64,000 nucleotides of DNA from Spirosoma sp. KCTC 42546. GTDB lineage: Bacteria > Bacteroidota > Bacteroidia > Cytophagales > Spirosomataceae. A model generated the notes under the pieces. The model did no database searches. It saw nothing but the letters and a program-made list of their open reading frames with translations, and was not told the DNA's origin. This document shows, in pieces, positions 1-64,000 of the stretch. Where the stretch lies: positions 4,816,501 to 4,880,500 of the forward strand of contig NZ_CP041360.1 of the NCBI RefSeq assembly GCF_006965485.1, given 5' to 3'. Made by a program: the position numbers and the translations under genes. The first letter of the stretch is position 1; each line of letters starts with the position of its first letter.

Positions 1-181
1 CCCAATTATATTCACTGGGAATATGGGTATCCCGAAAATAGGGCGGCTTGCTATATTCGTCGGCCATTTTCAGGAACAGAAGGTAGGTAAGCTGTTCGAG
101 GTAATCACCATAGCCCATGCCGTCGTCGCGGAGGGTATTACAGAAGTTCCAGACTTTCTGGACCAGGGCGTTTGTACTCAT
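1..181 (-). CDS. hsdM: Type I restriction-modification methyltransferase subunit HsdM, N-terminal fragment (cut by window edge)
   Basis: The reverse complement from the ATG at 181 encodes about 60 residues beginning MSTNALVQKVWNFCNTLRDD and continuing through GYGDYLEQLTYLLFLKMADE, the hallmark N-terminus of HsdM DNA methyltransferases. The rest, including the SAM-binding and NPPF motifs, lies beyond the left edge. HsdM methylates the recognition site in complex with HsdS and, with HsdR, forms the restriction complex. The gene begins 21 bp after the stop of the zeta-like gene, so it looks like the last visible member of the minus-strand defence operon. The unusual point is that it is separated from hsdS by four unrelated defence genes. 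Identification is confident, although only the helical N-terminal part is visible. Confidence 0.9.
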   Translation of the reverse strand, partial: MSTNALVQKVWNFCNTLRDDGMGYGDYLEQLTYLLFLKMADEYSKPPYFRDTHIPSEYNW

Positions 182-202
182 TACGTAATAAGGGAAATCA
201 GT

Positions 203-949
203 TTATTCGTTTAATGGGCTGATTTTATCAAGGATATTGGCTGTAAACCACTCCGGAACGTCCTCTGACTGTAGTTCAAGTTCTACTCCACCAGTGACTT
301 CGGCAAGCCAGACCCGTTCGGTTCCCGAGTTATCAAAGATATAGGCCCGGTCGGTTAGCCGAATGGCGTCGAGTAATAAGTCTAATGACCGGTAATACCG
401 TTCGACAATCTTGTCTGGTGGTACGCTATGACCACCGGTCAGGATTCGGTAGCTCACCCGTTCGACATTAATTTGGGGATCGTCGGTGGCAATGTAGTAG
501 AGATAGGTTCTGAAACCGGCATCCTTAGCCCGACGAAACACATCTAGCTTGTCGGAGGAAGACATAACCGTTTCGAAGGTAAACGATTGCCCAGTCTGAA
601 TTAACGCGGTTCGTAACCAGTCGGTCAGAATAGACGCTACATAGGAGTTGATGGACAATTGACTAAAATCAGCTGTATCTTCCTGGATTTGGATCGTCTT
701 AAATTCGGTTGATAGATCAGCTCGAATGGCTAATGGATGCCCTGTAAAAAAGAATTGAAAAGTAGCTGCTTCCGGCGTTGGTAAGGAAAATCGGCTAAAT
801 TTAAAAAAGGGATGCTGACGGAGTTCGCCTTCCAGTTCATCGGGATTCAGGTAATGACCCAGTAAGTCGAGAGAAACTACTTCTTTAATCGTACTTTTTC
901 CGGAACCGTTTGGCCCGGCAAATACCCGCATACGACTTGCTCCCTTCAT
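203..949 (-). CDS. Zeta-toxin-like P-loop kinase/ATPase
   Basis: This 248-residue protein starts with a Walker A motif GPNGSGKS at residues 12-19 right behind the start, followed by a helical region, a FETVMS motif mid-protein and a conserved segment GGHSVPPDKIVERYYRSLDL near residues 175-195. This arrangement matches the zeta-toxin / AAA_33 P-loop family, whose best-known members phosphorylate UDP-N-acetylmuramic acid and so block cell-wall synthesis. That activity is known for the family and is not demonstrated here. The ATG overlaps the stop of the upstream 79-residue gene (ATGA overlap), which suggests translational coupling as in toxin-antitoxin pairs. It lies inside the composite hsdS-mcrBC-hsdM operon. 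An alternative start is Met7. A non-toxin P-loop kinase remains possible. Confidence 0.75.
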   Translation of the reverse strand: MKGASRMRVFAGPNGSGKSTIKEVVSLDLLGHYLNPDELEGELRQHPFFKFSRFSLPTPEAATFQFFFTGHPLAIRADLSTEFKTIQIQEDTADFSQLSINSYVASILTDWLRTALIQTGQSFTFETVMSSSDKLDVFRRAKDAGFRTYLYYIATDDPQINVERVSYRILTGGHSVPPDKIVERYYRSLDLLLDAIRLTDRAYIFDNSGTERVWLAEVTGGVELELQSEDVPEWFTANILDKISPLNE

Positions 950-1185
950 GAAAGACGGAAATGACGGGACGTAACACGCCGAGTCTTTATGGCCCGAAGA
1001 ATGGATTGTTCTTCAACTCCCTCAGGGGTTATCTGAACCCGAACAAGTTCATCGCCAATCACAACAGTAACCGGATGGCCAGAGGCAACAGCCCGCTCAT
1101 AGGCCTGACGGGTAGCCTTTCCAGCCAGTTCAGGGATTTGCTGTTCCCGGCGGTCGATTTCCTGATCAGATAGTTTCATAGTCAA
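946..1185 (-). CDS. Small antitoxin-like protein coupled to the zeta-like gene
   Basis: This 79-residue protein of mixed charge begins MTMKLSDQEIDRREQQIPEL. Its stop codon overlaps the zeta-like start by four bases, and it begins 8 bp after the mcrC stop. No family is recognised from sequence alone. The helical, charged N-terminus and short C-terminal strand region fit a small antitoxin that neutralises the P-loop protein, but this rests only on position and size. The start could be Met3 rather than Met1. An open frame on the opposite strand (961-1173) overlaps it and is rejected in favour of this one, because this gene continues the operon. Confidence 0.6.
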   Translation of the reverse strand: MTMKLSDQEIDRREQQIPELAGKATRQAYERAVASGHPVTVVIGDELVRVQITPEGVEEQSILRAIKTRRVTSRHFRLS

Positions 1186-1193
1186 ATCTACGC

Positions 1194-2552
1194 TTATTTT
1201 GACAAGGAGTCAACCTCGGCTGTTGGCCACGGCAGGAAAGCGTCTCTGAGTTGGGCTACTAGGTTAGATAACATTTCCTGTTTCGTCTCCCCGGTAACGG
1301 TTAGGTCTTCTGCTCGTATGTGAATCGTATTCTCCTTCATTAGTTCAGAGGAAATATGAAACGTTTTAGGCTCGGTCGGCTGCTGCCCAAACGGTAACGG
1401 GTAGAGTAGCAGAACCCGGTTGGTCGTACGGCGGAGGGCGTAACTGACCATCTGGTATAGGTCCGTCTGACTAACTCCGGCCTTTCTGTCCCCCAGCTCA
1501 TACTTCCTGACCTTGTATTTGGTATCGACCACCAAATGACTCCCTAGTTTATCCGTTATCAACAGGTCGTTTCTGATCTGAAAAACCTGCTGATCGGTCA
1601 GCCAGCCGGTAGCCTGGGTACGGATAGTCTCCAATTGGCTTCCGACTTCCGTTTTGACTACGCCCGCAACAAAGTCCTCGTAAACCATATCCATCGGAAC
1701 CAGAAAACAGAAATGTCGCTGTTGGGCGTTCTGCCGATTCAGGTACTGATGGTTCAGGAAGAACCGACACATATCCAGACAGGATTCGTATCCTTGGAAA
1801 AATCGATTTAGCTGAATCGTATCACAGTCCTGTACTGTACAGGGAATTTCGTCCACCTCATCCAGAACAAAGAGTATTCGTTCCAGATCCTGGCGAGTTT
1901 CAACCTGTCGACAGAGTTCGACTAACCGACGGGTCACGTATTTAATAACCTGGTTCAGCTTGTTGTTGAACAGGAAAGGTTCGTGGTCACAGACCAGCTG
2001 ATGCCAATTCCCCCGGCTCAAACTGGTCGTGATATATGCCTGTGTATTTAGCCGCCCCCGAACATAAGACATGGTTTCGGTCAGCTCCTCGTACTGGTGA
2101 TAGGGCTGTGATCCGATCAGTTGGTAGGTAAACTGAGCGAAATACCGAATCAGTGCTTCCGGGAAGTTAGCGACAGGTTCTGATCCCGTTAACAGATCGG
2201 CAAAGGGGAATTTCACCCGATGACCATAGTCAAGCCACCAGCCTAAATGGCGGAAGGCAGTATCGGCCTGTCCACTACTAAATAATTTAGGTAGGATCTG
2301 GATCGTTTGACCTTCGAACTGGATAAAGCCTACATAGTGACCAGCCCTCATCTTTATTTTCCCCTCGCTAAACTCGAATCGTAAAAAAGGCTGACGTGCT
2401 GGGGCAGGTTGCTCCGGGTCTTCTTCATAAAATAGTGTACGGCTTTTCCAGACCGAGTCCAGGTAGTTTTCCAGTTCCTGAATACGATTGATCAAGGAGG
2501 TTGGTACCGATCTGGTATGGTGTTCGATCAGCTCGATAGGTTCATCCCACAT
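1194..2552 (-). CDS. mcrC: McrC-like nuclease subunit of the McrBC modification-dependent restriction system
   Basis: A 452-residue protein with the layout of the McrBC 5-methylcytosine restriction component McrC. It has an N-terminal beta-rich region (to about residue 100, including an LPKL motif), a central helical part, and a C-terminal PD-(D/E)xK nuclease core with IRNDLLITD at about 326-334 and VVDTKYK at 341-347. The putative metal-binding residues are D329 and D343 with K345. In the known system McrC is the DNA-cleaving subunit that joins the McrB GTPase ring. The start lies 2 bp after the mcrB stop, so the two are almost certainly co-transcribed and translationally coupled. The nuclease motif looks intact, so the system is probably active. 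Confidence 0.88.
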   Translation of the reverse strand: MWDEPIELIEHHTRSVPTSLINRIQELENYLDSVWKSRTLFYEEDPEQPAPARQPFLRFEFSEGKIKMRAGHYVGFIQFEGQTIQILPKLFSSGQADTAFRHLGWWLDYGHRVKFPFADLLTGSEPVANFPEALIRYFAQFTYQLIGSQPYHQYEELTETMSYVRGRLNTQAYITTSLSRGNWHQLVCDHEPFLFNNKLNQVIKYVTRRLVELCRQVETRQDLERILFVLDEVDEIPCTVQDCDTIQLNRFFQGYESCLDMCRFFLNHQYLNRQNAQQRHFCFLVPMDMVYEDFVAGVVKTEVGSQLETIRTQATGWLTDQQVFQIRNDLLITDKLGSHLVVDTKYKVRKYELGDRKAGVSQTDLYQMVSYALRRTTNRVLLLYPLPFGQQPTEPKTFHISSELMKENTIHIRAEDLTVTGETKQEMLSNLVAQLRDAFLPWPTAEVDSLSK

Positions 2553-2554
2553 AG

Positions 2555-5248
2555 CTAGCTGACGATCAACTGGTCGGTTATTTCATCCTGTACCGCTTTA
2601 ACGCCCGCTTTGTCCAGAATCCCAATGACAGTTTTGGCATTCCCGTTAAAATACTCCATCAGGAGCGGGATAACACGGTTGTTAAAAACTCCGTTTAGCT
2701 GGTCCTGGGTCTTACCGATAAAATAAGCGTGGCCAATCAGGAAATCGGCGGATTTATGTTGAGCCCGGATAGACCGGTTCAGGTTGTTCAGCATTATTTC
2801 TAAATCGGGTTCCAGCAGGTGGGCTTCGGGCTTTTTATAGATAAACTCAAACCGGCGACGGAGGGCTATATCCAGTAACGCCAGGGACTTATCGGCCGTA
2901 TTCATGGTTCCGATCAGGTACAGATTAGGCGGAACTGAAAATAGCTCGCCCGATGGTAAGGTTACAGTCAGTTCATTATCCCCTCCAAGCCGTTTGTCAT
3001 CTTCCAGTAGGGTAATTAGCTCCCCGAATACCCGAGACATATTGGCCCGGTTGATCTCGTCAATGATCAGAACGTAGTTTTTAAGTTCAATCGGTTCTGA
3101 AGTCGAGTCATAGGAACCCAACTCTTGTATACCTTTTATAATTGCCTCATAATATGGACCTTCCTCGTCAATAGATTTAATACCTCTATACATCTCACCA
3201 AGAGTTATAATAGAAATAAGTTGACGCGTTTTTCTTTCAGGAACTTTTATCCATAGGGCCTTATATTTATCCTGATAATCTGCTATTCGGAATTTTCCCC
3301 CATTACTACTTTTGAGGTCCATTTCATTACCAGCTCTAACAGCTTTTATATACTCATTAAATGCCTTTTCAAACGCCCTTAGGCTGATTTTCGGCCTTGT
3401 TGGTAAGCTGTCTTCGTAGTTAGCTCGGGCCAGTTTAGCCATCTTATAAAAGATACCCTCCCGCTGTTCGAACTGAAGATTCCCCGCTGTTACATCCGGC
3501 TTCAGCCCCATCACGAAATCCTCGTAGGTATAGTTCTGGTGGAAGGTAACGAACTCGATCTGGCCCTCTTTCCGAAGCTGGTCGAACCGGGCTTTAGTAG
3601 TCTTACGGTCGTCTTTCTCCTTACCATCTATAATGTCCACCGCCAGATTTATAGTTTCATAGGTTTTCCCCGTACCTGGAGGGCCATAGAGGATAATGTT
3701 TTTAGGGTATCGAGCATCCATTTTTGGACTGGGCATGATGGCTTCTGGTTGAATAATATTAAGTAGCCCGTGTTTCTCGAAAACCTGTCGGTACTGGGGA
3801 TACGGTTTAACGTACTCCTGGATAATTTGGGGGCCAAATAGGATTGGAGAAAAAGTATCACTTTGAAATAGTCTCTTAATACCTGGAAACTGATTTTCGG
3901 TATATAACCACTCCTTATCTGCAAGCCAGTCTACTGCTCGAAAATGTCTGTTATGGATTGTATCGTCTCGGTATTGATAGGGGCCAGTTATAAGGCCAAT
4001 ACCAACAACTTTGTTCTGCCCCCAGTTGGCAATTATTACATCACCGATGGATGAATCCCTGAACATCATCATGTTCAACGTCTCATTTGGGGTATTATCT
4101 GATTTACCAGTATAATTGTCGAGATCAGCTAACGTATTGTACTGATCAAGAGGGCCGATATCGTAGTTCGATGAATAGATGGCCATGATCCTTTCCTCAA
4201 CATCGTTCCACAAACCAGCTGTTTGACTTCCAGGGGAGTACTTCCAGAACCGTCGGCCCGCTATCGGAATTACTGACCGGGCCAAACGTTCAATAGTCTC
4301 AAACTGCTCCTGGGTGGCGGTAAAATTAGTCCCTTGGTTCCCGCCTTTAAAATCAGCGAAGGCTGGCAATCCCTGAATGTCTGCTTTGGTAACGGGCTGA
4401 TTCCATAGGTTTAGAAGTACCTTTATTTTTACTCGTTGGGCCGATTCACCCGCAAATCCGGTTAACTGGTAAGGCTGTTCGCCAACTTCATCTAAGCCGG
4501 TGTATACTTCCGACACTACTTCGGCTAGGGCATAACACCCAGCTTCCGTGCCTGTTACCCATAAAATGACGTTATCGCCGACTTTAACTTGTTGGGAATG
4601 GGCTGTCACTCGCCATGTTCGAAGGGCATTATCTTCTAGCGACTTCACAATCCGAAATTGGGACGGACTCCCCAGAAAAACCCAGTAGTTTACATCGGCT
4701 ACGGTTTCTGCGACTACTGGCTGGCTGGCAACTTTAATGGACTCCTCCAGTTCTTGTTTAGGAACATGAAATGTGTCGTACGAGCCGGACTCACGAATGA
4801 TGTTTTCAATAATCACTCTATGTTCGTCCAGGAAAGTACTTATATTGACCTTCCAGTCAGGGTCTGTATAGTAGTGTTCGTATCGATAGCCTCTAATTTT
4901 TCGAAACTTATCCGGCCCAATTTGCTGAATTATCTGATCGTATATTTCCCGTTGAGCCATTAAATGTGGGTCATCGAATACAATCATCAGGCGGCAATAG
5001 TTGATTAGGTTGGTAGCCGAATCATAGCCGAGACAGAGCGTAACGCTTCGGGTCTTGTTATTATTACTAACCGGGAGGTATAAGCCGATGGAGATATAAT
5101 GATCGTCTCCTGAAAACAGATAGACGTTTCTGGGTCTGCCAGCTTTGTTTTTCTGCCGGAGCAAATAGGTCAACTCAGCTTCCGGGTGTTCGCTCCGGTA
5201 GGTTTCCAGGAAATCGAAGACTGCCCGGTGGTAATCGGTAATGGCCAT
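2555..5248 (-). CDS. mcrB: McrB-like AAA+ GTPase with three N-terminal recognition-type domains (DUF3578, EVE, PUA-like)
   Basis: This 897-residue protein is much longer than E. coli McrB (about 460 residues). Residues 1-155 match the MrcB_N/DUF3578 type. About 185-320 look like an EVE domain (NYWVFLGSPSQF start). About 330-480 form another PUA/EVE-like segment (FWKYSPG, IGDVIIANWG, VVGIGLITGPYQY). From about 515 to the end is the McrB AAA+ motor: Walker A GPPGTGKT at 522-529, Walker B VLIIDE at 726-731, and the signature MNTADKS at 782-788 followed by ALRRRFEFI. EVE and PUA-like folds read modified bases in known restriction proteins, so recognition of modified DNA is inferred. The gene follows hsdS by 26 bp and is followed by mcrC after 2 bp. 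Codon use in about 3120-3400 is visibly more AT-rich than its surroundings. Confidence 0.9.
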   Translation of the reverse strand: MAITDYHRAVFDFLETYRSEHPEAELTYLLRQKNKAGRPRNVYLFSGDDHYISIGLYLPVSNNNKTRSVTLCLGYDSATNLINYCRLMIVFDDPHLMAQREIYDQIIQQIGPDKFRKIRGYRYEHYYTDPDWKVNISTFLDEHRVIIENIIRESGSYDTFHVPKQELEESIKVASQPVVAETVADVNYWVFLGSPSQFRIVKSLEDNALRTWRVTAHSQQVKVGDNVILWVTGTEAGCYALAEVVSEVYTGLDEVGEQPYQLTGFAGESAQRVKIKVLLNLWNQPVTKADIQGLPAFADFKGGNQGTNFTATQEQFETIERLARSVIPIAGRRFWKYSPGSQTAGLWNDVEERIMAIYSSNYDIGPLDQYNTLADLDNYTGKSDNTPNETLNMMMFRDSSIGDVIIANWGQNKVVGIGLITGPYQYRDDTIHNRHFRAVDWLADKEWLYTENQFPGIKRLFQSDTFSPILFGPQIIQEYVKPYPQYRQVFEKHGLLNIIQPEAIMPSPKMDARYPKNIILYGPPGTGKTYETINLAVDIIDGKEKDDRKTTKARFDQLRKEGQIEFVTFHQNYTYEDFVMGLKPDVTAGNLQFEQREGIFYKMAKLARANYEDSLPTRPKISLRAFEKAFNEYIKAVRAGNEMDLKSSNGGKFRIADYQDKYKALWIKVPERKTRQLISIITLGEMYRGIKSIDEEGPYYEAIIKGIQELGSYDSTSEPIELKNYVLIIDEINRANMSRVFGELITLLEDDKRLGGDNELTVTLPSGELFSVPPNLYLIGTMNTADKSLALLDIALRRRFEFIYKKPEAHLLEPDLEIMLNNLNRSIRAQHKSADFLIGHAYFIGKTQDQLNGVFNNRVIPLLMEYFNGNAKTVIGILDKAGVKAVQDEITDQLIVS

Positions 5249-5274
5249 TAACGTGATGTGGATTTAGGACTCGA

Positions 5275-6621
5275 TTAAAACAAACTCAGCTGATCGCCTG
5301 ACGATCCGGCGTTCCGGCCCTCATAGACCGGAAATAGCTCCGGAATGGCTTCCAACTCCTCTAACTTTAGTTTATCAACAGACGTAGTAATCAGCTTACC
5401 TTCAAAGGCCTGTTTCAGGATACTCTGTCGTAGATTCTCAGCCCGAACCAGTTCCTGACGGATCGTGGCTTCCATCGCATCAGCCTCCGATAACCGAGCT
5501 TCGATTTCCGATACGATTTGGGTTTGGGTAGTGAGGCCAGGGAAAGGCATTTCCAGATTCTTAAGTTGGGAAGTATTGATCCTAGGTCGAGTTGCTCCAT
5601 GAACATCAAGGGTTACGGTTTTATGGACTCGTTCGGTACTTAGTGAGTAAACCAAGAATTTACGATTCACCTGGTTTTCATCTGTCCGGATACAGAAACA
5701 ATCAGCTTTGTTAATAGCCTTGTACTTAAGTTGTGGAATAAGAGTAGCTCTGACATTCTCTCCGACGAAAGACGAAAAGACAATATCTCCATCGAAGATC
5801 TCATGTTTCTCAAGAGACGTAAATTTATCTTCCGAAATGAAAGTTTCTTTCTCACCAATGAACTCCATTCGGCCAACATTTTCTAGGCGAATAACCTGAT
5901 AACCTGGTTGAGGAATATAGTCACTTGTTTTAAGGTTTGAACCAAACGGCCCGTCAAAGACTCGTTTTACTACATCTCCTAGCTTCACCCGTTCCCAATC
6001 CGGGTTATTCAGGTAATGATGGAGAACCGCCTGACGATACGTTTTCAGTCGGGCGAGGGCCGTTTTTAGCTCCTGTACTCCGGCATCCAATTCGGAAAAT
6101 AACTCCTCGATCTTAGCTACAATCTGATGCTGGACGGGGAGAGGGGGGAGAAATATCTCGACTCCTTTGACATCCTGTTGATTAATACTAGCTTGGTTCA
6201 CTGCCTGTTTGGCATTTTTCCGTATCTCCTTTAAGCCTGATGGACTTGTTAGAAAGTGAACTACATATTGGGTATGGGCAATCTGTGAATCTAGGGCAAA
6301 CCGCATGATATTACTTTCAAATACGGTTTCTTCTGTTAAACCTTTTATGTTGGCACATTTCCCTATATGGGTCATGCTATTTACCCGGTTAACCAGTATG
6401 TCTCCTTGATTAAGTTTGTATAAGGCTAATTCCTCTGGTTCAATTTGAACTCGACGGAACGATTCTTGTGGATTTAATATGCCATCATAAAAATTATCAA
6501 TCCTAACGATTCGGTTTCCTGAGCCGTAAAAAGTTTGGGATTTATATAATCCATTTTGTGGCCCTGACATTATCACTTCCCCCAACTTCTTCCTAACCCA
6601 ACCTTCCGGCAACTGTGACAT
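5275..6621 (-). CDS. hsdS: Type I restriction-modification specificity subunit HsdS
   Basis: From Met at 6621 (start MSQLPEGWVRKKLGEV, the typical HsdS beginning) this is a 448-residue protein; the frame stays open to 6693, but that extension does not resemble HsdS. Two target-recognition domains (about 1-155 and 205-355) are each followed by a conserved helical spacer: FLPPLPVQHQIVAKIEELF... and MPFPGLTTQTQIVSEIEARL.... This is the classic two-half HsdS architecture for a bipartite recognition site. Each TRD carries its own GEV/GDV entry motif. The gene heads the operon hsdS-mcrB-mcrC-antitoxin-zeta-hsdM. Local base composition inside the TRDs (about 5600-6560) is more AT-rich than the flanks, as is common for exchangeable TRDs. 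Confidence 0.92.
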   Translation of the reverse strand: MSQLPEGWVRKKLGEVIMSGPQNGLYKSQTFYGSGNRIVRIDNFYDGILNPQESFRRVQIEPEELALYKLNQGDILVNRVNSMTHIGKCANIKGLTEETVFESNIMRFALDSQIAHTQYVVHFLTSPSGLKEIRKNAKQAVNQASINQQDVKGVEIFLPPLPVQHQIVAKIEELFSELDAGVQELKTALARLKTYRQAVLHHYLNNPDWERVKLGDVVKRVFDGPFGSNLKTSDYIPQPGYQVIRLENVGRMEFIGEKETFISEDKFTSLEKHEIFDGDIVFSSFVGENVRATLIPQLKYKAINKADCFCIRTDENQVNRKFLVYSLSTERVHKTVTLDVHGATRPRINTSQLKNLEMPFPGLTTQTQIVSEIEARLSEADAMEATIRQELVRAENLRQSILKQAFEGKLITTSVDKLKLEELEAIPELFPVYEGRNAGSSGDQLSLF

Positions 6622-6793
6622 GATTTTTATTCGGTAATGGATAGGCAAGATACAGAATCGGTGGAGAGTTAACGAGGGACGAGGGCTTACCAAGCCATAG
6701 GAAATTCGGGTAGATTTTCGAAGGCTCTTTCTTTCTAAACTGTAAATCAGATGCTTAGCGAAAACATAGCATGATTATTGTTGTTATATTACG

Positions 6794-6801
6794 TATATTT
6801 G
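6794..6801 (+). promoter_or_regulatory. Putative Bacteroidota -7 element TATATTTG before the Panacea gene
   Basis: TATATTTG fits the Bacteroidota -7 consensus TAnnTTTG and lies 20 bp before the ATG at 6821. No clear -33 TTTG is present at the usual distance, so this is tentative. Confidence 0.35.
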
Positions 6802-6820
6802 TATCCCATTTTCCTGTTAC

Positions 6821-7417
6821 ATGACGAAAAGCCAACCCTATACACAAGCCGATTTGGCCAAACTCGGTAACGTCCTTATTTACCTGGTCGATAGGTTGGG
6901 CCCGATTTCTAAAACCAAGGCCCTCAAACTGATTTACCTAGTACAGGAGGTTTCGGTAAAAACTTACGGCTTACCCTTTTTCAATATGCCTTTTCTGGTA
7001 TGGCGGTTAGGTCCCGTAGCCGAAGACGTTTTCGTTGATCTGTCGGCCGAAGAACCCGTTTTACTAGCAAACTATATTCAGCGTCAGGAAGAAGACTGTA
7101 AGACGTTTATCCATGCCTCCCAACCTTTTTCGGATGACGAGTTTTCGGATAACGAAATGGAAATTCTGGCGCTGGTGGCCAAAACCTATGGTTCACTCTC
7201 CGCCGAACGGCTGGTCGAAGTAATCCACCGTCCCCATTCGCTCTGGTACCAAACGGCCCGAGAGAACGGCGTTTTAGACTACCTCGAACAGGGACGAATG
7301 ACAACGACCAATTTCGAAATTGATTTCGGTCGTTTACTGGACGACATGCCCGAACGAAAACGAATGTACACCGGTCAACTGGACTATCTGGAACAAAGCC
7401 GAGCGTTAAAAGTATAA
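6821..7417 (+). CDS. Panacea/SocA-like (DUF4065) domain protein, probable antitoxin
   Basis: A 198-residue protein whose first 100 residues carry the Panacea (DUF4065, SocA-like) pattern: KLGNVLIYLVDRLGPISKTKALKLIYLVQ, then LPFFNMPFLVWRLGPVAEDVF. The family includes SocA of Caulobacter, a proteolytic adaptor antitoxin, and the panacea antitoxins that pair with many unrelated toxins. Here the stop codon is immediately followed by the GTG start of a 169-residue gene, an ideal antitoxin-toxin arrangement. The pair is transcribed against the surrounding restriction genes. The family call is confident; the antitoxin role follows from family and context. The C-terminal half (about 110-198) is charged and helical and may bind the partner. 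Confidence 0.82.
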   Translation: MTKSQPYTQADLAKLGNVLIYLVDRLGPISKTKALKLIYLVQEVSVKTYGLPFFNMPFLVWRLGPVAEDVFVDLSAEEPVLLANYIQRQEEDCKTFIHASQPFSDDEFSDNEMEILALVAKTYGSLSAERLVEVIHRPHSLWYQTARENGVLDYLEQGRMTTTNFEIDFGRLLDDMPERKRMYTGQLDYLEQSRALKV

Positions 7418-7927
7418 GTGAATCCCTATAGCCCCTGCTCGGGGCTACTTTTTTACTACGTATCCACCGTGTTTATCGAAGGCTCACTGCTGTATTTCGA
7501 CCCGTTTTATTTTAAAAGTGGGAATACAGCCAAACCCAAGTACTTTTTAGTTCTAAAGGTAACAGCCAATCAAACTATTCTGGCATCGCTCCCATCCAGT
7601 CAGGATTACGTTCCGTCTTACCAGCCAATTGCCCACGGCTGTATTGAACTGGCAGAGGCTAATTTTAGCTGTTACGTATTTATAGCCAATCAGCCGGTTC
7701 TGACCGACGGCTGGGCATTTCCTAAAAACACCTTCTTATACGGGCAGCAAATAGACGAGTACCCGATTGAGACGCTTGCTGACATCTATCCAGTGGAAGG
7801 TGTTGACTATCAGATTATCGGACAACTGACTACTGATGAGTTTATCCGGGTCAAACGTTGCTTTACCCAGTCGGCCACGGTCAAACGGAAATACAAACGA
7901 ATATTGGCTGAGGGTCTAGGCGGCTAG
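7418..7927 (+). CDS. Unrecognised 169-residue partner of the Panacea gene, candidate toxin
   Basis: This gene starts with GTG at 7418, directly after the stop of the Panacea gene (zero spacing). The product is rich in aromatics and strands (SLLYFDPFYFKSGNTAKPKY, FLVLKVTANQTILASLPS, then TFLYGQQIDEYPIETLADIY). The pattern of a short strand, DPF..K, then KPKYFLVLK vaguely recalls the start of MazF/PemK-like toxins, but no catalytic motif can be claimed. Function as the toxin is inferred only from pairing. The 3' end overlaps the 3' end of hsdR tail-to-tail by 12 bp (7916-7927), so convergent transcription could affect both. It is not a secreted or membrane protein by inspection. Confidence 0.65.
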   Translation: MNPYSPCSGLLFYYVSTVFIEGSLLYFDPFYFKSGNTAKPKYFLVLKVTANQTILASLPSSQDYVPSYQPIAHGCIELAEANFSCYVFIANQPVLTDGWAFPKNTFLYGQQIDEYPIETLADIYPVEGVDYQIIGQLTTDEFIRVKRCFTQSATVKRKYKRILAEGLGG

Positions 7928-10672
7928 CTGCTCATTCAGTTCATCAATCAACGGGAACGTCCGATCTCCGAACAGGTTCCAGAGTTTACCCAGACCGCCA
8001 TGTTCCACAAAGGGGGATAGATCAAAATCGTCCCGGTCGAGGTGGATGGATCGGGCAATGGTATCCTTCATCATCCGCAACCATTCTATCTGTTCTTCGG
8101 TGAATTTCAACGCTCCGGCCTGTTGGCGGAACACCCAGTTCTGGAAATTCCGGTTCACCGCCTGATCGTAGCTGGTTAGTACGGTATCAATCTCCAGCAC
8201 TCTCCGGATCAGCGATACCAGGGCGATCAGCTCATGTTTAGGTTGCGACCCATTTACCTTGTCCAATACCTCGTAGGCTTTCCAGACCGTAAACGGAGAC
8301 AGATCGGGCCGATCCGTTTTAAGCTTCTCCCCTACTTCCTGAATCATCCGGTAGGTAAGCTCCCGGCGTCGGTTCGGCTGGTTGTAGAAGATCTGAAGGG
8401 CAGTAATCTCGTCCCGATGTTCGTAGAGATAGACTTTAAAATCAGTGACAATCGTCCCCGCTTTTTCGGCCATCGAGGCATCCCAGCCAACAGAAATAAC
8501 CGTATCCAGATTTACGCCATCAATCAACTGGTCGTGATCCCGACGAATAGATTCAATCAGGTTTCGGTAGTTGGGATCATCAAATACAGCTATAGCCTCC
8601 CGGATCAGTTCCTCTCGGGCATCGTCCAGGATAGCAGGGGTTACTGCTTCTCCAGTAACTTCCAGAAGGAGTCGTGCCCGTTCCTCCAGTTTATCGGGGT
8701 TATAGGCATCCAGTAACTCATTGACAACCCGGTTAATGGTTTTACCACCAGCGGCCGCTGTCAGTTGATTCCGTTCTGCCGGACTCAGTTGTTTTTCCAG
8801 ACGAGTAAGCCGGTTCGCCAGTGAGGTCAGGGTATCTTCTGAGGTATCGCCCCCAACCGCTACATTCCAGAGCAGATTCTTCAGGGAAACCCCCGGTTTA
8901 CGTTCGAGCGGCCGACTATCTGTTTTTAAGGACTTACTAACCCCTACTGCATCGACCAGGACAAAGTGGGTTTTATTCCCTACCGCCGAGGGGGTTACTT
9001 TCCGAAGATCGTCGCCCGGCATGGTACGGGTGCCCCGGCCTTTCATCTGCTCGAAGTACGACCGCGACTTTACATCCCGCATGAACAGAAGGCATTCGAT
9101 AGCCTTGACATCGGTACCGGTAGCAATCATGTCCACGGTTACGGCGATCCGGGGATAATAAGCCGTTCGGAACTGCTGAAGAACTTCCGATGGTTTTTCG
9201 CCCCCATTCTTACCCACGCTATAGGTTACTTTCCGGCAGAACTCATTGCCCTCTCCGAATACCTCCCGGACAGTTTTAATAATATCGTCGGCGTGGAAAT
9301 CGCTCTTGGCAAAGATCAGGGTTTTAGGGACCTCTGCCCGGTGAGGGAAAATCTCGGGTAGTTTATCGTGGAAGGTTCGAACAACGGTACGTATCTGATC
9401 CGGGTTTACCACATCCCGGTCAAGAGCCGTACCAGAATAGGTAATCTCTTCATCCAGTTGCTCCCACCGTTTTTTACGGGTTTGTCGCTCCCGTTTATCG
9501 ACCCACTCGCCGGCCTTTACGACCGCTCCATGTTTAGTGATGTGGGTTTCGATTGAATACACGTCAAAGGGTACGTTAACCCCATCAGCTACCGCCCGTT
9601 CGTAGGTATACTCGCTGACTACATTCCGGTTAAAGAAGCCAAAGGTTCGGTTGTCGGGTGTGGCCGTTAAACCAATCAGGAAGGCGTCAAAGTAATCAAG
9701 CACCTGCTTCCACTCGTTATAAATGGAGCGATGGCATTCGTCGATGATCACGAAATCAAAAGCCTCAATCGGAATACGGGCGTTATAGACTACTTCACGG
9801 GAAACCGGCGTAACCACCCGTTCATTCAGCGACTCCTCCTCGGCTGTTTCATCAATCTCCTCCCCCCGCAGAGACGAGTACATCCGCTGAATGGTACTGA
9901 TACAGACCTGGGCCGACGGATCGACAAAGGAGGACCGGAGCCGCTGTACGTTATAGAGTTCGTTAAATTTCCGGGGGTCATCATTGGGAGAAAATGCCTG
10001 GAATTCCTGTTCAGCCTGCTCACCCAGGTTTCGGGTATCGACCAGGAACAGTATCCGTCGGGCTTTGGCGTATTTCAACAGCCGGTACGTCGCGGTAATC
10101 GCGGTGAAGGTTTTACCGGATCCAGTGGCCATTTGAACCAGCGCCCGGGGCTGATTCTTCCCGAAGGATTTTTCCAGGTTCGTTATAGCTGTTATCTGGC
10201 AGTCCCGTAGGTGCAATGTATCCAGATCAGGAAACCCTTGTAGTCGCTGACGTAGGGAGGTGCCCTGTTTTACCCAGTCCCGAAGGGTTTCAGGTCGATG
10301 AAACGAAAAGGTTTCTCTTGACCGGGGAGCGGGGTCACTGTTATCAGTAAAATGGGTTTCTGCTCCGGTGGATTCATAAACAAATCGTAAGGGCTGATGG
10401 TCTTTCTGCCACTTTAATTTACTGACAGCATAGCGGGCCGACTGTTCCTCTACCGGAGTCAGGATAGCCCCTTCCGGTTTTGCTTCGATAACTCCTACTG
10501 GCTTCCGGTCAATAAAAAGTAGATAATCAGCCGGACCGGAATCGGTTGGATACTCCCGAACAGCGACACCCAGGCCAGCCGAAAAATTCAGGGTCTTCAC
10601 ATCCTGTACGAGCCAACCAGCATCGACCAACATTCGGTCAATCTGTTGACGGGCAATCTGTTCCGGGGTCAT
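7916..10672 (-). CDS. hsdR: Type I restriction endonuclease subunit HsdR (EcoEI-type)
   Basis: A 918-residue motor/nuclease subunit. The N-terminal PD-(D/E)xK nuclease is seen as ADY with D49 and VIEAK with E63 and K65. The SF2 helicase core follows: Walker A ATGSGKT at 182-188, DECH at 311-314, LIGLTATP, and an MKGRGTRT motif (helicase motif VI). The C-terminal third, ending in LWNLFGDRTFPLIDELNEQLAA, fits the EcoEI-type HsdR C-terminal domain. It translocates DNA and cuts when bound to HsdM/HsdS. The gene lies alone on its side of the Panacea pair, about 1.3 kb upstream of hsdS. It has its own upstream gap (10673-10875), so it is probably transcribed separately. All key motifs are intact. 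Confidence 0.93.
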   Translation of the reverse strand: MTPEQIARQQIDRMLVDAGWLVQDVKTLNFSAGLGVAVREYPTDSGPADYLLFIDRKPVGVIEAKPEGAILTPVEEQSARYAVSKLKWQKDHQPLRFVYESTGAETHFTDNSDPAPRSRETFSFHRPETLRDWVKQGTSLRQRLQGFPDLDTLHLRDCQITAITNLEKSFGKNQPRALVQMATGSGKTFTAITATYRLLKYAKARRILFLVDTRNLGEQAEQEFQAFSPNDDPRKFNELYNVQRLRSSFVDPSAQVCISTIQRMYSSLRGEEIDETAEEESLNERVVTPVSREVVYNARIPIEAFDFVIIDECHRSIYNEWKQVLDYFDAFLIGLTATPDNRTFGFFNRNVVSEYTYERAVADGVNVPFDVYSIETHITKHGAVVKAGEWVDKRERQTRKKRWEQLDEEITYSGTALDRDVVNPDQIRTVVRTFHDKLPEIFPHRAEVPKTLIFAKSDFHADDIIKTVREVFGEGNEFCRKVTYSVGKNGGEKPSEVLQQFRTAYYPRIAVTVDMIATGTDVKAIECLLFMRDVKSRSYFEQMKGRGTRTMPGDDLRKVTPSAVGNKTHFVLVDAVGVSKSLKTDSRPLERKPGVSLKNLLWNVAVGGDTSEDTLTSLANRLTRLEKQLSPAERNQLTAAAGGKTINRVVNELLDAYNPDKLEERARLLLEVTGEAVTPAILDDAREELIREAIAVFDDPNYRNLIESIRRDHDQLIDGVNLDTVISVGWDASMAEKAGTIVTDFKVYLYEHRDEITALQIFYNQPNRRRELTYRMIQEVGEKLKTDRPDLSPFTVWKAYEVLDKVNGSQPKHELIALVSLIRRVLEIDTVLTSYDQAVNRNFQNWVFRQQAGALKFTEEQIEWLRMMKDTIARSIHLDRDDFDLSPFVEHGGLGKLWNLFGDRTFPLIDELNEQLAA

Positions 10673-10875
10673 GGGTGGATACTAGTTTATGGAAGCAAAT
10701 AAACTATTTTATTGGTAAGTTTCTGTTAACCAACATGATTATATTCTAAGATTTACCTATTTAATAAAGTACCGAATAGTAAAGTAGAGGTCAAATATGT
10801 TGACTTAATAAGGTTGCTTTAAACTAAATTCGGTAGAATCGTATAACCTTAGCCATCTTAACCAATTTAGAAAAT

Positions 10876-11124
10876 ATGGTTCATTATCCCCTTGAGTCTA
10901 ACTCTCCTTCCGATCTAGAGAAAATATTAAAATCCTATGACGGCTTAGCTAAGTTAGCCGATACTGCTCATTCTGACACTCATAGACTGGCAGCTCATTT
11001 ACACAATAAAGAGGAGCAGGATAATCTTCGGTCTGAGCTAATCCGCACGATTTCAAAGGCTCCTATTCTACCATTATATAGTGCAGTTAATAGCGTTATT
11101 AAAGACCAAAAATCTTGGGTTTAG
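10876..11124 (+). CDS. Small hypothetical protein
   Basis: An 82-residue soluble protein, MVHYPLESNSPSDLEKILKS..., predominantly helical and charged, with no signal peptide or membrane segment. It is transcribed divergently from hsdR across a 203-bp AT-rich gap. No family is recognised. The helical character and position beside the defence island would suit a small regulator, but nothing in the sequence proves it. Confidence 0.5.
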   Translation: MVHYPLESNSPSDLEKILKSYDGLAKLADTAHSDTHRLAAHLHNKEEQDNLRSELIRTISKAPILPLYSAVNSVIKDQKSWV

Positions 11125-11445
11125 GATCTTCCAAAATAACTTTTCTAGTAATACAAAGTGAAAACTGCCACATTAATTTTCAGGGGTTTATAAACTTCGG
11201 AAACCGTCCGGTCAGCCGGAGCTGTCAAAAGAACGTGGCCAACAAAATACAGCATAACCGCAGTTGATAACGTATACTTGTAACATATAGCAAGGGTAGC
11301 TTTAATAAATTGCTTTAATTCCGAATTTCTCTCATAAAGCTACACTATCCCCTTTACGGTAGCGCAGGGTTGCGCCATTCTCCACTAACCGGTTCCAGCA
11401 GGGGCAAAAGAAATAGAGGAGTATCATGTAATATTACGTTAAGGC
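11125..11445. other. Non-coding stretch without identified features
   Basis: This stretch of about 320 bp lies between the small plus-strand gene and the 3' end of the minus-strand lipoprotein gene. I see no convincing gene, hairpin terminator or RNA. Confidence 0.5.
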
Positions 11446-12174
11446 TTAGAAGGGATAACAAACACCATTAGAATAGGTAGCGGTATAGAATCGCTGGTAT
11501 AACTCACAGACTTGCTGCTTCAAATAGGCGGAATTAGTAGGGTGGTTCTGCTCAACATGGAAATTAGTAAACACCAGGGACTGTCTGCCCCGGTCCACTA
11601 CCCAGGTCAGGATGAGTGATGAGGCCCCTATTGGTACGGGCATGTACAAGCCCAACGTTAACAAGCCCACTCCAGCTCCTTTTAGACTCTGTTGCCTGTA
11701 ATTAGTTTTTGTTCGATAAAAGCCTTGTTGGTAGGAAATAATCAACTGATCAACGCCATTTACTTGCATCAGTGAATCCAGGCTCCTTGAAATGCGGCAC
11801 GAATCTACGATTTGCTGTCGCCTGGGCTTCGACTTCGTACTATTCAGTTTGGTATTGATAGCAAAAATCTCCTGATATATCTTTCGATACGTAGCGGTAT
11901 CAGTCGTAACTTCTTTGGCCGCAAGATGATGACTCAGGGCCTCTTGAGTCGACTCGAGTAATTTTTTCTTGGCCTTTTGGGAAGTCAGTGAGTCGAAAGT
12001 CACTTTATTAGCTTCTTTAATGACCCCGATATAGCAATTGGGCGTGAGTATACCAATGGTTAAATTTCTGCTCTTCACCCCTGGATCAGGGTATATATAC
12101 CGGTAGGATTTACAACTTGACAAGCAAATAAAAATAGCGGTAAACCAATAAATGGGTGAGAAAGGTGTTTTCAT
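11446..12174 (-). CDS. Hypothetical lipoprotein
   Basis: A 242-residue protein with an N-terminal hydrophobic segment ending in a lipobox LSSC (Cys at about residue 21), so it is probably anchored to the membrane facing the periplasm or surface. The mature part has a helical, lysine-rich middle (LTSQKAKKKLLESTQEALSH) and a hydrophobic glycine-rich stretch GAGVGLLTLGLYMPVPIG at about 165-183. No family is recognised. It stands alone between two intergenic gaps. Confidence 0.7.
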   Translation of the reverse strand: MKTPFSPIYWFTAIFICLSSCKSYRYIYPDPGVKSRNLTIGILTPNCYIGVIKEANKVTFDSLTSQKAKKKLLESTQEALSHHLAAKEVTTDTATYRKIYQEIFAINTKLNSTKSKPRRQQIVDSCRISRSLDSLMQVNGVDQLIISYQQGFYRTKTNYRQQSLKGAGVGLLTLGLYMPVPIGASSLILTWVVDRGRQSLVFTNFHVEQNHPTNSAYLKQQVCELYQRFYTATYSNGVCYPF

Positions 12175-12342
12175 GAAGAAGCGTCTATTTCTGCTTATTA
12201 TTGCAGCTAAACTACTGCAAAAACAGTCCTGGCAAAATTAGTGCATAGCACCCGGCCAGTCTACCTCAGGAGGCTACTAATGTAAATAGGTCAAACACCC
12301 GAGCGGAAAAGGTCTATGTGTTGCCTACTATTTCTGGAACAA

Positions 12343-12984
12343 ATGACTTTAAAAACAATTCCGTATCTAAACTATGAAACTGATTTGCCACAAGCTGCCC
12401 AGCTTGTTTTAGGTCAGCTTCGGGGGCAAAACATAATCGTATATCAGGCATTCAATCCACAGATTGTTGATTACGCTGTTGCTCATCAACGATTTGGAGG
12501 CCCAGCTTATTCATTTTCGCGAATGGCATGGATTAAGCCTAACTTCCTTTGGATGATGTACAGGTCAGGTTGGGCCAAGAAGGAGAATCAAGAGAAGATC
12601 GTAGCGATTGAAATCAGCCTAGAGAATTTTGAAACCTTATTGAAGCAAGCCGTCCATTCTTCTTTTCAGCCAGCTATTTACTCTACACGAGAGCATTGGA
12701 AAACTAGTTTGATCGAGTCTGAAGTTAGGTTGCAATGGGATCCAGATCACAATCCGACAGGCAGGAAATTAGAAAGACGAGCCATTCAATTAGGTCTGAA
12801 AGGCGATACGCTAAAGCTATTCGCAACGGATTGGATTGTGTCTATTGAGGATATTACCGAATTCGTCCTTGACCAAGGCCGCTTTGTTGAAAAGGGCGCA
12901 ATGGAAAAATTAACCGTAATAAAAGAACAGGTAATTCCCATTTCAAACCCACATTTGACTGCCAAACTGAAGCTAACTAATTAA
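12343..12984 (+). CDS. DUF4291 family protein
   Basis: From the ATG at 12343 this is a 213-residue protein. Recognisable DUF4291 features are IVYQAFNPQIVDYAVAHQRF, then FSRMAWIKPNFLWMMYRSGW and AKKENQEKIVAIEISLENFE. The biochemical function of DUF4291 is unknown. A slightly upstream in-frame ATG at 12316 exists, but the family usually begins shortly before the YQA motif. The stop codon coincides with the left end of the IS982-like element: the first base of the element supplies the last base of the TAA, so the insertion left the reading frame intact. Confidence 0.85.
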   Translation: MTLKTIPYLNYETDLPQAAQLVLGQLRGQNIIVYQAFNPQIVDYAVAHQRFGGPAYSFSRMAWIKPNFLWMMYRSGWAKKENQEKIVAIEISLENFETLLKQAVHSSFQPAIYSTREHWKTSLIESEVRLQWDPDHNPTGRKLERRAIQLGLKGDTLKLFATDWIVSIEDITEFVLDQGRFVEKGAMEKLTVIKEQVIPISNPHLTAKLKLTN

Positions 12985-13956
12985 CCCAAGTTGTGTGGTT
13001 AAAAGAAAAACAAGAGGTGGTGGGACAATATAAAGCCTACTACTTTAAGTAAAAAGCCATTAGCCGTTACCGCATGAATGCGCCGAGGCCAGCGATCCAC
13101 TAACTGACTAATATCGGTTTCCACGTGCCGTCGCGCCTGCTGGCGCAGCCAGTTGGTGCAGTAATCATTGTCAGCCTGATGGGAATTACTGCGCCGAATG
13201 GGCTCAAAGGCTATCCCAGCCGCTTGGGCTAACAAGTCCTCCTGGATGTAGTGGTTATAGGCTTTATCACCGTAAACGGTGCTACAGACCGGTAAGTCAA
13301 AACCCAACAACTCGAAGGCAATTTGATCATGGTTACTGCCTGGTGTGAAGTCAAACTCTACGATCCGCCCATCAGCGGCCGTGACCAAATGCACTTTATA
13401 ACCGTAGAAATATTCCCGTTTACTGGCGTTATAGCCTCGAAAAGCCGCTCCTTGCACCAGTCGGCAACGACTAATGCGAATGTTTTTACAGACCGGCAGG
13501 GGACAAGAATCAATGGCAAAGTGGGTATTCTCGGCCTTGGCCCAGCTACTTAGCAACGCAACGAGTTCAGCTAGCCGGTCTTGCAGCCTGTAGAGTCGCC
13601 GGTTAAATTGAGAGCGGCTGAGTTTGTGGGTGATGTTGCGAGCACGCTTCATCGAGCGCATGGCCTGCTGGCAGTTGCCGCCAAAGTCCAGACAAGCGAT
13701 GACAAACACAAACAAGACCGCACCGGCGGCCCGGCTCGGCATCGATCAGTTTAGGTGGTTGCCCACTGGCAGAAGCGCCCGTGGAGCGACAGTGGTTGCA
13801 AGTCTTAAGATAGTCGTCTATCATTGCGTACACGAACACATCGCGTAAGTCGTCGGTGTCGAAGTGGAGCATGGTCAATAGTTTAGGTTTGGCGACTCAA
13901 AACTATTCAAACCATGCTTTTTTATTTAATGCAGCTTATTACCACACAACTTGGGT
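12984..13956 (-). mobile_element. IS982-family-like insertion sequence
   Basis: The element of about 973 bp is bounded by inverted repeats. The 19-mer TTAACCCAAGTTGTGTGGT at 12981-12999 is found perfectly inverted at 13941-13959. Taking ACCC as the element end, the flanks are TAATTA at 12978-12983 and TAATTA at 13957-13962, which fits a 6-bp target duplication, although TAATTA is itself palindromic. It encodes one transposase in two overlapping frames on the minus strand. The intact, identical ends suggest a fairly recent insertion. Confidence 0.85.
12999..13878 (-). pseudogene. IS982-like DDE transposase, reading frame shifted
   Basis: The N-terminal part reads from the ATG at 13878 (MTMLHFDTDDLRDVFVYAMIDDYLK ... 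PPKLIDAE). The remainder lies in a different frame, open from 13742 to 12999 (AVLFVFVIACLDFGGN ... FNRRLYRLQDRL). The switch must occur around 13720-13745, in a GC-rich stretch. In the second part the catalytic triad is visible: D in HFAIDSCPL, D in TVYGDKAYNHY and E in RRHVETDISQL. Together the two parts give the roughly 290 residues usual for IS982 transposases. Either a single-base indel has inactivated the gene or translation uses a programmed frameshift; the sequence alone cannot decide. The C-terminus runs into the left inverted repeat. Confidence 0.75.
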
Positions 13957-14062
13957 TAATTAATTAAATTTGCCGCTAAGAGCTACTCATGCGTACTATC
14001 AATCGGGCTAACGATCAGCTATAAACGCATGCAATGCAACTAATTTTCAGTTTTCGCGAGAA

Positions 14063-14278
14063 TCATGGAGAGACCGTGCCTAGTAAAAACATCTCCCGTT
14101 CTTTATATAGGCGCTGGCCACACAGCTGATTTGTGAGCGATTCGGTAGCTTCATAGGTTGCCTCCATCATCTGTTCCTCGCAATCAAACTCCTGCCATTT
14201 CTGTTCGATTACGTTAACAAAGCCCTTCATAGTACAAAATGTCAGACAGAAATCTACCAGCTCATGAGTCGTATACAT
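14063..14278 (-). CDS. Small hypothetical protein
   Basis: A 71-residue frame, acidic and helical (EQKWQEFDCEEQMMEATYEATESL), whose start overlaps the 3' end of the upstream lipoprotein gene by about 25 bp. The overlap in the same direction suggests a two-gene unit. No family is recognised, and it may be spurious. Confidence 0.4.
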   Translation of the reverse strand: MYTTHELVDFCLTFCTMKGFVNVIEQKWQEFDCEEQMMEATYEATESLTNQLCGQRLYKEREMFLLGTVSP

Positions 14279-14583
14279 AGTACTGTCCCTTGGAAGTCAT
14301 ATAAGGTGGTTACTCCCCTGTCTGGGCCAGACACGATGTATACTATATAAACAATTCGGTCTTTATAAGTGGCTTGCTGAACAGACAAATTCTGGTTCTT
14401 AGTGGCTACTGTGTCTGCTACAATTGCCTTTAACCAAGACAATTCTTCTAAGGGCTTGGTTACAGTACAGGAGGGAGGAATATCATCAACCATTGAGGAT
14501 GGATGACAGGCCGCTAATAGCCAGCTACAGACTAGAAAGTTTAGGTAAAAAATGAAGCTTTTTATAAACGAGTACCTTTGCAC
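14254..14583 (-). CDS. Small hypothetical lipoprotein
   Basis: A 109-residue protein with a hydrophobic leader ending in a lipobox LAAC (Cys at about residue 26) and a mature part PLEELSWLKAIVADTV...RIVYIVYIVSGPDRGVTTLYDFQGTVLC. Small Cytophagales lipoproteins of this kind (a 'WLK' motif, then 'LYD..G..LC') are common, and their function is unknown to me. The final residues diverge from that pattern and may indicate a 3' frameshift. Confidence 0.6.
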   Translation of the reverse strand: MQRYSFIKSFIFYLNFLVCSWLLAACHPSSMVDDIPPSCTVTKPLEELSWLKAIVADTVATKNQNLSVQQATYKDRIVYIVYIVSGPDRGVTTLYDFQGTVLCIRLMSW

Positions 14584-14707
14584 TTATTGATTCTACCCCC
14601 AGCCAATACGTTGTTCCAACGTTTTTAGACTTTAACATAAAGCTTTTTTTTACTAACGATTCCAACTTTTAAAGGTTGAAAATGGTCTAGGCTGAAAACC
14701 ACTTCTT

Positions 14708-15100
14708 ATGAGACCTGGCCTATGTATATTATTAGTTGTGTTGGCAGGATGCCATAAGGAACCGGGTTTATCTGTTGAACCTAGCCAACTTGTAGGCACA
14801 TGGAATAGCCTTTCAACTTCTGTGTTACCTACTGAAAAACCTATTACTCGCTGGACGTTTACAACAGAATATCTATACATAGTAGGTGATACAGTAAACG
14901 CTTGTCAGCCGGTTGATGGTAATACGAATTATAATCATCCTTATAAATATAAGATTGAAGATAATACGCTGGTTATGCGGTATGTGGGGTTCACGACTGG
15001 CCTAGTCCCTATACCGGATATTCGTTGGCGTATTAGCTCCATCACGACAAGCGAAGTCGTGTTAGATAAACCACGCCTAGTACTTGAGACGTGCCCGTAA
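14708..15100 (+). CDS. Small hypothetical lipoprotein
   Basis: A 130-residue protein with leader MRPGLCILLVVLAGC giving a lipobox LAGC at residues 12-15. The mature part begins with a QLVGTWNSLS motif and alternates strands (WTFTTEYLYIVGD, YKYKIEDNTLVMRYVG, WRISSITTSEVVL), the look of a small lipocalin-like or META-like beta-barrel. The ligand is unknown. It is followed 49 bp later by the Kazal lipoprotein in the same direction. Confidence 0.7.
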   Translation: MRPGLCILLVVLAGCHKEPGLSVEPSQLVGTWNSLSTSVLPTEKPITRWTFTTEYLYIVGDTVNACQPVDGNTNYNHPYKYKIEDNTLVMRYVGFTTGLVPIPDIRWRISSITTSEVVLDKPRLVLETCP

Positions 15101-15149
15101 GATTTGTTGCAACTTCATAGGTTAATCGTTTACCCTAAATTCAGCATTT

Positions 15150-15368
15150 ATGAAGCGTTTCTGCTTTCTGTTTTGGATGCTAGTTTCGTTTCCCGGCTGT
15201 AGCAAAAAAGTCGAACCAGATTGCATTGAAAAGCCAAGAGACTCGTCAGGGTGTTATACCAATTTTGATCCTGTTTGTGGATGTAATGGGAAGACGTATA
15301 GCAATGCGTGTGAAGCAAAAGCACATGGTATTGAATCCTACACAACGGGAGAATGCAAAAAGCAGTAA
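15150..15368 (+). CDS. Kazal-type serine protease inhibitor lipoprotein
   Basis: A 72-residue protein with a leader ending in FPGC (lipid-attachment Cys at about residue 17). The rest is one compact Kazal-like domain: C, then GCYTNFDPVCGCNGKTYSNAC, EAKAHGIESYTTGEC. Six cysteines follow the lipobox with the spacing and the VCGCNGKTYSNAC core typical of Kazal domains. Such domains block serine proteases by substrate-like binding. A bacterial surface-anchored copy may protect against foreign or self proteases, which is an inference. The P1 residue lies shortly after the second Kazal cysteine (YTN region). Confidence 0.85.
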   Translation: MKRFCFLFWMLVSFPGCSKKVEPDCIEKPRDSSGCYTNFDPVCGCNGKTYSNACEAKAHGIESYTTGECKKQ

Positions 15369-15765
15369 GAAGGGCTAACCATATTGCCACTTAGTCAACA
15401 GAAATTCCAACCCTTGAGATGGTCCTGAAATTCCGGACACGATACTTTTTTAACTTCGTGCCAAATGGCCAAACATTCAACCGCCAAGGCAGACCGTTCC
15501 CAAACAGAAGTTTGCTCTTCCTAAGATGCCTTTGCAGCATGTGCTATTGCTATCCTTCTTTGGGCCCCTATCATGGCTTTTTCATATCTAAAACCAGAAA
15601 CAACACCAACAAAAACGATTGGAGTTATGGGTGCCCAGCGATTATGTCGAATCAGAAAAATAAATTCCATATAGCCGTCATTTAAGCCACAAAAAAACTT
15701 GCAGAGGTTAGCCGGATAAAGCAAGATACTGCTATAGACTATCTACCAATTTCTACCAACTTTAT
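15369..15765. other. Intergenic region without a convincing gene
   Basis: Two overlapping open frames on opposite strands (15419-15685 plus, 15521-15724 minus) have neither recognisable motifs nor convincing starts and are not called. No terminator with a T-run was seen. Confidence 0.4.
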
Positions 15766-15808
15766 CCTATATTAAAGGCATAAAAAAAAATTGTGCCTTT
15801 ATTATAGG
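15766..15808 (+). promoter_or_regulatory. Hairpin immediately before the TPR kinase start
   Basis: CCTATATTAAAGGCA (15766-15780) pairs with TGCCTTTATTATAGG (15794-15808) with one mismatch around an A-rich 13-base loop. It ends 10 bases before the ATG at 15819, so it could occlude or time ribosome access, or act as a terminator of upstream transcription. Its function is unproven. Confidence 0.45.
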
Positions 15809-15818
15809 CAACCTATCC

Positions 15819-17909
15819 ATGCTTCAATCCCATGTACTTCGTATACGCTCGCTATTGAACCGTATCGTCAGGAAAAGCGCGCTCCTCATCTTACTTGGTG
15901 TATGTCTTCAGGTTCAGGGGCAAAAAATTGATTCATTACAAAAACAACTCGCACGAACTCGTCTGGATACGAATCGTGTACATACCTTATATGAACTGAG
16001 CTATGCTTACTGGCTTGGCGGTGATGATTCGCTAGCCATCTTCTACGGTATACAATCGGCTCAGTTGGCTAAACGTCTTGGCTTTTTACAGGGCGAGGGA
16101 AAAGCCCGGTTACGTCTTGTTCGTATTGAGGCCGACCGATTAGTTGATGTGCAGGGAGCGTTTGCCCAACTGGATACGGTCCGGCTGATTTCTATTAAAC
16201 TGAAAGACAGACACATGGAGGCCGAGTCTTATATTCGAAAAGCACAGCTTCTGGAAGGCAACCTAACGAGGCAAAAAGAAACTATGCCCCTTTTAGACAA
16301 AGCCAATGCTATTTTTATTGATCTGAATGATAAACCATGGCAGGGGACAGTCTTTAATGAAAAGGCTCAGATTTTTGCCCGTAGCGGACAATTCAGCAAG
16401 TCAGTTGAACTGTATTTAAAAGCCCGGCAGCTTCAGGAGGAAGCAAATGACTTGGCAGGACTACGTTCCACTCTTCCAAATCTTGGTGTAGTTTATTCTG
16501 CGTTGGGTTTGTATACCGAAGCATTAAAAATATTTGATGAGGCCGCTATTGTAGCCAAAAAACGTAACGATAAACTACTTGAGGCATTTTTGCTAAATCA
16601 GCGGGCGGATATTTTCGAAAAAGAGGGTAAGTACAGCGCTGCCTTAACGGCATTGTCCGAGGCCGAAACGATCAACAAAGCCATTCATGCAGTCTATAGC
16701 CTACCAAAGGTATACGCACGTATGGGTAAGGTATATATTAAGCGTAAAGACTACGAAAACGCGCTAAAATTCACCCAACTGGGTGATAAACTGTATCGGG
16801 ATGCTGTCGATCTGGGTGATTTTGTGGACCACATGGTTCAGCTGAACTACGGAAAAATTTATCTGGCAAAAAAACAATACAATCGGGTGCTATCATACGC
16901 AGCAAAAGGATTGGCATTTGCGGAAGAATCAGATCCGCCCTTGCTGGCCGAAGCCGCAGAATATCATTGGTTACTAGCCCAATCGTATGAGGCTACTAAC
17001 CGCACCGATAAGGCATTGTTCCATTATAAAAAATTCAAAATGGCTTCGGATTCACTACTTAATAAAGAATCCCTGCAAAAAGCCACAGCCTCCGCAATGA
17101 ATTATGAATTCGATAAGCAACGGCAACAGACTAAATTAAGCCTACAAACGCTCAAGAACGATAAGCTTACTCAGGCGCGTAATTTTCTGGTTGGCTTATC
17201 GGCACTGGCCATTTTACTCGCGGGAATAATTTTCTGGTCCAATCGGAAGCTAACGGCAAAAAATCATGAACTGACTGTCAAAAATCGGGAAATTGAGGAG
17301 GCTCTTTTTAAAGGCCAGTCTATAGAACGAAAACGGGTTGCCTCAGAACTGCACGATAATCTGAATACCAAACTGGCGGCATTACGCTGGCGCATGGAAG
17401 CTTGGGATGTATCAGACTATAACGAGGAAGACCGTAAATTCTACGCCGGTTTAATTCAGATGCTCGAAGATGTGTATTCGGATGTTCGACAGATTTCCCA
17501 TAACCTGCTACCCACAGAATTGCAAACACAGGGATTGGCTTCTGCTTTACAAACCTTAACGGATAAACTCAATTTTAACCCACACATGCAATTCAGTCTG
17601 GACAAAAGTGGCTTAAAAAAGCGCCCGGACTCTAAAATAGAATTTGAGTTATACCATGTAGTGTTGGAATTGATTAATAATAGTATCAAACATTCTCAGG
17701 CAGACCAGGTAGTGCTAAGTCTGACTCAAAATGCAAGAAAAATCCTTTTGTCGGTGAGTGATAATGGGGTAGGATTTACAATTGACCCGCAAGCCAACGG
17801 AATAGGCATGCGGAATATCCTTGCCCGAGTCGATACACTTGAGGGTACATGCAGGATCGAAAGCTCGCCCGGACATGGAACCCGGGTTGAGATTGAAGTC
17901 CCAGCCTAA
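15819..17909 (+). CDS. TPR-containing sensor histidine kinase (HisKA_3 type)
   Basis: A 696-residue protein. A signal-like N-terminus (LLILLGVCLQVQG) is followed by a periplasmic region of tetratricopeptide-like repeats (about 45-400; e.g. EALKIFDEAAIVAKK, AALTALSEAETINKA, ENALKFTQLGDKLYR). Then come a coiled coil, one membrane helix (about 455-475, FLVGLSALAILLAGIIFW), a second coil, and a HisKA_3 dimerisation domain with the phospho-acceptor H512 in ERKRVASELHDN. The C-terminal HATPase has N-box NNSIKHS and G-boxes DNGVGFTI and GIGMRNI. HisKA_3 kinases normally phosphorylate NarL-type regulators; none is adjacent here, and the next gene is a LytTR-only protein. The domain order is typical of Bacteroidota TPR kinases. 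Confidence 0.9.
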   Translation: MLQSHVLRIRSLLNRIVRKSALLILLGVCLQVQGQKIDSLQKQLARTRLDTNRVHTLYELSYAYWLGGDDSLAIFYGIQSAQLAKRLGFLQGEGKARLRLVRIEADRLVDVQGAFAQLDTVRLISIKLKDRHMEAESYIRKAQLLEGNLTRQKETMPLLDKANAIFIDLNDKPWQGTVFNEKAQIFARSGQFSKSVELYLKARQLQEEANDLAGLRSTLPNLGVVYSALGLYTEALKIFDEAAIVAKKRNDKLLEAFLLNQRADIFEKEGKYSAALTALSEAETINKAIHAVYSLPKVYARMGKVYIKRKDYENALKFTQLGDKLYRDAVDLGDFVDHMVQLNYGKIYLAKKQYNRVLSYAAKGLAFAEESDPPLLAEAAEYHWLLAQSYEATNRTDKALFHYKKFKMASDSLLNKESLQKATASAMNYEFDKQRQQTKLSLQTLKNDKLTQARNFLVGLSALAILLAGIIFWSNRKLTAKNHELTVKNREIEEALFKGQSIERKRVASELHDNLNTKLAALRWRMEAWDVSDYNEEDRKFYAGLIQMLEDVYSDVRQISHNLLPTELQTQGLASALQTLTDKLNFNPHMQFSLDKSGLKKRPDSKIEFELYHVVLELINNSIKHSQADQVVLSLTQNARKILLSVSDNGVGFTIDPQANGIGMRNILARVDTLEGTCRIESSPGHGTRVEIEVPA

Positions 17910-18305
17910 ATCCAGCGAATAAGCCTACTCCATCCTCCCCAGTGTAGGTAGTTTACGACGAGTCGACATGGACAGGATAAAGGCGAAACGCTAGTTCAAT
18001 ACACTACGTTAACCTACAAACTTCGGTTGTCCACTATCCAATTCAGGTTTTTCACAACATTTAGCCCACCCACTTCCGGCAGCACTGTACCTTGCAGTGG
18101 AATTATCCAACCTACCTCTTTTTTAAAGGCAAAAGCCCCAACCAAATCAGGAAGGGGCTTTTTGCATAAGTTGGGTAAGTACTCTTACGCATTAAGATGG
18201 GAACACCATTTCTTAGATGAAAGAGCCTTACTAAGGTCGAAAAAAAACGCCGAGTCCATCAGAATCAGTGTTTTTATATTTCCATCCACTTAAGTTATCT
18301 ACAGT
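17910..18305. other. Intergenic region between the TPR kinase and the LytTR gene
   Basis: It contains one terminator hairpin (18131-18162). An 88-residue frame at 18027-18293 runs straight through that hairpin and has no recognisable features, so it is not called. Confidence 0.5.
18131..18162 (+). terminator. Rho-independent-like terminator
   Basis: AAAAGCCCC (18131-18139) pairs with GGGGCTTTT (18154-18162) and continues into further T residues. It lies about 220 bp after the TPR kinase stop. Confidence 0.65.
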
Positions 18306-18662
18306 ATGAAGCGGTTAGCTGCTGCACAACTTCAACATAACTTTGATCCAGCTCAGGTTCTCTATTTAATTGGTGATGTCAATTACTCTATGGTTCACCT
18401 GGTTAGTGGTAAGGCTATTTTATCCAGCAGAACACTAAAGTGGTATAGTGATCGGTGGCCTCATTTTATTCGTATTCACAAAGCCCACCTTATCAATCCC
18501 GATCAGGTTCATAGCTGTGTGGTGATTTCTTCAACGATAGCGCACCTAATTATGAACGACGGCGCTCGTCTTCCAATAGGTCGACGTCGAATTAGAGAGG
18601 TTATTGATCAATTAAGCAGTGATCTTCCAAAAAATTCCATAGTTGGCTATTACGCTGAATAA
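18306..18662 (+). CDS. Stand-alone LytTR DNA-binding domain protein
   Basis: A 118-residue protein that is almost entirely a LytTR domain: VLYLIGDVNYSMVHLVSGKAILSSRTLKWY, then FIRIHKAHLINPDQVHS and a GARLPIGRRRIREVIDQL ending. LytTR domains bind DNA with a ten-stranded beta fold. Here no receiver domain is attached, unlike AlgR/AgrA-type regulators. Such one-domain LytTR proteins are frequent in Cytophagales and may respond through partner proteins. The upstream kinase is of a type that does not usually pair with LytTR proteins, so a functional link is only possible. Confidence 0.85.
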   Translation: MKRLAAAQLQHNFDPAQVLYLIGDVNYSMVHLVSGKAILSSRTLKWYSDRWPHFIRIHKAHLINPDQVHSCVVISSTIAHLIMNDGARLPIGRRRIREVIDQLSSDLPKNSIVGYYAE

Positions 18663-18717
18663 GCCTGACCAATTAGACAGATTCAGAGTAATAGGCAGGC
18701 CCTTTTGGCTGATCAAT

Positions 18718-19551
18718 TTATTTAATGGGTAGCTGAATCATTGTTGACGTACCACTCCCAAGCTGAGTAGTAGGCAGTTGGCCGTTCCACTTCTTTATCC
18801 ACTCCTGTTGCACCAGCAAAGGCGTTAACGTCTTTTGTTTCAGTTCATTGGCTCTGGCTTCCGCTTCTGCTTCAATAATTTTTGCGCGGGCAATCCCACT
18901 CGCTTTTGTCACAGCGATTTCGGCACTTGCTTTTTCTGCTGCCACCTGGTTATTCAAACGCAGGGCATTTTGTACAGCCGTATTCTTGGCATCAATCATA
19001 GCCTGTAATGATTCAGGTGGGGTCAGGTTTGAGGTAATGTTCTCGAATGAGAATCCATCGTCGGTCAATGATTTACGAAGTTTAGCCTCGACCTGTTCTT
19101 CAAAACCAACCCGGTTATTGACTAATGAATCGGGAGTAAACGTATTAGCTACATCACGGTAGGAGTTATATACAATTGTCCTCAGGATATTATTTTCAAT
19201 GTCGGGAAGCTCCTTTCGATACTTTCGATATACGTTAGCACCTTGACCTTTAACCAGATGATAGTTTAATGTGGGGTCAATTTTGAACAGGGTACCTCCT
19301 TTGGCGCTAACAGTAAATGGGTCAAAATCTTTGGTCTGGGTAAACGTAGGATATTGTTCGATGAATGAAGTAAGCGGATTATAAAATATCCAGCCTGTTA
19401 CATTTTCAATATCAGATGCCCCCCGGTCGGAGCCTATTTTGCTGACTTTAATACCTTCGTGACTGGCATCCACAGTGGTGCAACTTTTACTTAGTAAGAG
19501 TACTGCCAACAGGGCCACAACAGAATAGATTACAATCCGTAGTTTGCTCAT
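18718..19551 (-). CDS. SPFH/prohibitin-like membrane protein
   Basis: A 277-residue protein with one N-terminal membrane anchor (about 7-22, VIYSVVALLAVLLLS), a SPFH (band 7/prohibitin) domain over about 25-190 including EGIKVSKIG and NILRTIVYNSYRDVANTF, and an alanine/glutamate-rich coiled coil (about 195-245, AAEKASAEIAVTKASGIARAK) typical of prohibitins. Family members form large ring oligomers at the membrane and influence protease and lipid organisation. The start overlaps the stop of the upstream 63-residue membrane gene (ATGA), implying coupling. The cysteine at about 24 after a hydrophobic stretch is notable, but the context looks like a membrane anchor rather than a lipobox. Confidence 0.85.
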   Translation of the reverse strand: MSKLRIVIYSVVALLAVLLLSKSCTTVDASHEGIKVSKIGSDRGASDIENVTGWIFYNPLTSFIEQYPTFTQTKDFDPFTVSAKGGTLFKIDPTLNYHLVKGQGANVYRKYRKELPDIENNILRTIVYNSYRDVANTFTPDSLVNNRVGFEEQVEAKLRKSLTDDGFSFENITSNLTPPESLQAMIDAKNTAVQNALRLNNQVAAEKASAEIAVTKASGIARAKIIEAEAEARANELKQKTLTPLLVQQEWIKKWNGQLPTTQLGSGTSTMIQLPIK

Positions 19552-19739
19552 TTTACGTTAAAGGGATTTTTAGTGAATGCTCTTGTCTTTAGAGAGACTA
19601 CGATTACCCCAACCAGGAAGAAAAGTCCGGCAATATTGAGGTACGTGTTTTTCTGGTTAAGTAATGTAAAGCCAGCATCAACAGCGAGCATGAACAGTAC
19701 TGCCCAGGCCAGAATAAGGAAAACTCGTTGAATACTCAT
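19548..19739 (-). CDS. Small two-helix membrane protein coupled to the SPFH gene
   Basis: A 63-residue protein with two hydrophobic helices (about 5-26 and 35-52) and a basic C-terminus. It overlaps the SPFH gene start by four bases, so it is probably made together with it. No family is recognised. Confidence 0.65.
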   Translation of the reverse strand: MSIQRVFLILAWAVLFMLAVDAGFTLLNQKNTYLNIAGLFFLVGVIVVSLKTRAFTKNPFNVK

Positions 19740-19946
19740 CGATTAAGGAAATTGATTTTCTGCTGGCTAAGGTAATTACGGCCGTAGTTGTCAGGTAATT
19801 ATTTTGTTTAAATGGACAAAATGGGCGTTTTTACTACCTTTTGTCTGTATGGGCTAATTCGTGTGGTAGTAATGATCCTTGTTCGTACACATCTATTTAT
19901 TGTCAAACAGGCTCTCAACAAGGGGATTTGACACGATATGGACAGG

Positions 19947-20171
19947 TCATTTCGTCAACCCATTCGATCCATCTACATCGGTGGATTTGTCTGCAATTTT
20001 TCTAACATTTTCCGGCGATACAATTTTGACCATACCACTACCGTCCAGCTTAACTTTAAGCCTACCGCTGGAGGTCCAGTGAATTACGGTGGCCATGTAA
20101 AGACCCCGAAAGAATCCTTTCACGGTCTTTTCGACACTAACGCGGTCACCTGGGGAAATGACAGAATTCAT
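19947..20171 (-). CDS. Small hypothetical protein, SH3-like appearance
   Basis: A 74-residue soluble protein, with SPGDRVSVEKTVKGFFRGLYMATVIHW then GRLKVKLDGSGMVKIVSPENVRKI. The 'GDRV ... G.V...' rhythm and the following VK.DG..., V.PENVRKI resemble small SH3-like barrel proteins (Tudor/KOW type). Function unknown. It lies between two small minus-strand genes. Confidence 0.55.
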   Translation of the reverse strand: MNSVISPGDRVSVEKTVKGFFRGLYMATVIHWTSSGRLKVKLDGSGMVKIVSPENVRKIADKSTDVDGSNGLTK

Positions 20172-20198
20172 AGGTGGTGGAGTTTTTGAATAGATCGC

Positions 20199-20381
20199 TC
20201 AATCAGACTCCTCAGTAAACACTTTACGAATCTGGTATACGCAGGCCATAAAGAGCATGATATTGATAAACAGGCCGAAATAATGACTTTTCGGATCATC
20301 TCGATACGTGGTCACTACATAGCAAATTGCCATCATACAGCCTACCCAAAAAATCACCTGAGCCCACTTCCATAAAGTCAT
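20199..20381 (-). CDS. Small two-helix membrane protein
   Basis: A 60-residue protein with hydrophobic segments at about 8-24 (VIFWVGCMMAICYVVTT) and 36-52 (YFGLFINIMLFMACVYQI) and an acidic C-terminus. No family is recognised. It lies 27 bp upstream of the SH3-like gene in the same direction. Confidence 0.55.
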   Translation of the reverse strand: MTLWKWAQVIFWVGCMMAICYVVTTYRDDPKSHYFGLFINIMLFMACVYQIRKVFTEESD

Positions 20382-20786
20382 TGTAATGTAATGATTAGTT
20401 GTTGAACATCGGGTTCCCCTGCTTTCTACTAAAGGCAGTACACAGAACTGTTTAATTACTGGCTAGTTCAGCGGATATCGCCTATTCCAGGCACTTTTGC
20501 AGGTGTCCTGCTCATACATCAAGGCGTACAAACTATCAGCAGGGCATTTTTTCTCTAGTACTAGTAAGGCCAACAAAGTAGTATGTGCCTTCACTTTCTA
20601 AATTCTCTAAAGGAAACTATTATCATTTCCCTGTCGTGCATTGCAGGCAAAAAATAGCTGATTCATCAGAAAAAATTACACGTAGCTCTTTTAGCTATAT
20701 CCTCATAATGAATACCTTACATTAATAATCTTGCAAATAAGACATAAAACTTTAATTTATCAGGGAGGTTCTGGGGTGGCTTTTGT
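20382..20786. other. Non-coding stretch between divergent genes
   Basis: No gene, RNA or clear hairpin was seen in this 400-bp gap; it should contain promoters for both flanking genes. Confidence 0.45.
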
Positions 20787-20794
20787 TATGTTTG
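20787..20794 (+). promoter_or_regulatory. Putative -7 element TATGTTTG before the response regulator gene
   Basis: TATGTTTG matches TAnnTTTG and lies 37 bp before the ATG at 20832. No clear -33 box is seen. Confidence 0.35.
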
Positions 20795-20831
20795 AAAAGA
20801 TAATTTATTCATATCTAGTTACTCCCAGTCT

Positions 20832-21275
20832 ATGACATTGCCATCTCTACCTAAGAGCCTCTCGGATAAGTTAGTGTATTTGGTAGACGATGACGAGGAA
20901 GATGCTTTCCTCTTTGAGATGGCTATCCACGAAGTCATACCCTATTGCCGATTACGTATTTTCTATAATGGCCTAATTATGCTGGAAGTTATGGCCGACC
21001 CAGCCGCTAAACCTAATCTCATTTTTCTGGATATACAAATGCCTTATCCTGATGGATTAGAAGTATTGATGAATCTAAAAATCAATCGACAATGGGCTGA
21101 TATTCCGGTTATTATGCTAACTGGAATTGAAGATGATGATAAAATCTCATTAGCCTATCAGCTCGGAGCACAATCAGTTATTAATAAGCCCGAGACTCAC
21201 AGTCAACTTCTGGATATTGTCATAAATATTCGGGAATATTGGTTTAAGACCGTGCGCCTTCCTGGTCAGGCATAA
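20832..21275 (+). CDS. Single-domain response regulator (CheY/Rcp1-like)
   Basis: A 147-residue protein consisting of one receiver domain: acidic cluster VYLVDDDEEDA, phospho-acceptor Asp in NLIFLDIQMPYPDG, the conserved Thr in IPVIMLTG, and Lys in INKPETHSQ. There is no output domain. Regulators of this subtype (the DDDxxD start is typical of Rcp1-like proteins) act in phosphorelays or on kinases. No kinase is adjacent. The 3' end overlaps the 3' end of the convergent gene by about 30 bp. Confidence 0.9.
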   Translation: MTLPSLPKSLSDKLVYLVDDDEEDAFLFEMAIHEVIPYCRLRIFYNGLIMLEVMADPAAKPNLIFLDIQMPYPDGLEVLMNLKINRQWADIPVIMLTGIEDDDKISLAYQLGAQSVINKPETHSQLLDIVINIREYWFKTVRLPGQA

Positions 21276-21648
21276 ACGGAATTACATGTTGTTCTAAATG
21301 CTGAAGTGATTGTAAATAGTCCTTAAGATCTTGTTCTGTTGCGAAGAGCTTAGGTTCTTTGATCGGTAATGTCAGCTTCAACGGCATTTTAACCAAATCA
21401 CTATAAATTCCTATTGGCTTTAGCTCATAAACAGTAGTGGCTACTTTCAATTCGTAAGTGTCCAGTGGTTGATCAATCACGCTCATTTCCTCCAATCGAC
21501 CATCAAAGAAGATACGTTCTATTTGAGCCTGAAAGTAAGGATAGGTAGGCCCTTTTTTATTTGCAAGGCGTTGGCCATGCTCTTGATTGACAAAAACAAT
21601 ATCCCCTACCTTGAATGGCAATTCAATAGGTGTAAACGTAATAGTCAT
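21244..21648 (-). CDS. Hypothetical protein
   Basis: A 134-residue soluble protein beginning MTITFTPIELPFKVGDIVFVNQEHG, with strand-rich N-terminal half (KVGDIVFV, QAQIERIFFDG, ELKVATTVYELKPI) and a helical acidic tail (TEQDLKDYLQSLQHLEQH). No family is recognised. It is convergent with the response regulator and overlaps its end by 32 bp. Confidence 0.6.
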   Translation of the reverse strand: MTITFTPIELPFKVGDIVFVNQEHGQRLANKKGPTYPYFQAQIERIFFDGRLEEMSVIDQPLDTYELKVATTVYELKPIGIYSDLVKMPLKLTLPIKEPKLFATEQDLKDYLQSLQHLEQHVIPFMPDQEGARS

Positions 21649-21868
21649 AGTGGTAAGTTTTAGACAATAATACTGAGGAAATCCCTTGCTTACAACGCCC
21701 TAGCCTTAGTTTAACACAAGTGCTCTTTCAGGAAGGGAATCCTGCGTTTTACGCATCAACTCTGATAGCCCTACCTATTTTAATGCCACAAAGGGGATAT
21801 GGACTGCGTAGTAGATAGTAGCGATTGCGGGCTCTGAATGGAGTCTACATTTGGTGTGGATAGAGTAG

Positions 21869-21902
21869 AAAGGCTGGCTCTACTAGAGTCAGCCTTTTTT
21901 TG
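21869..21902 (+). terminator. Terminator-like hairpin with T-run
   Basis: AAGGCTG-G-CTC pairs with GAG-T-CAGCCTT and is followed by a run of T residues. No gene ends upstream on this strand within 550 bp. Confidence 0.65.
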
Positions 21903-22035
21903 TGTTACCTTCTGTAGCTTATACGTCCTATAGACTAAGCAAACGCTCTACCGATTAACCCGGTACTTGTTTGTGTTCGTGTAGTTCATTGAACCTGCCA
22001 GACAGGCTCGTGAACCACATATATGGGTATATGGG

Positions 22036-22067
22036 AAACGCTGACTCTTCTGGAGTCAGCGTTTTTT
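22036..22067 (+). terminator. Terminator-like hairpin with T-run
   Basis: AAACGCTGACTC (22036-22047) pairs with GAGTCAGCGTTT (22053-22064) perfectly, and seven Ts follow the GCG. No upstream gene explains it. Confidence 0.7.
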
Positions 22068-22138
22068 TGTGGCTATGTAACTTTTGGTAAAATTCTGAGT
22101 CTCAAGGATACATTACCCGTACACCCATATATACATTT

Positions 22139-22166
22139 GTAGCCCCTTCGTAATTGAGGGGGCTAC
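22139..22166 (+). terminator. Hairpin, possible terminator
   Basis: GTAGCCCCTTC (22139-22149) pairs with GAGGGGGCTAC (22156-22166) with one mismatch, followed by TTGTTTTC. Confidence 0.5.
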
Positions 22167-22406
22167 TTGTTTTCGGTCCTATATACATCCAGGGGAATCT
22201 TAATTAAATCAGCTCTATAAGCCTATTTGCTGACGCATTCTACAAAGAGGTGAGTTAAAACTCGGTTCCATCAGCAATACTATCTGATTGTCCACTGCCT
22301 GCAACGTTATCTGTTAGTACATTGTAAGCTGGCATGGGCAATGATCAATGACACACAGACCCATAAGTATTATACTACACAGCCCACATTTCATCAATTC
22401 GTATAA

Positions 22407-22440
22407 GCAACAAAGCCCGATGGTGGTCGGGCTTTGTTGC
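22407..22440 (-). terminator. Terminator of the minus-strand secreted-protein gene
   Basis: GCAACAAAGCCCGA (22407-22420) pairs perfectly with TCGGGCTTTGTTGC (22427-22440) across a six-base loop, 21 bp past the stop of the gene at 22461. Confidence 0.65.
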
Positions 22441-22460
22441 TTAATTTAACCTTTCGGCTC

Positions 22461-22832
22461 TTACTGCATGGCAATCGTACGGCTGGTCTGTTGAACAGGC
22501 GTCGACAGATTTACTTGTTTCCGAATGCTGCCTTCACTCGATTTTACTTCCAGCTCATACTCTCCGTCGGCCAGTTGATCAACGTTCATCTTCATAGCAT
22601 ACCTGGCTTCTTTCTTGCCAATAGTTTGCTGATACAGCACCTCATTGTTTTTGTCGCGAAGCAATACTACGACTGGCGTTTCGGTTGATTTTTGGACAGC
22701 CACCCGGATTTCATGGTTGATCGTCACATACGCACTGGCATCGAACGAAAGCGTTTTAGGGGTTGTAGGGTTAATCAGGGAAGAAGCACTCAATAAAATA
22801 GAGGCTGCTAGTTTGCTCATTGGTAGTAACAT
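22461..22832 (-). CDS. Small secreted protein
   Basis: A 123-residue protein with a weak signal peptide (MSKLAASILLSASSL after an upstream MLLP) and a mature part that reads like one immunoglobulin-like or DUF3244-like strand domain: EIRVAVQKSTETPVVVLLRDKNNEVLYQQTI, MKMNVDQLADGEYELEVKSSEG, IRKQVNLS. The LADGEYELEV motif occurs in the last part of many Bacteroidota sorting or Ig-like domains. It may start at Met5. A 16-bp palindrome lies 73 bp upstream. Confidence 0.7.
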   Translation of the reverse strand: MLLPMSKLAASILLSASSLINPTTPKTLSFDASAYVTINHEIRVAVQKSTETPVVVLLRDKNNEVLYQQTIGKKEARYAMKMNVDQLADGEYELEVKSSEGSIRKQVNLSTPVQQTSRTIAMQ

Positions 22833-22904
22833 GGTAGTAATGCGTTAACTGTTTTAAGATGTTGTTTACTGAGTTAATTTAGTAAGTCCAAAGCTCGTGC
22901 CAAT

Positions 22905-22920
22905 TCAGTATATATACTGA
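22905..22920. promoter_or_regulatory. Perfect 16-bp palindrome, possible operator
   Basis: TCAGTATATATACTGA is its own reverse complement. It lies in the 5' region of the minus-strand secreted-protein gene, a position suited to a dimeric repressor or activator. Confidence 0.4.
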
Positions 22921-23154
22921 CAAACAGCAGGTTACCTCCTGTACTGATTTTTAGTAGTGTCCAGAACTGGACAAGCCTTGTTCACTTGCGGACAAAATTA
23001 GGGCAAGGCATTACGAACAGAAATCCATATTTGACCAGATGTTGAAATCAGGCAATAAAGCGTATAAAAGGGGAGATAAATGGTAAAACCCGTGAAGCAC
23101 CAGGCACAGGCTATTGCCGTCGGGAAACCAAACGATCAATGTGCTTATCCCCTA

Positions 23155-24442
23155 TCAATGCCACCGAAGTGCATTGATGTTGTGGCCAATATTCGTACCT
23201 TCTGCCAGACCTACTTCATTATCATGCCGGGTATGAATACCGCCCATCAGCCGAGAATCAGCACATTCCAGCGCAGCCGCCCCAAATGAGGTGTAGTGCC
23301 GGGCTTCATAGGTTATTGAATACAATCTATAATTCGGAAAATACTGAGCATTATTCGCAGGGCTTGGATTAGCAGGCAGCTCAACTTTTACATAGATTTC
23401 ACAACGATTCGCGAGGGTATTATCCGTGAATGAAAAACCAGGGCTATATAAGTCGGTTAGAACACTCGCTGTAGCAGCCGATTGAACCGCATGGCCTGAA
23501 TAAAACGAATAAAGGCATCGGCTACGGCCATACCCTCACGGGCGTAGGTTTCAGCCGCTTTTACTAAATTGACATGGCTATTGCGGATGGCAATCGTAGC
23601 CAGATTATAGGAGTGCCCAGGGGGCGAACAGGTTTCCGTTGAATCATCTCCCCATCACATGACAGTGGCCTGGTCGGTTTCAGTGAGGGTGTGTTTCCGG
23701 TCGAATTCTTCTTTATACATACTAATTACTGGTTGTATCAGTCAAGTAGACCAAAGGTTTTGGCAATGGCAGTTGACTATTACGCGCTGAGAATGTTCGG
23801 TTCTTTCCCCAGGTTGGATGCATCGGAATTTTTGTGTTCGATTGCCCAATCAGAGGAGTACCCATAAGCCAGTACCTACCGGCCGTACATAATCTATGGG
23901 GAAATTCTGCTCATATCCCTGATGTCCGCCATCGTTTTTCGACCATTCAAAAATTTTCGCAGCTATAGCTTTACCAAATTGCTCAGAGCGCTCCACAACC
24001 TCGGGGCTATTTCGAGCTGCATAATAGGTATGTATTGCTCCTGCCAGAGAATCAACAGGATGCGTTTTTTCGGTATAGGCATAGAGCGCTTTAAGCATAT
24101 ACGCCTGTCCGGCATTAGAGCTAGTTCCCAGCAATACGTCTTCTTAAGGTCAGGTTTGGGTAACGAAAGGGTATCAGACAGCTTACAAATGACTGACCGA
24201 TAGGTAGGAGAAGCAAACACAACGGTTTCGTACATGGTCAGGCCCAGATAGCCAATGGCTCGGAAACCATAGGTAGGCGTATTCTTCGGGGCTTTTGTCA
24301 TAACCCGAACGGTCATATCTGCCCAGCTAGTAGCAACTGGCTCAATGACTAAAGCAGAGGTACTAAACTGAGCATATGCTGAATTGCTACAAACACAGAA
24401 CAAAAATACGTTAACTATACAAATTGCAGTTAAATAGTTCAC
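23155..24442 (-). pseudogene. Vanadium-dependent haloperoxidase / PAP2-like phosphatase pseudogene
   Basis: Pieces of one protein appear in order but in different frames. A signal peptide and N-terminal region run from 24442 (MNYLTAICIVNVFLFCVCSNSAYAQ ... MTVRVMTKAPKNTPTYGFRAIGYLGLTMYE). A second block at 24134-23850 in another frame reads SNAGQAYMLKALYAYTEKTHPVDSLAGAI ... GGHQGYEQNFPIDYVRPVGTGLW. Then come PLIGQSNTKIPMHPTWGKNRTF, CSPPGHSYNLATIAIRN (the PAP2 SGH-type motif), and finally GGIHTRHDNEVGLAEGTNIG ending at 23155. At least three frame changes and in-frame TAG/TGA codons separate them. The motifs match secreted PAP2/vanadium haloperoxidase-like proteins of Bacteroidota. The gene is clearly decayed. 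Confidence 0.85.
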
Positions 24443-24603
24443 TAAACTATGAGACCGTTTTAAATACAGGAATTACTTAACAAAAAGTTTGCCTGTTACT
24501 AGTAATAATCTACTACCAACAGGTACTCTGTAAAACCAAATGAATTTATTGACATTCCAAGCAATCCCTCCTAACTTGGTAACTAGTCAAACCATTTTTC
24601 AAG

Positions 24604-24735
24604 ATGTACCCAACTAAAGAATACGATGCCGAAGGCGATTATTACGGAGTGATTTACAGGGGTAGCCTGATTAAGCCTATTCTGGGAATTATGCTGGCTG
24701 TAGGCGTCTGGTGGTTCCTGAGGAGACGTAGATAA
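24604..24735 (+). CDS. Very small membrane protein (43 residues)
   Basis: The frame ATG at 24604 to TAA at 24733-24735 encodes MYPTKEYDAEGDYYGVIYRG, one hydrophobic helix (about 23-39, IKPILGIMLAVGVWWFL) and a four-arginine C-terminus. The acidic N-terminus, single helix and positive tail follow the positive-inside rule and look like a real small membrane protein. No family is recognised. Confidence 0.5.
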   Translation: MYPTKEYDAEGDYYGVIYRGSLIKPILGIMLAVGVWWFLRRRR

Positions 24736-25032
24736 ACAAATTTTCTTTACTCACAGCATCTCTGGAGGAAATGTTTTTTTTCTTTATTATTGATTTAGTG
24801 GTCTTTATGACAATTTTTAGCTACTAAATGCATCATGAGTTTGCTTTATAGAGTTTTAGTTGTTTATTTAACTTTTAGACCGTTTCGTACTATTTAAATC
24901 CTTATTGGTTCAAATAATCCGTTTTAGGTAAATCCAACTAAACAATATCTACGTATAGTGACTTTTATGAATATGTACTATTAGATTGGTTGGAATTCAG
25001 GTCAGTCATACAATTAATAAAACTCAACCACC

Positions 25033-25413
25033 ATGATCACACAAACAAATGTCAGACTTCTAAAAGAGTACATTAAGACACTCGTGGCCACAGACGTAGA
25101 ATTCCCTGGAATCTCTCCGCGTAGCTGGGGTAATGAGTTTAGTCGAACAGAACTGACAGCTATTTATTTCACCCTCAAATTTGTCATCAAGTCGGCAAAT
25201 CCCAAAACACAGGTCCCCCTAATGCTGGCTTTCAAAAACGTACACCACCCTGGCATGAACATGCACTGGTTCTTGTGTGATTTCAGTCCGGAAATCATCC
25301 CCCTATTGACTAAACATAACGCATCCGAAATTCAGTATCCATCAACAAAAACTCCCAAAACACCTCAGGGTTTAGATCTGGCTCTGTTAACTTTGGTCAA
25401 TGAAGCCGCTTAA
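25033..25413 (+). CDS. Hypothetical protein
   Basis: A 126-residue soluble protein (MITQTNVRLLKEYIKTLVATDVEFPGISPRSW...). It contains FSRTELTAIYFTLKFVIKSA and HHPGMNMHWFLCDFSPEIIPLL. No family is recognised and there is no signal peptide. It is followed after about 100 bp by a strong terminator (25512-25545), so it appears to be a single-gene transcript. Confidence 0.65.
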   Translation: MITQTNVRLLKEYIKTLVATDVEFPGISPRSWGNEFSRTELTAIYFTLKFVIKSANPKTQVPLMLAFKNVHHPGMNMHWFLCDFSPEIIPLLTKHNASEIQYPSTKTPKTPQGLDLALLTLVNEAA

Positions 25414-25511
25414 TGCATCAAACTAGTCAACTAATTAGTAGACGCACTAACAGTATTGAAAAACAAAACTACCCGAGTATTTAAATACAAGTACGACTTA
25501 TAAACTAACAT

Positions 25512-25545
25512 AAAGCAGCCCCTTCTAGTACGATGGGGCTGCTTT
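25512..25545 (+). terminator. Terminator hairpin
   Basis: AAAGCAGCCCC (25512-25522) pairs perfectly with GGGGCTGCTTT (25535-25545). It is similar in sequence to the hairpin at 35903-35934. Confidence 0.65.
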
Positions 25546-26177
25546 GGTGTTTTAGTGGCTTTCGGGAGAAAGTTCTACTGTTCCGGATAGATAGCGAAAA
25601 GCATTTTCGGAAACAATATAGATACATATATCAACAAATGAAAACATGGTAATTGCTAGACTAGTTGTTAATAAAAAAACGCTGACCCCACTGAAGTCCG
25701 CGTTTCCGATTCTATCCACACCAGCCAAACACCCGCAGGCGAATGGCCCTCAATTCGTTAATTATAGCAGTACAATTACCCAGACAGTTGTGGCAACCAA
25801 GACAATGAGTGTGCAAAGTATATAGTTTAAAATGGCTGAATGGTAATTACGGGTATTCATGATATACAAGTTACGGGGGTACGGTTTATTCATTAGATAC
25901 AGATTGTCAGAATAGGCACAAAATATCTATTAAAAGGTAGTTTATTCAGATTTCTAGAGAAGCGGTTTTCGTCAGAGCGATTGGACAAAATTTCAACTTC
26001 GTTAAACCCGCTCAGGAAAAACTAACTCAAACTGCTTCTCAAGGCCACTTATTAAGAATATAGCAGTACGATAAATTAAAAAAAATCAATTTTGAACCCT
26101 TTTTTGTTACCAAATAATAAATATCGACAATAACTTAAAAATGAATCCGGTACTTTAAAATCCCGTATACTTAGCTT
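25546..26177. other. Long AT-rich region before the hybrid kinase
   Basis: Apart from one possible 32-residue minus-strand gene (25762-25860), nothing convincing was seen. A weak hairpin with the core ACGCTGACCCC occurs near 25680. Confidence 0.4.
25762..25860 (-). CDS. Possible 32-residue membrane peptide
   Basis: The minus-strand frame reads MNTRNYHSAILNYILCTL, then IVLVATTVWVIVLL and stop: a short polar start and one hydrophobic helix. It is too short for certainty, but the composition is that of a small membrane protein. Confidence 0.3.
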   Translation of the reverse strand: MNTRNYHSAILNYILCTLIVLVATTVWVIVLL

Positions 26178-29100
26178 GTGAAATTTATGTTTTCTCCTCC
26201 TAATGAGAGTAAGCGATTAGAAGCGTTACAGCGTTACCAGATTCTGGACACCTTGCCTGATAAAGCATTTGACAGGCTAACAGAACTGGCATCGTTGATT
26301 TGTGAAGTACCCATTTCGTTGGTAACGTTGCTCGACGATCAGCGGCAATGGTTCAAGTCTAAGGTAGGAATTGATGTAGATGAAACCAGCCGTGATGTTG
26401 CCTTTTGCCGGTATGCAATTTTGGATAGCACCCACTTTGAGGTAGAAGATGCTACACAGGACACTCGCTTCAAGGAAAACCCATTCGTCACATCCGATCC
26501 TCACGTCCGATTTTATGCTGGTTATCCCCTGACTGATCCCGATGGTTATGCGTTAGGGACGCTTTGTGTACTTGATAGCTCCCCCAGAAAACTTACCGAA
26601 AGCCAGCAAAAAGCGTTACAACTACTGGCCGACATGGCCATTGCCCTCATTGTTGAACACCGACAAAAACAGGAGCTTATTTACTTTGAGAATCTTTTTA
26701 CGCTCTCCAATGATTTGATCTTTGTAGCCGGTGCCGACGGTTATTTAAAAAAAATGAACCCAGCCTTTCAGCAGGTACTGGGCTGGGATGAATCCTTTTT
26801 ACTAACAACTCCTTTTTTCGATCTGGTACACCCAGATGAACGGCTGGCTACTGAACAGGAAATCAGCCAATTGGTTACAGGTAACCTGACCATCAATTTC
26901 ACCCATCGGTTCCGTTGCAAAAATGGAACATACCGCCATCTCCAATGGGTAGCTACGCCCGAGCCTGCCACGGGCTATCTGTTTGCCGTTGCCCGGGATG
27001 TTACCGACGAAAAACAGAGGGAGTTTCAACTGTATCAGTCTGAAAATAGATTCCGCTCTTTCTTCGAAAATTCGCAGGGACTCATGTGTATACATGACCT
27101 GGAGGGTACACTTATAACTGTGAACGCAGCTGGCGCTCAGGCACTAGGCTATCTGCCCGAAGAACTGATTGGCCGTCGTTTGAGAGATATAGTTCCCCAG
27201 GAGCAACATGCAGGGTTCGACGCTTATCTGGAAACCATTCGTAAAACCGGTAGAGCCAGCGGGATTATGCATACGCTCCATAAAAATGGCTCACTTCATA
27301 TCTGGCTCTTTACCAATATTCTGGAAAATGATCTGAATGGCGATCCATTCATTATCGGAAATGCCATTGATATTACTCGGCGGCATCAATTGGAAGCCGA
27401 TTTGAAATGGACTAAGCAAATGTTGGAGCAAACCAACGAGGTAGCCAGAATCGGTACATGGGAAGCAGACTTTATCAAAGAAACCATGTACTGGTCGACT
27501 GTTACGAAACTGATTCATGAAGTACCCAATGACTTTACGCCACAGCTGGATACAGGCCACACCTTCTTTAGAGGAAAAAACTATGACCTAATTGTCGAGT
27601 CTGTCAATCGGGCAATCACCGAAGGGATTCCATTTGATATTGAATTGCAGATCGTTACGGCGGCAGAGCGGGAAGTGTGGGTTCGCGTGCTCGGTACACC
27701 TGAATTAAAGGAGGGAGCTTACAAACGGTTGTATGGTACGTTCCAGGATATTGATGAGAAGAAAAAAGCAGAACAGGCCTTAGTCAACGAAAAACTACGA
27801 CTGGCCGCTTTTGTCGAGCATGCCCCGGCAGCTGTAGCTATGTTCGACCGGAACGTTACCTATCTGGCAGTAAGTAATCGCTGGATGGAGGATTATCATT
27901 TAGCAGGGAGTGTTATTGGCTTATCGCATTTTGATGTATTTCCAAATCTATCCGATACCTGGAAAGCCGTCTTTGACCGTTGCATTAACGGAGCCGTAGA
28001 GAAAAACGATGAATACGTTAGGCGGCCCGAAGGGTGGGATCACGATCAATACATATGCTGGGAAATCAGACCTTGGTACCAGTTCGATGGGTCGATTGGA
28101 GGTATTATGATGTTTACTCAGGATATTACAGAATCCTGTCTGCAACGGGAAGAATTGAAAAAAGCAAAGTTACAGGCGGAACAAGCCAGTGTTGCCAAAT
28201 CTGAATTTCTGGCTAATATGAGTCATGAAATCAGAACCCCGCTCAATGGGGTAATTGGCTTTACCGACCTGGTTCTTAAAACATCCCTGAATGAAACCCA
28301 GCATCAATATCTGTCCATTGTCGATCAATCGGCGAATGCACTGTTAAGCATTATCAATGATATTCTGGACTTTTCTAAAATTGAAGCGGGTAAACTGGAG
28401 CTGGCCATTGAGAAAGTAGATGTATACGAAATCAGTAGCCAGGCGGCAGGCATTATTACCTATCAAGCCCAGAATAAAGGACTTGAGATGTTGCTTAATC
28501 TACCTGCCGATCTGCCGCGCTTTATTTATATAGATTCCGTTCGCTTAAAACAGATTCTGGTTAACCTGCTTGGGAACGCGGTCAAATTCACCGAGAAAGG
28601 AGAAATCGAGCTAAAAATAAAACCACTAACCGACCCTGAACAGGACTGCGTTACCTACCGCTTTGAGGTGAGAGATACCGGGATAGGTATTAAACCGGAG
28701 ATGCAGGAGCGCATTTTTGACGCTTTTTCTCAGGAAGATGCCTCAACAACGAAAAAGTATGGGGGAACCGGCCTCGGACTAACCATCTCCAACAAATTAC
28801 TTGGTTTGATGGGCAGCCGTCTGGAGTTAGTCAGTAAGCCAGGAGAAGGTAGCTGTTTTTCATTCGATGTACAACTTAAAACGGAAGTAGGCGACCCCAT
28901 TAACTGGCAGGATATCAGTCTGATCAAAAACGTATTGATTGTGGATGACAATGAAAACAACCGTCTGATTTTGCGGCAAATGTTTTTATTAAAACAGATT
29001 ATTGTTGATGAAGCCCGCAATGGATTTGAAGCTCTCCAGTTATTAGCCCAGAATAAGCAATACGATGTGATTATAATGGATTACCACATGCCGTATATGG

Positions 29101-30113
29101 ATGGCTTGGAAACAATTGAGAAAATCAGAGCTAACTTCTCCTCGCCTACCGATACGCAAGCCATTATTCTTCTGCATAGTTCGTCGGATGATGAACGGCT
29201 CATCAAAGCGAGTGAGTCATTGTCCATCAACCAGCGCTTGGTGAAGCCAGTTAAAATGACTGAATTGTTCCGCGCCTTATCCCGCCTGGGTCAACAGAAC
29301 GACCAACCGGTACTCGTGGAGGCAGCTAGTCAGCAGGTCGACGTTGGCAACCAGCCCGTTAAATTGTTGCTGGTTGAGGATAATAAAGTGAATCAGTTGC
29401 TGGCTAGAACGTATGTAGGCAAACTAATTCCGAATGCCCAGATTATGGAAGCTTACAATGGTCAGGAAGCAATAGACATGTATAAGCAGTTGCTTCCTGA
29501 CTTGATCCTGATGGATATTCAAATGCCTGTTATGAATGGGTATGAAGCCACGCAACGTATCCGGGAGCTGGAACAGGGGCGCCGTATTCCAATCATTGCC
29601 TTAACGGCAGGTACGGTGAAAGGGGAGCGAGAAAAGTGCCTGGCCGCCGGTATGGATGATTTTGTCACGAAACCCATTGTGGAAGCATCTATGGCTGCGC
29701 TGTTTCAGAAATGGCTGGGAACGCTAGCTACAGACACACCCGCTCCTCTTAAAACGCAGGAAGTTCAGGATCACTTTAACCTTGATGTGTTAAAAAATAT
29801 TGCAGGACAGGATCTTGACTTTATCAGCAGTCTAATGGAAGCCGCTGAAAGTGAGTTAACAAATTCATTGTCTGTTCTGGCAAAAGAGGCAGAAGCCAGC
29901 CATCTGGCCGGCTTACAGGCTGCTGGGCACAAGCTTCGTGGAACCGCATTGAGCGCTGGTATGCCTACATTAGCCCAACTGGCCTATAAATTGGAACACC
30001 TGGACCATTTTGAGGCTGGTTTAGTGCGTGAATTACTGGATCATACTCAATCGGAAATTAAACTTGTCATTTCTCTGATGGCTGATACGTTGAAAGCGAC
30101 CGCGGCCATGTAG
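26178..30113 (+). CDS. Hybrid sensor histidine kinase: GAF - PAS (about four) - HisKA - HATPase - REC - REC - Hpt
   Basis: A 1311-residue soluble hybrid kinase without signal or membrane helices. The GAF-type domain spans about 10-165 (ILDTLPDKAFDRLTELASLI). PAS-like domains start at about 174, 292, 415 and 535. HisKA carries H683 in FLANMSHEIRTPLNG. The HATPase has NAVKFTEKG, DTGIGIKPE and GTGLGLTI. The first receiver has D968 in VIIMDYHMPYMDG and the second D1113 in LILMDIQMPVMNG. The C-terminal Hpt has H1251 in AAGHKLRGTALSAG. This is a complete internal phosphorelay (ArcB/BarA-like order), which should pass phosphate to a separate regulator not found next door. The real start could be Met4. 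Confidence 0.92.
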   Translation: MKFMFSPPNESKRLEALQRYQILDTLPDKAFDRLTELASLICEVPISLVTLLDDQRQWFKSKVGIDVDETSRDVAFCRYAILDSTHFEVEDATQDTRFKENPFVTSDPHVRFYAGYPLTDPDGYALGTLCVLDSSPRKLTESQQKALQLLADMAIALIVEHRQKQELIYFENLFTLSNDLIFVAGADGYLKKMNPAFQQVLGWDESFLLTTPFFDLVHPDERLATEQEISQLVTGNLTINFTHRFRCKNGTYRHLQWVATPEPATGYLFAVARDVTDEKQREFQLYQSENRFRSFFENSQGLMCIHDLEGTLITVNAAGAQALGYLPEELIGRRLRDIVPQEQHAGFDAYLETIRKTGRASGIMHTLHKNGSLHIWLFTNILENDLNGDPFIIGNAIDITRRHQLEADLKWTKQMLEQTNEVARIGTWEADFIKETMYWSTVTKLIHEVPNDFTPQLDTGHTFFRGKNYDLIVESVNRAITEGIPFDIELQIVTAAEREVWVRVLGTPELKEGAYKRLYGTFQDIDEKKKAEQALVNEKLRLAAFVEHAPAAVAMFDRNVTYLAVSNRWMEDYHLAGSVIGLSHFDVFPNLSDTWKAVFDRCINGAVEKNDEYVRRPEGWDHDQYICWEIRPWYQFDGSIGGIMMFTQDITESCLQREELKKAKLQAEQASVAKSEFLANMSHEIRTPLNGVIGFTDLVLKTSLNETQHQYLSIVDQSANALLSIINDILDFSKIEAGKLELAIEKVDVYEISSQAAGIITYQAQNKGLEMLLNLPADLPRFIYIDSVRLKQILVNLLGNAVKFTEKGEIELKIKPLTDPEQDCVTYRFEVRDTGIGIKPEMQERIFDAFSQEDASTTKKYGGTGLGLTISNKLLGLMGSRLELVSKPGEGSCFSFDVQLKTEVGDPINWQDISLIKNVLIVDDNENNRLILRQMFLLKQIIVDEARNGFEALQLLAQNKQYDVIIMDYHMPYMDGLETIEKIRANFSSPTDTQAIILLHSSSDDERLIKASESLSINQRLVKPVKMTELFRALSRLGQQNDQPVLVEAASQQVDVGNQPVKLLLVEDNKVNQLLARTYVGKLIPNAQIMEAYNGQEAIDMYKQLLPDLILMDIQMPVMNGYEATQRIRELEQGRRIPIIALTAGTVKGEREKCLAAGMDDFVTKPIVEASMAALFQKWLGTLATDTPAPLKTQEVQDHFNLDVLKNIAGQDLDFISSLMEAAESELTNSLSVLAKEAEASHLAGLQAAGHKLRGTALSAGMPTLAQLAYKLEHLDHFEAGLVRELLDHTQSEIKLVISLMADTLKATAAM

Positions 30114-30133
30114 GTAAATTAAGCAGTATACTA

Positions 30134-30207
30134 TATGACTTCTTCAGAGTCACATGTTTATAGAAAGACCATAGTTGCTATAAACATCTGCCCTTGAAGA
30201 AGTCATA
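30134..30207. repeat. Nested inverted repeat after the hybrid kinase
   Basis: TATGACTTCTTCA (30134-30146) is inverted at 30195-30207, and inside it TGTTTATAG (30155-30163) is inverted at 30178-30186. It lies between the 3' ends of two convergent genes, so it may be a bidirectional terminator, although no T-run follows. Confidence 0.6.
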
Positions 30208-30222
30208 CAGGTCGGCGCAGCT

Positions 30223-30678
30223 TCAATACGTAAACATCCGATCACTGTCAGTAGCCAACCGTACCAATATAGTAGGCATAGCAAATTCAGCTGGTTTTCC
30301 AGTAATATCGGCATCAGTCAGGCCTCGTGCTTTTGACGACATCCCCGACATATAAAATCGGCCGCCCGCTTTTGAAATGGCGTCAAAGTGGTCGCGGAGT
30401 TTACCCGTACCCAAGCCAACCACCTTGTCTAACTCACTGTCTTTAAGTAGTGTAACGGCGTCACCGGCCAAAAACAGCGCGACGGTATGTCCTTCCTCTA
30501 AGGCAGTTTTTGCTACCAGAAAACCCAAAGCAGCCTTCGTAGGATTATCTGGACCGCACGTGATATGAATTAAGAATTTCATCTTTTTAGCTGCTGTAGT
30601 TGTTGATAGTTGCGCATGGGTTGTTGCACTCATACATACGACCCATAAAAAGGTGAGCAGAAGGCGTTTCGTTAGCAT
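30223..30678 (-). CDS. Exported DsrE-family protein
   Basis: From Met at 30678 this is about 151 residues with a signal peptide (MLTKRLLLTFLWVVCMSATTHAQ). A DsrE/DsrF-like domain follows: MKFLIHITCGPDNPTKAALGFLVAKTALEEGH, TVALFLAGDAVTLL, GGRFYMSGMSSKARGL. Known DsrE proteins handle sulfur; the Cys in HITCGPDNP replaces nothing I can verify as catalytic. The frame is open to 30711, but an upstream start would overlap the preceding gene and lengthen the leader beyond the signal peptide. It lies 19 bp after the DUF1059 gene, so the two form an operon. Confidence 0.8.
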   Translation of the reverse strand: MLTKRLLLTFLWVVCMSATTHAQLSTTTAAKKMKFLIHITCGPDNPTKAALGFLVAKTALEEGHTVALFLAGDAVTLLKDSELDKVVGLGTGKLRDHFDAISKAGGRFYMSGMSSKARGLTDADITGKPAEFAMPTILVRLATDSDRMFTY

Positions 30679-30697
30679 TGTCTGATTGGTGAACTGA

Positions 30698-30871
30698 TTA
30701 AGCCGCTTCATGAATCAATGGTTTAATCTGCTCCGCCATTTCTGGTGTAACCAACACCTGATGGACTTCCTGTGCATGTTGCGCAGCTAATTGAAGAACT
30801 TCGGTTTCACTTTCGGCCTGAATAATGCCTGGGCAGTCGAACCCAACGTCTTTGCAGCGTAATTCTTTCAT
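30698..30871 (-). CDS. DUF1059 small protein
   Basis: From Met at 30871 the product is 57 residues: MKELRCKDVGFDCPGIIQAE, SETEVLQLAAQHAQEVHQV, ending in EMAEQIKPLIHEA. This matches the short DUF1059 family (conserved C..DxGFDCP and HA...H). Function unknown; the paired Cys/His residues suggest metal binding, an inference. It is followed by the DsrE-like gene. The frame could begin upstream at 30919, but family length favours 30871. Confidence 0.85.
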   Translation of the reverse strand: MKELRCKDVGFDCPGIIQAESETEVLQLAAQHAQEVHQVLVTPEMAEQIKPLIHEAA

Positions 30872-31007
30872 AGTAATAGGAGTTTTAGCGAATTGGTACC
30901 TTAAAGGTATTACGGCCAAAACAGCTCGAAGAAAAGACTATGTGTACGACGAGGATTGCTTTATATGCGGTGGCTTTGGTCCTATAAGTGGCATACGCAG
31001 TGGCAGT

Positions 31008-32495
31008 TTATTGATGCCAAACCGCCTTCCGAAGCCCAAGGTATCCCCCAACTGTATTGGTATATAGTTGCCCAACATCAGCAGCAACAGATGCGGTAAG
31101 GGCCATTCCTCCCAGCCAGGGTAGCGGAACGCCGATCTGGACGATCGATGAAAACTGCCTGGGTGAACCCGGAAAAGAAGCTGTAAATGAACCCATATTT
31201 CGGCTGTACGACACTTTGGCTATCAAGCTCATCCGACGCGCGACCGTTGCCCGCATACCTACGTGTGCCATCTGGACGCGATTGTTGTTGACTGTCAAAC
31301 CAGAAATAGGCTGGTATTCAGGCTTAACATCCTGATTTAACGTAAGGAAGGGCGTACCCAGAATATGACTTTTATACGCCCAGCCCTCCTGGTATTGTCC
31401 ATTATTAAAATAATTATCATTTCCCGACAGGCCATTCCAGGGTTCAAAGATTGAGCCGCTCTGGTTCAACGTCGATAGAAATTCAAGCAACAAATCATCG
31501 ATATGAAAACCAGATGAACCATGCCTCAGCGGTCGGATTCGCAGACCAGTGAGGCCATCGGGTGTATTCTTAAAAAACATACCCGACGCATCGTCATAAC
31601 TATGCTGGTGATAGAGCATTAGCGTAGCCGATGGTAGTCTTACTTCAAATCCAAAATCAATACTACCAACATGATTGCCATATAGATTGGTATAATCAAA
31701 GGATGTGATGCGCGGGTTGTTAAGGCCATCTGTCCGAATGGCAAAGAATACATTTGGGAAATCCCGCAATTGTCCGGGAAGTTGCCCATCAACGGCGTAG
31801 TGATAATCCAGATAATCGGAATGGCCACCCCATTGAACATTGTGATTAATACCCGCGTAGACTCGCACGGCAGATGCTGGTTTACCAACCCGGAATATGA
31901 CCGATTTCTGGTGCAGAAATGAATGCTGCATGTAATCGGTATTCGCAAACCAGCCGTGGGCAATAAATGCGTTAATAGCCAACCACTGCCTGCGCCCCAA
32001 CGGAGCAAATCCTTTTGTACCGAATTGAACTTTAGGAATTGGCAACGCATTCCCCGACCAGGAATAAGAGCCGGACGTAAGGGTTGTATCGACCAGACCG
32101 ATAACTTCCCTTCTTCGACCAATCACAAGCTGAATTTGTCGATGGGCTAGTTTTACATAGTATTCCGGGACAAGTAGTTGATTTTCTTTCCCCCCGTTAC
32201 CCACGGCCTCGGCCGCATAACTCAGTACCCAGGCTCGGGCCGGCGTCTTTCGTGCTTTGGGGCCAGTAGTATCCGTTAGTGATACGGAGCCTGTGACGCC
32301 AACTCGTAGGCTCCCAATCGGCGAAACGTACGGAACGGTGCCAAATTGATTGGCGCGCAGCCAGAACGGCGTACGTTCTGTAGTAGATACCATACCTGCC
32401 ACTTCGACATAGGCCTGATAAACACTTCTCTGTTGGGCGTATAAGGGAATACAAACAATACGAATTAGCAGGACAACTAAGGATAACTGTTTCAT
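31008..32495 (-). CDS. Capsule assembly Wzi-family outer-membrane protein
   Basis: A 495-residue protein with signal peptide (MKQLSLVVLLIRIVCIPLYAQ) and a beta-barrel-like body of alternating strands. Family cues are TPFWLRANQFGTVP near the start, IGRRREVIGLVDTTLTSGSYSWSGNALPIPKV in the middle, and YYVKLAHRQIQLVIGRR. Wzi-type proteins in Gammaproteobacteria attach capsule polysaccharide at the outer membrane; in Bacteroidota the related family is usual for exopolysaccharide or envelope loci, so a role in surface glycan is inferred. It ends YTNTVGGYLGLRKAVWHQ. It lies opposite the DUF2723 gene across a 390-bp gap. Confidence 0.85.
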   Translation of the reverse strand: MKQLSLVVLLIRIVCIPLYAQQRSVYQAYVEVAGMVSTTERTPFWLRANQFGTVPYVSPIGSLRVGVTGSVSLTDTTGPKARKTPARAWVLSYAAEAVGNGGKENQLLVPEYYVKLAHRQIQLVIGRRREVIGLVDTTLTSGSYSWSGNALPIPKVQFGTKGFAPLGRRQWLAINAFIAHGWFANTDYMQHSFLHQKSVIFRVGKPASAVRVYAGINHNVQWGGHSDYLDYHYAVDGQLPGQLRDFPNVFFAIRTDGLNNPRITSFDYTNLYGNHVGSIDFGFEVRLPSATLMLYHQHSYDDASGMFFKNTPDGLTGLRIRPLRHGSSGFHIDDLLLEFLSTLNQSGSIFEPWNGLSGNDNYFNNGQYQEGWAYKSHILGTPFLTLNQDVKPEYQPISGLTVNNNRVQMAHVGMRATVARRMSLIAKVSYSRNMGSFTASFPGSPRQFSSIVQIGVPLPWLGGMALTASVAADVGQLYTNTVGGYLGLRKAVWHQ

Positions 32496-32836
32496 AGGCA
32501 GGAGAATGGCAGGACAACGTAGTCAAATATCTGCTTTTATGATTACATGTTATATCATCACTGATCAGAATAGGCCTTATTCTCTCTTACTAGTTAAACC
32601 TTTTTAGTAAACGGCAACTCAAGCCCTATAAATTGAACGTCTACAAGGGCCTACCCTTATCTGATGTCGCAGAACCCTTCATTAGTGTACCAGATGAGGA
32701 TGCTACATAGCTCTGTTCTGCCACTCGCCCGAAAGCGTAGCGCATGGCGGCCATTAAAATGTTAAATAACTGTAATTCAATCCCTTATTAACATTTCTTA
32801 ACAGAATACCCAGCACGAGAAAACGTGTTCTACCTG
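32496..32836. other. Intergenic region between divergent Wzi and DUF2723 genes
   Basis: No gene was seen in about 340 bp; it must carry both promoters. Confidence 0.5.
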
Positions 32837-32844
32837 TAGTTTTG
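32837..32844 (+). promoter_or_regulatory. Putative -7 element TAGTTTTG before the DUF2723 gene
   Basis: TAGTTTTG fits TAnnTTTG and lies 43 bp before the ATG at 32888. No -33 box is obvious. Confidence 0.35.
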
Positions 32845-32887
32845 GCGCGTTCTTACACAAATACATATCGCTAAAATCTATACGTCT

Positions 32888-35863
32888 ATGTTGTCATTTC
32901 AACGACTCAACAACCTGGTTGGCTGGCTCATTTTTGCCGTTGCCCTCCTCACCTACGCCACAACCGTGGAACGAACAGCCAGTTTCTGGGACTGTGGTGA
33001 ATTTATTGCTTCTTCATTCAAACTCCAGATTCCTCACCCACCCGGCGCACCCTTATTCCTGTTACTGGGTCGAATCTTCTCGATGTTATCACTAGGCGAC
33101 CTGACGCGCGTAGCCTATTGGGTCAATATGGGATCTGTACTGGCCAGCGCCTTCACCATTCTTTTCCTGTTCTGGACGATTACCTTACTGACCCGAAAGT
33201 TGTTGATTAATCGAACTGCCAGCCAATCCGAACAGGCATATACGCTCTCAGATAGTATACTTATTATAGGTACAGGTGCCGTTGGTGCGCTGGCCTATAC
33301 ATTCTCAGACACCTTCTGGTTTTCGGCCGTTGAAGCAGAAGTATACGGTATGTCGTCGTTCTTCACGGCAATTGTGTTGTGGGCGGCCTTTAAATGGGAG
33401 CGTATTACGGATGATGCAGCCGCAAACAGATGGCTTATTTTGATCGCTTATCTAATTGGTCTGTCCATCGGCGTTCACTTACTTAATCTGGTCATTGTAC
33501 CTGTACTGGCGCTTATTTACTACGTTAAAAAGTACCCTCAACCAACTTTTTGGGGTGGTACTGCTGCCCTGGGCATTGGCCTAGTCATACTAGGTGTAAT
33601 CAATGCGTCGATACCGGGTTTGCCAGGTATGGCTTTCTTTGTTGAACGGCTGTTTGTCAATTCACTCGGGCTTCCCTTTAATTCAGGTGTGATTTTCTTT
33701 ACAGTGGTTCTTCTGGGAGCACTCGCCTATGGTATCATCTGGTCAATCCGCAACCAGCGAAGCCAGCTCAATACGTCTTTACTCGCTCTGGCGTTCCTGC
33801 TCATTGGCTACGCTTCCTACATGCAGGTACTCGTCCGGGCTAACTTTAATCCGCCTATTAATGAAAACAACCCTGATGATGTACTGAACTTTCGGTCTTA
33901 TCAAAATAGGGAACAATACGGAAGCCGCTCACTGCTCTTTGGTCCGGTGTTTACGGCACGGCCCATTGATCAGAAAAGGGGAGCACCCATGTGGAAAAAA
34001 CAGGGTGATAAGTACGTCATCTTCGACTATCAACCTGACTATATCTACGCACCCGGTGATGAAATGCTATTTCCGCGCCTATATAGTAGTCAACTTAATC
34101 ACCCTCAGTTGTACCGCCAGATGCTGGGACTGGCAGAAGGCCAGAAGCCAACCATGGGCGATAACCTCCGGTTTTTGTTTACCTATCAGCTGAACCATAT
34201 GTGGTGGCGCTACCTGATGTGGAATTTTGCCGGACGAGACAGTGATGAAGAGGGGGCCGGTTATCTGTTACCCTGGTCTGATAATCAGGCTATGCCCGAC
34301 TTATTAAAAGCCAATAAAGCGCACGACAACTTTTATATGCTCCCTTTCCTGCTCGGGCTTTTGGGTATGCTCTTTCAATATATGCGCCGTCGTCACGACT
34401 TTCTGATCATCGGCTTGTTATTTCTGATAACCGGTATTGGCCTGCAAGTTTTCCTCAACTCCCCTCCCTCCGAACCGCGTGAACGTGATTATATATACGT
34501 CGGATCGTTCTATTTCTTTGCCATCTGGCTTGGCCTGGGCGTGCTTGGTCTTGTCGAAGCCTTGAGAGCTTTCTTTATCAAGTTTAAATCGGTTACGTTC
34601 CGTACAGAATTTGTTCTTGGCGCATGCCTCCTGGTGCCGGTCATGATGTGCGTTAAAAGCTGGGACAATCATAACCGGGATCACCGCTTTCACTCGGTCG
34701 ACTTTGCGAAGAACATGCTCAATTCGTGCGCACCAAATGCCATCCTTTTTACCGAAGGCGATAACGATACGTTCCCACTCTGGTATGTCCAGGAAGTGGA
34801 AAGCTTTCGGCGCGATGTTCGCGTTTGTAATCTGAGTCTGCTCGGTACGGAATGGTACATTCAGCAGATGAAACGCAAGACCTATGAATCGGATGCGGTC
34901 CCGATGTCGTTGGAATTCGATCAGTTCAACCGGGGCAAAAACGATATCATACCTTTTTACGAGGTAGATGGGGTGAAGCATGGGATTGATCTAAAACAGT
35001 ATATCAGTCTGATTAAGACGAGCAACCCAGCCATTCAGGTGCCCCTCACCACAGGAGAGATGACGAATATTTTACCATCCTCTGTTGTGTTTCTACCCAT
35101 AGATAAAAAAGCGGTGGATCAGGCCAACTTTGTTCCGCCTTCGCTCCGGCCACTCCTGAAAGATACCTTACAGTGGACGCTTGGCAAGAAGGATCTCTTT
35201 AAACCTGATCTGATCATGCTCGACATGATTGCCACCAACAACTGGCAACGGCCAATCTATTTTTCGAGTACGCTGGCCAATGATCATTACCTCAACCTGA
35301 AAAATTATATGCAACTGGAAGGGTATAGTTACCGCCTGATGCCGGTGGCAATACCAGGCGCCACGGATGGGTACGTCAACACGGAAATTATGTATACCAA
35401 CATGATGAAGAAAACGTTCTGGCGGGAGTTTGACAACCCAGACGTCTACTACGACGATACCTATAAAGGCCCTCCTGTTATATCAGCTCGACTAGCCTTT
35501 TTCCGGCTAGCCGATCAACTGGTTCGGGAAGGGAAAACTGACAAAGCCAGGCAGGTGCTCGATTACTCCCTTAAGGTCATGCCGGATAAGAGCATCCCCT
35601 ACGACCAGATCTCGTCCAACTACGTCCGGTTTCTGTTTGCGGTGAACGAGTCAAAAAAGGCGCTAACCATTGCCGATACGATGGTCACACGTGCCGACCA
35701 GAACCTAAATTTTGCCCGGACTAGTCCGGGGCGATTTGGCAGCCCGAATGCAGACCTTTATGTACTGCAAACCATCGTGGAAGCCTGTAAGGAAGCCAAC
35801 CAACCAGCAGCAGCGGCCCGCTATGAGGCCATTTTCCAGAAGCATCTAACTACTTTTGGCTGA
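32888..35863 (+). CDS. DUF2723 membrane protein with C-terminal soluble/TPR region (possible glycosyltransferase)
   Basis: A 991-residue protein with an N-terminal polytopic region of about ten to twelve helices (to about residue 575) and a large soluble C-terminus. The start FQRLNNLVGWLIFAVALLTYATTVERTASFWDCGEFIASSFKLQ with PHPPGAP is the DUF2723 signature; the FWDCGEF acid pair lies in the first loop, as in GT-C glycosyltransferases. The middle has SEPRERDYIYVGSFYFFAIWLG, and NAILFTEGDNDTFPLWYVQEV opens the soluble part; the last 150 residues look TPR-like. The family is widespread in Bacteroidota and has been linked to protein O-glycosylation; the precise donor and acceptor here are unknown. 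Confidence 0.88.
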   Translation: MLSFQRLNNLVGWLIFAVALLTYATTVERTASFWDCGEFIASSFKLQIPHPPGAPLFLLLGRIFSMLSLGDLTRVAYWVNMGSVLASAFTILFLFWTITLLTRKLLINRTASQSEQAYTLSDSILIIGTGAVGALAYTFSDTFWFSAVEAEVYGMSSFFTAIVLWAAFKWERITDDAAANRWLILIAYLIGLSIGVHLLNLVIVPVLALIYYVKKYPQPTFWGGTAALGIGLVILGVINASIPGLPGMAFFVERLFVNSLGLPFNSGVIFFTVVLLGALAYGIIWSIRNQRSQLNTSLLALAFLLIGYASYMQVLVRANFNPPINENNPDDVLNFRSYQNREQYGSRSLLFGPVFTARPIDQKRGAPMWKKQGDKYVIFDYQPDYIYAPGDEMLFPRLYSSQLNHPQLYRQMLGLAEGQKPTMGDNLRFLFTYQLNHMWWRYLMWNFAGRDSDEEGAGYLLPWSDNQAMPDLLKANKAHDNFYMLPFLLGLLGMLFQYMRRRHDFLIIGLLFLITGIGLQVFLNSPPSEPRERDYIYVGSFYFFAIWLGLGVLGLVEALRAFFIKFKSVTFRTEFVLGACLLVPVMMCVKSWDNHNRDHRFHSVDFAKNMLNSCAPNAILFTEGDNDTFPLWYVQEVESFRRDVRVCNLSLLGTEWYIQQMKRKTYESDAVPMSLEFDQFNRGKNDIIPFYEVDGVKHGIDLKQYISLIKTSNPAIQVPLTTGEMTNILPSSVVFLPIDKKAVDQANFVPPSLRPLLKDTLQWTLGKKDLFKPDLIMLDMIATNNWQRPIYFSSTLANDHYLNLKNYMQLEGYSYRLMPVAIPGATDGYVNTEIMYTNMMKKTFWREFDNPDVYYDDTYKGPPVISARLAFFRLADQLVREGKTDKARQVLDYSLKVMPDKSIPYDQISSNYVRFLFAVNESKKALTIADTMVTRADQNLNFARTSPGRFGSPNADLYVLQTIVEACKEANQPAAAARYEAIFQKHLTTFG

Positions 35864-35902
35864 TACGGCTCGCCCCAACACCTACACCAAGTAGGTACAA
35901 AA

Positions 35903-35934
35903 AAGCAGCCCCGACAATTACGACGGGGCTGCTT
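35903..35934 (+). terminator. Terminator hairpin after the DUF2723 gene
   Basis: AAGCAGCCCCG (35903-35913) pairs perfectly with CGGGGCTGCTT (35924-35934), 40 bp after the stop. Confidence 0.65.
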
Positions 35935-36052
35935 GCATAGGTTGGTTAGAAAAGGATATGCTACATATCCAATCAACCACAGTACGTAGCTAATCATCAA
36001 ACCGTTGCGTCATACCAACGAATGAACACTGGCTGACATCGATCGGCGGAAT

Positions 36053-38293
36053 CTACCGTTTATTTTTTATAGCCGGACGAAGTCGATTTTCCAACTGTTG
36101 GATGCGTCGGTTTTGTCGATCGAGTTGTTCAGTCTTTTGCCGATCTGCCTTTTTCAGATCAAGCAGATACAGCGTCAGTTCCTCCACTTTCTCCAGTAGC
36201 GAACTCGCTAATGTACCCATATCCATGCCGTCACGAACAACCTCATCTGCCGATGGAATACCGGGTAAATGGCCATGCTGACGAATGTAAGTAGCTACTG
36301 ATTCCAGTGGTCGTAACGAATAATCAGCAACAAAAACTTTATCACTCCATTCATTAGCATTGTTGATGCGCAGTTTATACCGGGCTTTAATCACATCTCC
36401 CTGCTCATTAACGGTCAGGAACTGATCAGTTGTGTAGGCGGTAGGGCTACTGGCTGTTAGCTGGGTTAATCGAACCCCACTAGCATCTGGTGTTTCGCCA
36501 ACAACTTCCAGACGAGCCATTGGCGATGACGTACCAATACCTACGTTGGCGTTGTTACCCAATACCACCGCATTACTTACCCCTACCCTGGCCCCTGATC
36601 CAATAGCCGTAGCATGGGTTAAATTCTGAGCCAATACATCGGCCCCCGTACCTAAGAGCATATTGTGCGACCCTTTGTCGAGCAGGCCGGAATTATATCC
36701 AAGGTAGACATTGTCATTACCATCCGAACTCGCAGGTCCAGCTCCGTTCCCAATGATCGTGTTGTGGCTACCGGTAGCATTACTACGTCCAGACCCAACA
36801 CCCATGAATGTATTGCCTTTTCCAGTTGTGGTTGTAGACCCTGCCTGGTAACCAACAAATGTATTGGAATCTGCTACGGCATTATAACCAGCCTGGTAGC
36901 CTAAATAAGTACTTTTTTGCCCGGTAAGGTTGGCAAATCCTGCTTTTGAACCCAGCATGACATTGGCATCACTATTGGTATTGAAACCAGCACTATCGCC
37001 AATAATAACATTCTTATTGGCCGTTATAATTTTACTGGCCGCCCGAAGCCCAACCGATACATTGCTCGATCCTGTTGTGTTTCTAAGACCATTGGAGGTA
37101 CCAATAAACGTGTTTCCCGAACCCGTTGTGTTAAATGAGCCTGTATTACCCCCCAAAAAGGCATTACTGCTTCCGGTTGTGTTCTCATAACCTGCAGAGC
37201 TGCCAATAAAGGTGTTCGTTGAACCCATTGTGTTAGTATAACCAGCGTTGCTGCCAATAAATGCGTTTTGAGCACCCGTACTATTAGCCTGACCCGCATA
37301 CGACCCGATAAAGGCATTAAAGCTCCCCGTATTATTTGCCTGACCCGCATTAACACCAACCAGTGTATTCCCAGAGCCTGTCGTGTTTGCATAGCCAGCA
37401 TTGCTTCCCAAAAACGTACTTCCCGCCCCTGTGGTATTCGCATACCCAGCTGCGTTGCCGACAAACGTATTGGTTGCTCCCGTTGTGTTACTGTAGCCCG
37501 CGTTATACCCTAAAAATGCATTCTGATAACCGGTCGTTGTATTATTCCCCGCAAAAGTACCAATGAAGGCATTTTGATAGCCTGTTGAATTCAGGATTCC
37601 GGCACTCCCTCCCACAAATGTATTATTGGCCCCGGTAGTAGTTGCTTGTCCGGCTAAACTACCCATAAAGGTATTTCCAGATCCCGTTGTACTGTTATAA
37701 CCAGCCCGGTACCCTACATACGCATTACTTGAACCAGCCGCGTTAGAATAGCCAGCTTCGCTCCCAATAAAGGTATTATAGTAGCCCGTATTGTTTAAGT
37801 AACCCGCATTGTTCCCAATGAAGGCGTTGTTATAGCCAATCGTGTTCGATCGGCCGGCTCCATTGCCAATAAACGCGTTGAAACTAGCTGTAGTGGTCGA
37901 AAATCCTGACTCAAACCCAATAAACGTATTCCGATTACCGGTGGTTACTCCCTGCCCAGACAACGAACCCAGGAAGGTATTGTAATTACCTGTAATGCCG
38001 GATATACCCGCGTGATGCCCTATAAATGTGTTATCCACCCCCATGGTATTAAACTTACCGGCCCCCTTACCTAAAAAGGTATTCTCATAACCAGAGCTGT
38101 TTGATAACCCCGCCTGAAAGCCATAAAAAGAGTTGAAATAGCCAGTTAGTGTACCATTTCCGGCAGAGGGCCCAACAATTGTATTATACGTTCCCGGCGA
38201 TGATGCATTCGGGGAACTGGTCACGTAATTTGTTTGGGCCAGTAGCAGTTTAGTTGTGCTGAAAAACAGCGCTATGAGTACGATTATACGCAT
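36053..38293 (-). CDS. Secreted repeat protein (31 sixteen-residue units) with endosialidase-chaperone-like tail
   Basis: A 746-residue protein. A signal peptide (MRIIVLIALFFSTTKLLLAQ) is followed by about 31 tandem units of about 16 residues with consensus N-T/A-F-I/L-G-x-x-A-G-x-x-N-T-T-G-x (roughly residues 36-560), e.g. NTFIGSEAGYSNAAG, NAFIGSNAGYTNTMG. Then come VGIGTSSPMARLEVVG and a C-terminal part with VFVADYSLRPLESVATYIRQHGHLPGIPSADEV, followed by a coiled coil ending in a basic tail. The last section is typical of tail-fibre/adhesin proteins with an intramolecular chaperone-like domain. A trimeric, beta-solenoid surface fibre is inferred. It is absent from any phage context here. 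Confidence 0.88.
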   Translation of the reverse strand: MRIIVLIALFFSTTKLLLAQTNYVTSSPNASSPGTYNTIVGPSAGNGTLTGYFNSFYGFQAGLSNSSGYENTFLGKGAGKFNTMGVDNTFIGHHAGISGITGNYNTFLGSLSGQGVTTGNRNTFIGFESGFSTTTASFNAFIGNGAGRSNTIGYNNAFIGNNAGYLNNTGYYNTFIGSEAGYSNAAGSSNAYVGYRAGYNSTTGSGNTFMGSLAGQATTTGANNTFVGGSAGILNSTGYQNAFIGTFAGNNTTTGYQNAFLGYNAGYSNTTGATNTFVGNAAGYANTTGAGSTFLGSNAGYANTTGSGNTLVGVNAGQANNTGSFNAFIGSYAGQANSTGAQNAFIGSNAGYTNTMGSTNTFIGSSAGYENTTGSSNAFLGGNTGSFNTTGSGNTFIGTSNGLRNTTGSSNVSVGLRAASKIITANKNVIIGDSAGFNTNSDANVMLGSKAGFANLTGQKSTYLGYQAGYNAVADSNTFVGYQAGSTTTTGKGNTFMGVGSGRSNATGSHNTIIGNGAGPASSDGNDNVYLGYNSGLLDKGSHNMLLGTGADVLAQNLTHATAIGSGARVGVSNAVVLGNNANVGIGTSSPMARLEVVGETPDASGVRLTQLTASSPTAYTTDQFLTVNEQGDVIKARYKLRINNANEWSDKVFVADYSLRPLESVATYIRQHGHLPGIPSADEVVRDGMDMGTLASSLLEKVEELTLYLLDLKKADRQKTEQLDRQNRRIQQLENRLRPAIKNKR
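36590..38190 (-). repeat. Coding tandem repeat, about 48-bp units
   Basis: The units of the gene 36053-38293 repeat at DNA level with a 48-bp period (recurring GGTATTACA-like and AACACAACAGG-like motifs on the coding strand). Units vary considerably, so the array looks old rather than a recent expansion. Confidence 0.8.
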
Positions 38294-38784
38294 ACAAAAA
38301 AGATAAAGCTTGCTGAGTAGATATAATTTTAGCTGGGCAAAGAGTTAATAGATATAAACACATCATGTTACCTCAACAGGACAATAGCAAACATCTAGCC
38401 AAAATATGTTTTATATTTTCCCGAACATGAACAAATAGAAGTTCATTTAGATGATAATATTAACAATTAACCAAACCAGGCCGTATCCCAGTAAGCATAC
38501 TGGGTAATTTAGACGACTTACCGAAAAATTCCTGATGAGGCTAAAGCGGCCGAAGAAGTAAACTGGTGTAGTAATATGCGGACAGTACGGCTACGGTCAC
38601 AAATATTTTGTGCACTATACTACCAAAAAATCAACTTAGGCAGGCTTTTTGTGCATATAATTTCAAATTGGTTGCCTTGCGCAAAAACATACCACCGTCT
38701 ATTCACCATTTAACACAAAAAGCATAGTTAATCCATGAATCCACCGCTATAGACGTACTTATTTAGTAAACCACTTTATGTCTT
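38294..38784. other. Intergenic region
   Basis: A gap of about 490 bp between divergent genes. It holds a short hairpin CACAAA TAT TTTGTG at 38598-38612, possibly an operator, and no gene. Confidence 0.45.
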
Positions 38785-40722
38785 ATGCCATACGACACCT
38801 ACGCAACAGCCTCGAATGCTGATTTTACGCTCAATCCAGCAGTTCCACCCGAGACCTACGCAACAGCTTCAAATGCTGATTTTACGCCTAACCCAAATGT
38901 AAGTGTACAGATGGTTGTAGCGAATCCTCAATTATTTACCCCAGCTGTAGAGTGGAATAATGGCAAAGCCCGTATTGTGAATACTGTACAGCTAAACATT
39001 GGAGGTGGCGAATCAGCCTATTACTTCATTGGTGGAATGCCAGCCCTAACCAGTTTGCCGACTACTTATGATTTTAATCCTGGGGATAGCATATCTATTA
39101 TACTGGCAATTGCGCAAACGCCGAATGGGCCTTATCACTGGAATAGGAAAGCGTTTGTACAGCTTATGCTGGGTACAGACCCTTTGCCTACGTATCAGCC
39201 AGCCCTTCCTTATAGAGTAACTCGCCCACCCTGGCTTGCACCCACCGATATTTGGGTAGCAAGGGGCATGAAAGATGCCCCAACGATGTCATTACCGGAT
39301 AACCGGATTTTTACCATTGTCAAAAAAAGAACAGATATAACCTCTGAAAGCGTCGTTACACTTAGGCGAGGGGGCGTCCTGGCCGTAATGGATAATGACT
39401 CCCCAGCTAATCAGCGCATTAACTGGTCGCATAGTCGGGATCTTGCCGTACCTGGCGCTCCCCCTGCCAATACAGGTGATGGATATGGAGGCCAAAATTT
39501 GACAAATAATGACATTATCAAGGCCAGCAATGTAATTCCATGCGCCTTGTTTGAAGCCAATGAGTTTCAGGAGGGCCTTTATGGGGTACCTGACTTTTCT
39601 CCTCAGTATTTTCAGTGGTACGCAGCACGTCTGAAAAAATATGCCGACCCCCTGGGAAATCCGTTGGGTTTGCCCTTTCGGGATTTTGGAACCTATGGAG
39701 GGAATGGCAACTACAACGGCGACCCCTGGAATTATCAGGTAGAGGGTGGAGGCAATAAAATGCCGAATGATCCGGTATTTAAAACCAAGATCAGTTCTGT
39801 TGATGCGGCACGTCAGACCTGTAGTTATTTTTTTCCACTGGCTGGGCTTGAGGCAATGGGCGTAGGTGCTATTATAAAGCACTATTCCGATCAGCCCGAT
39901 TATGCCAGCCGATATTACAACAAAGCCTTTGCCGCCGAAGTAATGGCCAAAGGTATAAATGACACGCCTGCTGGAATTGCCCCCGCCCAATTAGCGTATT
40001 TAGACTGGGGGAAAGTTGAAGGACTGGGTACCGAAAATGGCAGCTTACACAATGGCTACTACTTCACGCGTAACGTAGGCAATCTGGGCACGCTTAAGAC
40101 TGACAAGCACCCGCAGGTTGATTATGACTGGCAGGTAGGTAATATCTTTGGTATTGCCTTTTGCCGTACCATTGGCTATATCGTTTTTGATGAGCGAAGC
40201 CAGTACGATCAGTTTGGAACCAATCCCAATGAAGTGAAGGCCCGAGATCCGGACACGAGCCCGTCTTCATGGCAATGGCAACCAAATGGGGCTGGCGTTC
40301 CAGCTCCAATAACGTCAGCAGGCTATCCAACGGAACCCTGTCGCTGGCATGATGCTGGTTTTGAAGCAGCCTATTATTACTCTCAGTGTGGCAGAACGGA
40401 GGGGACGTCCTGGCAATATTGTCGATACCAATTCAAACAATCAGGAATTTGGGTAGAGCCCCAAACCGACGGCACCACTATTCTGGAACATGCATCGGCA
40501 TTTGACGGACCCTATGCAACTGATCCTACTTCCCGACGTGGTCGCCCTGATGCTATGTTCCGAATAAAAGACAATGCGGTGGATGTTTGGGCATTTGATC
40601 CTAGCCGAGGCAAAAACAGCTATGAAACCATTATTCTTAACCCAGTACCTAATGTCCAGATTGAAGTAAACCTACAAGGCAGCAAACTGGCCTTATTTAA
40701 TACAGTCCAGTTTTTCTTCTGA
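38785..40722 (+). CDS. Unrecognised 645-residue protein with duplicated N-terminal motif
   Basis: No family is recognised. The N-terminus carries a near-perfect duplication TYATASNADFT(L/P)NP at residues 5-18 and 24-37 (19-residue period). A strand-rich domain follows (VVANPQLFTPAVEWNNGKARIVNTVQLNIGGGE). The larger C-terminal region is rich in Gly, Asn, Trp, Tyr and Pro (e.g. FRDFGTYGGNGNYNGDPWNYQVEGGG, SYFFPLAGLEAMGVGAIIKHYS, GFEAAYYYSQCGRTEGTSWQYC). No signal peptide or membrane helix is visible, although the composition resembles secreted sugar-binding or fibre proteins. It is followed about 290 bp later by a carbohydrate-binding-like gene, separated by a palindromic element. The long opposite-strand frame at 39292-39990 is a shadow of this gene. 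Confidence 0.8.
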   Translation: MPYDTYATASNADFTLNPAVPPETYATASNADFTPNPNVSVQMVVANPQLFTPAVEWNNGKARIVNTVQLNIGGGESAYYFIGGMPALTSLPTTYDFNPGDSISIILAIAQTPNGPYHWNRKAFVQLMLGTDPLPTYQPALPYRVTRPPWLAPTDIWVARGMKDAPTMSLPDNRIFTIVKKRTDITSESVVTLRRGGVLAVMDNDSPANQRINWSHSRDLAVPGAPPANTGDGYGGQNLTNNDIIKASNVIPCALFEANEFQEGLYGVPDFSPQYFQWYAARLKKYADPLGNPLGLPFRDFGTYGGNGNYNGDPWNYQVEGGGNKMPNDPVFKTKISSVDAARQTCSYFFPLAGLEAMGVGAIIKHYSDQPDYASRYYNKAFAAEVMAKGINDTPAGIAPAQLAYLDWGKVEGLGTENGSLHNGYYFTRNVGNLGTLKTDKHPQVDYDWQVGNIFGIAFCRTIGYIVFDERSQYDQFGTNPNEVKARDPDTSPSSWQWQPNGAGVPAPITSAGYPTEPCRWHDAGFEAAYYYSQCGRTEGTSWQYCRYQFKQSGIWVEPQTDGTTILEHASAFDGPYATDPTSRRGRPDAMFRIKDNAVDVWAFDPSRGKNSYETIILNPVPNVQIEVNLQGSKLALFNTVQFFF

Positions 40723-40785
40723 AAGGGCATTTTTCTGGAATACCCACTAACCAAGTTGACTTTACAAGTAACAGTCAATATGAAC

Positions 40786-40924
40786 CTGTTTAAACTTTAT
40801 TTTTTATATCTCCAATGCGCTTTAGTTTAACCGCAGAGAGCGCTGAGTTTGCTGACTGAATTTCGTTGCGGTCTTTGCGCTTTGCCTTAGCGTTCTTTGC
40901 GGTTAATTTGAAAAGTTTAAACAG
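40786..40924. repeat. Nested palindromic element, MITE- or REP-like
   Basis: The outer arms CTGTTTAAACTTT (40786-40798) and AAAGTTTAAACAG (40912-40924) are perfect inverted copies. Inside them, TTAACCGCAGAGAGCGCTGAG is largely complementary to CTTAGCGTTCTTTGCGGTTAA (40886-40906; three mismatches of 21). The inner 'ccgcagag...gcgctgag / cttagcg...tttgcggtt' motif resembles the short interspersed repeats common in environmental bacteria. The 139-bp element has no coding capacity. Confidence 0.7.
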
Positions 40925-41012
40925 CTTCTATGTCAATCGAAAATTCATCAAACGGTAGTCAAAAACAATTTAGAGTTCATAACCTCTTTCAGGGTACAAA
41001 ATCATATCCAGT

Positions 41013-41624
41013 ATGGCACTAGGTACACAGCTTATAAAAATTTATCGCACCAGCGATGGACAGCCGCTTTACCAGGCAACAACCGTTCGAAACACAGAGG
41101 TTTATCCCCTGAACAGTGCGGGGCAGGCAGCTTTTGAGGCAGCAGTCAATGCAGGAAGTTTTACGCTAACCGTAGATAATGGGGCTATTATACCAGCAGG
41201 AACGCTCCCTCCTTTGCTTAAGCCGGGTGCAGTAAACAGTGTTGCTTTTTCGCAAAAAATACAGGCAGAAGATGCCAACGGAACAGGAATCTCGCCTGGA
41301 GCATCAGGAGACAATATTTTACGCGGCCCTTACCGCACAAACAGCGAATATTTACTTTACAACATCACAGGGGCTCCAACTACAGCATCTAATTATAATC
41401 TGGCCATACGCTATCAGACAAACACACAGTCATCAGGCGTAGCCAGCATTATCATCAACGGAGGTACGCCGGTCGATTTTTCGTTTGAAGGAACTGATGG
41501 TGGCAAACGCACCTACAATGCCGTTATTTCACTGAACGCAGGCAACAATACCATTCGGATCCAGGGGAAGACGGGTACGCCCTTATTTCAGGATTATATT
41601 ATTGTTTCCCGCCCTGCGAGCTAA
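41013..41624 (+). CDS. Carbohydrate-binding-like protein (CBM6/CBM35 type)
   Basis: A 203-residue protein. The N-terminal part (about 1-75) is an unrecognised domain. From about 85 the sequence reads KIQAEDANGTGISPGASGDNILRGPY, TNSEYLLYNIT, YNLAIRYQTNTQSSGVASIIINGG, then NAVISLNAGNNTIRIQG and FQDYIIVSRP: the E/Q-AED start, the YNLAIRY strand and the 'LNAG.NTIRIQG ... DYI.V' end are characteristic of CBM6/35 sugar-binding modules. No signal peptide is visible. It is the second gene of a pair with the 645-residue protein and likely shares its role. Confidence 0.75.
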   Translation: MALGTQLIKIYRTSDGQPLYQATTVRNTEVYPLNSAGQAAFEAAVNAGSFTLTVDNGAIIPAGTLPPLLKPGAVNSVAFSQKIQAEDANGTGISPGASGDNILRGPYRTNSEYLLYNITGAPTTASNYNLAIRYQTNTQSSGVASIIINGGTPVDFSFEGTDGGKRTYNAVISLNAGNNTIRIQGKTGTPLFQDYIIVSRPAS

Positions 41625-41754
41625 CAACATAGCTCAACTAAGAAGGTTTTAGTATACATGGGTAGGATGCCTGGTCTTTCGGCTGAGTTCATGCTGTCTA
41701 CCAGAATCATCAGGGCTATAGTTGGCTTTGAACTTTTAGCAGTTTCCGACTTAA

Positions 41755-41788
41755 ATCTATTAACTGATAAATTTATCAGTTAATAGAT
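41755..41788. promoter_or_regulatory. Perfect 34-bp palindrome upstream of a PAS kinase gene
   Basis: The half-site ATCTATTAACTGATAAA (41755-41771) is followed immediately by its exact reverse complement (41772-41788), leaving no loop. The centre lies about 105 bp before the start at 41877. It could be an operator, a recombination site or a terminator-like cruciform; its function is open. Confidence 0.6.
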
Positions 41789-41876
41789 ACCCTTCTAGCC
41801 TTCTTATTTGTTTACGTTGACACTGGTCTAGTATAAATGATATCATTCATTTTAAGGTGGGCTGTCAACCTATTAC

Positions 41877-44201
41877 ATGAACGTTTTGAATTCGTTTCAT
41901 TTTCAAGATTCTGCTCTAGTCTCAGCCCTGCTCAGTTTGTCTAAAAATGGCATTCTGGTACTGGAATACGTTCAGACGCCTGCTCCAACTTTTTTGATTA
42001 AACAGGCGAATGAAGTTGTTCAGCAATTAGTGGAGGGGTCTACTGCTTCCCTTACGGGTGCCTACCTGGAGCAACTCCCAGCGCCGTTTAATTCACCCTA
42101 TCTATCACAGCAACTACAGGCAATAGTAACTGCACCCGACGCAACTGCCAATTTCCAGTTGACGAATCCAGTAACGCCAACGGGTTTATTTCCTATTTAT
42201 AATTGCCAATTAATACGTATCGATCCGCAGGTATTGGTGCTTTCAATTGAGGTAACCAACTATTCGCCTGACGACATTCATTTTCAGGAGCAGATACTGG
42301 AAACCTTACCTACAGGTCTGATTATTTTTCAGGCTGTGCGGGATGATACAGGGGCCATTGCTGATTTTCAGGCTACGTATTGCAATCAGATTGGAGCCAC
42401 CATTACCCGTCAGAACCGGGCGGATATACTGACTCGCCCGATTAGTAAGCGCTATCAAGACATGCAGGCTTACGAACTCTATCACCAGTATGCAAACGTT
42501 GTTACGACAGGTAATCCGCATCATCAGATTCAATATTTACCAAATCACGATACCTGGCTGGATATCAGCGTCGTAAAGTTCGCTGATGGCTTGCTAGTTT
42601 CATTTCAGGACGTCAGTCTGGGGCAGAAAACAGCTTCGCTGCTCGAAAGTATACTCATCAGTTCGCCAGCCGCTATTCGTTATTACGAATCCATTCGTGA
42701 TGAATCCGGCCAGATTATCGACTTCCTCAGCAGCACAGGCAATGAGTTGGCTACGTATAGTTCACTCCGGCCCTTCCAGTCTACAACCGGCAGGCGGTTA
42801 CTGGATTTGTATCCTTACCTTAAGGGAAACGGGCTTTTTCAACGTTACGTAACCGTGGTAGAAACCGGCGAATCCGACCACTTCGAAACCGCTTATTACA
42901 TCAATCAATCTACCGTTTGGCTTGACTGTACGGCTGTCCGCCATGGCGCTGGATTCGTACTTACTACGTTAAATATCACCGATCGAAAACAGGCTCAATT
43001 ATCTCAACAGCGGCAGGCCGATCTGTTAACGGGTGTTCTTACTAGTTCGCCAAATAGCATTCTTGTACTAGAGGCTATTGAGGATCAGCAGGGAAATATT
43101 AATGACTTTCTGATTGCGCTGGCTAATCCAGCTACCCTGCACATGCTCCCGGTATTACTGAGTAAAAATTTAACCCACGAAGACCTTATAAGCCATACGA
43201 TTCGGGAGTTTCTGCCAATTTTGCCAGCCAGCAGAAAACCAGAACCGTTTACTATTCTGGTCGATGTCGTTAAAACCCGGCAACCAATCCGTCGTCAGGT
43301 AGATTATCCTGATCGGGGTATATCGTATGAGTATGAGATTACGCCCTTTCAAAACGGCGTCTTGTTGGTTACCACCGATATTACCACCTTACGGGCGTAT
43401 CAAAAAAAGCTAGAAGAAAACAACGCTGTATTAAGTCGTTCTAACGAGCATCTTCAGCAGTTTGCCTACATTGCCAGCCACGACTTACAGGAACCTCTGC
43501 GTAAAATTCAGTCCTTCGGCAATTTACTCCAAAGTCAATATACTGCTCAGTTAGGCGACGGAAGCACTTACCTGGAACGGATGCAGGTAGCCGCCAGCCG
43601 AATGTCTACCCTTATCCGTGACTTGCTGCTATTTTCCCGACTCACAACAAAGCAGGATACGCTGGCACCCGTATCGCTTAACCAGGTTATCATCGCAACC
43701 CTGACAGATCTGGAATTAGTCATTCAGGAAACCGGAGCCGTGGTGGATGTACAATCATTACCTACTATTCTGGGAGATCGGACACAGCTGGAACAGTTAT
43801 TCCAAAACTTATTGAGCAATGCACTGAAGTTTCGCCGGACAGATTTATCCGGGACACCGGCTACGCCCCTGATTCAGATCCGTTCACAAGTCATAGCCGC
43901 CACAGCACTTCCTCCGTCCGTTCAACCCACCGAACTGGCCGTAGCGTATCACCGCGTGGATGTATCAGACAACGGGATTGGGTTTGATGACAAGTATGTA
44001 GACCGCATCTTTCAAGTTTTCCAGCGACTCCATGGCCGAAACGAATTTGATGGCACAGGCATTGGACTCGCCATCTGCGAAAAAGTAGTTGTCAATCATG
44101 GCGGAGCTATTACCGCCAGTAGTAAACCCGGCCAGGGTGCTACATTTCATGTGTATTTACCTACTTCAACTACAAATTGGCGATCCACAGCCAATGATTG
44201 A
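41877..44201 (+). CDS. PAS-containing sensor histidine kinase (phytochrome-like kinase core)
   Basis: A 774-residue soluble protein with about four PAS-like segments in tandem (starting near 20, 140, 250 and 390; e.g. LETLPTGLIIFQAVRDDTG, LTGVLTSSPNSILVLEAIEDQQG). The HisKA domain carries phospho-acceptor H535 in FAYIASHDLQEPLRKIQSF. HATPase: NALKFRRT, DNGIGFDDKYVDRIFQVFQRLHGR, GTGIGLAICEKVV. There is no membrane helix and no receiver domain. The kinase core is of the type seen in bacteriophytochrome-like orphan kinases. A close sister gene lies at 49525-51123. A partner regulator is not adjacent. Confidence 0.9.
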   Translation: MNVLNSFHFQDSALVSALLSLSKNGILVLEYVQTPAPTFLIKQANEVVQQLVEGSTASLTGAYLEQLPAPFNSPYLSQQLQAIVTAPDATANFQLTNPVTPTGLFPIYNCQLIRIDPQVLVLSIEVTNYSPDDIHFQEQILETLPTGLIIFQAVRDDTGAIADFQATYCNQIGATITRQNRADILTRPISKRYQDMQAYELYHQYANVVTTGNPHHQIQYLPNHDTWLDISVVKFADGLLVSFQDVSLGQKTASLLESILISSPAAIRYYESIRDESGQIIDFLSSTGNELATYSSLRPFQSTTGRRLLDLYPYLKGNGLFQRYVTVVETGESDHFETAYYINQSTVWLDCTAVRHGAGFVLTTLNITDRKQAQLSQQRQADLLTGVLTSSPNSILVLEAIEDQQGNINDFLIALANPATLHMLPVLLSKNLTHEDLISHTIREFLPILPASRKPEPFTILVDVVKTRQPIRRQVDYPDRGISYEYEITPFQNGVLLVTTDITTLRAYQKKLEENNAVLSRSNEHLQQFAYIASHDLQEPLRKIQSFGNLLQSQYTAQLGDGSTYLERMQVAASRMSTLIRDLLLFSRLTTKQDTLAPVSLNQVIIATLTDLELVIQETGAVVDVQSLPTILGDRTQLEQLFQNLLSNALKFRRTDLSGTPATPLIQIRSQVIAATALPPSVQPTELAVAYHRVDVSDNGIGFDDKYVDRIFQVFQRLHGRNEFDGTGIGLAICEKVVVNHGGAITASSKPGQGATFHVYLPTSTTNWRSTAND

Positions 44202-44411
44202 AGCCTCTGTGTGCTAAGACATGTTTGTGGGGCTTAAGCAACCGGTTATAGTTGTATACAATGACGATGCATCTTATATAAAGAAAAGGGGGGCAATCAG
44301 GCTCTAGTGGATACATGCAATCGCTTTTAGAAGCTTGACAAGCTAAACTCCCTCCCCAGTATAACTATTTCCGGAGGTAGCCTTGTTGCCGTAGATAATA
44401 CGAAATGGTCA

Positions 44412-44630
44412 GTGACCAGTGCGACAGATCAGCAAGTCTCGCTAAAGATTAGCAGTGGTGAATTCATTAGCGCTATCGGTCTGTCTATTCTGGGATTTAC
44501 CATTACGCGCACCACGGCAAATGCAGGCAGCAACTCAAACATCACCGTTAATGTAAATGAGGATGCATCTCAAACATACGACAGTAATATCGTGAATAAC
44601 ATTTACGCCAGAATCATTACCAGTCTGTAG
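44412..44630 (+). CDS. Small hypothetical protein or gene remnant
   Basis: A 72-residue frame with GTG start: MTSATDQQVSLKISSGEFIS... ISAIGLSILGFTITRTTANAGSNSNITVNVNEDASQTYDSNIVNNIYARI. The frame is open further upstream to about 44332 and reads sensible residues there too (SLVAVDNTKWSV), so the true start may lie earlier or the piece may be the tail of a decayed gene. No family is recognised. Confidence 0.35.
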   Translation: MTSATDQQVSLKISSGEFISAIGLSILGFTITRTTANAGSNSNITVNVNEDASQTYDSNIVNNIYARIITSL

Positions 44631-44691
44631 GATACCCCCTGGATTGACATTCAGTTTATGTGTACTGCGGTTAGCGAATTTAGACAACGAC

Positions 44692-44739
44692 CCTACCCAA
44701 AGGGTCAGCCGTATCATTGCGGCTGACCCTTTGGGTAGG
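44692..44739. terminator. Strong hairpin, probable bidirectional terminator
   Basis: CCTACCCAAAGGGTCAGCCG (44692-44711) pairs perfectly with CGGCTGACCCTTTGGGTAGG (44720-44739), loop of eight. It lies between the plus-strand remnant and the 3' end of the minus-strand DUF1460 gene. Confidence 0.7.
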
Positions 44740-44773
44740 TTTATAAACTAGTCGAGCAGATTCTTTTAATCGC

Positions 44774-45652
44774 TTACTGTGCACCAACAGCTAGTGGGGT
44801 GGTATTGGTAGATGATCTCAAGCGGGCTACACGAATGCCAGAAAGTCGCTTGTGCCACTGCACATAATCGCTGATGGGGTAAGGTGTAATCACGACTGCC
44901 CCCTGATCGGAAGATGCATGTAGGATATGCATTCGCCCATTGGGTTGACGAACAGCCAGGCCCACATGCTTCATATCCAGACCGGGTCGAGCGGCTGTCA
45001 GCATCACAATATCACCTTCGCGAAGTTGGTCCTCAGCCTGCCGGATATTCTTCTTTGGAATGAAGGAAAAGGGTTTCTGACTCAGTGATGCTTCGGTTTG
45101 GGCCATTTGCTTGAATACAGCAGGGTCATTCAGATGCGGATACTTATAGGTTGCCGTAGTCATATACGAAACAGCCTTGGCCACCGACAAACTCCCCGCA
45201 AACTCTCGGGTGACGTCCGTTACAAGCCCTTTTCGTTCATTATCACGAAGCCAGTCCGAGAAGTAGTGTAGCCGACTGGCATAGCCATCAATACGACCGT
45301 CCCGGTAGCGCAGTTTGGTTAGATACTTTTTGAACGTTTGCTCAAAAAGCACCTGATTCTGTTTGTCGGCCACATCCTGCCAGGCTAACGAAAGCGCCAG
45401 AACCGTTTCTAAATAGGTTGTGCAATCAAGCTCAAGCACATTGACTACCAACTGTTCAGTCGGATTTACATCGAGCGTATGCGGGACATAGGGCCTGCCT
45501 ATGAACTGCTTTCCGATATTGATAGTCGTTTCAGTAGAGGTTTTACCACCAACAATGGTCAATGAGTGTAAGCTGGTCGACAAAACAAGCTCCTGGGCCT
45601 GCCCAGCCAGGGATATCAGCAATAGGGATAATCCAGTAAACAGTCTCAGCAT
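44774..45652 (-). CDS. DUF1460 (N-acetylmuramoyl-L-alanine amidase-like) exported protein
   Basis: A 292-residue protein with a signal peptide (MLRLFTGLSLLLISLAGQAQ). The DUF1460 body shows INIGKQFIGRPYVPHTLDVN, the active-site-like Cys in VLELDCTTYLETVLAL, FKKYLTKLRYRDGRIDGYASRLHYFSDWL, and the His in DMKHVGLAVRQPNG near the C-terminus: a Cys/His pair of the NlpC/P60-like fold. Such proteins are presumed to hydrolyse peptidoglycan-like or amide substrates. It is transcribed together with, or close to, the glycoside hydrolase gene 63 bp upstream, although no functional link to starch is known. Confidence 0.87.
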   Translation of the reverse strand: MLRLFTGLSLLLISLAGQAQELVLSTSLHSLTIVGGKTSTETTINIGKQFIGRPYVPHTLDVNPTEQLVVNVLELDCTTYLETVLALSLAWQDVADKQNQVLFEQTFKKYLTKLRYRDGRIDGYASRLHYFSDWLRDNERKGLVTDVTREFAGSLSVAKAVSYMTTATYKYPHLNDPAVFKQMAQTEASLSQKPFSFIPKKNIRQAEDQLREGDIVMLTAARPGLDMKHVGLAVRQPNGRMHILHASSDQGAVVITPYPISDYVQWHKRLSGIRVARLRSSTNTTPLAVGAQ

Positions 45653-45715
45653 AGGTGGGTATTGGTTTCCGGCTATAGCGTATTGACGAAACTAAGGCCA
45701 AAAAGTACCATAAAT

Positions 45716-47410
45716 CTACGATTTAATTTCCAGCACTCGTACGGCTCGGGGCGGCAGATAAACGGATACGCCTGCCAGGCCGACGGTTTCAATCTGGGTA
45801 TCACTTATAAAAATATCACTGAACTGGTAGGTACCGGTGGGGTCCAGCCCCATCGCGCCAAAAGCAGGGTTCGGAATACTAACGGTTGTTTCGTAGGTTG
45901 TAGAATTCGAGAAATTACAGATGATCAGTAGTTTCTGGCGTTCGGTATAACGCAGGTAGCTATAAATCTGGTGGGCATCGTAGCCCGCGCTTTGGCCATT
46001 ATCATTGGCGTATTGCAAATCGTAGAAATACCCATTCTGAATCGCATCGGAGCCACTGACCAGGTAATTCAATTGCTGGTAAAACAACCGCAACCGTCGT
46101 TGATCATCGGTAAGTCCACCGCCATCATAACGCCCCTCATTCACATAGCCTTGCCAGTCGGTCAGGCCCCAGTAATCGAATATGGTTGTTCGCCCATCAT
46201 CACCGCTGAATCCTTCAACGCCTTCAGCCCGCACCCCTATTTCCTGCCCGAAATACAGCAACATAGGGCCTGTATGCATGGTTGCCAGCAGCGTCATGCC
46301 CGGAATAGCTGCCCACGGATCGTTCGTAAAAAAACGGGAAGCGATCCGCTGTTCGTCATGGGTTTCCAAAAACCGGAGCATATGCTGAGCAAAGTCGCCA
46401 GACTCCTGTTGCCACACACGCGTAAGATCATAGCAGGAGCCATGGCCTTCCATCAACCGCCGAACGGAATCGTATAACCCAACTTTATCGTACAGGTAAT
46501 CGAACCCACCCCCGAAAATAAAGGATCGATACAAGCCTGGATCATAGATTTCAGCAATAAAAATCAGGCGCGGGTAGCGCTGCTTAACCTGGCGGATCGC
46601 CCATTGCCAGAACTCTACCGGAATTAAATGGGCCATGTCGCATCGGAAGCCGTCAATGCCTTTATCAGACCAGAACAACAGAATATCGAGCATCTGATGC
46701 CAGGTTGCCGGAATTGGATCGAACTGGCAGCTTCCATCAAACACATTAAAGCCGTAATTAAGCTTTATCGTTTCGTACCAGTCATTTATATCGGGGGTGG
46801 CTGTAATAGACCCGCTACCGGTAACCTTAGCCGGAAACTCATGCAGCTTAGGCTCCTGGCTATATAAGTGGTCCTGCGGACCAACAAAGGTTTGTCCCGG
46901 CAAATAATAGAAATTGTTCCCCGACGAAAACCCAACTGTTGTATCGTCATTCTGCCCCAGATCCACAACACCAGGAGGTTTCGCGTCGGACTGGTACTGA
47001 CGGGCAACATGGTTGGGTACAAAATCGATGATCACCTTCAGACCATTCGCGTGCGTACGCTGCACCAGCGCATCGAATTCGGCCATCCGATCGGGTACAC
47101 TAACGGCCAGGTCGGGGTTTACATCGTAATAATCTTTGACGGCGTAGGGAGAACCAGCGCGACCTTTCACCACCGCCGGATCATCGGGACGAATGCCGTT
47201 GGCCGAGTAATCCGTTTGGGTAGCATGTTCAATAATACCGGTATACCAAATGTGCGATGCTCCAAACTGCCGAATTGATTTCAGAGCCGCGTCATTGATG
47301 TCGTTAAATTTCCCGACCCCATTCTCATCACGGCTTCCATTGGTCAGATTTGTGGTGTTCTGATTGCCAAACAGGCGCGTAAAAATCTGGTAGATAATCA
47401 GTTTGTCCAT
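45716..47410 (-). CDS. Cytoplasmic GH13 alpha-amylase family enzyme
   Basis: From Met at 47410 (MDKLIIYQIFTRLFGNQ) the product is about 564 residues and has no signal peptide. Frames are open upstream to 47467, with an alternative ATG at 47437. The GH13 TIM barrel shows VIIDFVPNHVARQY (region I), GIDGFRCDMAHLIP (nucleophile Asp), LIFIAEIYDPGLY (acid/base Glu) and RFLETHDEQRIASRF (transition-state Asp). A C-terminal beta domain follows (LLIICNFSNSTTYE). Substrate is probably a malto-oligosaccharide. It lies divergent from the secreted amylase at 47568, with 150 bp between them. Confidence 0.88.
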   Translation of the reverse strand: MDKLIIYQIFTRLFGNQNTTNLTNGSRDENGVGKFNDINDAALKSIRQFGASHIWYTGIIEHATQTDYSANGIRPDDPAVVKGRAGSPYAVKDYYDVNPDLAVSVPDRMAEFDALVQRTHANGLKVIIDFVPNHVARQYQSDAKPPGVVDLGQNDDTTVGFSSGNNFYYLPGQTFVGPQDHLYSQEPKLHEFPAKVTGSGSITATPDINDWYETIKLNYGFNVFDGSCQFDPIPATWHQMLDILLFWSDKGIDGFRCDMAHLIPVEFWQWAIRQVKQRYPRLIFIAEIYDPGLYRSFIFGGGFDYLYDKVGLYDSVRRLMEGHGSCYDLTRVWQQESGDFAQHMLRFLETHDEQRIASRFFTNDPWAAIPGMTLLATMHTGPMLLYFGQEIGVRAEGVEGFSGDDGRTTIFDYWGLTDWQGYVNEGRYDGGGLTDDQRRLRLFYQQLNYLVSGSDAIQNGYFYDLQYANDNGQSAGYDAHQIYSYLRYTERQKLLIICNFSNSTTYETTVSIPNPAFGAMGLDPTGTYQFSDIFISDTQIETVGLAGVSVYLPPRAVRVLEIKS

Positions 47411-47567
47411 CACCGGGACAACAGACGCGGTGTACATAGGTCGGCTTAATTCAGGTTCTGGAAACAAGTCAGGTTTACAGACGCAAAACTATGGCCTTTT
47501 TCAACCAAAATCTTGGGTTATTTTTACGTTCTTGTTGCATTATTCTTAGTTCTATTACTGACTACCT

Positions 47568-49442
47568 ATGAAACGACGAACGTTACTGTACTTAATTGCC
47601 TTGCTATGGATTTTCAGTCCAGCTCTGGCGCAAAATGCCCTCATTCAACGCGTTAACCCTACCAACTGGTGGGTTGGCCTGAAAAACCCAAATCTACAGC
47701 TATTGATGTACGGTCCAAATGCCGGAACACTAGCCTACTCGCTCAACTATCCGGGTGTAAAACTGGTCAAAGTGCATACGGTCGAGAACCCAAACTATGC
47801 CTTTCTGGACCTCGTCATCGCTCCCACTGCAAAACCAGGTACGCTTAAACTGATCGGTAAGCGGGGCAATCAGACCTTAACCCAACCGTTTGAGCTGAAA
47901 GCCCGTGATACCAGTCCCAAAGGACAGGGCGTTACCTCAGCCGATTTTATTTATCTGGCGATGCCCGATCGCTTTGCCAATGGAGATCAGAGTAACGATA
48001 AATTTGCGGATATGGCAGACCCCAATGCCGACCGTGCCAATCCCTTTTACCGGCACGGGGGTGATCTGGCCGGGGCGTCTCAACGTATCAACTACCTGAA
48101 AGACCTGGGTGTCACGGCCATCTGGTTTACACCCGTACTCGAAAATAACCAACCCCTCACGAATGAAGGAGGAGTGATGCGCTCGGCTTATCACGGTTAT
48201 GGCTTCACCGATCACTACGCCATAGACCGCCGATTTGGGGGTAATGACGCCTATAAAGCCTTTGTAAAACAGGCGCATGCCGCAGGGATGAAGGTAGTAC
48301 AAGATGCTGTGTATAACCACTGCGGCATTAATCACTGGTTTATTAAAGATATGCCCAGCAAAGACTGGCTCCACCAGTGGCCAACCTACACAAATACATC
48401 GTATAAGTATCAGCCTGTTACCGATCCCCACGGTGCCCAGAGTGACCGTAAAGTAACGCTCGATGGCTGGTTCGTACCGTTTCTACCTGACCTCAACCAG
48501 AGCAATCCCTTTGTGGCTAACTTCCTGATTCAACATGCTATTTGGTCGGTCGAGAACTTTGGCGTCGATGCCTGGCGAATTGATACCTATATGTATAACG
48601 ACCAGCCATTTATGAACCGCTGTAATCAGGCCCTCCTGACAGAATATCCGAAGATCCATATTTTCGGCGAATCCTGGGTGAATAACGTGGTTGATCAGGC
48701 GTATTATACCCGAAACAAAATCGACTTTCCATTTAAGTCAAATCAGCCCGGTGGGCTGGATTTTGTAGTCTATGCCGCTATGACTGATGCCCTGAAGCAA
48801 AAATTTAGCTGGGATGATGGCGTGAATCGTTTTTATCAGGCGCTGGCACAGGATGCCGTTTATCAGGACCCATCAAAACTAGTAACCTTCCTGGATAACC
48901 ACGACACAGATCGGTACCTGTCCGTGATTGGTGACAATTTCGACAACTATAAAATTGGTCTGACCTGGCTGCTGACAACACGCGGAATCCCATCGATGTA
49001 TTACGGCACCGAGATTCTGATGAAAAATTTCAAGGACCCATCCGATGCCGAAGTACGTCGCGACTTTCCCGGTGGCTTTCCGGGCGACAAGGACAATAAA
49101 TTCGAGACCGCTGGTCGCACGGACCGCGAAAATGAAGCGTTTCGGTTTGTTCGTGCGTTAGCGACCTACCGGCGCGACAATCCGGTGATGCACACGGGTA
49201 AACTCATGCAGTTTCTTCCTCAGGAGGGCACCTACGTCTATTTCCGATACGATGGCACCAAAACCGTTATGGTAGCGACCAACACCAATGAAAAGGAAAT
49301 TTCCCTCGACACGGCCCGCTTTGCGGAACGGCTGAACGGATTTACGTCTGCTCGAAACATTCTGACGAACCAAACGCTTACCGATTTGAAACTACTGACG
49401 TTACCTGCCAAAACAGCCCTTGTGCTGGAATTAGGAAAATAA
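47568..49442 (+). CDS. Secreted cyclomaltodextrinase-like GH13 amylase (SusA-like)
   Basis: A 624-residue protein with a signal peptide (MKRRTLLYLIALLWIFSPALAQ). An N-terminal immunoglobulin-like domain follows (about 23-115, WWVGLKNPNLQLLMYGPN), typical of Bacteroidota cyclomaltodextrinases. The GH13 barrel has VVQDAVYNHCG, nucleophile D339 (DAWRIDTYMYND), acid/base E368 (HIFGESWVN), and D446 (DNHDTDRYL), followed by a C-terminal beta domain. It degrades starch-derived oligosaccharides or cyclodextrins in the periplasm or at the surface. It is the plus-strand partner of the cytoplasmic GH13 gene and starts a run that ends with beta-phosphoglucomutase. Confidence 0.92.
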   Translation: MKRRTLLYLIALLWIFSPALAQNALIQRVNPTNWWVGLKNPNLQLLMYGPNAGTLAYSLNYPGVKLVKVHTVENPNYAFLDLVIAPTAKPGTLKLIGKRGNQTLTQPFELKARDTSPKGQGVTSADFIYLAMPDRFANGDQSNDKFADMADPNADRANPFYRHGGDLAGASQRINYLKDLGVTAIWFTPVLENNQPLTNEGGVMRSAYHGYGFTDHYAIDRRFGGNDAYKAFVKQAHAAGMKVVQDAVYNHCGINHWFIKDMPSKDWLHQWPTYTNTSYKYQPVTDPHGAQSDRKVTLDGWFVPFLPDLNQSNPFVANFLIQHAIWSVENFGVDAWRIDTYMYNDQPFMNRCNQALLTEYPKIHIFGESWVNNVVDQAYYTRNKIDFPFKSNQPGGLDFVVYAAMTDALKQKFSWDDGVNRFYQALAQDAVYQDPSKLVTFLDNHDTDRYLSVIGDNFDNYKIGLTWLLTTRGIPSMYYGTEILMKNFKDPSDAEVRRDFPGGFPGDKDNKFETAGRTDRENEAFRFVRALATYRRDNPVMHTGKLMQFLPQEGTYVYFRYDGTKTVMVATNTNEKEISLDTARFAERLNGFTSARNILTNQTLTDLKLLTLPAKTALVLELGK

Positions 49443-49524
49443 ACGGATGAAGGGTGCGGCTTATATCCAGTCCAACGTTTAAACCTTGGACTGGGTCAGC
49501 ACTCCAGTACCTTACACGTATTGT

Positions 49525-51123
49525 ATGAATCAGTCGAGCGCATCCAGCCCGTTTAATGAAGAACCGATTCAATCACCAGAAGCCATCCGTCTGGCACTTG
49601 CAGCGTATGATGCGTCGCTGAACAGCATTGTTTCGATGGTAGCCATTCGAGATGCTGACGGAACAGTTGTTGACTTTCTGATGCAAACGGCTAATCAGGC
49701 GGTGGAACGGAGCTTGTTTGTGTCGCCCAATAAACTTATTGGGAAGCGCATGCTGGACATATTCCCCGGAAATATTGAATCTGGCCTGTTCGACCTTTAT
49801 AAACGTGTCCTGGAAACAGGAGTGGCCGAGCAAATTACCCTGTATTACAAAGAGGTTGATGGATTAGCAGCCTGGTTTGATATATCGGCCATTCGCTCAG
49901 CACCGGAGCATGTGGTTGTAACCTTCATGAATATTACGGCTAGTAAGCAAGCCGAACTAGACGTGAAGCGGCAGGCTGAACTGCTACAAACGGTGCTTGA
50001 TCACACACAAACGGCAATTTCTCAACACGAAGCGATACGCGATCCTACTGGAACGATCATTGATTTTAAAACGGTTCTCGCCAATCAACAGGCGCTCCGC
50101 ATGTGGGGCGAATTAGCAGAACCGATCCTGACAAAAACTTTTTTTGAGGTAGCCTCGGATGATCAGCAGCGAGATGATTTCCCCAAATATGTGCGCGTTG
50201 TGGAAACAGGTGAGTCAGACTTAAGTGAATTCAACATTGGAAACCAGTGGCTGCTCCGGCTGACAGCTAAATCAGGCGATGGCGTTGTTATCTCGAATAT
50301 CGACATTTCAGAGAACCGACGGTATCGGCAACAGATCGAAGCTACCAATGCCGAGTTAAAGCGCTCCAACGAAAACCTGCAATCCTTTGCCTACATTGCC
50401 AGCCATGACTTACAGGAACCCCTTCGTAAAATCATTGCATTTGGCGATATGCTGAGTGAACGCTATGCGCCCATTCTTGGCACAGAAGGCAACGAAATGC
50501 TGGGGCGTATGCAATCGGCGGCCGAGCGAATGTCGGTGCTGATCAGAGATTTGCTTGACTATTCCAAGATATCATCGCAACGTGATGCATTCAGGTCCTT
50601 TTCGCTAACTAAGCTGATTGAGGATATTATTGAAGACCTGTGGCATCCTATTCAACAGACAAACGCCCGCATTGACATTGGCATGGGTAACCCACTACCC
50701 GACCTGATCGGCGACCGGGCTCAGTTGCGGCAGTTATTCCAGAATCTACTATCCAATGCCCTGAAGTTCCACCAAACCGATTCGGCAGGAAATCCCCACC
50801 CCCCATTAATACAAGTAGCGGCCCGGAGACTTTCGATCAAAAACCTTACTGACACGATTAACCAGGAGTTGCAACCGGGCCGACGTTCAGCGAATCAGAC
50901 CTATTGGGCCATTACTATTGCGGATAATGGTATTGGCTTCGACCAAAAATATGCCGACCAGATTTTTCAGGTATTTCAGCGACTGCACAGTCGCAAACAC
51001 TTTGGTGGAACAGGAATTGGTCTGGCCGTTGTCAAAAAAGTGATTGAGCAACACGATGGAACGATTCGGGTTGATAGTGAACCCGGCAAAGGGACAACCT
51101 TTACGGTTTATTTACCCGCCTAA
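49525..51123 (+). CDS. PAS-containing sensor histidine kinase, sister of the gene at 41877
   Basis: From ATG at 49525 this is a 532-residue soluble kinase; the frame also opens with a TTG at 49486. Two PAS-like segments (about 20-140, SLNSIVSMVAIRDADGTVVDF; 145-265, LDHTQTAISQHEAIRDPTG) precede HisKA with H294 in FAYIASHDLQEPLRKIIAF and a HATPase with NALKFHQT, DNGIGFDQKYADQIFQVFQRLHSRK, GTGIGLAVVKKV. Its core is strongly similar to the 41877 kinase, so duplication is likely. It follows the secreted amylase by 82 bp in the same direction and may sense carbohydrate status; that role is an inference. Confidence 0.9.
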   Translation: MNQSSASSPFNEEPIQSPEAIRLALAAYDASLNSIVSMVAIRDADGTVVDFLMQTANQAVERSLFVSPNKLIGKRMLDIFPGNIESGLFDLYKRVLETGVAEQITLYYKEVDGLAAWFDISAIRSAPEHVVVTFMNITASKQAELDVKRQAELLQTVLDHTQTAISQHEAIRDPTGTIIDFKTVLANQQALRMWGELAEPILTKTFFEVASDDQQRDDFPKYVRVVETGESDLSEFNIGNQWLLRLTAKSGDGVVISNIDISENRRYRQQIEATNAELKRSNENLQSFAYIASHDLQEPLRKIIAFGDMLSERYAPILGTEGNEMLGRMQSAAERMSVLIRDLLDYSKISSQRDAFRSFSLTKLIEDIIEDLWHPIQQTNARIDIGMGNPLPDLIGDRAQLRQLFQNLLSNALKFHQTDSAGNPHPPLIQVAARRLSIKNLTDTINQELQPGRRSANQTYWAITIADNGIGFDQKYADQIFQVFQRLHSRKHFGGTGIGLAVVKKVIEQHDGTIRVDSEPGKGTTFTVYLPA

Positions 51124-51300
51124 GTCGATTATCATTCTAATCACCAAAGGCTGTTGCCTCATGGCAGTGATTGGCGCTTGTCCATAAGCGCTATCACGTT
51201 TTACCAGCTTCCCCTCTCCTAGTTTAGCCTCACCTTGTTTGGGTTTTACGTTCTCACTAACGATTTAGACATTTGTCCAGTAGGCTCGCCCATACGCCCC

Positions 51301-51308
51301 CCAACTTT
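51301..51308 (+). promoter_or_regulatory. Possible -7 element (CAACTTTG) before the DUF4386-like gene
   Basis: CAACTTTG differs from TAnnTTTG by one base and lies about 30 bp before the ATG at 51338. It is weak on its own. Confidence 0.25.
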
Positions 51309-51337
51309 GTATCGTCAATCACAACTCAAAAGGCGAT

Positions 51338-52147
51338 ATGAACTTGACTGCACTGACATCAGCCACTCATTTCATTAGTCGGGTAATTCATTCATTTATA
51401 ATCGCGAGTTTACTCATGGAAACAACCGTTTTTACCACTGACCGACGCATCGGCAAGCTATTAATTCTTGGTGCCGTTCTCGTCTTCATTCCGTATACTA
51501 TTCTGACCATTATTTTCGATTATCCCCTAATTCTTCGTCAGGATACCGGCTCACTATTAACACGTTTTCAGGCGGGCGGTCCAACGCTCATTGCTGTGTG
51601 GTGGGCGTTTGCGGTTATGGGGTTGCCGCTGTTGGAAGCCTATGTGCTTATTGGCCAGCGACTGGAAAACAAATTGTATTTTGTTCGATGGGCTACGCTG
51701 TTGGGCGTTGCTTCAGGATTGGTACAGATTATAGGTCTATTACGGTGGACATTCGTAGTTCCGGTACTAGCCAATAACTATATTCACTCAACAGATCCTG
51801 CCATTCGGGCGGCCAGTATCGTTGCATTCCAGACAATTCACCAATATGGTGGCGTGGTTTTGGGCGAACATCTGGGTCAGTTGCTGACAATAGCCTGGAC
51901 AGTACTAATCGCGTCGGCATTTAATCAGCTAAGCCTATTTCCAAAATGGGTAAGTTGGTTTGGCTATGGGACATCAGCAATTTATATACTGGCACAAGGG
52001 GATTTGGTTGCAACAGTTATTCCCGGTTTTCCGGTTTGGGACCTGGCGGGTTTAGTAGGAAGCTCACTCTGGTTGCTCTGGCTAATTTGTGTGGGCGTTC
52101 AGTTCCTTCAGCTTGGCAACCATGACGTAAGACCAGTGCTTGTGTAA
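51338..52147 (+). CDS. DUF4386-like polytopic membrane protein
   Basis: A 269-residue protein with about seven hydrophobic segments (near 10-26, 40-60, 85-105, 118-135, 170-195, 205-225, 235-258). Overall it resembles DUF4386 small membrane proteins of Bacteroidota, whose role is unknown. The start has an A/G-rich stretch (AAAAGG) eight bases upstream. It lies between a kinase and a lipoprotein gene. Confidence 0.65.
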   Translation: MNLTALTSATHFISRVIHSFIIASLLMETTVFTTDRRIGKLLILGAVLVFIPYTILTIIFDYPLILRQDTGSLLTRFQAGGPTLIAVWWAFAVMGLPLLEAYVLIGQRLENKLYFVRWATLLGVASGLVQIIGLLRWTFVVPVLANNYIHSTDPAIRAASIVAFQTIHQYGGVVLGEHLGQLLTIAWTVLIASAFNQLSLFPKWVSWFGYGTSAIYILAQGDLVATVIPGFPVWDLAGLVGSSLWLLWLICVGVQFLQLGNHDVRPVLV

Positions 52148-52195
52148 TACAACGCTTGTGTCCGTTTCAGGGTCTTGCCAAAAACGCCTTGATTT

Positions 52196-52603
52196 ATGAC
52201 TAAATTCTCCTTACTTCTTGCTCTATTCGTAGTCCTCTCCGCTTGTCAAAAAGAGACGGTTACACCCGATGACGGTACGCTACCAGGCCGCTTTCGATTG
52301 GAAGCCGATCCTCTGCGCTGTTCGCTCCCGACTACCCAACGATTAACTGTTCAATCAACAGGAGCTAGTACCTATCGTTTTGAGTATGACCGCTTTGGTT
52401 TGGGCTCCTATCAGCGAACGGGGATTATAGCGATAAAAAGCAGCGCCACGAAGTACGAGCTAACGCTGGATGGCGTGTCCATTGGCCAGTATGCCTTTGA
52501 GGAACTGCGTACCCTCAGCGGCACCCAGAAACGGTGGGTTTTGATGGTTAGTCACGAAGCTGGCAAAGCGGATGGACTAGAGTTCATGGGGGTAAAAGAA
52601 TAG
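52196..52603 (+). CDS. Small hypothetical lipoprotein
   Basis: A 135-residue protein with leader MTKFSLLLALFVVLSAC (lipobox LSAC, Cys at 17). The mature part is strand-rich (STYRFEYDRFGLGSYQRTG, SATKYELTLDGVSIGQYAFEEL). It ends in GLEFMGVKE. No family is recognised. It is co-directional with its neighbours and lies 48 bp after the membrane gene. Confidence 0.7.
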   Translation: MTKFSLLLALFVVLSACQKETVTPDDGTLPGRFRLEADPLRCSLPTTQRLTVQSTGASTYRFEYDRFGLGSYQRTGIIAIKSSATKYELTLDGVSIGQYAFEELRTLSGTQKRWVLMVSHEAGKADGLEFMGVKE

Positions 52604-52668
52604 GGCGTTGATTTTGCAATTTTTGGCCTTAGTTTTTTCCGATACCACCAACCAGCGGTTGAATCGAC

Positions 52669-52676
52669 TACTTTTG
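52669..52676 (+). promoter_or_regulatory. Putative -7 element TACTTTTG before pgmB
   Basis: TACTTTTG fits TAnnTTTG and lies 22 bp before the ATG at 52699. Confidence 0.35.
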
Positions 52677-52698
52677 TCGTTCGTCAACCTGAAACATC

Positions 52699-53355
52699 AT
52701 GTCAATAAAAGCGTTTCTGTTCGACCTCGATGGGGTCATTGTCGATACCGCGATTTATCATTATCAAGCCTGGAAACGACTTGCCAACGAATTAGGCTTC
52801 GACATTTCGGAAGAATTTAATGAAGGACTTAAAGGCGTCAGCCGTACAGATTCGCTGGATCTGATATTGGCACACGGCGGCCTGACCTTATCGGACGAGA
52901 AAAAGGCCGAACTGGCAACTCAGAAAAACCAATGGTACCTCGAACTCGTCAGCCGAATGACGTCCGATGATATTCTGCCGGGAGTGGCTACGTTCTTCTC
53001 GCAGGTTCGCAAGGCGGGTCTGAAAACCGCACTTGGCTCAGTGAGCAAAAATGCACCCATGATTCTGGAGCGAATCGGCATGAGTGACGCCTTTGATGCT
53101 ATCATCGACGGAACGAAAATAAGTAAAGGCAAGCCAGACCCGGAAGTATTTACCAAAGGGGCAGACGAACTTGGCGTTAATCCAGCGGAATGCGTTGTGT
53201 TTGAAGATGCTGTTGCGGGTGTAGAAGCGGGCAAACGGGGCGGTATGTTTGTGGTGGGCCTGGGTTCACCGGATGTGCTTACGCTGGCCGATCTGGTTGC
53301 TCCTTCACTCGAAGCCTTAACGGTGGACGAGGTTCTGGAAAAGGCGTCGGTGTAG
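52699..53355 (+). CDS. pgmB: Beta-phosphoglucomutase
   Basis: A 218-residue HAD-superfamily enzyme. The motif I FLFDLDGVIVDTA has nucleophile D9 and acid/base D11, followed by the cap domain (HYQAWKRLANELGF), motif II LGSVSKN and the KGKPDPEVF and VFEDAVAGVEAG motifs: the pattern of beta-phosphoglucomutase. It converts beta-glucose 1-phosphate to glucose 6-phosphate, the product of maltose phosphorylase action. The presence of two GH13 genes in the same locus fits maltodextrin use. A maltose phosphorylase is not found in this window. It is followed by a terminator. Confidence 0.9.
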   Translation: MSIKAFLFDLDGVIVDTAIYHYQAWKRLANELGFDISEEFNEGLKGVSRTDSLDLILAHGGLTLSDEKKAELATQKNQWYLELVSRMTSDDILPGVATFFSQVRKAGLKTALGSVSKNAPMILERIGMSDAFDAIIDGTKISKGKPDPEVFTKGADELGVNPAECVVFEDAVAGVEAGKRGGMFVVGLGSPDVLTLADLVAPSLEALTVDEVLEKASV

Positions 53356-53382
53356 GCTAACCCATTTTTCTGTACCTGATTC

Positions 53383-53408
53383 AAAAGGAGCTGATTAGGC
53401 TCCTTTTT
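53383..53408 (+). terminator. Terminator after pgmB
   Basis: AAAAGGAGC (53383-53391) pairs with GCTCCTTTT (53399-53407), followed by more T, 27 bp after the stop. Confidence 0.75.
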
Positions 53409-53447
53409 CTATTTCATCTGATTCACCTAAGGCCTAACTTTAAGGCA

Positions 53448-53930
53448 ATGAAGCAGTATGTTCAATCCTATGTAAAGTTGCTGGGCTGTATGTTGATCTT
53501 ACTCATGTATACGCCTATGGATCTGTTGGCACAGAAGCAGCCCTTGGGCGCGGCTAGTACTGCCCTACCCAACCCAATTTCAGCTGAGCTTTCGTTGAGT
53601 ATTACCATTCTGTACTTTGATCAAAGTAGCCACGAACTACGGCCTGGCGTTAAAATGGCCCTGGATTCGATAGCCCGGTTATTGGTTAGACAACCAACGT
53701 TAATGGCAACTGTAACGGCTTATACCGATAATATAGGTAAGCGAGAGTTGAATATATCGTTATCGAAACACCGGGCGAGAACGGTTGAAAATTATCTTAA
53801 GCAGCATGGTGTATTGGCTGATCAGATTACAGCTTCCTGGGAAGGGCCTGACACAAAAGCATCGGTGGATACCCCGGAAGCCGTGAAAACAATAAGCCGA
53901 CGAGTCGTTGTTCAGCTTTTACCTAGATGA
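53448..53930 (+). CDS. OmpA-family protein
   Basis: A 160-residue protein with an N-terminal hydrophobic leader (MLILLMYTPMDLLAQ) and one OmpA C-like domain: LSITILYFDQSSHELRPGVKMALDSIARLL, VTAYTDNIGKRELNISLSKHRARTVENYLKQHGV. The conserved peptidoglycan-binding pattern (TDNxG...N..LS..RA..V..YL) is intact. It is a small exported envelope protein that likely ties the envelope to peptidoglycan. It is preceded by the pgmB terminator, so it is transcribed separately. Confidence 0.85.
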   Translation: MKQYVQSYVKLLGCMLILLMYTPMDLLAQKQPLGAASTALPNPISAELSLSITILYFDQSSHELRPGVKMALDSIARLLVRQPTLMATVTAYTDNIGKRELNISLSKHRARTVENYLKQHGVLADQITASWEGPDTKASVDTPEAVKTISRRVVVQLLPR

Positions 53931-53957
53931 AGGCTTGGAAAGTAGGGCAGCTATGTA

Positions 53958-54734
53958 TTATTTGCCGCTAAAGTCCAGATCATAGTTAACGTTCAGCCGG
54001 ATTCCGCTATCGAAATCAAAAATGGACTTTTGGGTTAGTGGATCTGGCTCAGCGTGCTGTAAAATACGGCTGAAGTAGTTAAGCTCCAGTTTGAAATTAT
54101 CCCGTATCTGGTATCCCAGTCCTCCCGAAATTCGGTTCTGGTTAAAAACGTTTCGCTCTACGTTCCGGCCAAAACTAATGAACAGTTCATCGAAGGCATT
54201 GAGGTAAAACTCGCCGTCGTCAATCGTTGGCCCAGTGAGTGGGAACGTTGCCGATACCTGATAGCGAATCCGGTTCTGATACTCCCAGCTAGCTAGTTTA
54301 CGCGGATTTGTGTCGGAAGGTTGCCCAAGCCAACGCTGCTCCAGGCGCAGTCGATGTTCCAATTTTAATCGACCAAGCTGATCGTCAAGTTGAATATCTT
54401 CGTAGATACGGTGTTCAGGAACAGGTACGCCCGCATCGGCAGATGGGTAATTGCCATAGGGATACGTGACAAACAGCGTATAGCCACCCGACACCTTTAC
54501 GCGATCCGTGAGTTTGTAATTCAATCCCAGTCTCGCCAACGACTGCTGCCACGCCCGAATAAGCTCAACCCGACGCCATTGGTATTCAGTATGCAGTTCC
54601 CATCGGTTTGCCAGTTTATGATCACCAGTATAGGTGTACCAACCAACCGTATTGTGATCAACGAGCCGGTTCTCCTGGCTAAATCCTCTGGTTATCAATA
54701 GGCTAAAAAAGACCAGCCCTATAACTTTCTTCAT
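53958..54734 (-). CDS. DUF2490 outer-membrane protein
   Basis: A 258-residue protein with a signal peptide (MKKVIGLVFFSLLITRGFSQ) and a beta-barrel-like body: VGWYTYTGDHKLANRWELHTEYQWRR, VSGGYTLFVTYPYGNYPS, PEHRIYEDIQLDDQLGRLKLEHRLRLEQRWL. This is the DUF2490 family. The end has NISGGLGYQIRDNFKLELNYFSRI-like strands. Function unknown. It shares the minus strand with the DUF5686 gene and lies 80 bp from it. Confidence 0.8.
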   Translation of the reverse strand: MKKVIGLVFFSLLITRGFSQENRLVDHNTVGWYTYTGDHKLANRWELHTEYQWRRVELIRAWQQSLARLGLNYKLTDRVKVSGGYTLFVTYPYGNYPSADAGVPVPEHRIYEDIQLDDQLGRLKLEHRLRLEQRWLGQPSDTNPRKLASWEYQNRIRYQVSATFPLTGPTIDDGEFYLNAFDELFISFGRNVERNVFNQNRISGGLGYQIRDNFKLELNYFSRILQHAEPDPLTQKSIFDFDSGIRLNVNYDLDFSGK

Positions 54735-54814
54735 CCGTAGTGCGGCTCAACCGGTAAAGGGCGTAAGTACCTGAAGGAAGAAGCTTTGTTGGAATAAAAT
54801 GTTTCGTAATCTTA

Positions 54815-57349
54815 CTAAAACGCCAGCCAGCCAGAGAATTTGATGGCAAAGGGGGTAACGGGCACACCGGTACGGCCGATAGTATCGCGGTAGGTTAGCC
54901 GATGAATGGCATCTACGCGGAGCACCTTAAAGATATTGTCGATACCGTAACCCACTTCGATGTAAGGCGTTTGGGTAAGCGAGCTGAAACCCTCCACTGC
55001 CTGTCCTGCTGCATTGGTTGCGGGAATCATGGCTAAATTAGACGCAGAAACACTACCGACTAATACCTTCGCGGTGATCAACTCTCGCCATTTAAGCCGA
55101 CGCAACAAAGGCAACCGATTGACTAACAAGCCATTGAAATTATGTTCAAACTGTACCGTAGCCCAGCGGTCGGAAACGAACTCGAAGTAGTTCATTAAGT
55201 TAAAAGCATTTCCTACATAGAACGACGACTCGTTACCCAAAGGCATATACAACAGTGGATAGGGGACCGTAGAGGGGATAATACCAACACCAAGTGTATA
55301 ATAGGTTCTTCCCAAAACACCCATCCGAAAGGAATGCTTCATACCTAAGGCAATCCGGTGATACGTAAAATCACCATCGAGCACATTTCGTAACCCGAGC
55401 GTGTAACGCAGGGTAAAAATAGGCTTGCGAATTGCTCCGGTACTCACCCTTACATTGTCATTCTGGAGGATTACTTCATCTGGAGCAAAACGGGTTTCCG
55501 AAATCAACTCCGTTGTTTGATAGGTGCTCCGGATGGTTTGATCGTCATCGTGCACCTGAGGCTGGAAAGCAAATGGGAACAGCGGTTCAAAACTACGGTT
55601 TCTGAGGGCCAGCGTCTGCGTAAAACCCCGGCCCATTTCGCGCCGGAAGTAAACCAGATTTTCCTCCTGGAAATAGGGGCGCCGGATGGTGCCGAAGCGA
55701 GAGTAAGCCGCAAACAGGGAATTATTGCCAATATTATCGGTCGATACGCCAACCCGCTCCAAATCGTAACTGCGCTTCACGCCAATGACCGTCCAGGGTT
55801 TTCGACTCAGAATGTATTCGATATTGGCACTGTATTTTAGCTGTTCATCCGTCGTGCCATAGGCTACGTAGCCGCTCAGGAGCCATTTTTTGCTAAAGCC
55901 TGTATTGGTTCGTAAACCGAGTCTAAACCGGTGACCCTCTACCGTATTGCTGGCATAGGAATCTAAAATTGGCCCCAGATCAACGTTCCATTTACCCAAT
56001 GGCTTATACCCAATTACGCCCAGCTTAATAATTTCGCCAGCTACTTTTATAAATGGCACATTGCGTACCGAATCCACAACATGCATGGCCCGTAATTCAT
56101 CCGGAGAGAGTGAATTGGGGCGTACACTCTGCCAGAAAGCCGTGTCCGTTTCCTTATAATCATCGGCCAGTTCAATGGCTGGGTCGTAGAAATTGAGTTC
56201 TTTCGGTCTGTTCTCGATGATATTACTAGAGAAGGTAAAAAACCGAATTAAAGCACCGGGTGCGCGTGGAGCGGGCTCGTCGGTATCAATTGTCACCTGT
56301 GTCTGGATCGGAAACCGAAGACCTGATGCCGTTGTTTCCCAATCCTGCTCAATGTGCAGTTCATCCACGAAATTGATATTGGCGCGTTTATCAACCCGAG
56401 CATCAATATGAGCCAGCGCTCTATGAAGCGTATCAATTAGAACCGTTCCGATGAATGCTAAATCAGAAGCCCGTTTCGGGGTAAATTCAATGGCAAAACA
56501 AATGGCATTATTGAGGGCAACGGTATCTTTTAACCGGAAGGTATAGACCGTTTCCCACTGGCTACCCAGGGGCGACGGAATGTCTTTCTGAAGAATGTAA
56601 AGAGAATTTCGGTAAAAATTGTACTGCTGAAATGATGCGCCCGTTAATTGGGCAATCAGCCCACCATCCGAAACCCCTACCCCGGTCACGTGCGATTTCA
56701 GAACGGCTTCTTTGGTTTTCTCGGGACTGGTGCGAGCGTAAAAATTAGAGAACGTTTCTGAAATAAATACGGGCACCGCGGGCTTTCCATTCTCATCAAT
56801 AATTGCCGGAAGTTTGCCCAATAACCGCCCGATTGGACCAGGACCTTTATTGTTTTTACGTTTCTGGGCGAAATTGTTGATGTACGCTTCAATCTTCGTA
56901 TAGCTATCGTATTGATAGGCTACGAGTTGTGCGGGGTTATACTGATCTCGCTTACGAACAACTTCACGCATGACCCGATAGGCTGGATCGCCCCCTTTTG
57001 CATACACCTTAACTTCCTGGAGTTTCGTGGCTGCAGCTATTAACTGTGCATCAATTGTTTGTGTTGCCTGGGACTGAATTGGGTATGAACCTGTTCGATA
57101 GCCTAAACTAAGTACCACTAACGAATCGGACAATTGCCTGATCTGGAGCGAGTAGCGTCCATCAACATCAGATGTTGTACCCGACGTTTTACCTTTCAGG
57201 GCTATACTAGCGAACGGAATACCTTCCCCAGTGGCTTTATCGGTTACCCGACCACGAATGGTATAGACTTTTTGCTGGGCAGTTGCCAACAAAGGCCAGC
57301 CAGCCAGCAAAAAACTAAACAGAAAAAAAGTTCGTAGTAATCGAGTCAT
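54815..57349 (-). CDS. DUF5686 outer-membrane protein with carboxypeptidase-regulatory-like domain
   Basis: An 844-residue protein. A signal peptide (FFLFSFLLAGWPLLATAQQ) is followed by a CarboxypepD_reg-like domain (about 28-115, YTIRGRVTDKATGEGIPFASIALKGKTSGTTSDVDGRYSLQI). The long DUF5686 body (about 115-844) has features such as YQYDSYTKIEAYINNFAQKRK and ending in beta strands IEVGYGIDNIFKVLRVDAIHRLTYR. It is a typical large outer-membrane barrel of Bacteroidota, with no known ligand. A weak leucine-rich N-terminal membrane anchor fits export. Confidence 0.88.
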   Translation of the reverse strand: MTRLLRTFFLFSFLLAGWPLLATAQQKVYTIRGRVTDKATGEGIPFASIALKGKTSGTTSDVDGRYSLQIRQLSDSLVVLSLGYRTGSYPIQSQATQTIDAQLIAAATKLQEVKVYAKGGDPAYRVMREVVRKRDQYNPAQLVAYQYDSYTKIEAYINNFAQKRKNNKGPGPIGRLLGKLPAIIDENGKPAVPVFISETFSNFYARTSPEKTKEAVLKSHVTGVGVSDGGLIAQLTGASFQQYNFYRNSLYILQKDIPSPLGSQWETVYTFRLKDTVALNNAICFAIEFTPKRASDLAFIGTVLIDTLHRALAHIDARVDKRANINFVDELHIEQDWETTASGLRFPIQTQVTIDTDEPAPRAPGALIRFFTFSSNIIENRPKELNFYDPAIELADDYKETDTAFWQSVRPNSLSPDELRAMHVVDSVRNVPFIKVAGEIIKLGVIGYKPLGKWNVDLGPILDSYASNTVEGHRFRLGLRTNTGFSKKWLLSGYVAYGTTDEQLKYSANIEYILSRKPWTVIGVKRSYDLERVGVSTDNIGNNSLFAAYSRFGTIRRPYFQEENLVYFRREMGRGFTQTLALRNRSFEPLFPFAFQPQVHDDDQTIRSTYQTTELISETRFAPDEVILQNDNVRVSTGAIRKPIFTLRYTLGLRNVLDGDFTYHRIALGMKHSFRMGVLGRTYYTLGVGIIPSTVPYPLLYMPLGNESSFYVGNAFNLMNYFEFVSDRWATVQFEHNFNGLLVNRLPLLRRLKWRELITAKVLVGSVSASNLAMIPATNAAGQAVEGFSSLTQTPYIEVGYGIDNIFKVLRVDAIHRLTYRDTIGRTGVPVTPFAIKFSGWLAF

Positions 57350-57647
57350 TAAAGCGACGTATAAATTCCTGCCATACTAGTAGGTAAGCAAAAAATAGTC
57401 AATAGAGTTTACTATACAGGTAAAAATAGAAGCTCTTTTTACAAAAACTGACAAACGGGCTAATGTCTTGTAAAATAGAAAGATATAATAGCATTAAGGC
57501 AACCGAGAAGCCTGCCCTCTGATAATCAGTACGTAAGCTAAATGATTTCCGTTGCAGTATGTCTACTAATTTTAAAAAAAATAGGAACGTAGTATGTATA
57601 CGTTCCTACCTCATTCCGAATGACAAATCCAGAGTCCATCTATCGTG
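57350..57647. other. Non-coding AT-rich gap
   Basis: A 298-bp gap with no gene seen, upstream of the DUF5686 start and downstream of the DUF4405-like gene. Confidence 0.45.
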
Positions 57648-58364
57648 TTATTGTACAGTTGGATAGGCTCCCTGAGCAGCTACAATTTGCCATTTCCTGT
57701 CTTGTTCTTTCAACACGTGCATGTAAACAGTTGGCGAGGTTGCAGTGGTATTTGTTGAGGTACCTCGCACAATAATTAAATGATCATCAAGTGCTTCGGC
57801 TTTATCAACTTTAGTTTTAACTACTTCAGCCGCCGTCTTTTTAAGCAGATTCTGCTGCACATCCGACCCACTCAGGAGCGTACCCGCCTGCGTTAGTGTT
57901 GTTGTTTTGGTCGGCATAACAACCGCTAATGCCGCAGTGTCGCCTTTACTATAGGCGCTGGCAAAGGCTGTTTCAACGGCATTCGCTATCGAATCAACTT
58001 TAGCTTGTGGCATCGATTCTGGCCGGGGCTTGTTACCCCGAAACAGGCTTTTACCTGCATTAGCCAGTTTGTCAAAAACGGGGACATCAAACCCAATGCC
58101 GGCTGCAAAAACAACCGCTATAATGGCTGGCAAAAAGAACTCTTTCTGGATACTACCGGTCCGACGGTTTTTGGTATAACCTACCAGCGACGCCCAGTTA
58201 TTAACAATATGAAATACAGCCGCGACAAAGAACAGTATACCAAACCAGGCATGGGTATGATCAACGATGTGCGACCCCTGGCCGAAATAAATCAACAGAC
58301 CAGTGGTAGCCAAAACAAGAAAAATTGCTGCAACAAAAAGGCTAACTAAATTTTTAGATTTCAT
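57648..58364 (-). CDS. DUF4405-like membrane protein with C-terminal soluble domain
   Basis: A 238-residue protein with three N-terminal hydrophobic helices (about 6-27, 35-60, 78-97) and histidines in IVDHTHAWFGILFFVAAVFHIVNNW, the pattern of DUF4405, a cytochrome b561-like heme domain. The C-terminal part (about 120-238, KVDSIANAVETAFASAYSKGDTAALAVVMPTKTTTL ... VYMHVLKEQDRKWQIVAAQG) resembles an NTF2/SnoaL-like or SgcJ-like fold, so this is a fusion of a membrane and a soluble domain. Function unknown. Confidence 0.7.
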   Translation of the reverse strand: MKSKNLVSLFVAAIFLVLATTGLLIYFGQGSHIVDHTHAWFGILFFVAAVFHIVNNWASLVGYTKNRRTGSIQKEFFLPAIIAVVFAAGIGFDVPVFDKLANAGKSLFRGNKPRPESMPQAKVDSIANAVETAFASAYSKGDTAALAVVMPTKTTTLTQAGTLLSGSDVQQNLLKKTAAEVVKTKVDKAEALDDHLIIVRGTSTNTTATSPTVYMHVLKEQDRKWQIVAAQGAYPTVQ

Positions 58365-58488
58365 AGGAGAAAAAGAGTGAGTGATTTAGCAAATGTAAAG
58401 AGCGGAAACGTCTGGTAAAAAGAAACTCTTACATCAAGCAAAGAGGCCCATCGAACGACAGTACTAATCACCAATTTGATCGTCTAAA

Positions 58489-58524
58489 AAAAGACGTTGG
58501 CCCAGAAGTGAGCCAACGTCTTTT
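58489..58524. terminator. Terminator hairpin beside the TonB receptor gene
   Basis: AAAAGACGTTGGC (58489-58501) pairs perfectly with GCCAACGTCTTTT (58512-58524). It lies 31 bp past the stop of the minus-strand receptor gene, before the DUF4405 gene. Confidence 0.7.
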
Positions 58525-58554
58525 CAATAACGTAAATCAATTTGATTAGTAAGA

Positions 58555-61371
58555 CTATGACCGTGGTCGTCCACCGCGCCCACCGCCACCACCTGCTGGC
58601 GCCGACTGTTGCTGTTGTGGCTGGTTATTAGTATCACCGCCCCCATCACCTTTCAAATCATCGTTTTCGATAGACTTCCGGCGTTTTTGTGGTGAATCGA
58701 AACTCATTTTGCCAAGCTTGTAGCTAAACGTTAACCGAACCCCCGCATTGTAATAGCTGGTCTCTGTGCTCTGAGTCAAAATTGGCGAGCTTAGCTGAGA
58801 ACGTTGCGTAAACGGGTGGTTAAAGATGTTTTCAGCGGCTAAGCCTAAGCTGGCTTTTTTGTTGTTAAATTCTTTCCGCATCCCAAGGCTGTAAAAATAC
58901 ATGGCACTCTGCGTCCCCTGTAATTGGACCTGGTTGCCCCGGCCTCCGCCGAAGAGCTGAAAGCCCCAACCGTTGCTGAGCGATAAGCTGCTCATGATTC
59001 GGCCACCAATGACCCAGCCTGAGTTTGAGGCAGAATAAATTGGGTTTGCATTGTTGTTGGTCAGGTTCACGTGATAGGCATCGATCCCTCCCCCTAATTG
59101 CAGTTTGCGGAACAGAGTTCCATTAGCAAATAGATTCAGACCAACGGCATCCTGACGACCAACGTTCAAATACGTAGTATTGATGACCTGTTGCAAAACT
59201 CCGTTAATGGTAGACTGCTGTACATCCCGAACCGCCGTGATTTCGTTATTGGTTCGGCGGGCAAATACGGTTGCGTTCAAGTACAATCCCTTGATGTTGG
59301 CACTGGTACCAAACTCGATATTGTCCGTTAATTCAGGCGACAGGTAGATATTCCCCTTCGTGATATTGGTTGGGTTGGACGTGTTAACGTTCGGGTTCAG
59401 GAATTGAATACCAGGACGTTGAATCCGACGGTTATACGCCAGTTTAATAATCTTACCCCCCTTCAGGCTTTTCGAAATGTTGATGCTTGGCACCAGATTT
59501 CCATAATCAGGAATGGATGAAGCTGCTCCCGCCGATTCATTGCTGAATTTGGCATTAATGTAGGTATACTCATACCGCGCGCCCGCTTTGATCGTGAATT
59601 TACTCTTTGTCATATACGTATATGACAGGTAGGTAGCAGCAATGTTCTGGTCGTAGTTTAACGTATTGCCCAGACGGGTGCTGTCGGTAATATAGGGCGC
59701 ATCAGACCCATTGGCGACAGAATATTGGAACTCACTATTTACCTGCCGAAAAATGCCCTTTCCACCAAATTCAAGAAGTTGATTGGTTTTGATCGGTGTT
59801 TGGTAATCTACCTGTATTGTCGATTCCTGATTGTAGCTAGGGTTATCATTTTTCTGCCGGGAAGTTATAGTCTGAAAATCAGTACCTCCTAAAATGTCGG
59901 CCACAAAACTATTGGTCCGGTTGTTCCGGCTATACAGCGCCAGCACACTAAGTTCCTGTTGGGGTTTGTATGTTTTGGTATAGGTGACGTTCGCATCTAC
60001 CGTACCCGACAGGTCTTTGGTCTCCACATTACGATTATTAACAATTGGGAAATAGCTATTGGGCGTATTTATCGTTGTGAGCAGATTATTCTGACTACTT
60101 AAACCGTTGCGAGCGCCGTACCGAAGACTGGCCGTGAGCGACGTAGTCTTGTTAATGTCATAATCCCAGCCCAACTGATAGTTGCCAAATATACGTTGAT
60201 TCAGTGTATTGGCGCTTTGTACGGTGCGGGTAATGCCCGAATAGGTGTTGCTAGCCAGATCATACGTTCTGGTTGTTTGATCGTTGAGAAATCCACCCCG
60301 TACGTTATATTCTGCGCGGCCAAATCCGCCCAGTGAAAAGCCCATTTTACCTGTGCGGTAGTTACCATTCACACCCAGATTGGCTCCCCGGTTACCTGCG
60401 CCCCCATTGATGTCGAGCGTCAAACCCTGTAGGGTAGTTTTCTTGGTTACGATATTGATAATACCTGCCGAACCTTCAGCATCATATTTAGCCGATGGCG
60501 AGGTGATCACCTCAACCGTCTTAATCATATCTGCCGGAATCTGCTTTAGGGCATCAGCAACGCTACTGGCAACAATTGTAGATGGCTTATTATTAATTAA
60601 TACCCGAACATTGCTACTGCCACGCAGGGTTACATTGCCATCCAGATCCACCGAGAGCATGGGTACTTTACGTAGAATGTCACCCGCATCTCCTCCTTTA
60701 GCGGTAAGGTCCTTATCGGCATTGTAAACCATCCGGTCTACTTTTTCTTCAATCATGGCAGCCTGCCCAACCACATTTACTTCATTAAGGGTTCGAACAT
60801 CGGCTGCGAGTTTAATTGTACCAAGGTTTACAACACTGCCTTTATCAATGGTAATCAGGTTGCTTCGTTTGTCTTTATAACCGATGAACGAATACAGAAG
60901 CCGGTACTTACCAGGAGCTAAACGGCCAATGGTAAATTGCCCTTTTGCATCGGCAGTGGTACCGTCAATGGGTTTGTTTGTAGCGATATTTAACAGGGCG
61001 ATGGTCGCAAATTCAACGGGTTTGTTAGTCGTTGAGTCCATCAGTACGCCACTTACTTTACCATTACCACGGGCAATTGGATCTGCTTCCGACGGGGTAG
61101 CCCCTGCTTGAGGGGGTATACCCGTTGGTCCATTGATCATACTGGGTCTAGAGCCAGCCGGAGCGGTGAACGTATCGGGAGTCGTACTGGCAGGTTTGGT
61201 CGTTTCAAAGGGGTCTGGTACTGTTGTGGCAGGAACAGTTAAACTGCTGGGTGGAGTGCTCGGTTGTGTCGTTGCCGTTGTACTGCCAGGAGGAGCAGTA
61301 GATGGCGTAGCCACTTGGGCAAACGAGGTTGTTGCACTAACGATGAGTAAAGAAAGTAACAGCGTTTTCAT
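58555..61371 (-). CDS. TonB-dependent receptor-like outer-membrane protein
   Basis: A 938-residue protein. The signal peptide (MKTLLLSLLIVSATTSFAQ) is followed by a long Pro/Thr/Ser-rich linker (about 20-100), then a CarboxypepD_reg domain (about 105-190, GKVSGVLMDSTTNKPVEFATIALLNI), a plug-type region (RMVYNADKDLTAKGGDAGDILRKVPMLSVD, VRVLINNKPS, ITSPSAKYDAEGSAGIINIVTKK) and a large beta barrel of the OMP_b-brl_3 type. The C-terminus ends in a Gln/Gly/Arg-rich tail (QQQQSAPAGGGGGRGGRP). The low-complexity linker after the signal peptide is unusual for TonB receptors and may be a spacer. Confidence 0.88.
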   Translation of the reverse strand: MKTLLLSLLIVSATTSFAQVATPSTAPPGSTTATTQPSTPPSSLTVPATTVPDPFETTKPASTTPDTFTAPAGSRPSMINGPTGIPPQAGATPSEADPIARGNGKVSGVLMDSTTNKPVEFATIALLNIATNKPIDGTTADAKGQFTIGRLAPGKYRLLYSFIGYKDKRSNLITIDKGSVVNLGTIKLAADVRTLNEVNVVGQAAMIEEKVDRMVYNADKDLTAKGGDAGDILRKVPMLSVDLDGNVTLRGSSNVRVLINNKPSTIVASSVADALKQIPADMIKTVEVITSPSAKYDAEGSAGIINIVTKKTTLQGLTLDINGGAGNRGANLGVNGNYRTGKMGFSLGGFGRAEYNVRGGFLNDQTTRTYDLASNTYSGITRTVQSANTLNQRIFGNYQLGWDYDINKTTSLTASLRYGARNGLSSQNNLLTTINTPNSYFPIVNNRNVETKDLSGTVDANVTYTKTYKPQQELSVLALYSRNNRTNSFVADILGGTDFQTITSRQKNDNPSYNQESTIQVDYQTPIKTNQLLEFGGKGIFRQVNSEFQYSVANGSDAPYITDSTRLGNTLNYDQNIAATYLSYTYMTKSKFTIKAGARYEYTYINAKFSNESAGAASSIPDYGNLVPSINISKSLKGGKIIKLAYNRRIQRPGIQFLNPNVNTSNPTNITKGNIYLSPELTDNIEFGTSANIKGLYLNATVFARRTNNEITAVRDVQQSTINGVLQQVINTTYLNVGRQDAVGLNLFANGTLFRKLQLGGGIDAYHVNLTNNNANPIYSASNSGWVIGGRIMSSLSLSNGWGFQLFGGGRGNQVQLQGTQSAMYFYSLGMRKEFNNKKASLGLAAENIFNHPFTQRSQLSSPILTQSTETSYYNAGVRLTFSYKLGKMSFDSPQKRRKSIENDDLKGDGGGDTNNQPQQQQSAPAGGGGGRGGRPRS

Positions 61372-61726
61372 GTGATTCGTGATTGATGCGCCAAAGGTGC
61401 AGTTACCTGGTTGCTTCAGAAAATCAATCTGGCGGAATGCCCGTTTTTAGGTGTTGAATACAAAAATTAGCCCTGCGAAGAAAAGCTCTGCTGGTTACCA
61501 CTAGAACTCCTCACAGTCAAAAACGTTTATAGGACAGGCTACTAACCCTACCTGCGCCAGAAGGTAAAGGCGCAAATGAAAGGCGCGTCATTTCAATCAA
61601 CAACAGGAATTACCTAATTTCGGATAGTACTAACCACTCGTTTGACAGCTGATTTATATGTCTAATAACTGAGCAAACGGTCAATAAAAAGGCTTTCCTG
61701 AGCGTGGTGACTAGTTCGTAAACCAG
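61372..61726. other. Intergenic region between divergent genes
   Basis: About 355 bp between the TonB-receptor start and the glycosyltransferase promoter; no gene was found. Confidence 0.45.
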
Positions 61727-61734
61727 TACATTTG
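61727..61734 (+). promoter_or_regulatory. Putative -7 element TACATTTG before the membrane glycosyltransferase
   Basis: TACATTTG fits TAnnTTTG and lies 23 bp before the ATG at 61758. Confidence 0.35.
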
Positions 61735-61757
61735 TCGATTAATCCGTAACTTGATTT

Positions 61758-63239
61758 ATGTCGGTAAGGAGTTTTATGACACGATTTCGTTTATTCTTAG
61801 TTTTATTCTGCCCTATTTTTTTTCTTTTTGCCTACAATTCTGGCTATGGGTATGATGCCTATGAATACTTAATTCTTGCTCGTACTCTGAACGAAGGTTA
61901 TAATTTATACGACTTTATTCCTTCCAAATCATACCTCCTCTATTCCTCCACAAACGTTTTACTGAACCTGCTTGGTGGCTATAACCACGTTAGTGTTTCA
62001 GCGCTGATAACCTTATTGGCTACAGGTGTACTAGTCTCCTCCTGGCGGGCAGCCCGACTGTTTGGCGAACGAGTGGCTTTCCTGACCGTTGCCCTGACTG
62101 CCACCTGCTGTTTTTTCATGGAAATGAATTTCCTGGAGCCTGAAAGCTGGATTGCTATCTTTGGTTTGAATGCGTTTACACTGGCAGTTGGGAATAATGG
62201 CAAACCGAACTGGCGTTGGTTTGGCGCGGGCATTTTGCTGGGAATAGCCATGTGTTTCAAAAGCGTAGCCGCTTTCTATGTGGTAGGATTTGGCGCGTTC
62301 ATCCTGCTTTTATGGCTGACGGGCCGATTAACCTTCTGGCCTATGGTTGGCCGTGGCATGCTGGTACTGGCAGGATTTGTAGCCCCATTACTCTTGTCGA
62401 TGTTCTATTTCTACACGACGAATCGGTTAGATGCTCACCTGGAGTGGACCTATATTTATCCCTTCGGCGGCTATCCGTCTCATACATTGTTTCTGACTAA
62501 GTTTTTAATCAAACTGAGTTGGTTGCTACTCCTGCTCTTGGTGTCATTTTTTGTTGTGTTTCAACAGCCTTATCGAACCATCTATCAGCAGACACCGGCT
62601 TTATGGCTGGCGTTATTAGTAGCGAGCTTTTCCTGCGTCACTATGTTAAAAACACAGGCTAGCCATTACTTTTTTCAGGCTGCCGTTTTTTTTGTGATCC
62701 ACCTTGGCTTCCTTGCCGATCAATGGCTGGCTCAATATGAGGCTCGTCATCAGAAGGTCTCTTACCGGATGGCGTTTTGGGGTGCAGGTGTGGTTGCTCT
62801 GCTTCTACTCGTCAGTATATTGTTGTATCGACCTGCTACTGTCCAGCGTTTTTTTACGATCAGGAACTATCAGGACGAAGAGCAAGCTGGTGCTTTTATT
62901 CGGGAGCAAGTTGGCCAAGCGGGCCATGTTCTGTTTTTTGACAATGCATTGGCTTTATATTATCTATCTGATCGTGAGCCGAATGTGCCGTTTATTTTTA
63001 CGGAAATGCAGACAACGCACTACATAAAATCACATCCCGATACATACGGCCGGGCGTTAGCAGATACTAGTCTTAAGCTTGTTATTTTCGGAAATCGGTC
63101 CAGCCTGATCGACGACAGTACCGCGCTTCAAGAACCCGCCAACGCATATGCCATCCAACAATTGCGTGCGGGCCTGGAAAAACACTTTGTTAAAGTTCAA
63201 AATCCCCACTTCCCATTGCCCTACTGGCGGAGAAAGTAA
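61758..63239 (+). CDS. Polytopic glycosyltransferase-like membrane protein (GT39/ArnT type)
   Basis: A 493-residue protein with about ten to eleven hydrophobic segments spread over residues 8-365 and a soluble C-terminal region (about 370-493). The first loop contains SGYGYDAYEYLILARTLNEG, with acids after the first helix as in GT-C enzymes, and SWRAARLFGERVAFLTVALTATCCFFMEM. The overall layout matches PMT/ArnT-like (GT39) glycosyltransferases that transfer lipid-linked sugars outside the cytoplasm. It is followed 28 bp later by a GT2 gene, likely its partner. Confidence 0.78.
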   Translation: MSVRSFMTRFRLFLVLFCPIFFLFAYNSGYGYDAYEYLILARTLNEGYNLYDFIPSKSYLLYSSTNVLLNLLGGYNHVSVSALITLLATGVLVSSWRAARLFGERVAFLTVALTATCCFFMEMNFLEPESWIAIFGLNAFTLAVGNNGKPNWRWFGAGILLGIAMCFKSVAAFYVVGFGAFILLLWLTGRLTFWPMVGRGMLVLAGFVAPLLLSMFYFYTTNRLDAHLEWTYIYPFGGYPSHTLFLTKFLIKLSWLLLLLLVSFFVVFQQPYRTIYQQTPALWLALLVASFSCVTMLKTQASHYFFQAAVFFVIHLGFLADQWLAQYEARHQKVSYRMAFWGAGVVALLLLVSILLYRPATVQRFFTIRNYQDEEQAGAFIREQVGQAGHVLFFDNALALYYLSDREPNVPFIFTEMQTTHYIKSHPDTYGRALADTSLKLVIFGNRSSLIDDSTALQEPANAYAIQQLRAGLEKHFVKVQNPHFPLPYWRRK

Positions 63240-63267
63240 ACCCGTCGTTTTCGCTTATATTTGCTTT

Positions 63268-63951
63268 ATGCTGCTATCTGTTCTGATTCCTGCTTACAAT
63301 GAGATTAACAATATTGATACCCTCATCGAGAAAGTTCAAGCTGTTCCGTTAACGAAAGAAATAATCATTGTTGACGATGGGTCAACGGATGGCACCCGCG
63401 AGCGATTGGCCACCTATAAATCCACGCCAAATATTCAGGTTATTTTACACGAGCATAATCAGGGGAAAGGAGCCGCCATTCGCACTGCCATTCAGCACAT
63501 GAAGGGCGATATCGCCATTGTTCAGGATGCCGATTTAGAGTATGAACCACAGGATTATCTGGAGTTAGTCAAGCCTATTGTTGAAGGCAAGGAGAAAGTT
63601 GTGTACGGATCGCGCTTCCTGAGACCCGAAAATCGCCATTCGTATTATAGTTTCTACGTAGGTGGGCAGGTCGTTACCTTATTGACCAATATTCTTTTCA
63701 ATCAACGGCTTACCGATGAGCCAACCTGCTATAAAGTATTTGATGCCCATTTTCTGCGGTCTATTCCTCTTGACTGTACCCGCTTTGAGTTTTGCCCTGA
63801 AGTAACGGCTAAAGTAGCTAAGCGGGGTATTCGGATTAAAGAACTCCCCATAAGTTATTATCCCCGATCCATTGCCGAAGGCAAAAAGATTTCCTGGATG
63901 GATGGCATCGAAGCAATTTGGGTATTGCTCAAATATCGTATTGTGAAGTAA
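63268..63951 (+). CDS. GT2 family glycosyltransferase (dolichol-phosphate-mannose-synthase-like)
   Basis: From ATG at 63268 (MLLSVLIPAYNE), preferred over an upstream frame extension beginning at 63148, the protein has 227 residues. It shows the GT2 A-fold: LLSVLIPAYNEINNIDTLI, IIVDDGSTDGT (nucleotide-binding acids), VQDADLEYEPQDYLELV (DxD-like), VYGSRFLRPENR, and PTCYKVFDA..., ending with KGIRIKELPISYYPRSIAEGKKISW. This matches undecaprenyl/dolichyl-phosphate sugar synthases. Together with the GT39-type gene it likely makes and transfers a lipid-linked sugar. No membrane helix is present. Confidence 0.88.
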   Translation: MLLSVLIPAYNEINNIDTLIEKVQAVPLTKEIIIVDDGSTDGTRERLATYKSTPNIQVILHEHNQGKGAAIRTAIQHMKGDIAIVQDADLEYEPQDYLELVKPIVEGKEKVVYGSRFLRPENRHSYYSFYVGGQVVTLLTNILFNQRLTDEPTCYKVFDAHFLRSIPLDCTRFEFCPEVTAKVAKRGIRIKELPISYYPRSIAEGKKISWMDGIEAIWVLLKYRIVK

Positions 63952-64000
63952 TGAATAAGGGTTAAAACACATAGAAACGAAGGCTAGAACAGAGAAAACA

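Follow-up and report, generated by a model that had tools for sequence, protein, structure and literature searches.

A type I restriction-modification operon of Spirosoma as a probable frame with two swappable cargo slots

In Spirosoma sp. KCTC 42546 a gene pair for McrBC, which attacks modified DNA, lies between two genes of a type I restriction-modification system, whose HsdM makes modified DNA. Do these genes form one conserved composite module, and how is self-attack avoided? The original prediction proposed such a module as a possibility, in which a zeta-toxin pair would punish the loss of hsdM. We analysed a window of 64,000 nt (NZ_CP041360.1, positions 4,816,501 to 4,880,500 of a closed genome of 8.66 Mb) along with related loci. 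We are fairly confident of another reading, that an EcoKI-like operon hsdR–hsdS–hsdM acts as a frame offering two slots for cargo and is not a fixed composite machine. We read it in this way because its relatives hold different genes in the same two gaps. The reading yields a testable account of how type I, type IV and toxin–antitoxin layers could share one operon and spare the host.

Layout and gene content of the locus

Open reading frame coordinates and Pfam matches bear out the predicted order hsdS, mcrB, mcrC, small gene, zeta, hsdM, all on the minus strand, as well as its tight packing, with intergenic gaps of 26, 2, 14, −4 (ATGA) and 21 bp; the gap between mcrC and the small gene is 14 bp from the ATG start and 8 bp from a possible TTG start. 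The hsdS and hsdM genes of one type I system are indeed parted by a whole McrBC and a toxin–antitoxin-like pair. Missing from the earlier description were hsdR (7916–10672) and an antisense Panacea-type pair (6821–7927). The full minus-strand order is hsdR–hsdS–mcrB–mcrC–small gene–zeta–hsdM, where hsdR leads the set and lies 1294 bp upstream of hsdS on the same strand. In the proposed reading slot 1 (between hsdR and hsdS) would hold the antisense Panacea-type pair, and slot 2 (between hsdS and hsdM) McrBC followed by the small-gene/zeta pair. The features are as follows.

hsdR: 7916..10672, minus strand; 918 aa, restriction/translocase subunit belonging to this type I system (Pfam ResIII, EcoEI_R_C, SWI2_SNF2)
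panT-like gene: 7469..7927, plus strand; about 152 aa, putative toxin partner, overlapping the hsdR 3′ end by 12 bp
panA-like gene: 6821..7417, plus strand; 198 aa, SocA/Panacea antitoxin domain (Pfam SocA_Panacea, 61.4 bits), slot 1, antisense
hsdS: 5275..6621, minus strand; 448 aa, two target-recognition halves (Pfam Methylase_S, two stretches)
mcrB: 2555..5248, minus strand; 897 aa, slot 2 (Pfam AAA_5 and EVE; model pLDDT 89)
McrB residues 184–325: 4274..4699, minus strand; EVE domain
McrB residues 328–483: 3800..4267, minus strand; second PUA-type reader, EVE/YTH-like
McrB residues 510–897: 2555..3721, minus strand; AAA+ GTPase domain
mcrC: 1194..2552, minus strand; 452 aa, slot 2 (Pfam McrBC, 222.8 bits; D..DTK nuclease motif)
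small gene: 946..1179, minus strand; 77 aa, slot 2, putative antitoxin of the zeta-like gene (ATG at 1179; TTG at 1185 possible)
zeta-like gene: 203..949, minus strand; 248 aa, slot 2 (Pfam Zeta_toxin, 34.9 bits; cut-off 22.3)
hsdM: 1..181 in the window, continuing to window position −1273, minus strand; 484 codons, the first 60 inside the window

By gene content this is a type I system, with a predicted HsdM of N6-adenine methylase fold, a two-half HsdS and an HsdR motor-nuclease in one locus. HsdM, the remainder of which was read outside the window (L003:10727-12181), has the domains N6_Mtase and HsdM_N, the motifs DPSCGTG and NPPF, and similarity to the M subunits of StySJI (447 bits) and EcoKI (322 bits). 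HsdR carries the motifs D..EAK, GSGKT and DECH; its match to Pfam HSDR_N (23.6 bits) is slightly below the cut-off of 25.1. The genes mcrB and mcrC have the make-up of a type IV system: an AAA+ GTPase McrB with a modified-base reader and a PD-(D/E)xK nuclease McrC. McrB contains GPPGTGKT, DEIN and MNTADKS, the MNxxDxS-type signature being typical of the McrB AAA+ GTPase, and the zeta-like protein contains the P-loop GPNGSGKS and NPD. Since every catalytic motif sought in HsdR, HsdM, McrB, McrC and zeta is present, no gene looks dead.

For the panT-like gene the start at 7469 is more likely than that at 7418, because relatives start there. Scanned from the longer start (7418), its protein matched no family in Pfam, PADLOC or NCBIfam, and against PDB sequences the only matches were at E 0.15 or worse. 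The panA and panT genes lie side by side in 11 of the 13 other genomes with a panT match; Panacea is treated in PMC8832971. In one genome of the same genus (G608, locus L182) the antisense pair likewise sits between hsdR and hsdS, with identities to our locus of 90% for hsdR, 87% for panA, 83% for panT and 38% for hsdS; the contig ends at hsdS, with slot 2 outside view.

A tRNA scan of the whole window found none. Matches to a Bacteroidota-type promoter pattern were no more frequent than chance, and sigma-70-type promoters and terminator-like sites also occurred at chance level, so that a single transcript can only be presumed, although the packing is close enough to allow one; the slot-2 genes would then be translated from an mRNA common to hsdS and hsdM.

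Gene order in other genomes and the zeta pair

At E ≤ 1e-140, an HsdM relative is present in 11 of 222 genomes of the family and in 38 of 395 genomes of a phylum sample, with the own genome in both. We compared 49 loci (own included), leaving out one contig-end match (G497). No other genome of the window's genus in the family set passed this threshold; a protein list contains HsdM relatives of 83–92% identity in Spirosoma soli, S. litoris and S. pulveris. The part of the prediction that stands is the interleaving, which recurs in other Bacteroidota; none of the other genomes searched has exactly this order, and mcrBC followed by zeta was seen in none of the 49 HsdM-clade loci except our own. 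The nearest relative compared (G069, L060; HsdM 92%, HsdR 84% identical) holds a 121-aa gene, mcrB and mcrC between hsdS and hsdM, with no zeta gene and mcrC overlapping hsdM by 4 bp; a 47-bp copy of the mcrB start lies ahead of the 121-aa gene. Its gap between hsdR and hsdS is taken by a 294-aa gene and a DUF5131 gene. G056 (L061; HsdM 82%) has other cargo, a DUF5677 gene and a Schlafen-type gene.

To place the zeta pair we surveyed 150 genomes of the family (E ≤ 1e-30) and viewed the surroundings of the 25 loci obtained up to contig ends. The zeta gene adjoins hsdM or hsdS in four of them: G000 (the own genome), G077, G119 and G134, in the last of which hsdS was not seen. The 21 others, some close to contig ends, show no hsdM or hsdS neighbour. 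Among ten further zeta loci of the phylum none lies clearly within a type I operon, L163 having weak methylase-like matches nearby. In the zeta tree (quick method, SH-aLRT only) the genes of G077, G119 and G134 cluster apart from that of G000, so zeta has likely been captured into type I operons at least twice, separately; the zeta genes of type IC-like operons fall in a different part of the tree from that of G000. The 77-aa protein has no Pfam family match; a recognisable homologue of its gene sits ahead of zeta in 13 other loci. The zeta gene of G049 is broken.

From the neighbourhoods of the 21 loci and the separate tree groups, the zeta pair is best described as a free module of two genes rather than a guard dedicated to hsdM. 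The idea that it punishes hsdM loss finds no support, as the pair comes with a small upstream gene of its own and is mostly found away from hsd genes. The same data bear on the rival view of one fixed composite module, where McrBC and the zeta pair would function jointly with the type I system and zeta would kill cells losing hsdM. Gaps of only −4 to 26 bp would suit it, and protein listings give hints, and hints only, of contigs shared by McrB and HsdM in Spirosoma litoris (P0131/P0246), by zeta and HsdM (P0019/P0247) and by zeta and McrB (P0003/P0133). Against it stand the zeta loci that lack hsd neighbours, the order found nowhere else, the join of mcrC to hsdM in G069 and, the own genome aside, the absence of any contig common to the McrB, zeta and HsdM lists among the 120 matches listed for each. 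We rejected the fixed module, which we regard as highly improbable, as G069, G056 and others hold different gene sets.

Base readers of McrB and the question of self-attack

In the frame reading HsdRMS would cut unmodified foreign DNA and McrBC foreign DNA whose modified bases would let it evade type I restriction; both toxin–antitoxin-like pairs might act as a last line of defence or anchor the locus in the genome. The most likely safeguard against self-attack would be that HsdM places m6A at its own motif while McrB reads other marks or another sequence context. The puzzle of self-attack is weakened in so far as HsdM is an adenine-N6 type methylase, and further methylase genes, both m6A-type and C5, are present in the genome in any case. 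It is not closed, since the second reader of McrB is alike to EVE and YTH.

The EVE domain of McrB scores above the Pfam cut-off, and a VIA-align comparison found residues 328–483 to resemble EVE and m6A-reading YTH folds equally well. McrB therefore has two tandem reader domains (EVE, then EVE/YTH-like), and its target base may be m6A or another mark. A B3 domain, by which the McrB-like protein of an LlaJI-like hybrid recognises an unmodified site, had no Pfam match in McrB; the fold matches listed were to EVE, YTH and AAA+, with residues 1–175 barely covered. EVE–McrB fusions are described as abundant in Bacteroidetes (PMC7641849). Our McrB shares with these type IV systems the EVE reader fused to the McrB GTPase, and differs in the second EVE/YTH-like reader after it and in the position of the genes inside a type I operon.

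The equal match of residues 328–483 to YTH would also fit an LlaJI-like hybrid, in which HsdM/HsdS methylation doubles as the self-mark for McrBC, or the second reader senses m6A, and the two systems are biochemically coupled; LlaJI and 6mA-reading McrB relatives are known (PMC12707154). The McrB of G069, which lies in the same slot beside an HsdM of 92% identity, has no EVE match, and its reader stretch is largely dissimilar to ours; moreover, a promiscuous m6A reader would conflict with the further N6-methylase genes of the host. We give the hybrid scarcely any credence and retain the frame reading. In the McrC tree the own genome, G069, G603, G042 and G038 form an open fork, by which a single ancestry of mcrBC in G000 and G069 is neither supported nor excluded. 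Other close McrBC relatives with readable surroundings show no hsdM or hsdS neighbour.

The frame across the phylum and the turnover of its cargo

All three hsd genes were seen in 37 of the 49 loci, an order of R–S–M that is partly by construction, because hsdR and hsdS were sought only upstream of hsdM on the hsdM strand; the other 12 are cut short at the contig or contain genes that were not recognised. Counting a slot as filled when the gap is at least 250 bp and has an ORF of at least 75 aa, 33 of the 37 loci carry extra genes, 28 in the R|S gap and 22 in the S|M gap (both slots filled in 17, slot 1 only in 11, slot 2 only in five, none in four). Slot 1 is less surely judged in L073, L078, L090, L094, L095, L096, L097, L100, L109 and L110, and may sometimes be misjudged because the neighbouring hsdR piece is incomplete, represents a scar or abuts a contig end. 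One genus (f18 g92) contributes ten of the 37 loci, all with an empty S|M gap; counted by genus (n = 22), slot 1 is filled in 16 and slot 2 in 19.

Slots and flanks gave 126 ORFs in 83 clusters. Fifty ORFs were scanned with Pfam, 15 of them with no match. The identified cargo includes the following.

L071: Fic
L073: RhuM-Fic
L064: YhcG nucleases
L063 and L109: GmrSD
L061: Schlafen
L080: OLD/GajA-like gene (PADLOC label)
L066: PtuAB-like genes (PADLOC label)
L072: HTH + PIN
L079: HEPN
L093: antisense UPF0175/DUF3368 pair (slot 1)
L082: complete QatABCD (PADLOC label)

The hsd gaps repeatedly contain a DUF5131 gene paired with one of about 295 aa. Cargo without an obvious defence role comprises DUF559, DUF488, DUF4407, uracil-DNA-glycosylase, a ClpP-like protease and IS200-like genes, the last occupying both slots of L080.

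HsdM and HsdR identities are correlated with r 0.88 (406 pairs, 29 loci), those of HsdM and HsdS with r 0.59. Pairs of loci that share any cargo family number 0/10 in slot 1 and 0/21 in slot 2 at HsdM identities of 50–65%, 25/169 and 5/124 at 65–75%, and 1/12 and 2/21 at 75–85%. At 85% or more, where 16 of 21 pairs are within one genus, slot-1 cargo is common to 10/19 pairs and slot-2 cargo to 1/5, from which we conclude that turnover is not instant. Close pairs place the breakpoints. L078 and L079 (HsdM 98.6%, HsdR 92% over 658 aa of a split gene) differ in the cargo of both slots; their DNA match ends at the hsdR 3′ end and restarts at the hsdM start, with three short hsdS stretches only in between. 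L093 and L095 are 98% identical in HsdM, 95% in HsdR and 95% in HsdS, yet differ in slot 1, and slot-1 cargo is different throughout L092, L093 and L095 (HsdM 98–99%). Truncated second hsd copies of at least 75 bp occur in 7 of the 49 loci, ahead of hsdR in L099 and among slot genes in L063, L080, L082, L094, L095 and L097. That of L095 retains both hsdR ends, and in L082 two hsdM 5′ pieces part three cargo units; no such scar was found in our own locus. As judged from these alignments, the frame is inherited as a unit, and the contents of the slots turn over, break at hsd ends and are sometimes stacked with truncated hsd copies between them. Recombination within the conserved ends of the three hsd genes would account for both exchange and stacking.

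Genes embedded between hsd genes are already known. A 2005 study, as cited in PMC5183652 and PMC4619093, placed rlo genes between hsdR and hsdS and mlo genes between hsdS and hsdM, RloF being GmrSD-like by the same two sources. There, as here, unrelated genes fill the same two gaps; here the cargo is a whole McrBC with a zeta pair and an antisense Panacea pair, and the frame, together with its scars and breakpoints, is traced across the phylum. TgvAB, embedded in the type I operon of Vibrio cholerae VPI-2, protects against phages (PMC11411939). It is likewise a modification-dependent (type IV) system within a type I operon, but resembles GmrSD and occupies the gap between hsdR and hsdS, whereas our McrBC lies between hsdS and hsdM and is followed by a toxin–antitoxin-like pair. 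The RRDM island of EPEC has a toxin–antitoxin system, DarTG2, inside its type I operon, at a site suggested as a potential recombination hotspot for defence systems (PMC12255303); it differs in having one slot (hsdS|hsdR), hsdM first and a regulator, RptR, and the accessible text names no type IV system. The suicidal effector gene prrC is embedded in the EcoprrI operon, much as putative effector genes are here; the type I complex keeps PrrC bound (PMC3874165, PMC12707154), whereas zeta and PanT are predicted here from gene sequence. A search of titles and abstract openings, covering few subscription journals and no preprints, found no mcrBC plus zeta between hsdS and hsdM and, within the same scope, no survey of two-slot hsd operons in Bacteroidota, which is weak evidence of novelty in both cases.

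Could the hsd gaps simply be places in a defence island where insertions do little harm, the cargo being functionally unlinked to the type I system? The varied and little-shared cargo (see the 65–75% pairs above), the IS200-like genes of L080 and the antisense slot-1 cargo of our locus and L093 are what such clutter would leave. Much of the identified cargo, however, consists of defence or toxin–antitoxin genes, many junctions are of a few bp or overlapping, and both embedded TgvAB and the DarTG2-bearing island protect against phages. We consider neutral clutter unlikely, though a serious contender. A broader form of the frame reading, which we put forward tentatively and rate a little short of an even chance, is that EcoKI-like operons may generally serve defence systems as a loading dock with two slots, both throughout Bacteroidota and on at least one plasmid of the Alphaproteobacteria. 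Systems would be swapped and stacked at conserved hsd ends, with scars as the record, and coupling of cargo expression to the type I methylase would give a layered response (cut unmodified, cut modified, shut down) in one transferable block. If the gaps are real docking slots, reading between hsdR, hsdS and hsdM would directly find new defence genes.

Other type I families and plasmids show how far embedded cargo extends. In a control family (nine loci, HsdM 45–47% identical) M and S are adjacent in eight of nine, hsdS not being recognised in L153; hsdR was recognised in three loci, and L158 alone has an ORF between R and M. In two type IC-like operons, L122 and L130, the gap between M and S holds cargo, with a zeta pair among it and YhcG as a further item in L130; slots are thus no peculiarity of this HsdM clade. 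HsdM relatives at E ≤ 1e-100 occur in 37 plasmid records, three of which we examined: a Vibrio campbellii plasmid has S–M with no annotated cargo in between, a Methylomonas plasmid has a VapC-type gene directly before hsdM (the stretch has neither hsdR nor hsdS annotated), and a Gemmobacter plasmid has the order R–S–DUF262–M.

Cargo in the gaps of related operons

Slot 1, the hsdR–hsdS gap, contains a DUF5131-like gene adjoining a partner of ~295 aa in seven loci of relatives (L060, L072, L075, L090, L094, L095 and L101). The recurrence of the two genes was derived from ORF clustering (clusters of 10 and 11 ORFs); the DUF5131 domain itself was matched in the L060 copy, and the other six loci were assigned by cluster membership. 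We consider the two genes a candidate defence pair. The slot-1 protein of another relative (L109:372–3458, 1028 aa) matches the PADLOC candidate PDC-S60, with residues 280–1026 aligned to positions 160–905 of the 906-position model.

The hsdS–hsdM gap of locus L082 holds a complete QatABCD system (PADLOC-based label; 6544–11450) and, beyond it, more cargo with two hsdM remnants as separators. In the type IC-like operon of L130 the hsdS–hsdR gap is also filled, since three small ORFs lie between these genes (11185–12456).

Repeats and transposase-like genes

A ~50-bp repeat in locus L073, part of hsdS, recurs at the cargo borders and 3′ of hsdM; it could be a recombination anchor or a short scar.

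L073, near oriented positions 11517, 12171, 14680 and 17988: ~50-bp repeat

Both slots of L080 carry IS200-like (Y1_Tnp) genes of a single cluster (Pfam match from the slot-1 copy, the slot-2 copy being assigned by cluster), and copies of the hsdR and hsdS 3′ ends adjoin them. The Spirosoma operon itself is flanked on both sides by ORFs that, judged by eye, are putatively transposase-like.

Window 12999–13742: putative transposase-like ORF
L003 (own-genome stretch with the rest of hsdM) 8422–9270: putative transposase-like ORF

The panA–panT spacer and a distant methylase

At 7429–7447, in the spacer between the panA-like and panT-like genes (window 7418–7468), lies a hairpin that resembles a terminator and includes a T run; it might lead to a surplus of antitoxin. 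A spacer, of 52 bp, is also present in the close homologue L132.

C5 methylation is relevant to self-damage by McrBC. A C5-methylase-like frame of 644 aa, adjoining an N6_N4 methylase match, is located in the same genome ~150 kb away from the operon (G000:C1:4979153–4982297).
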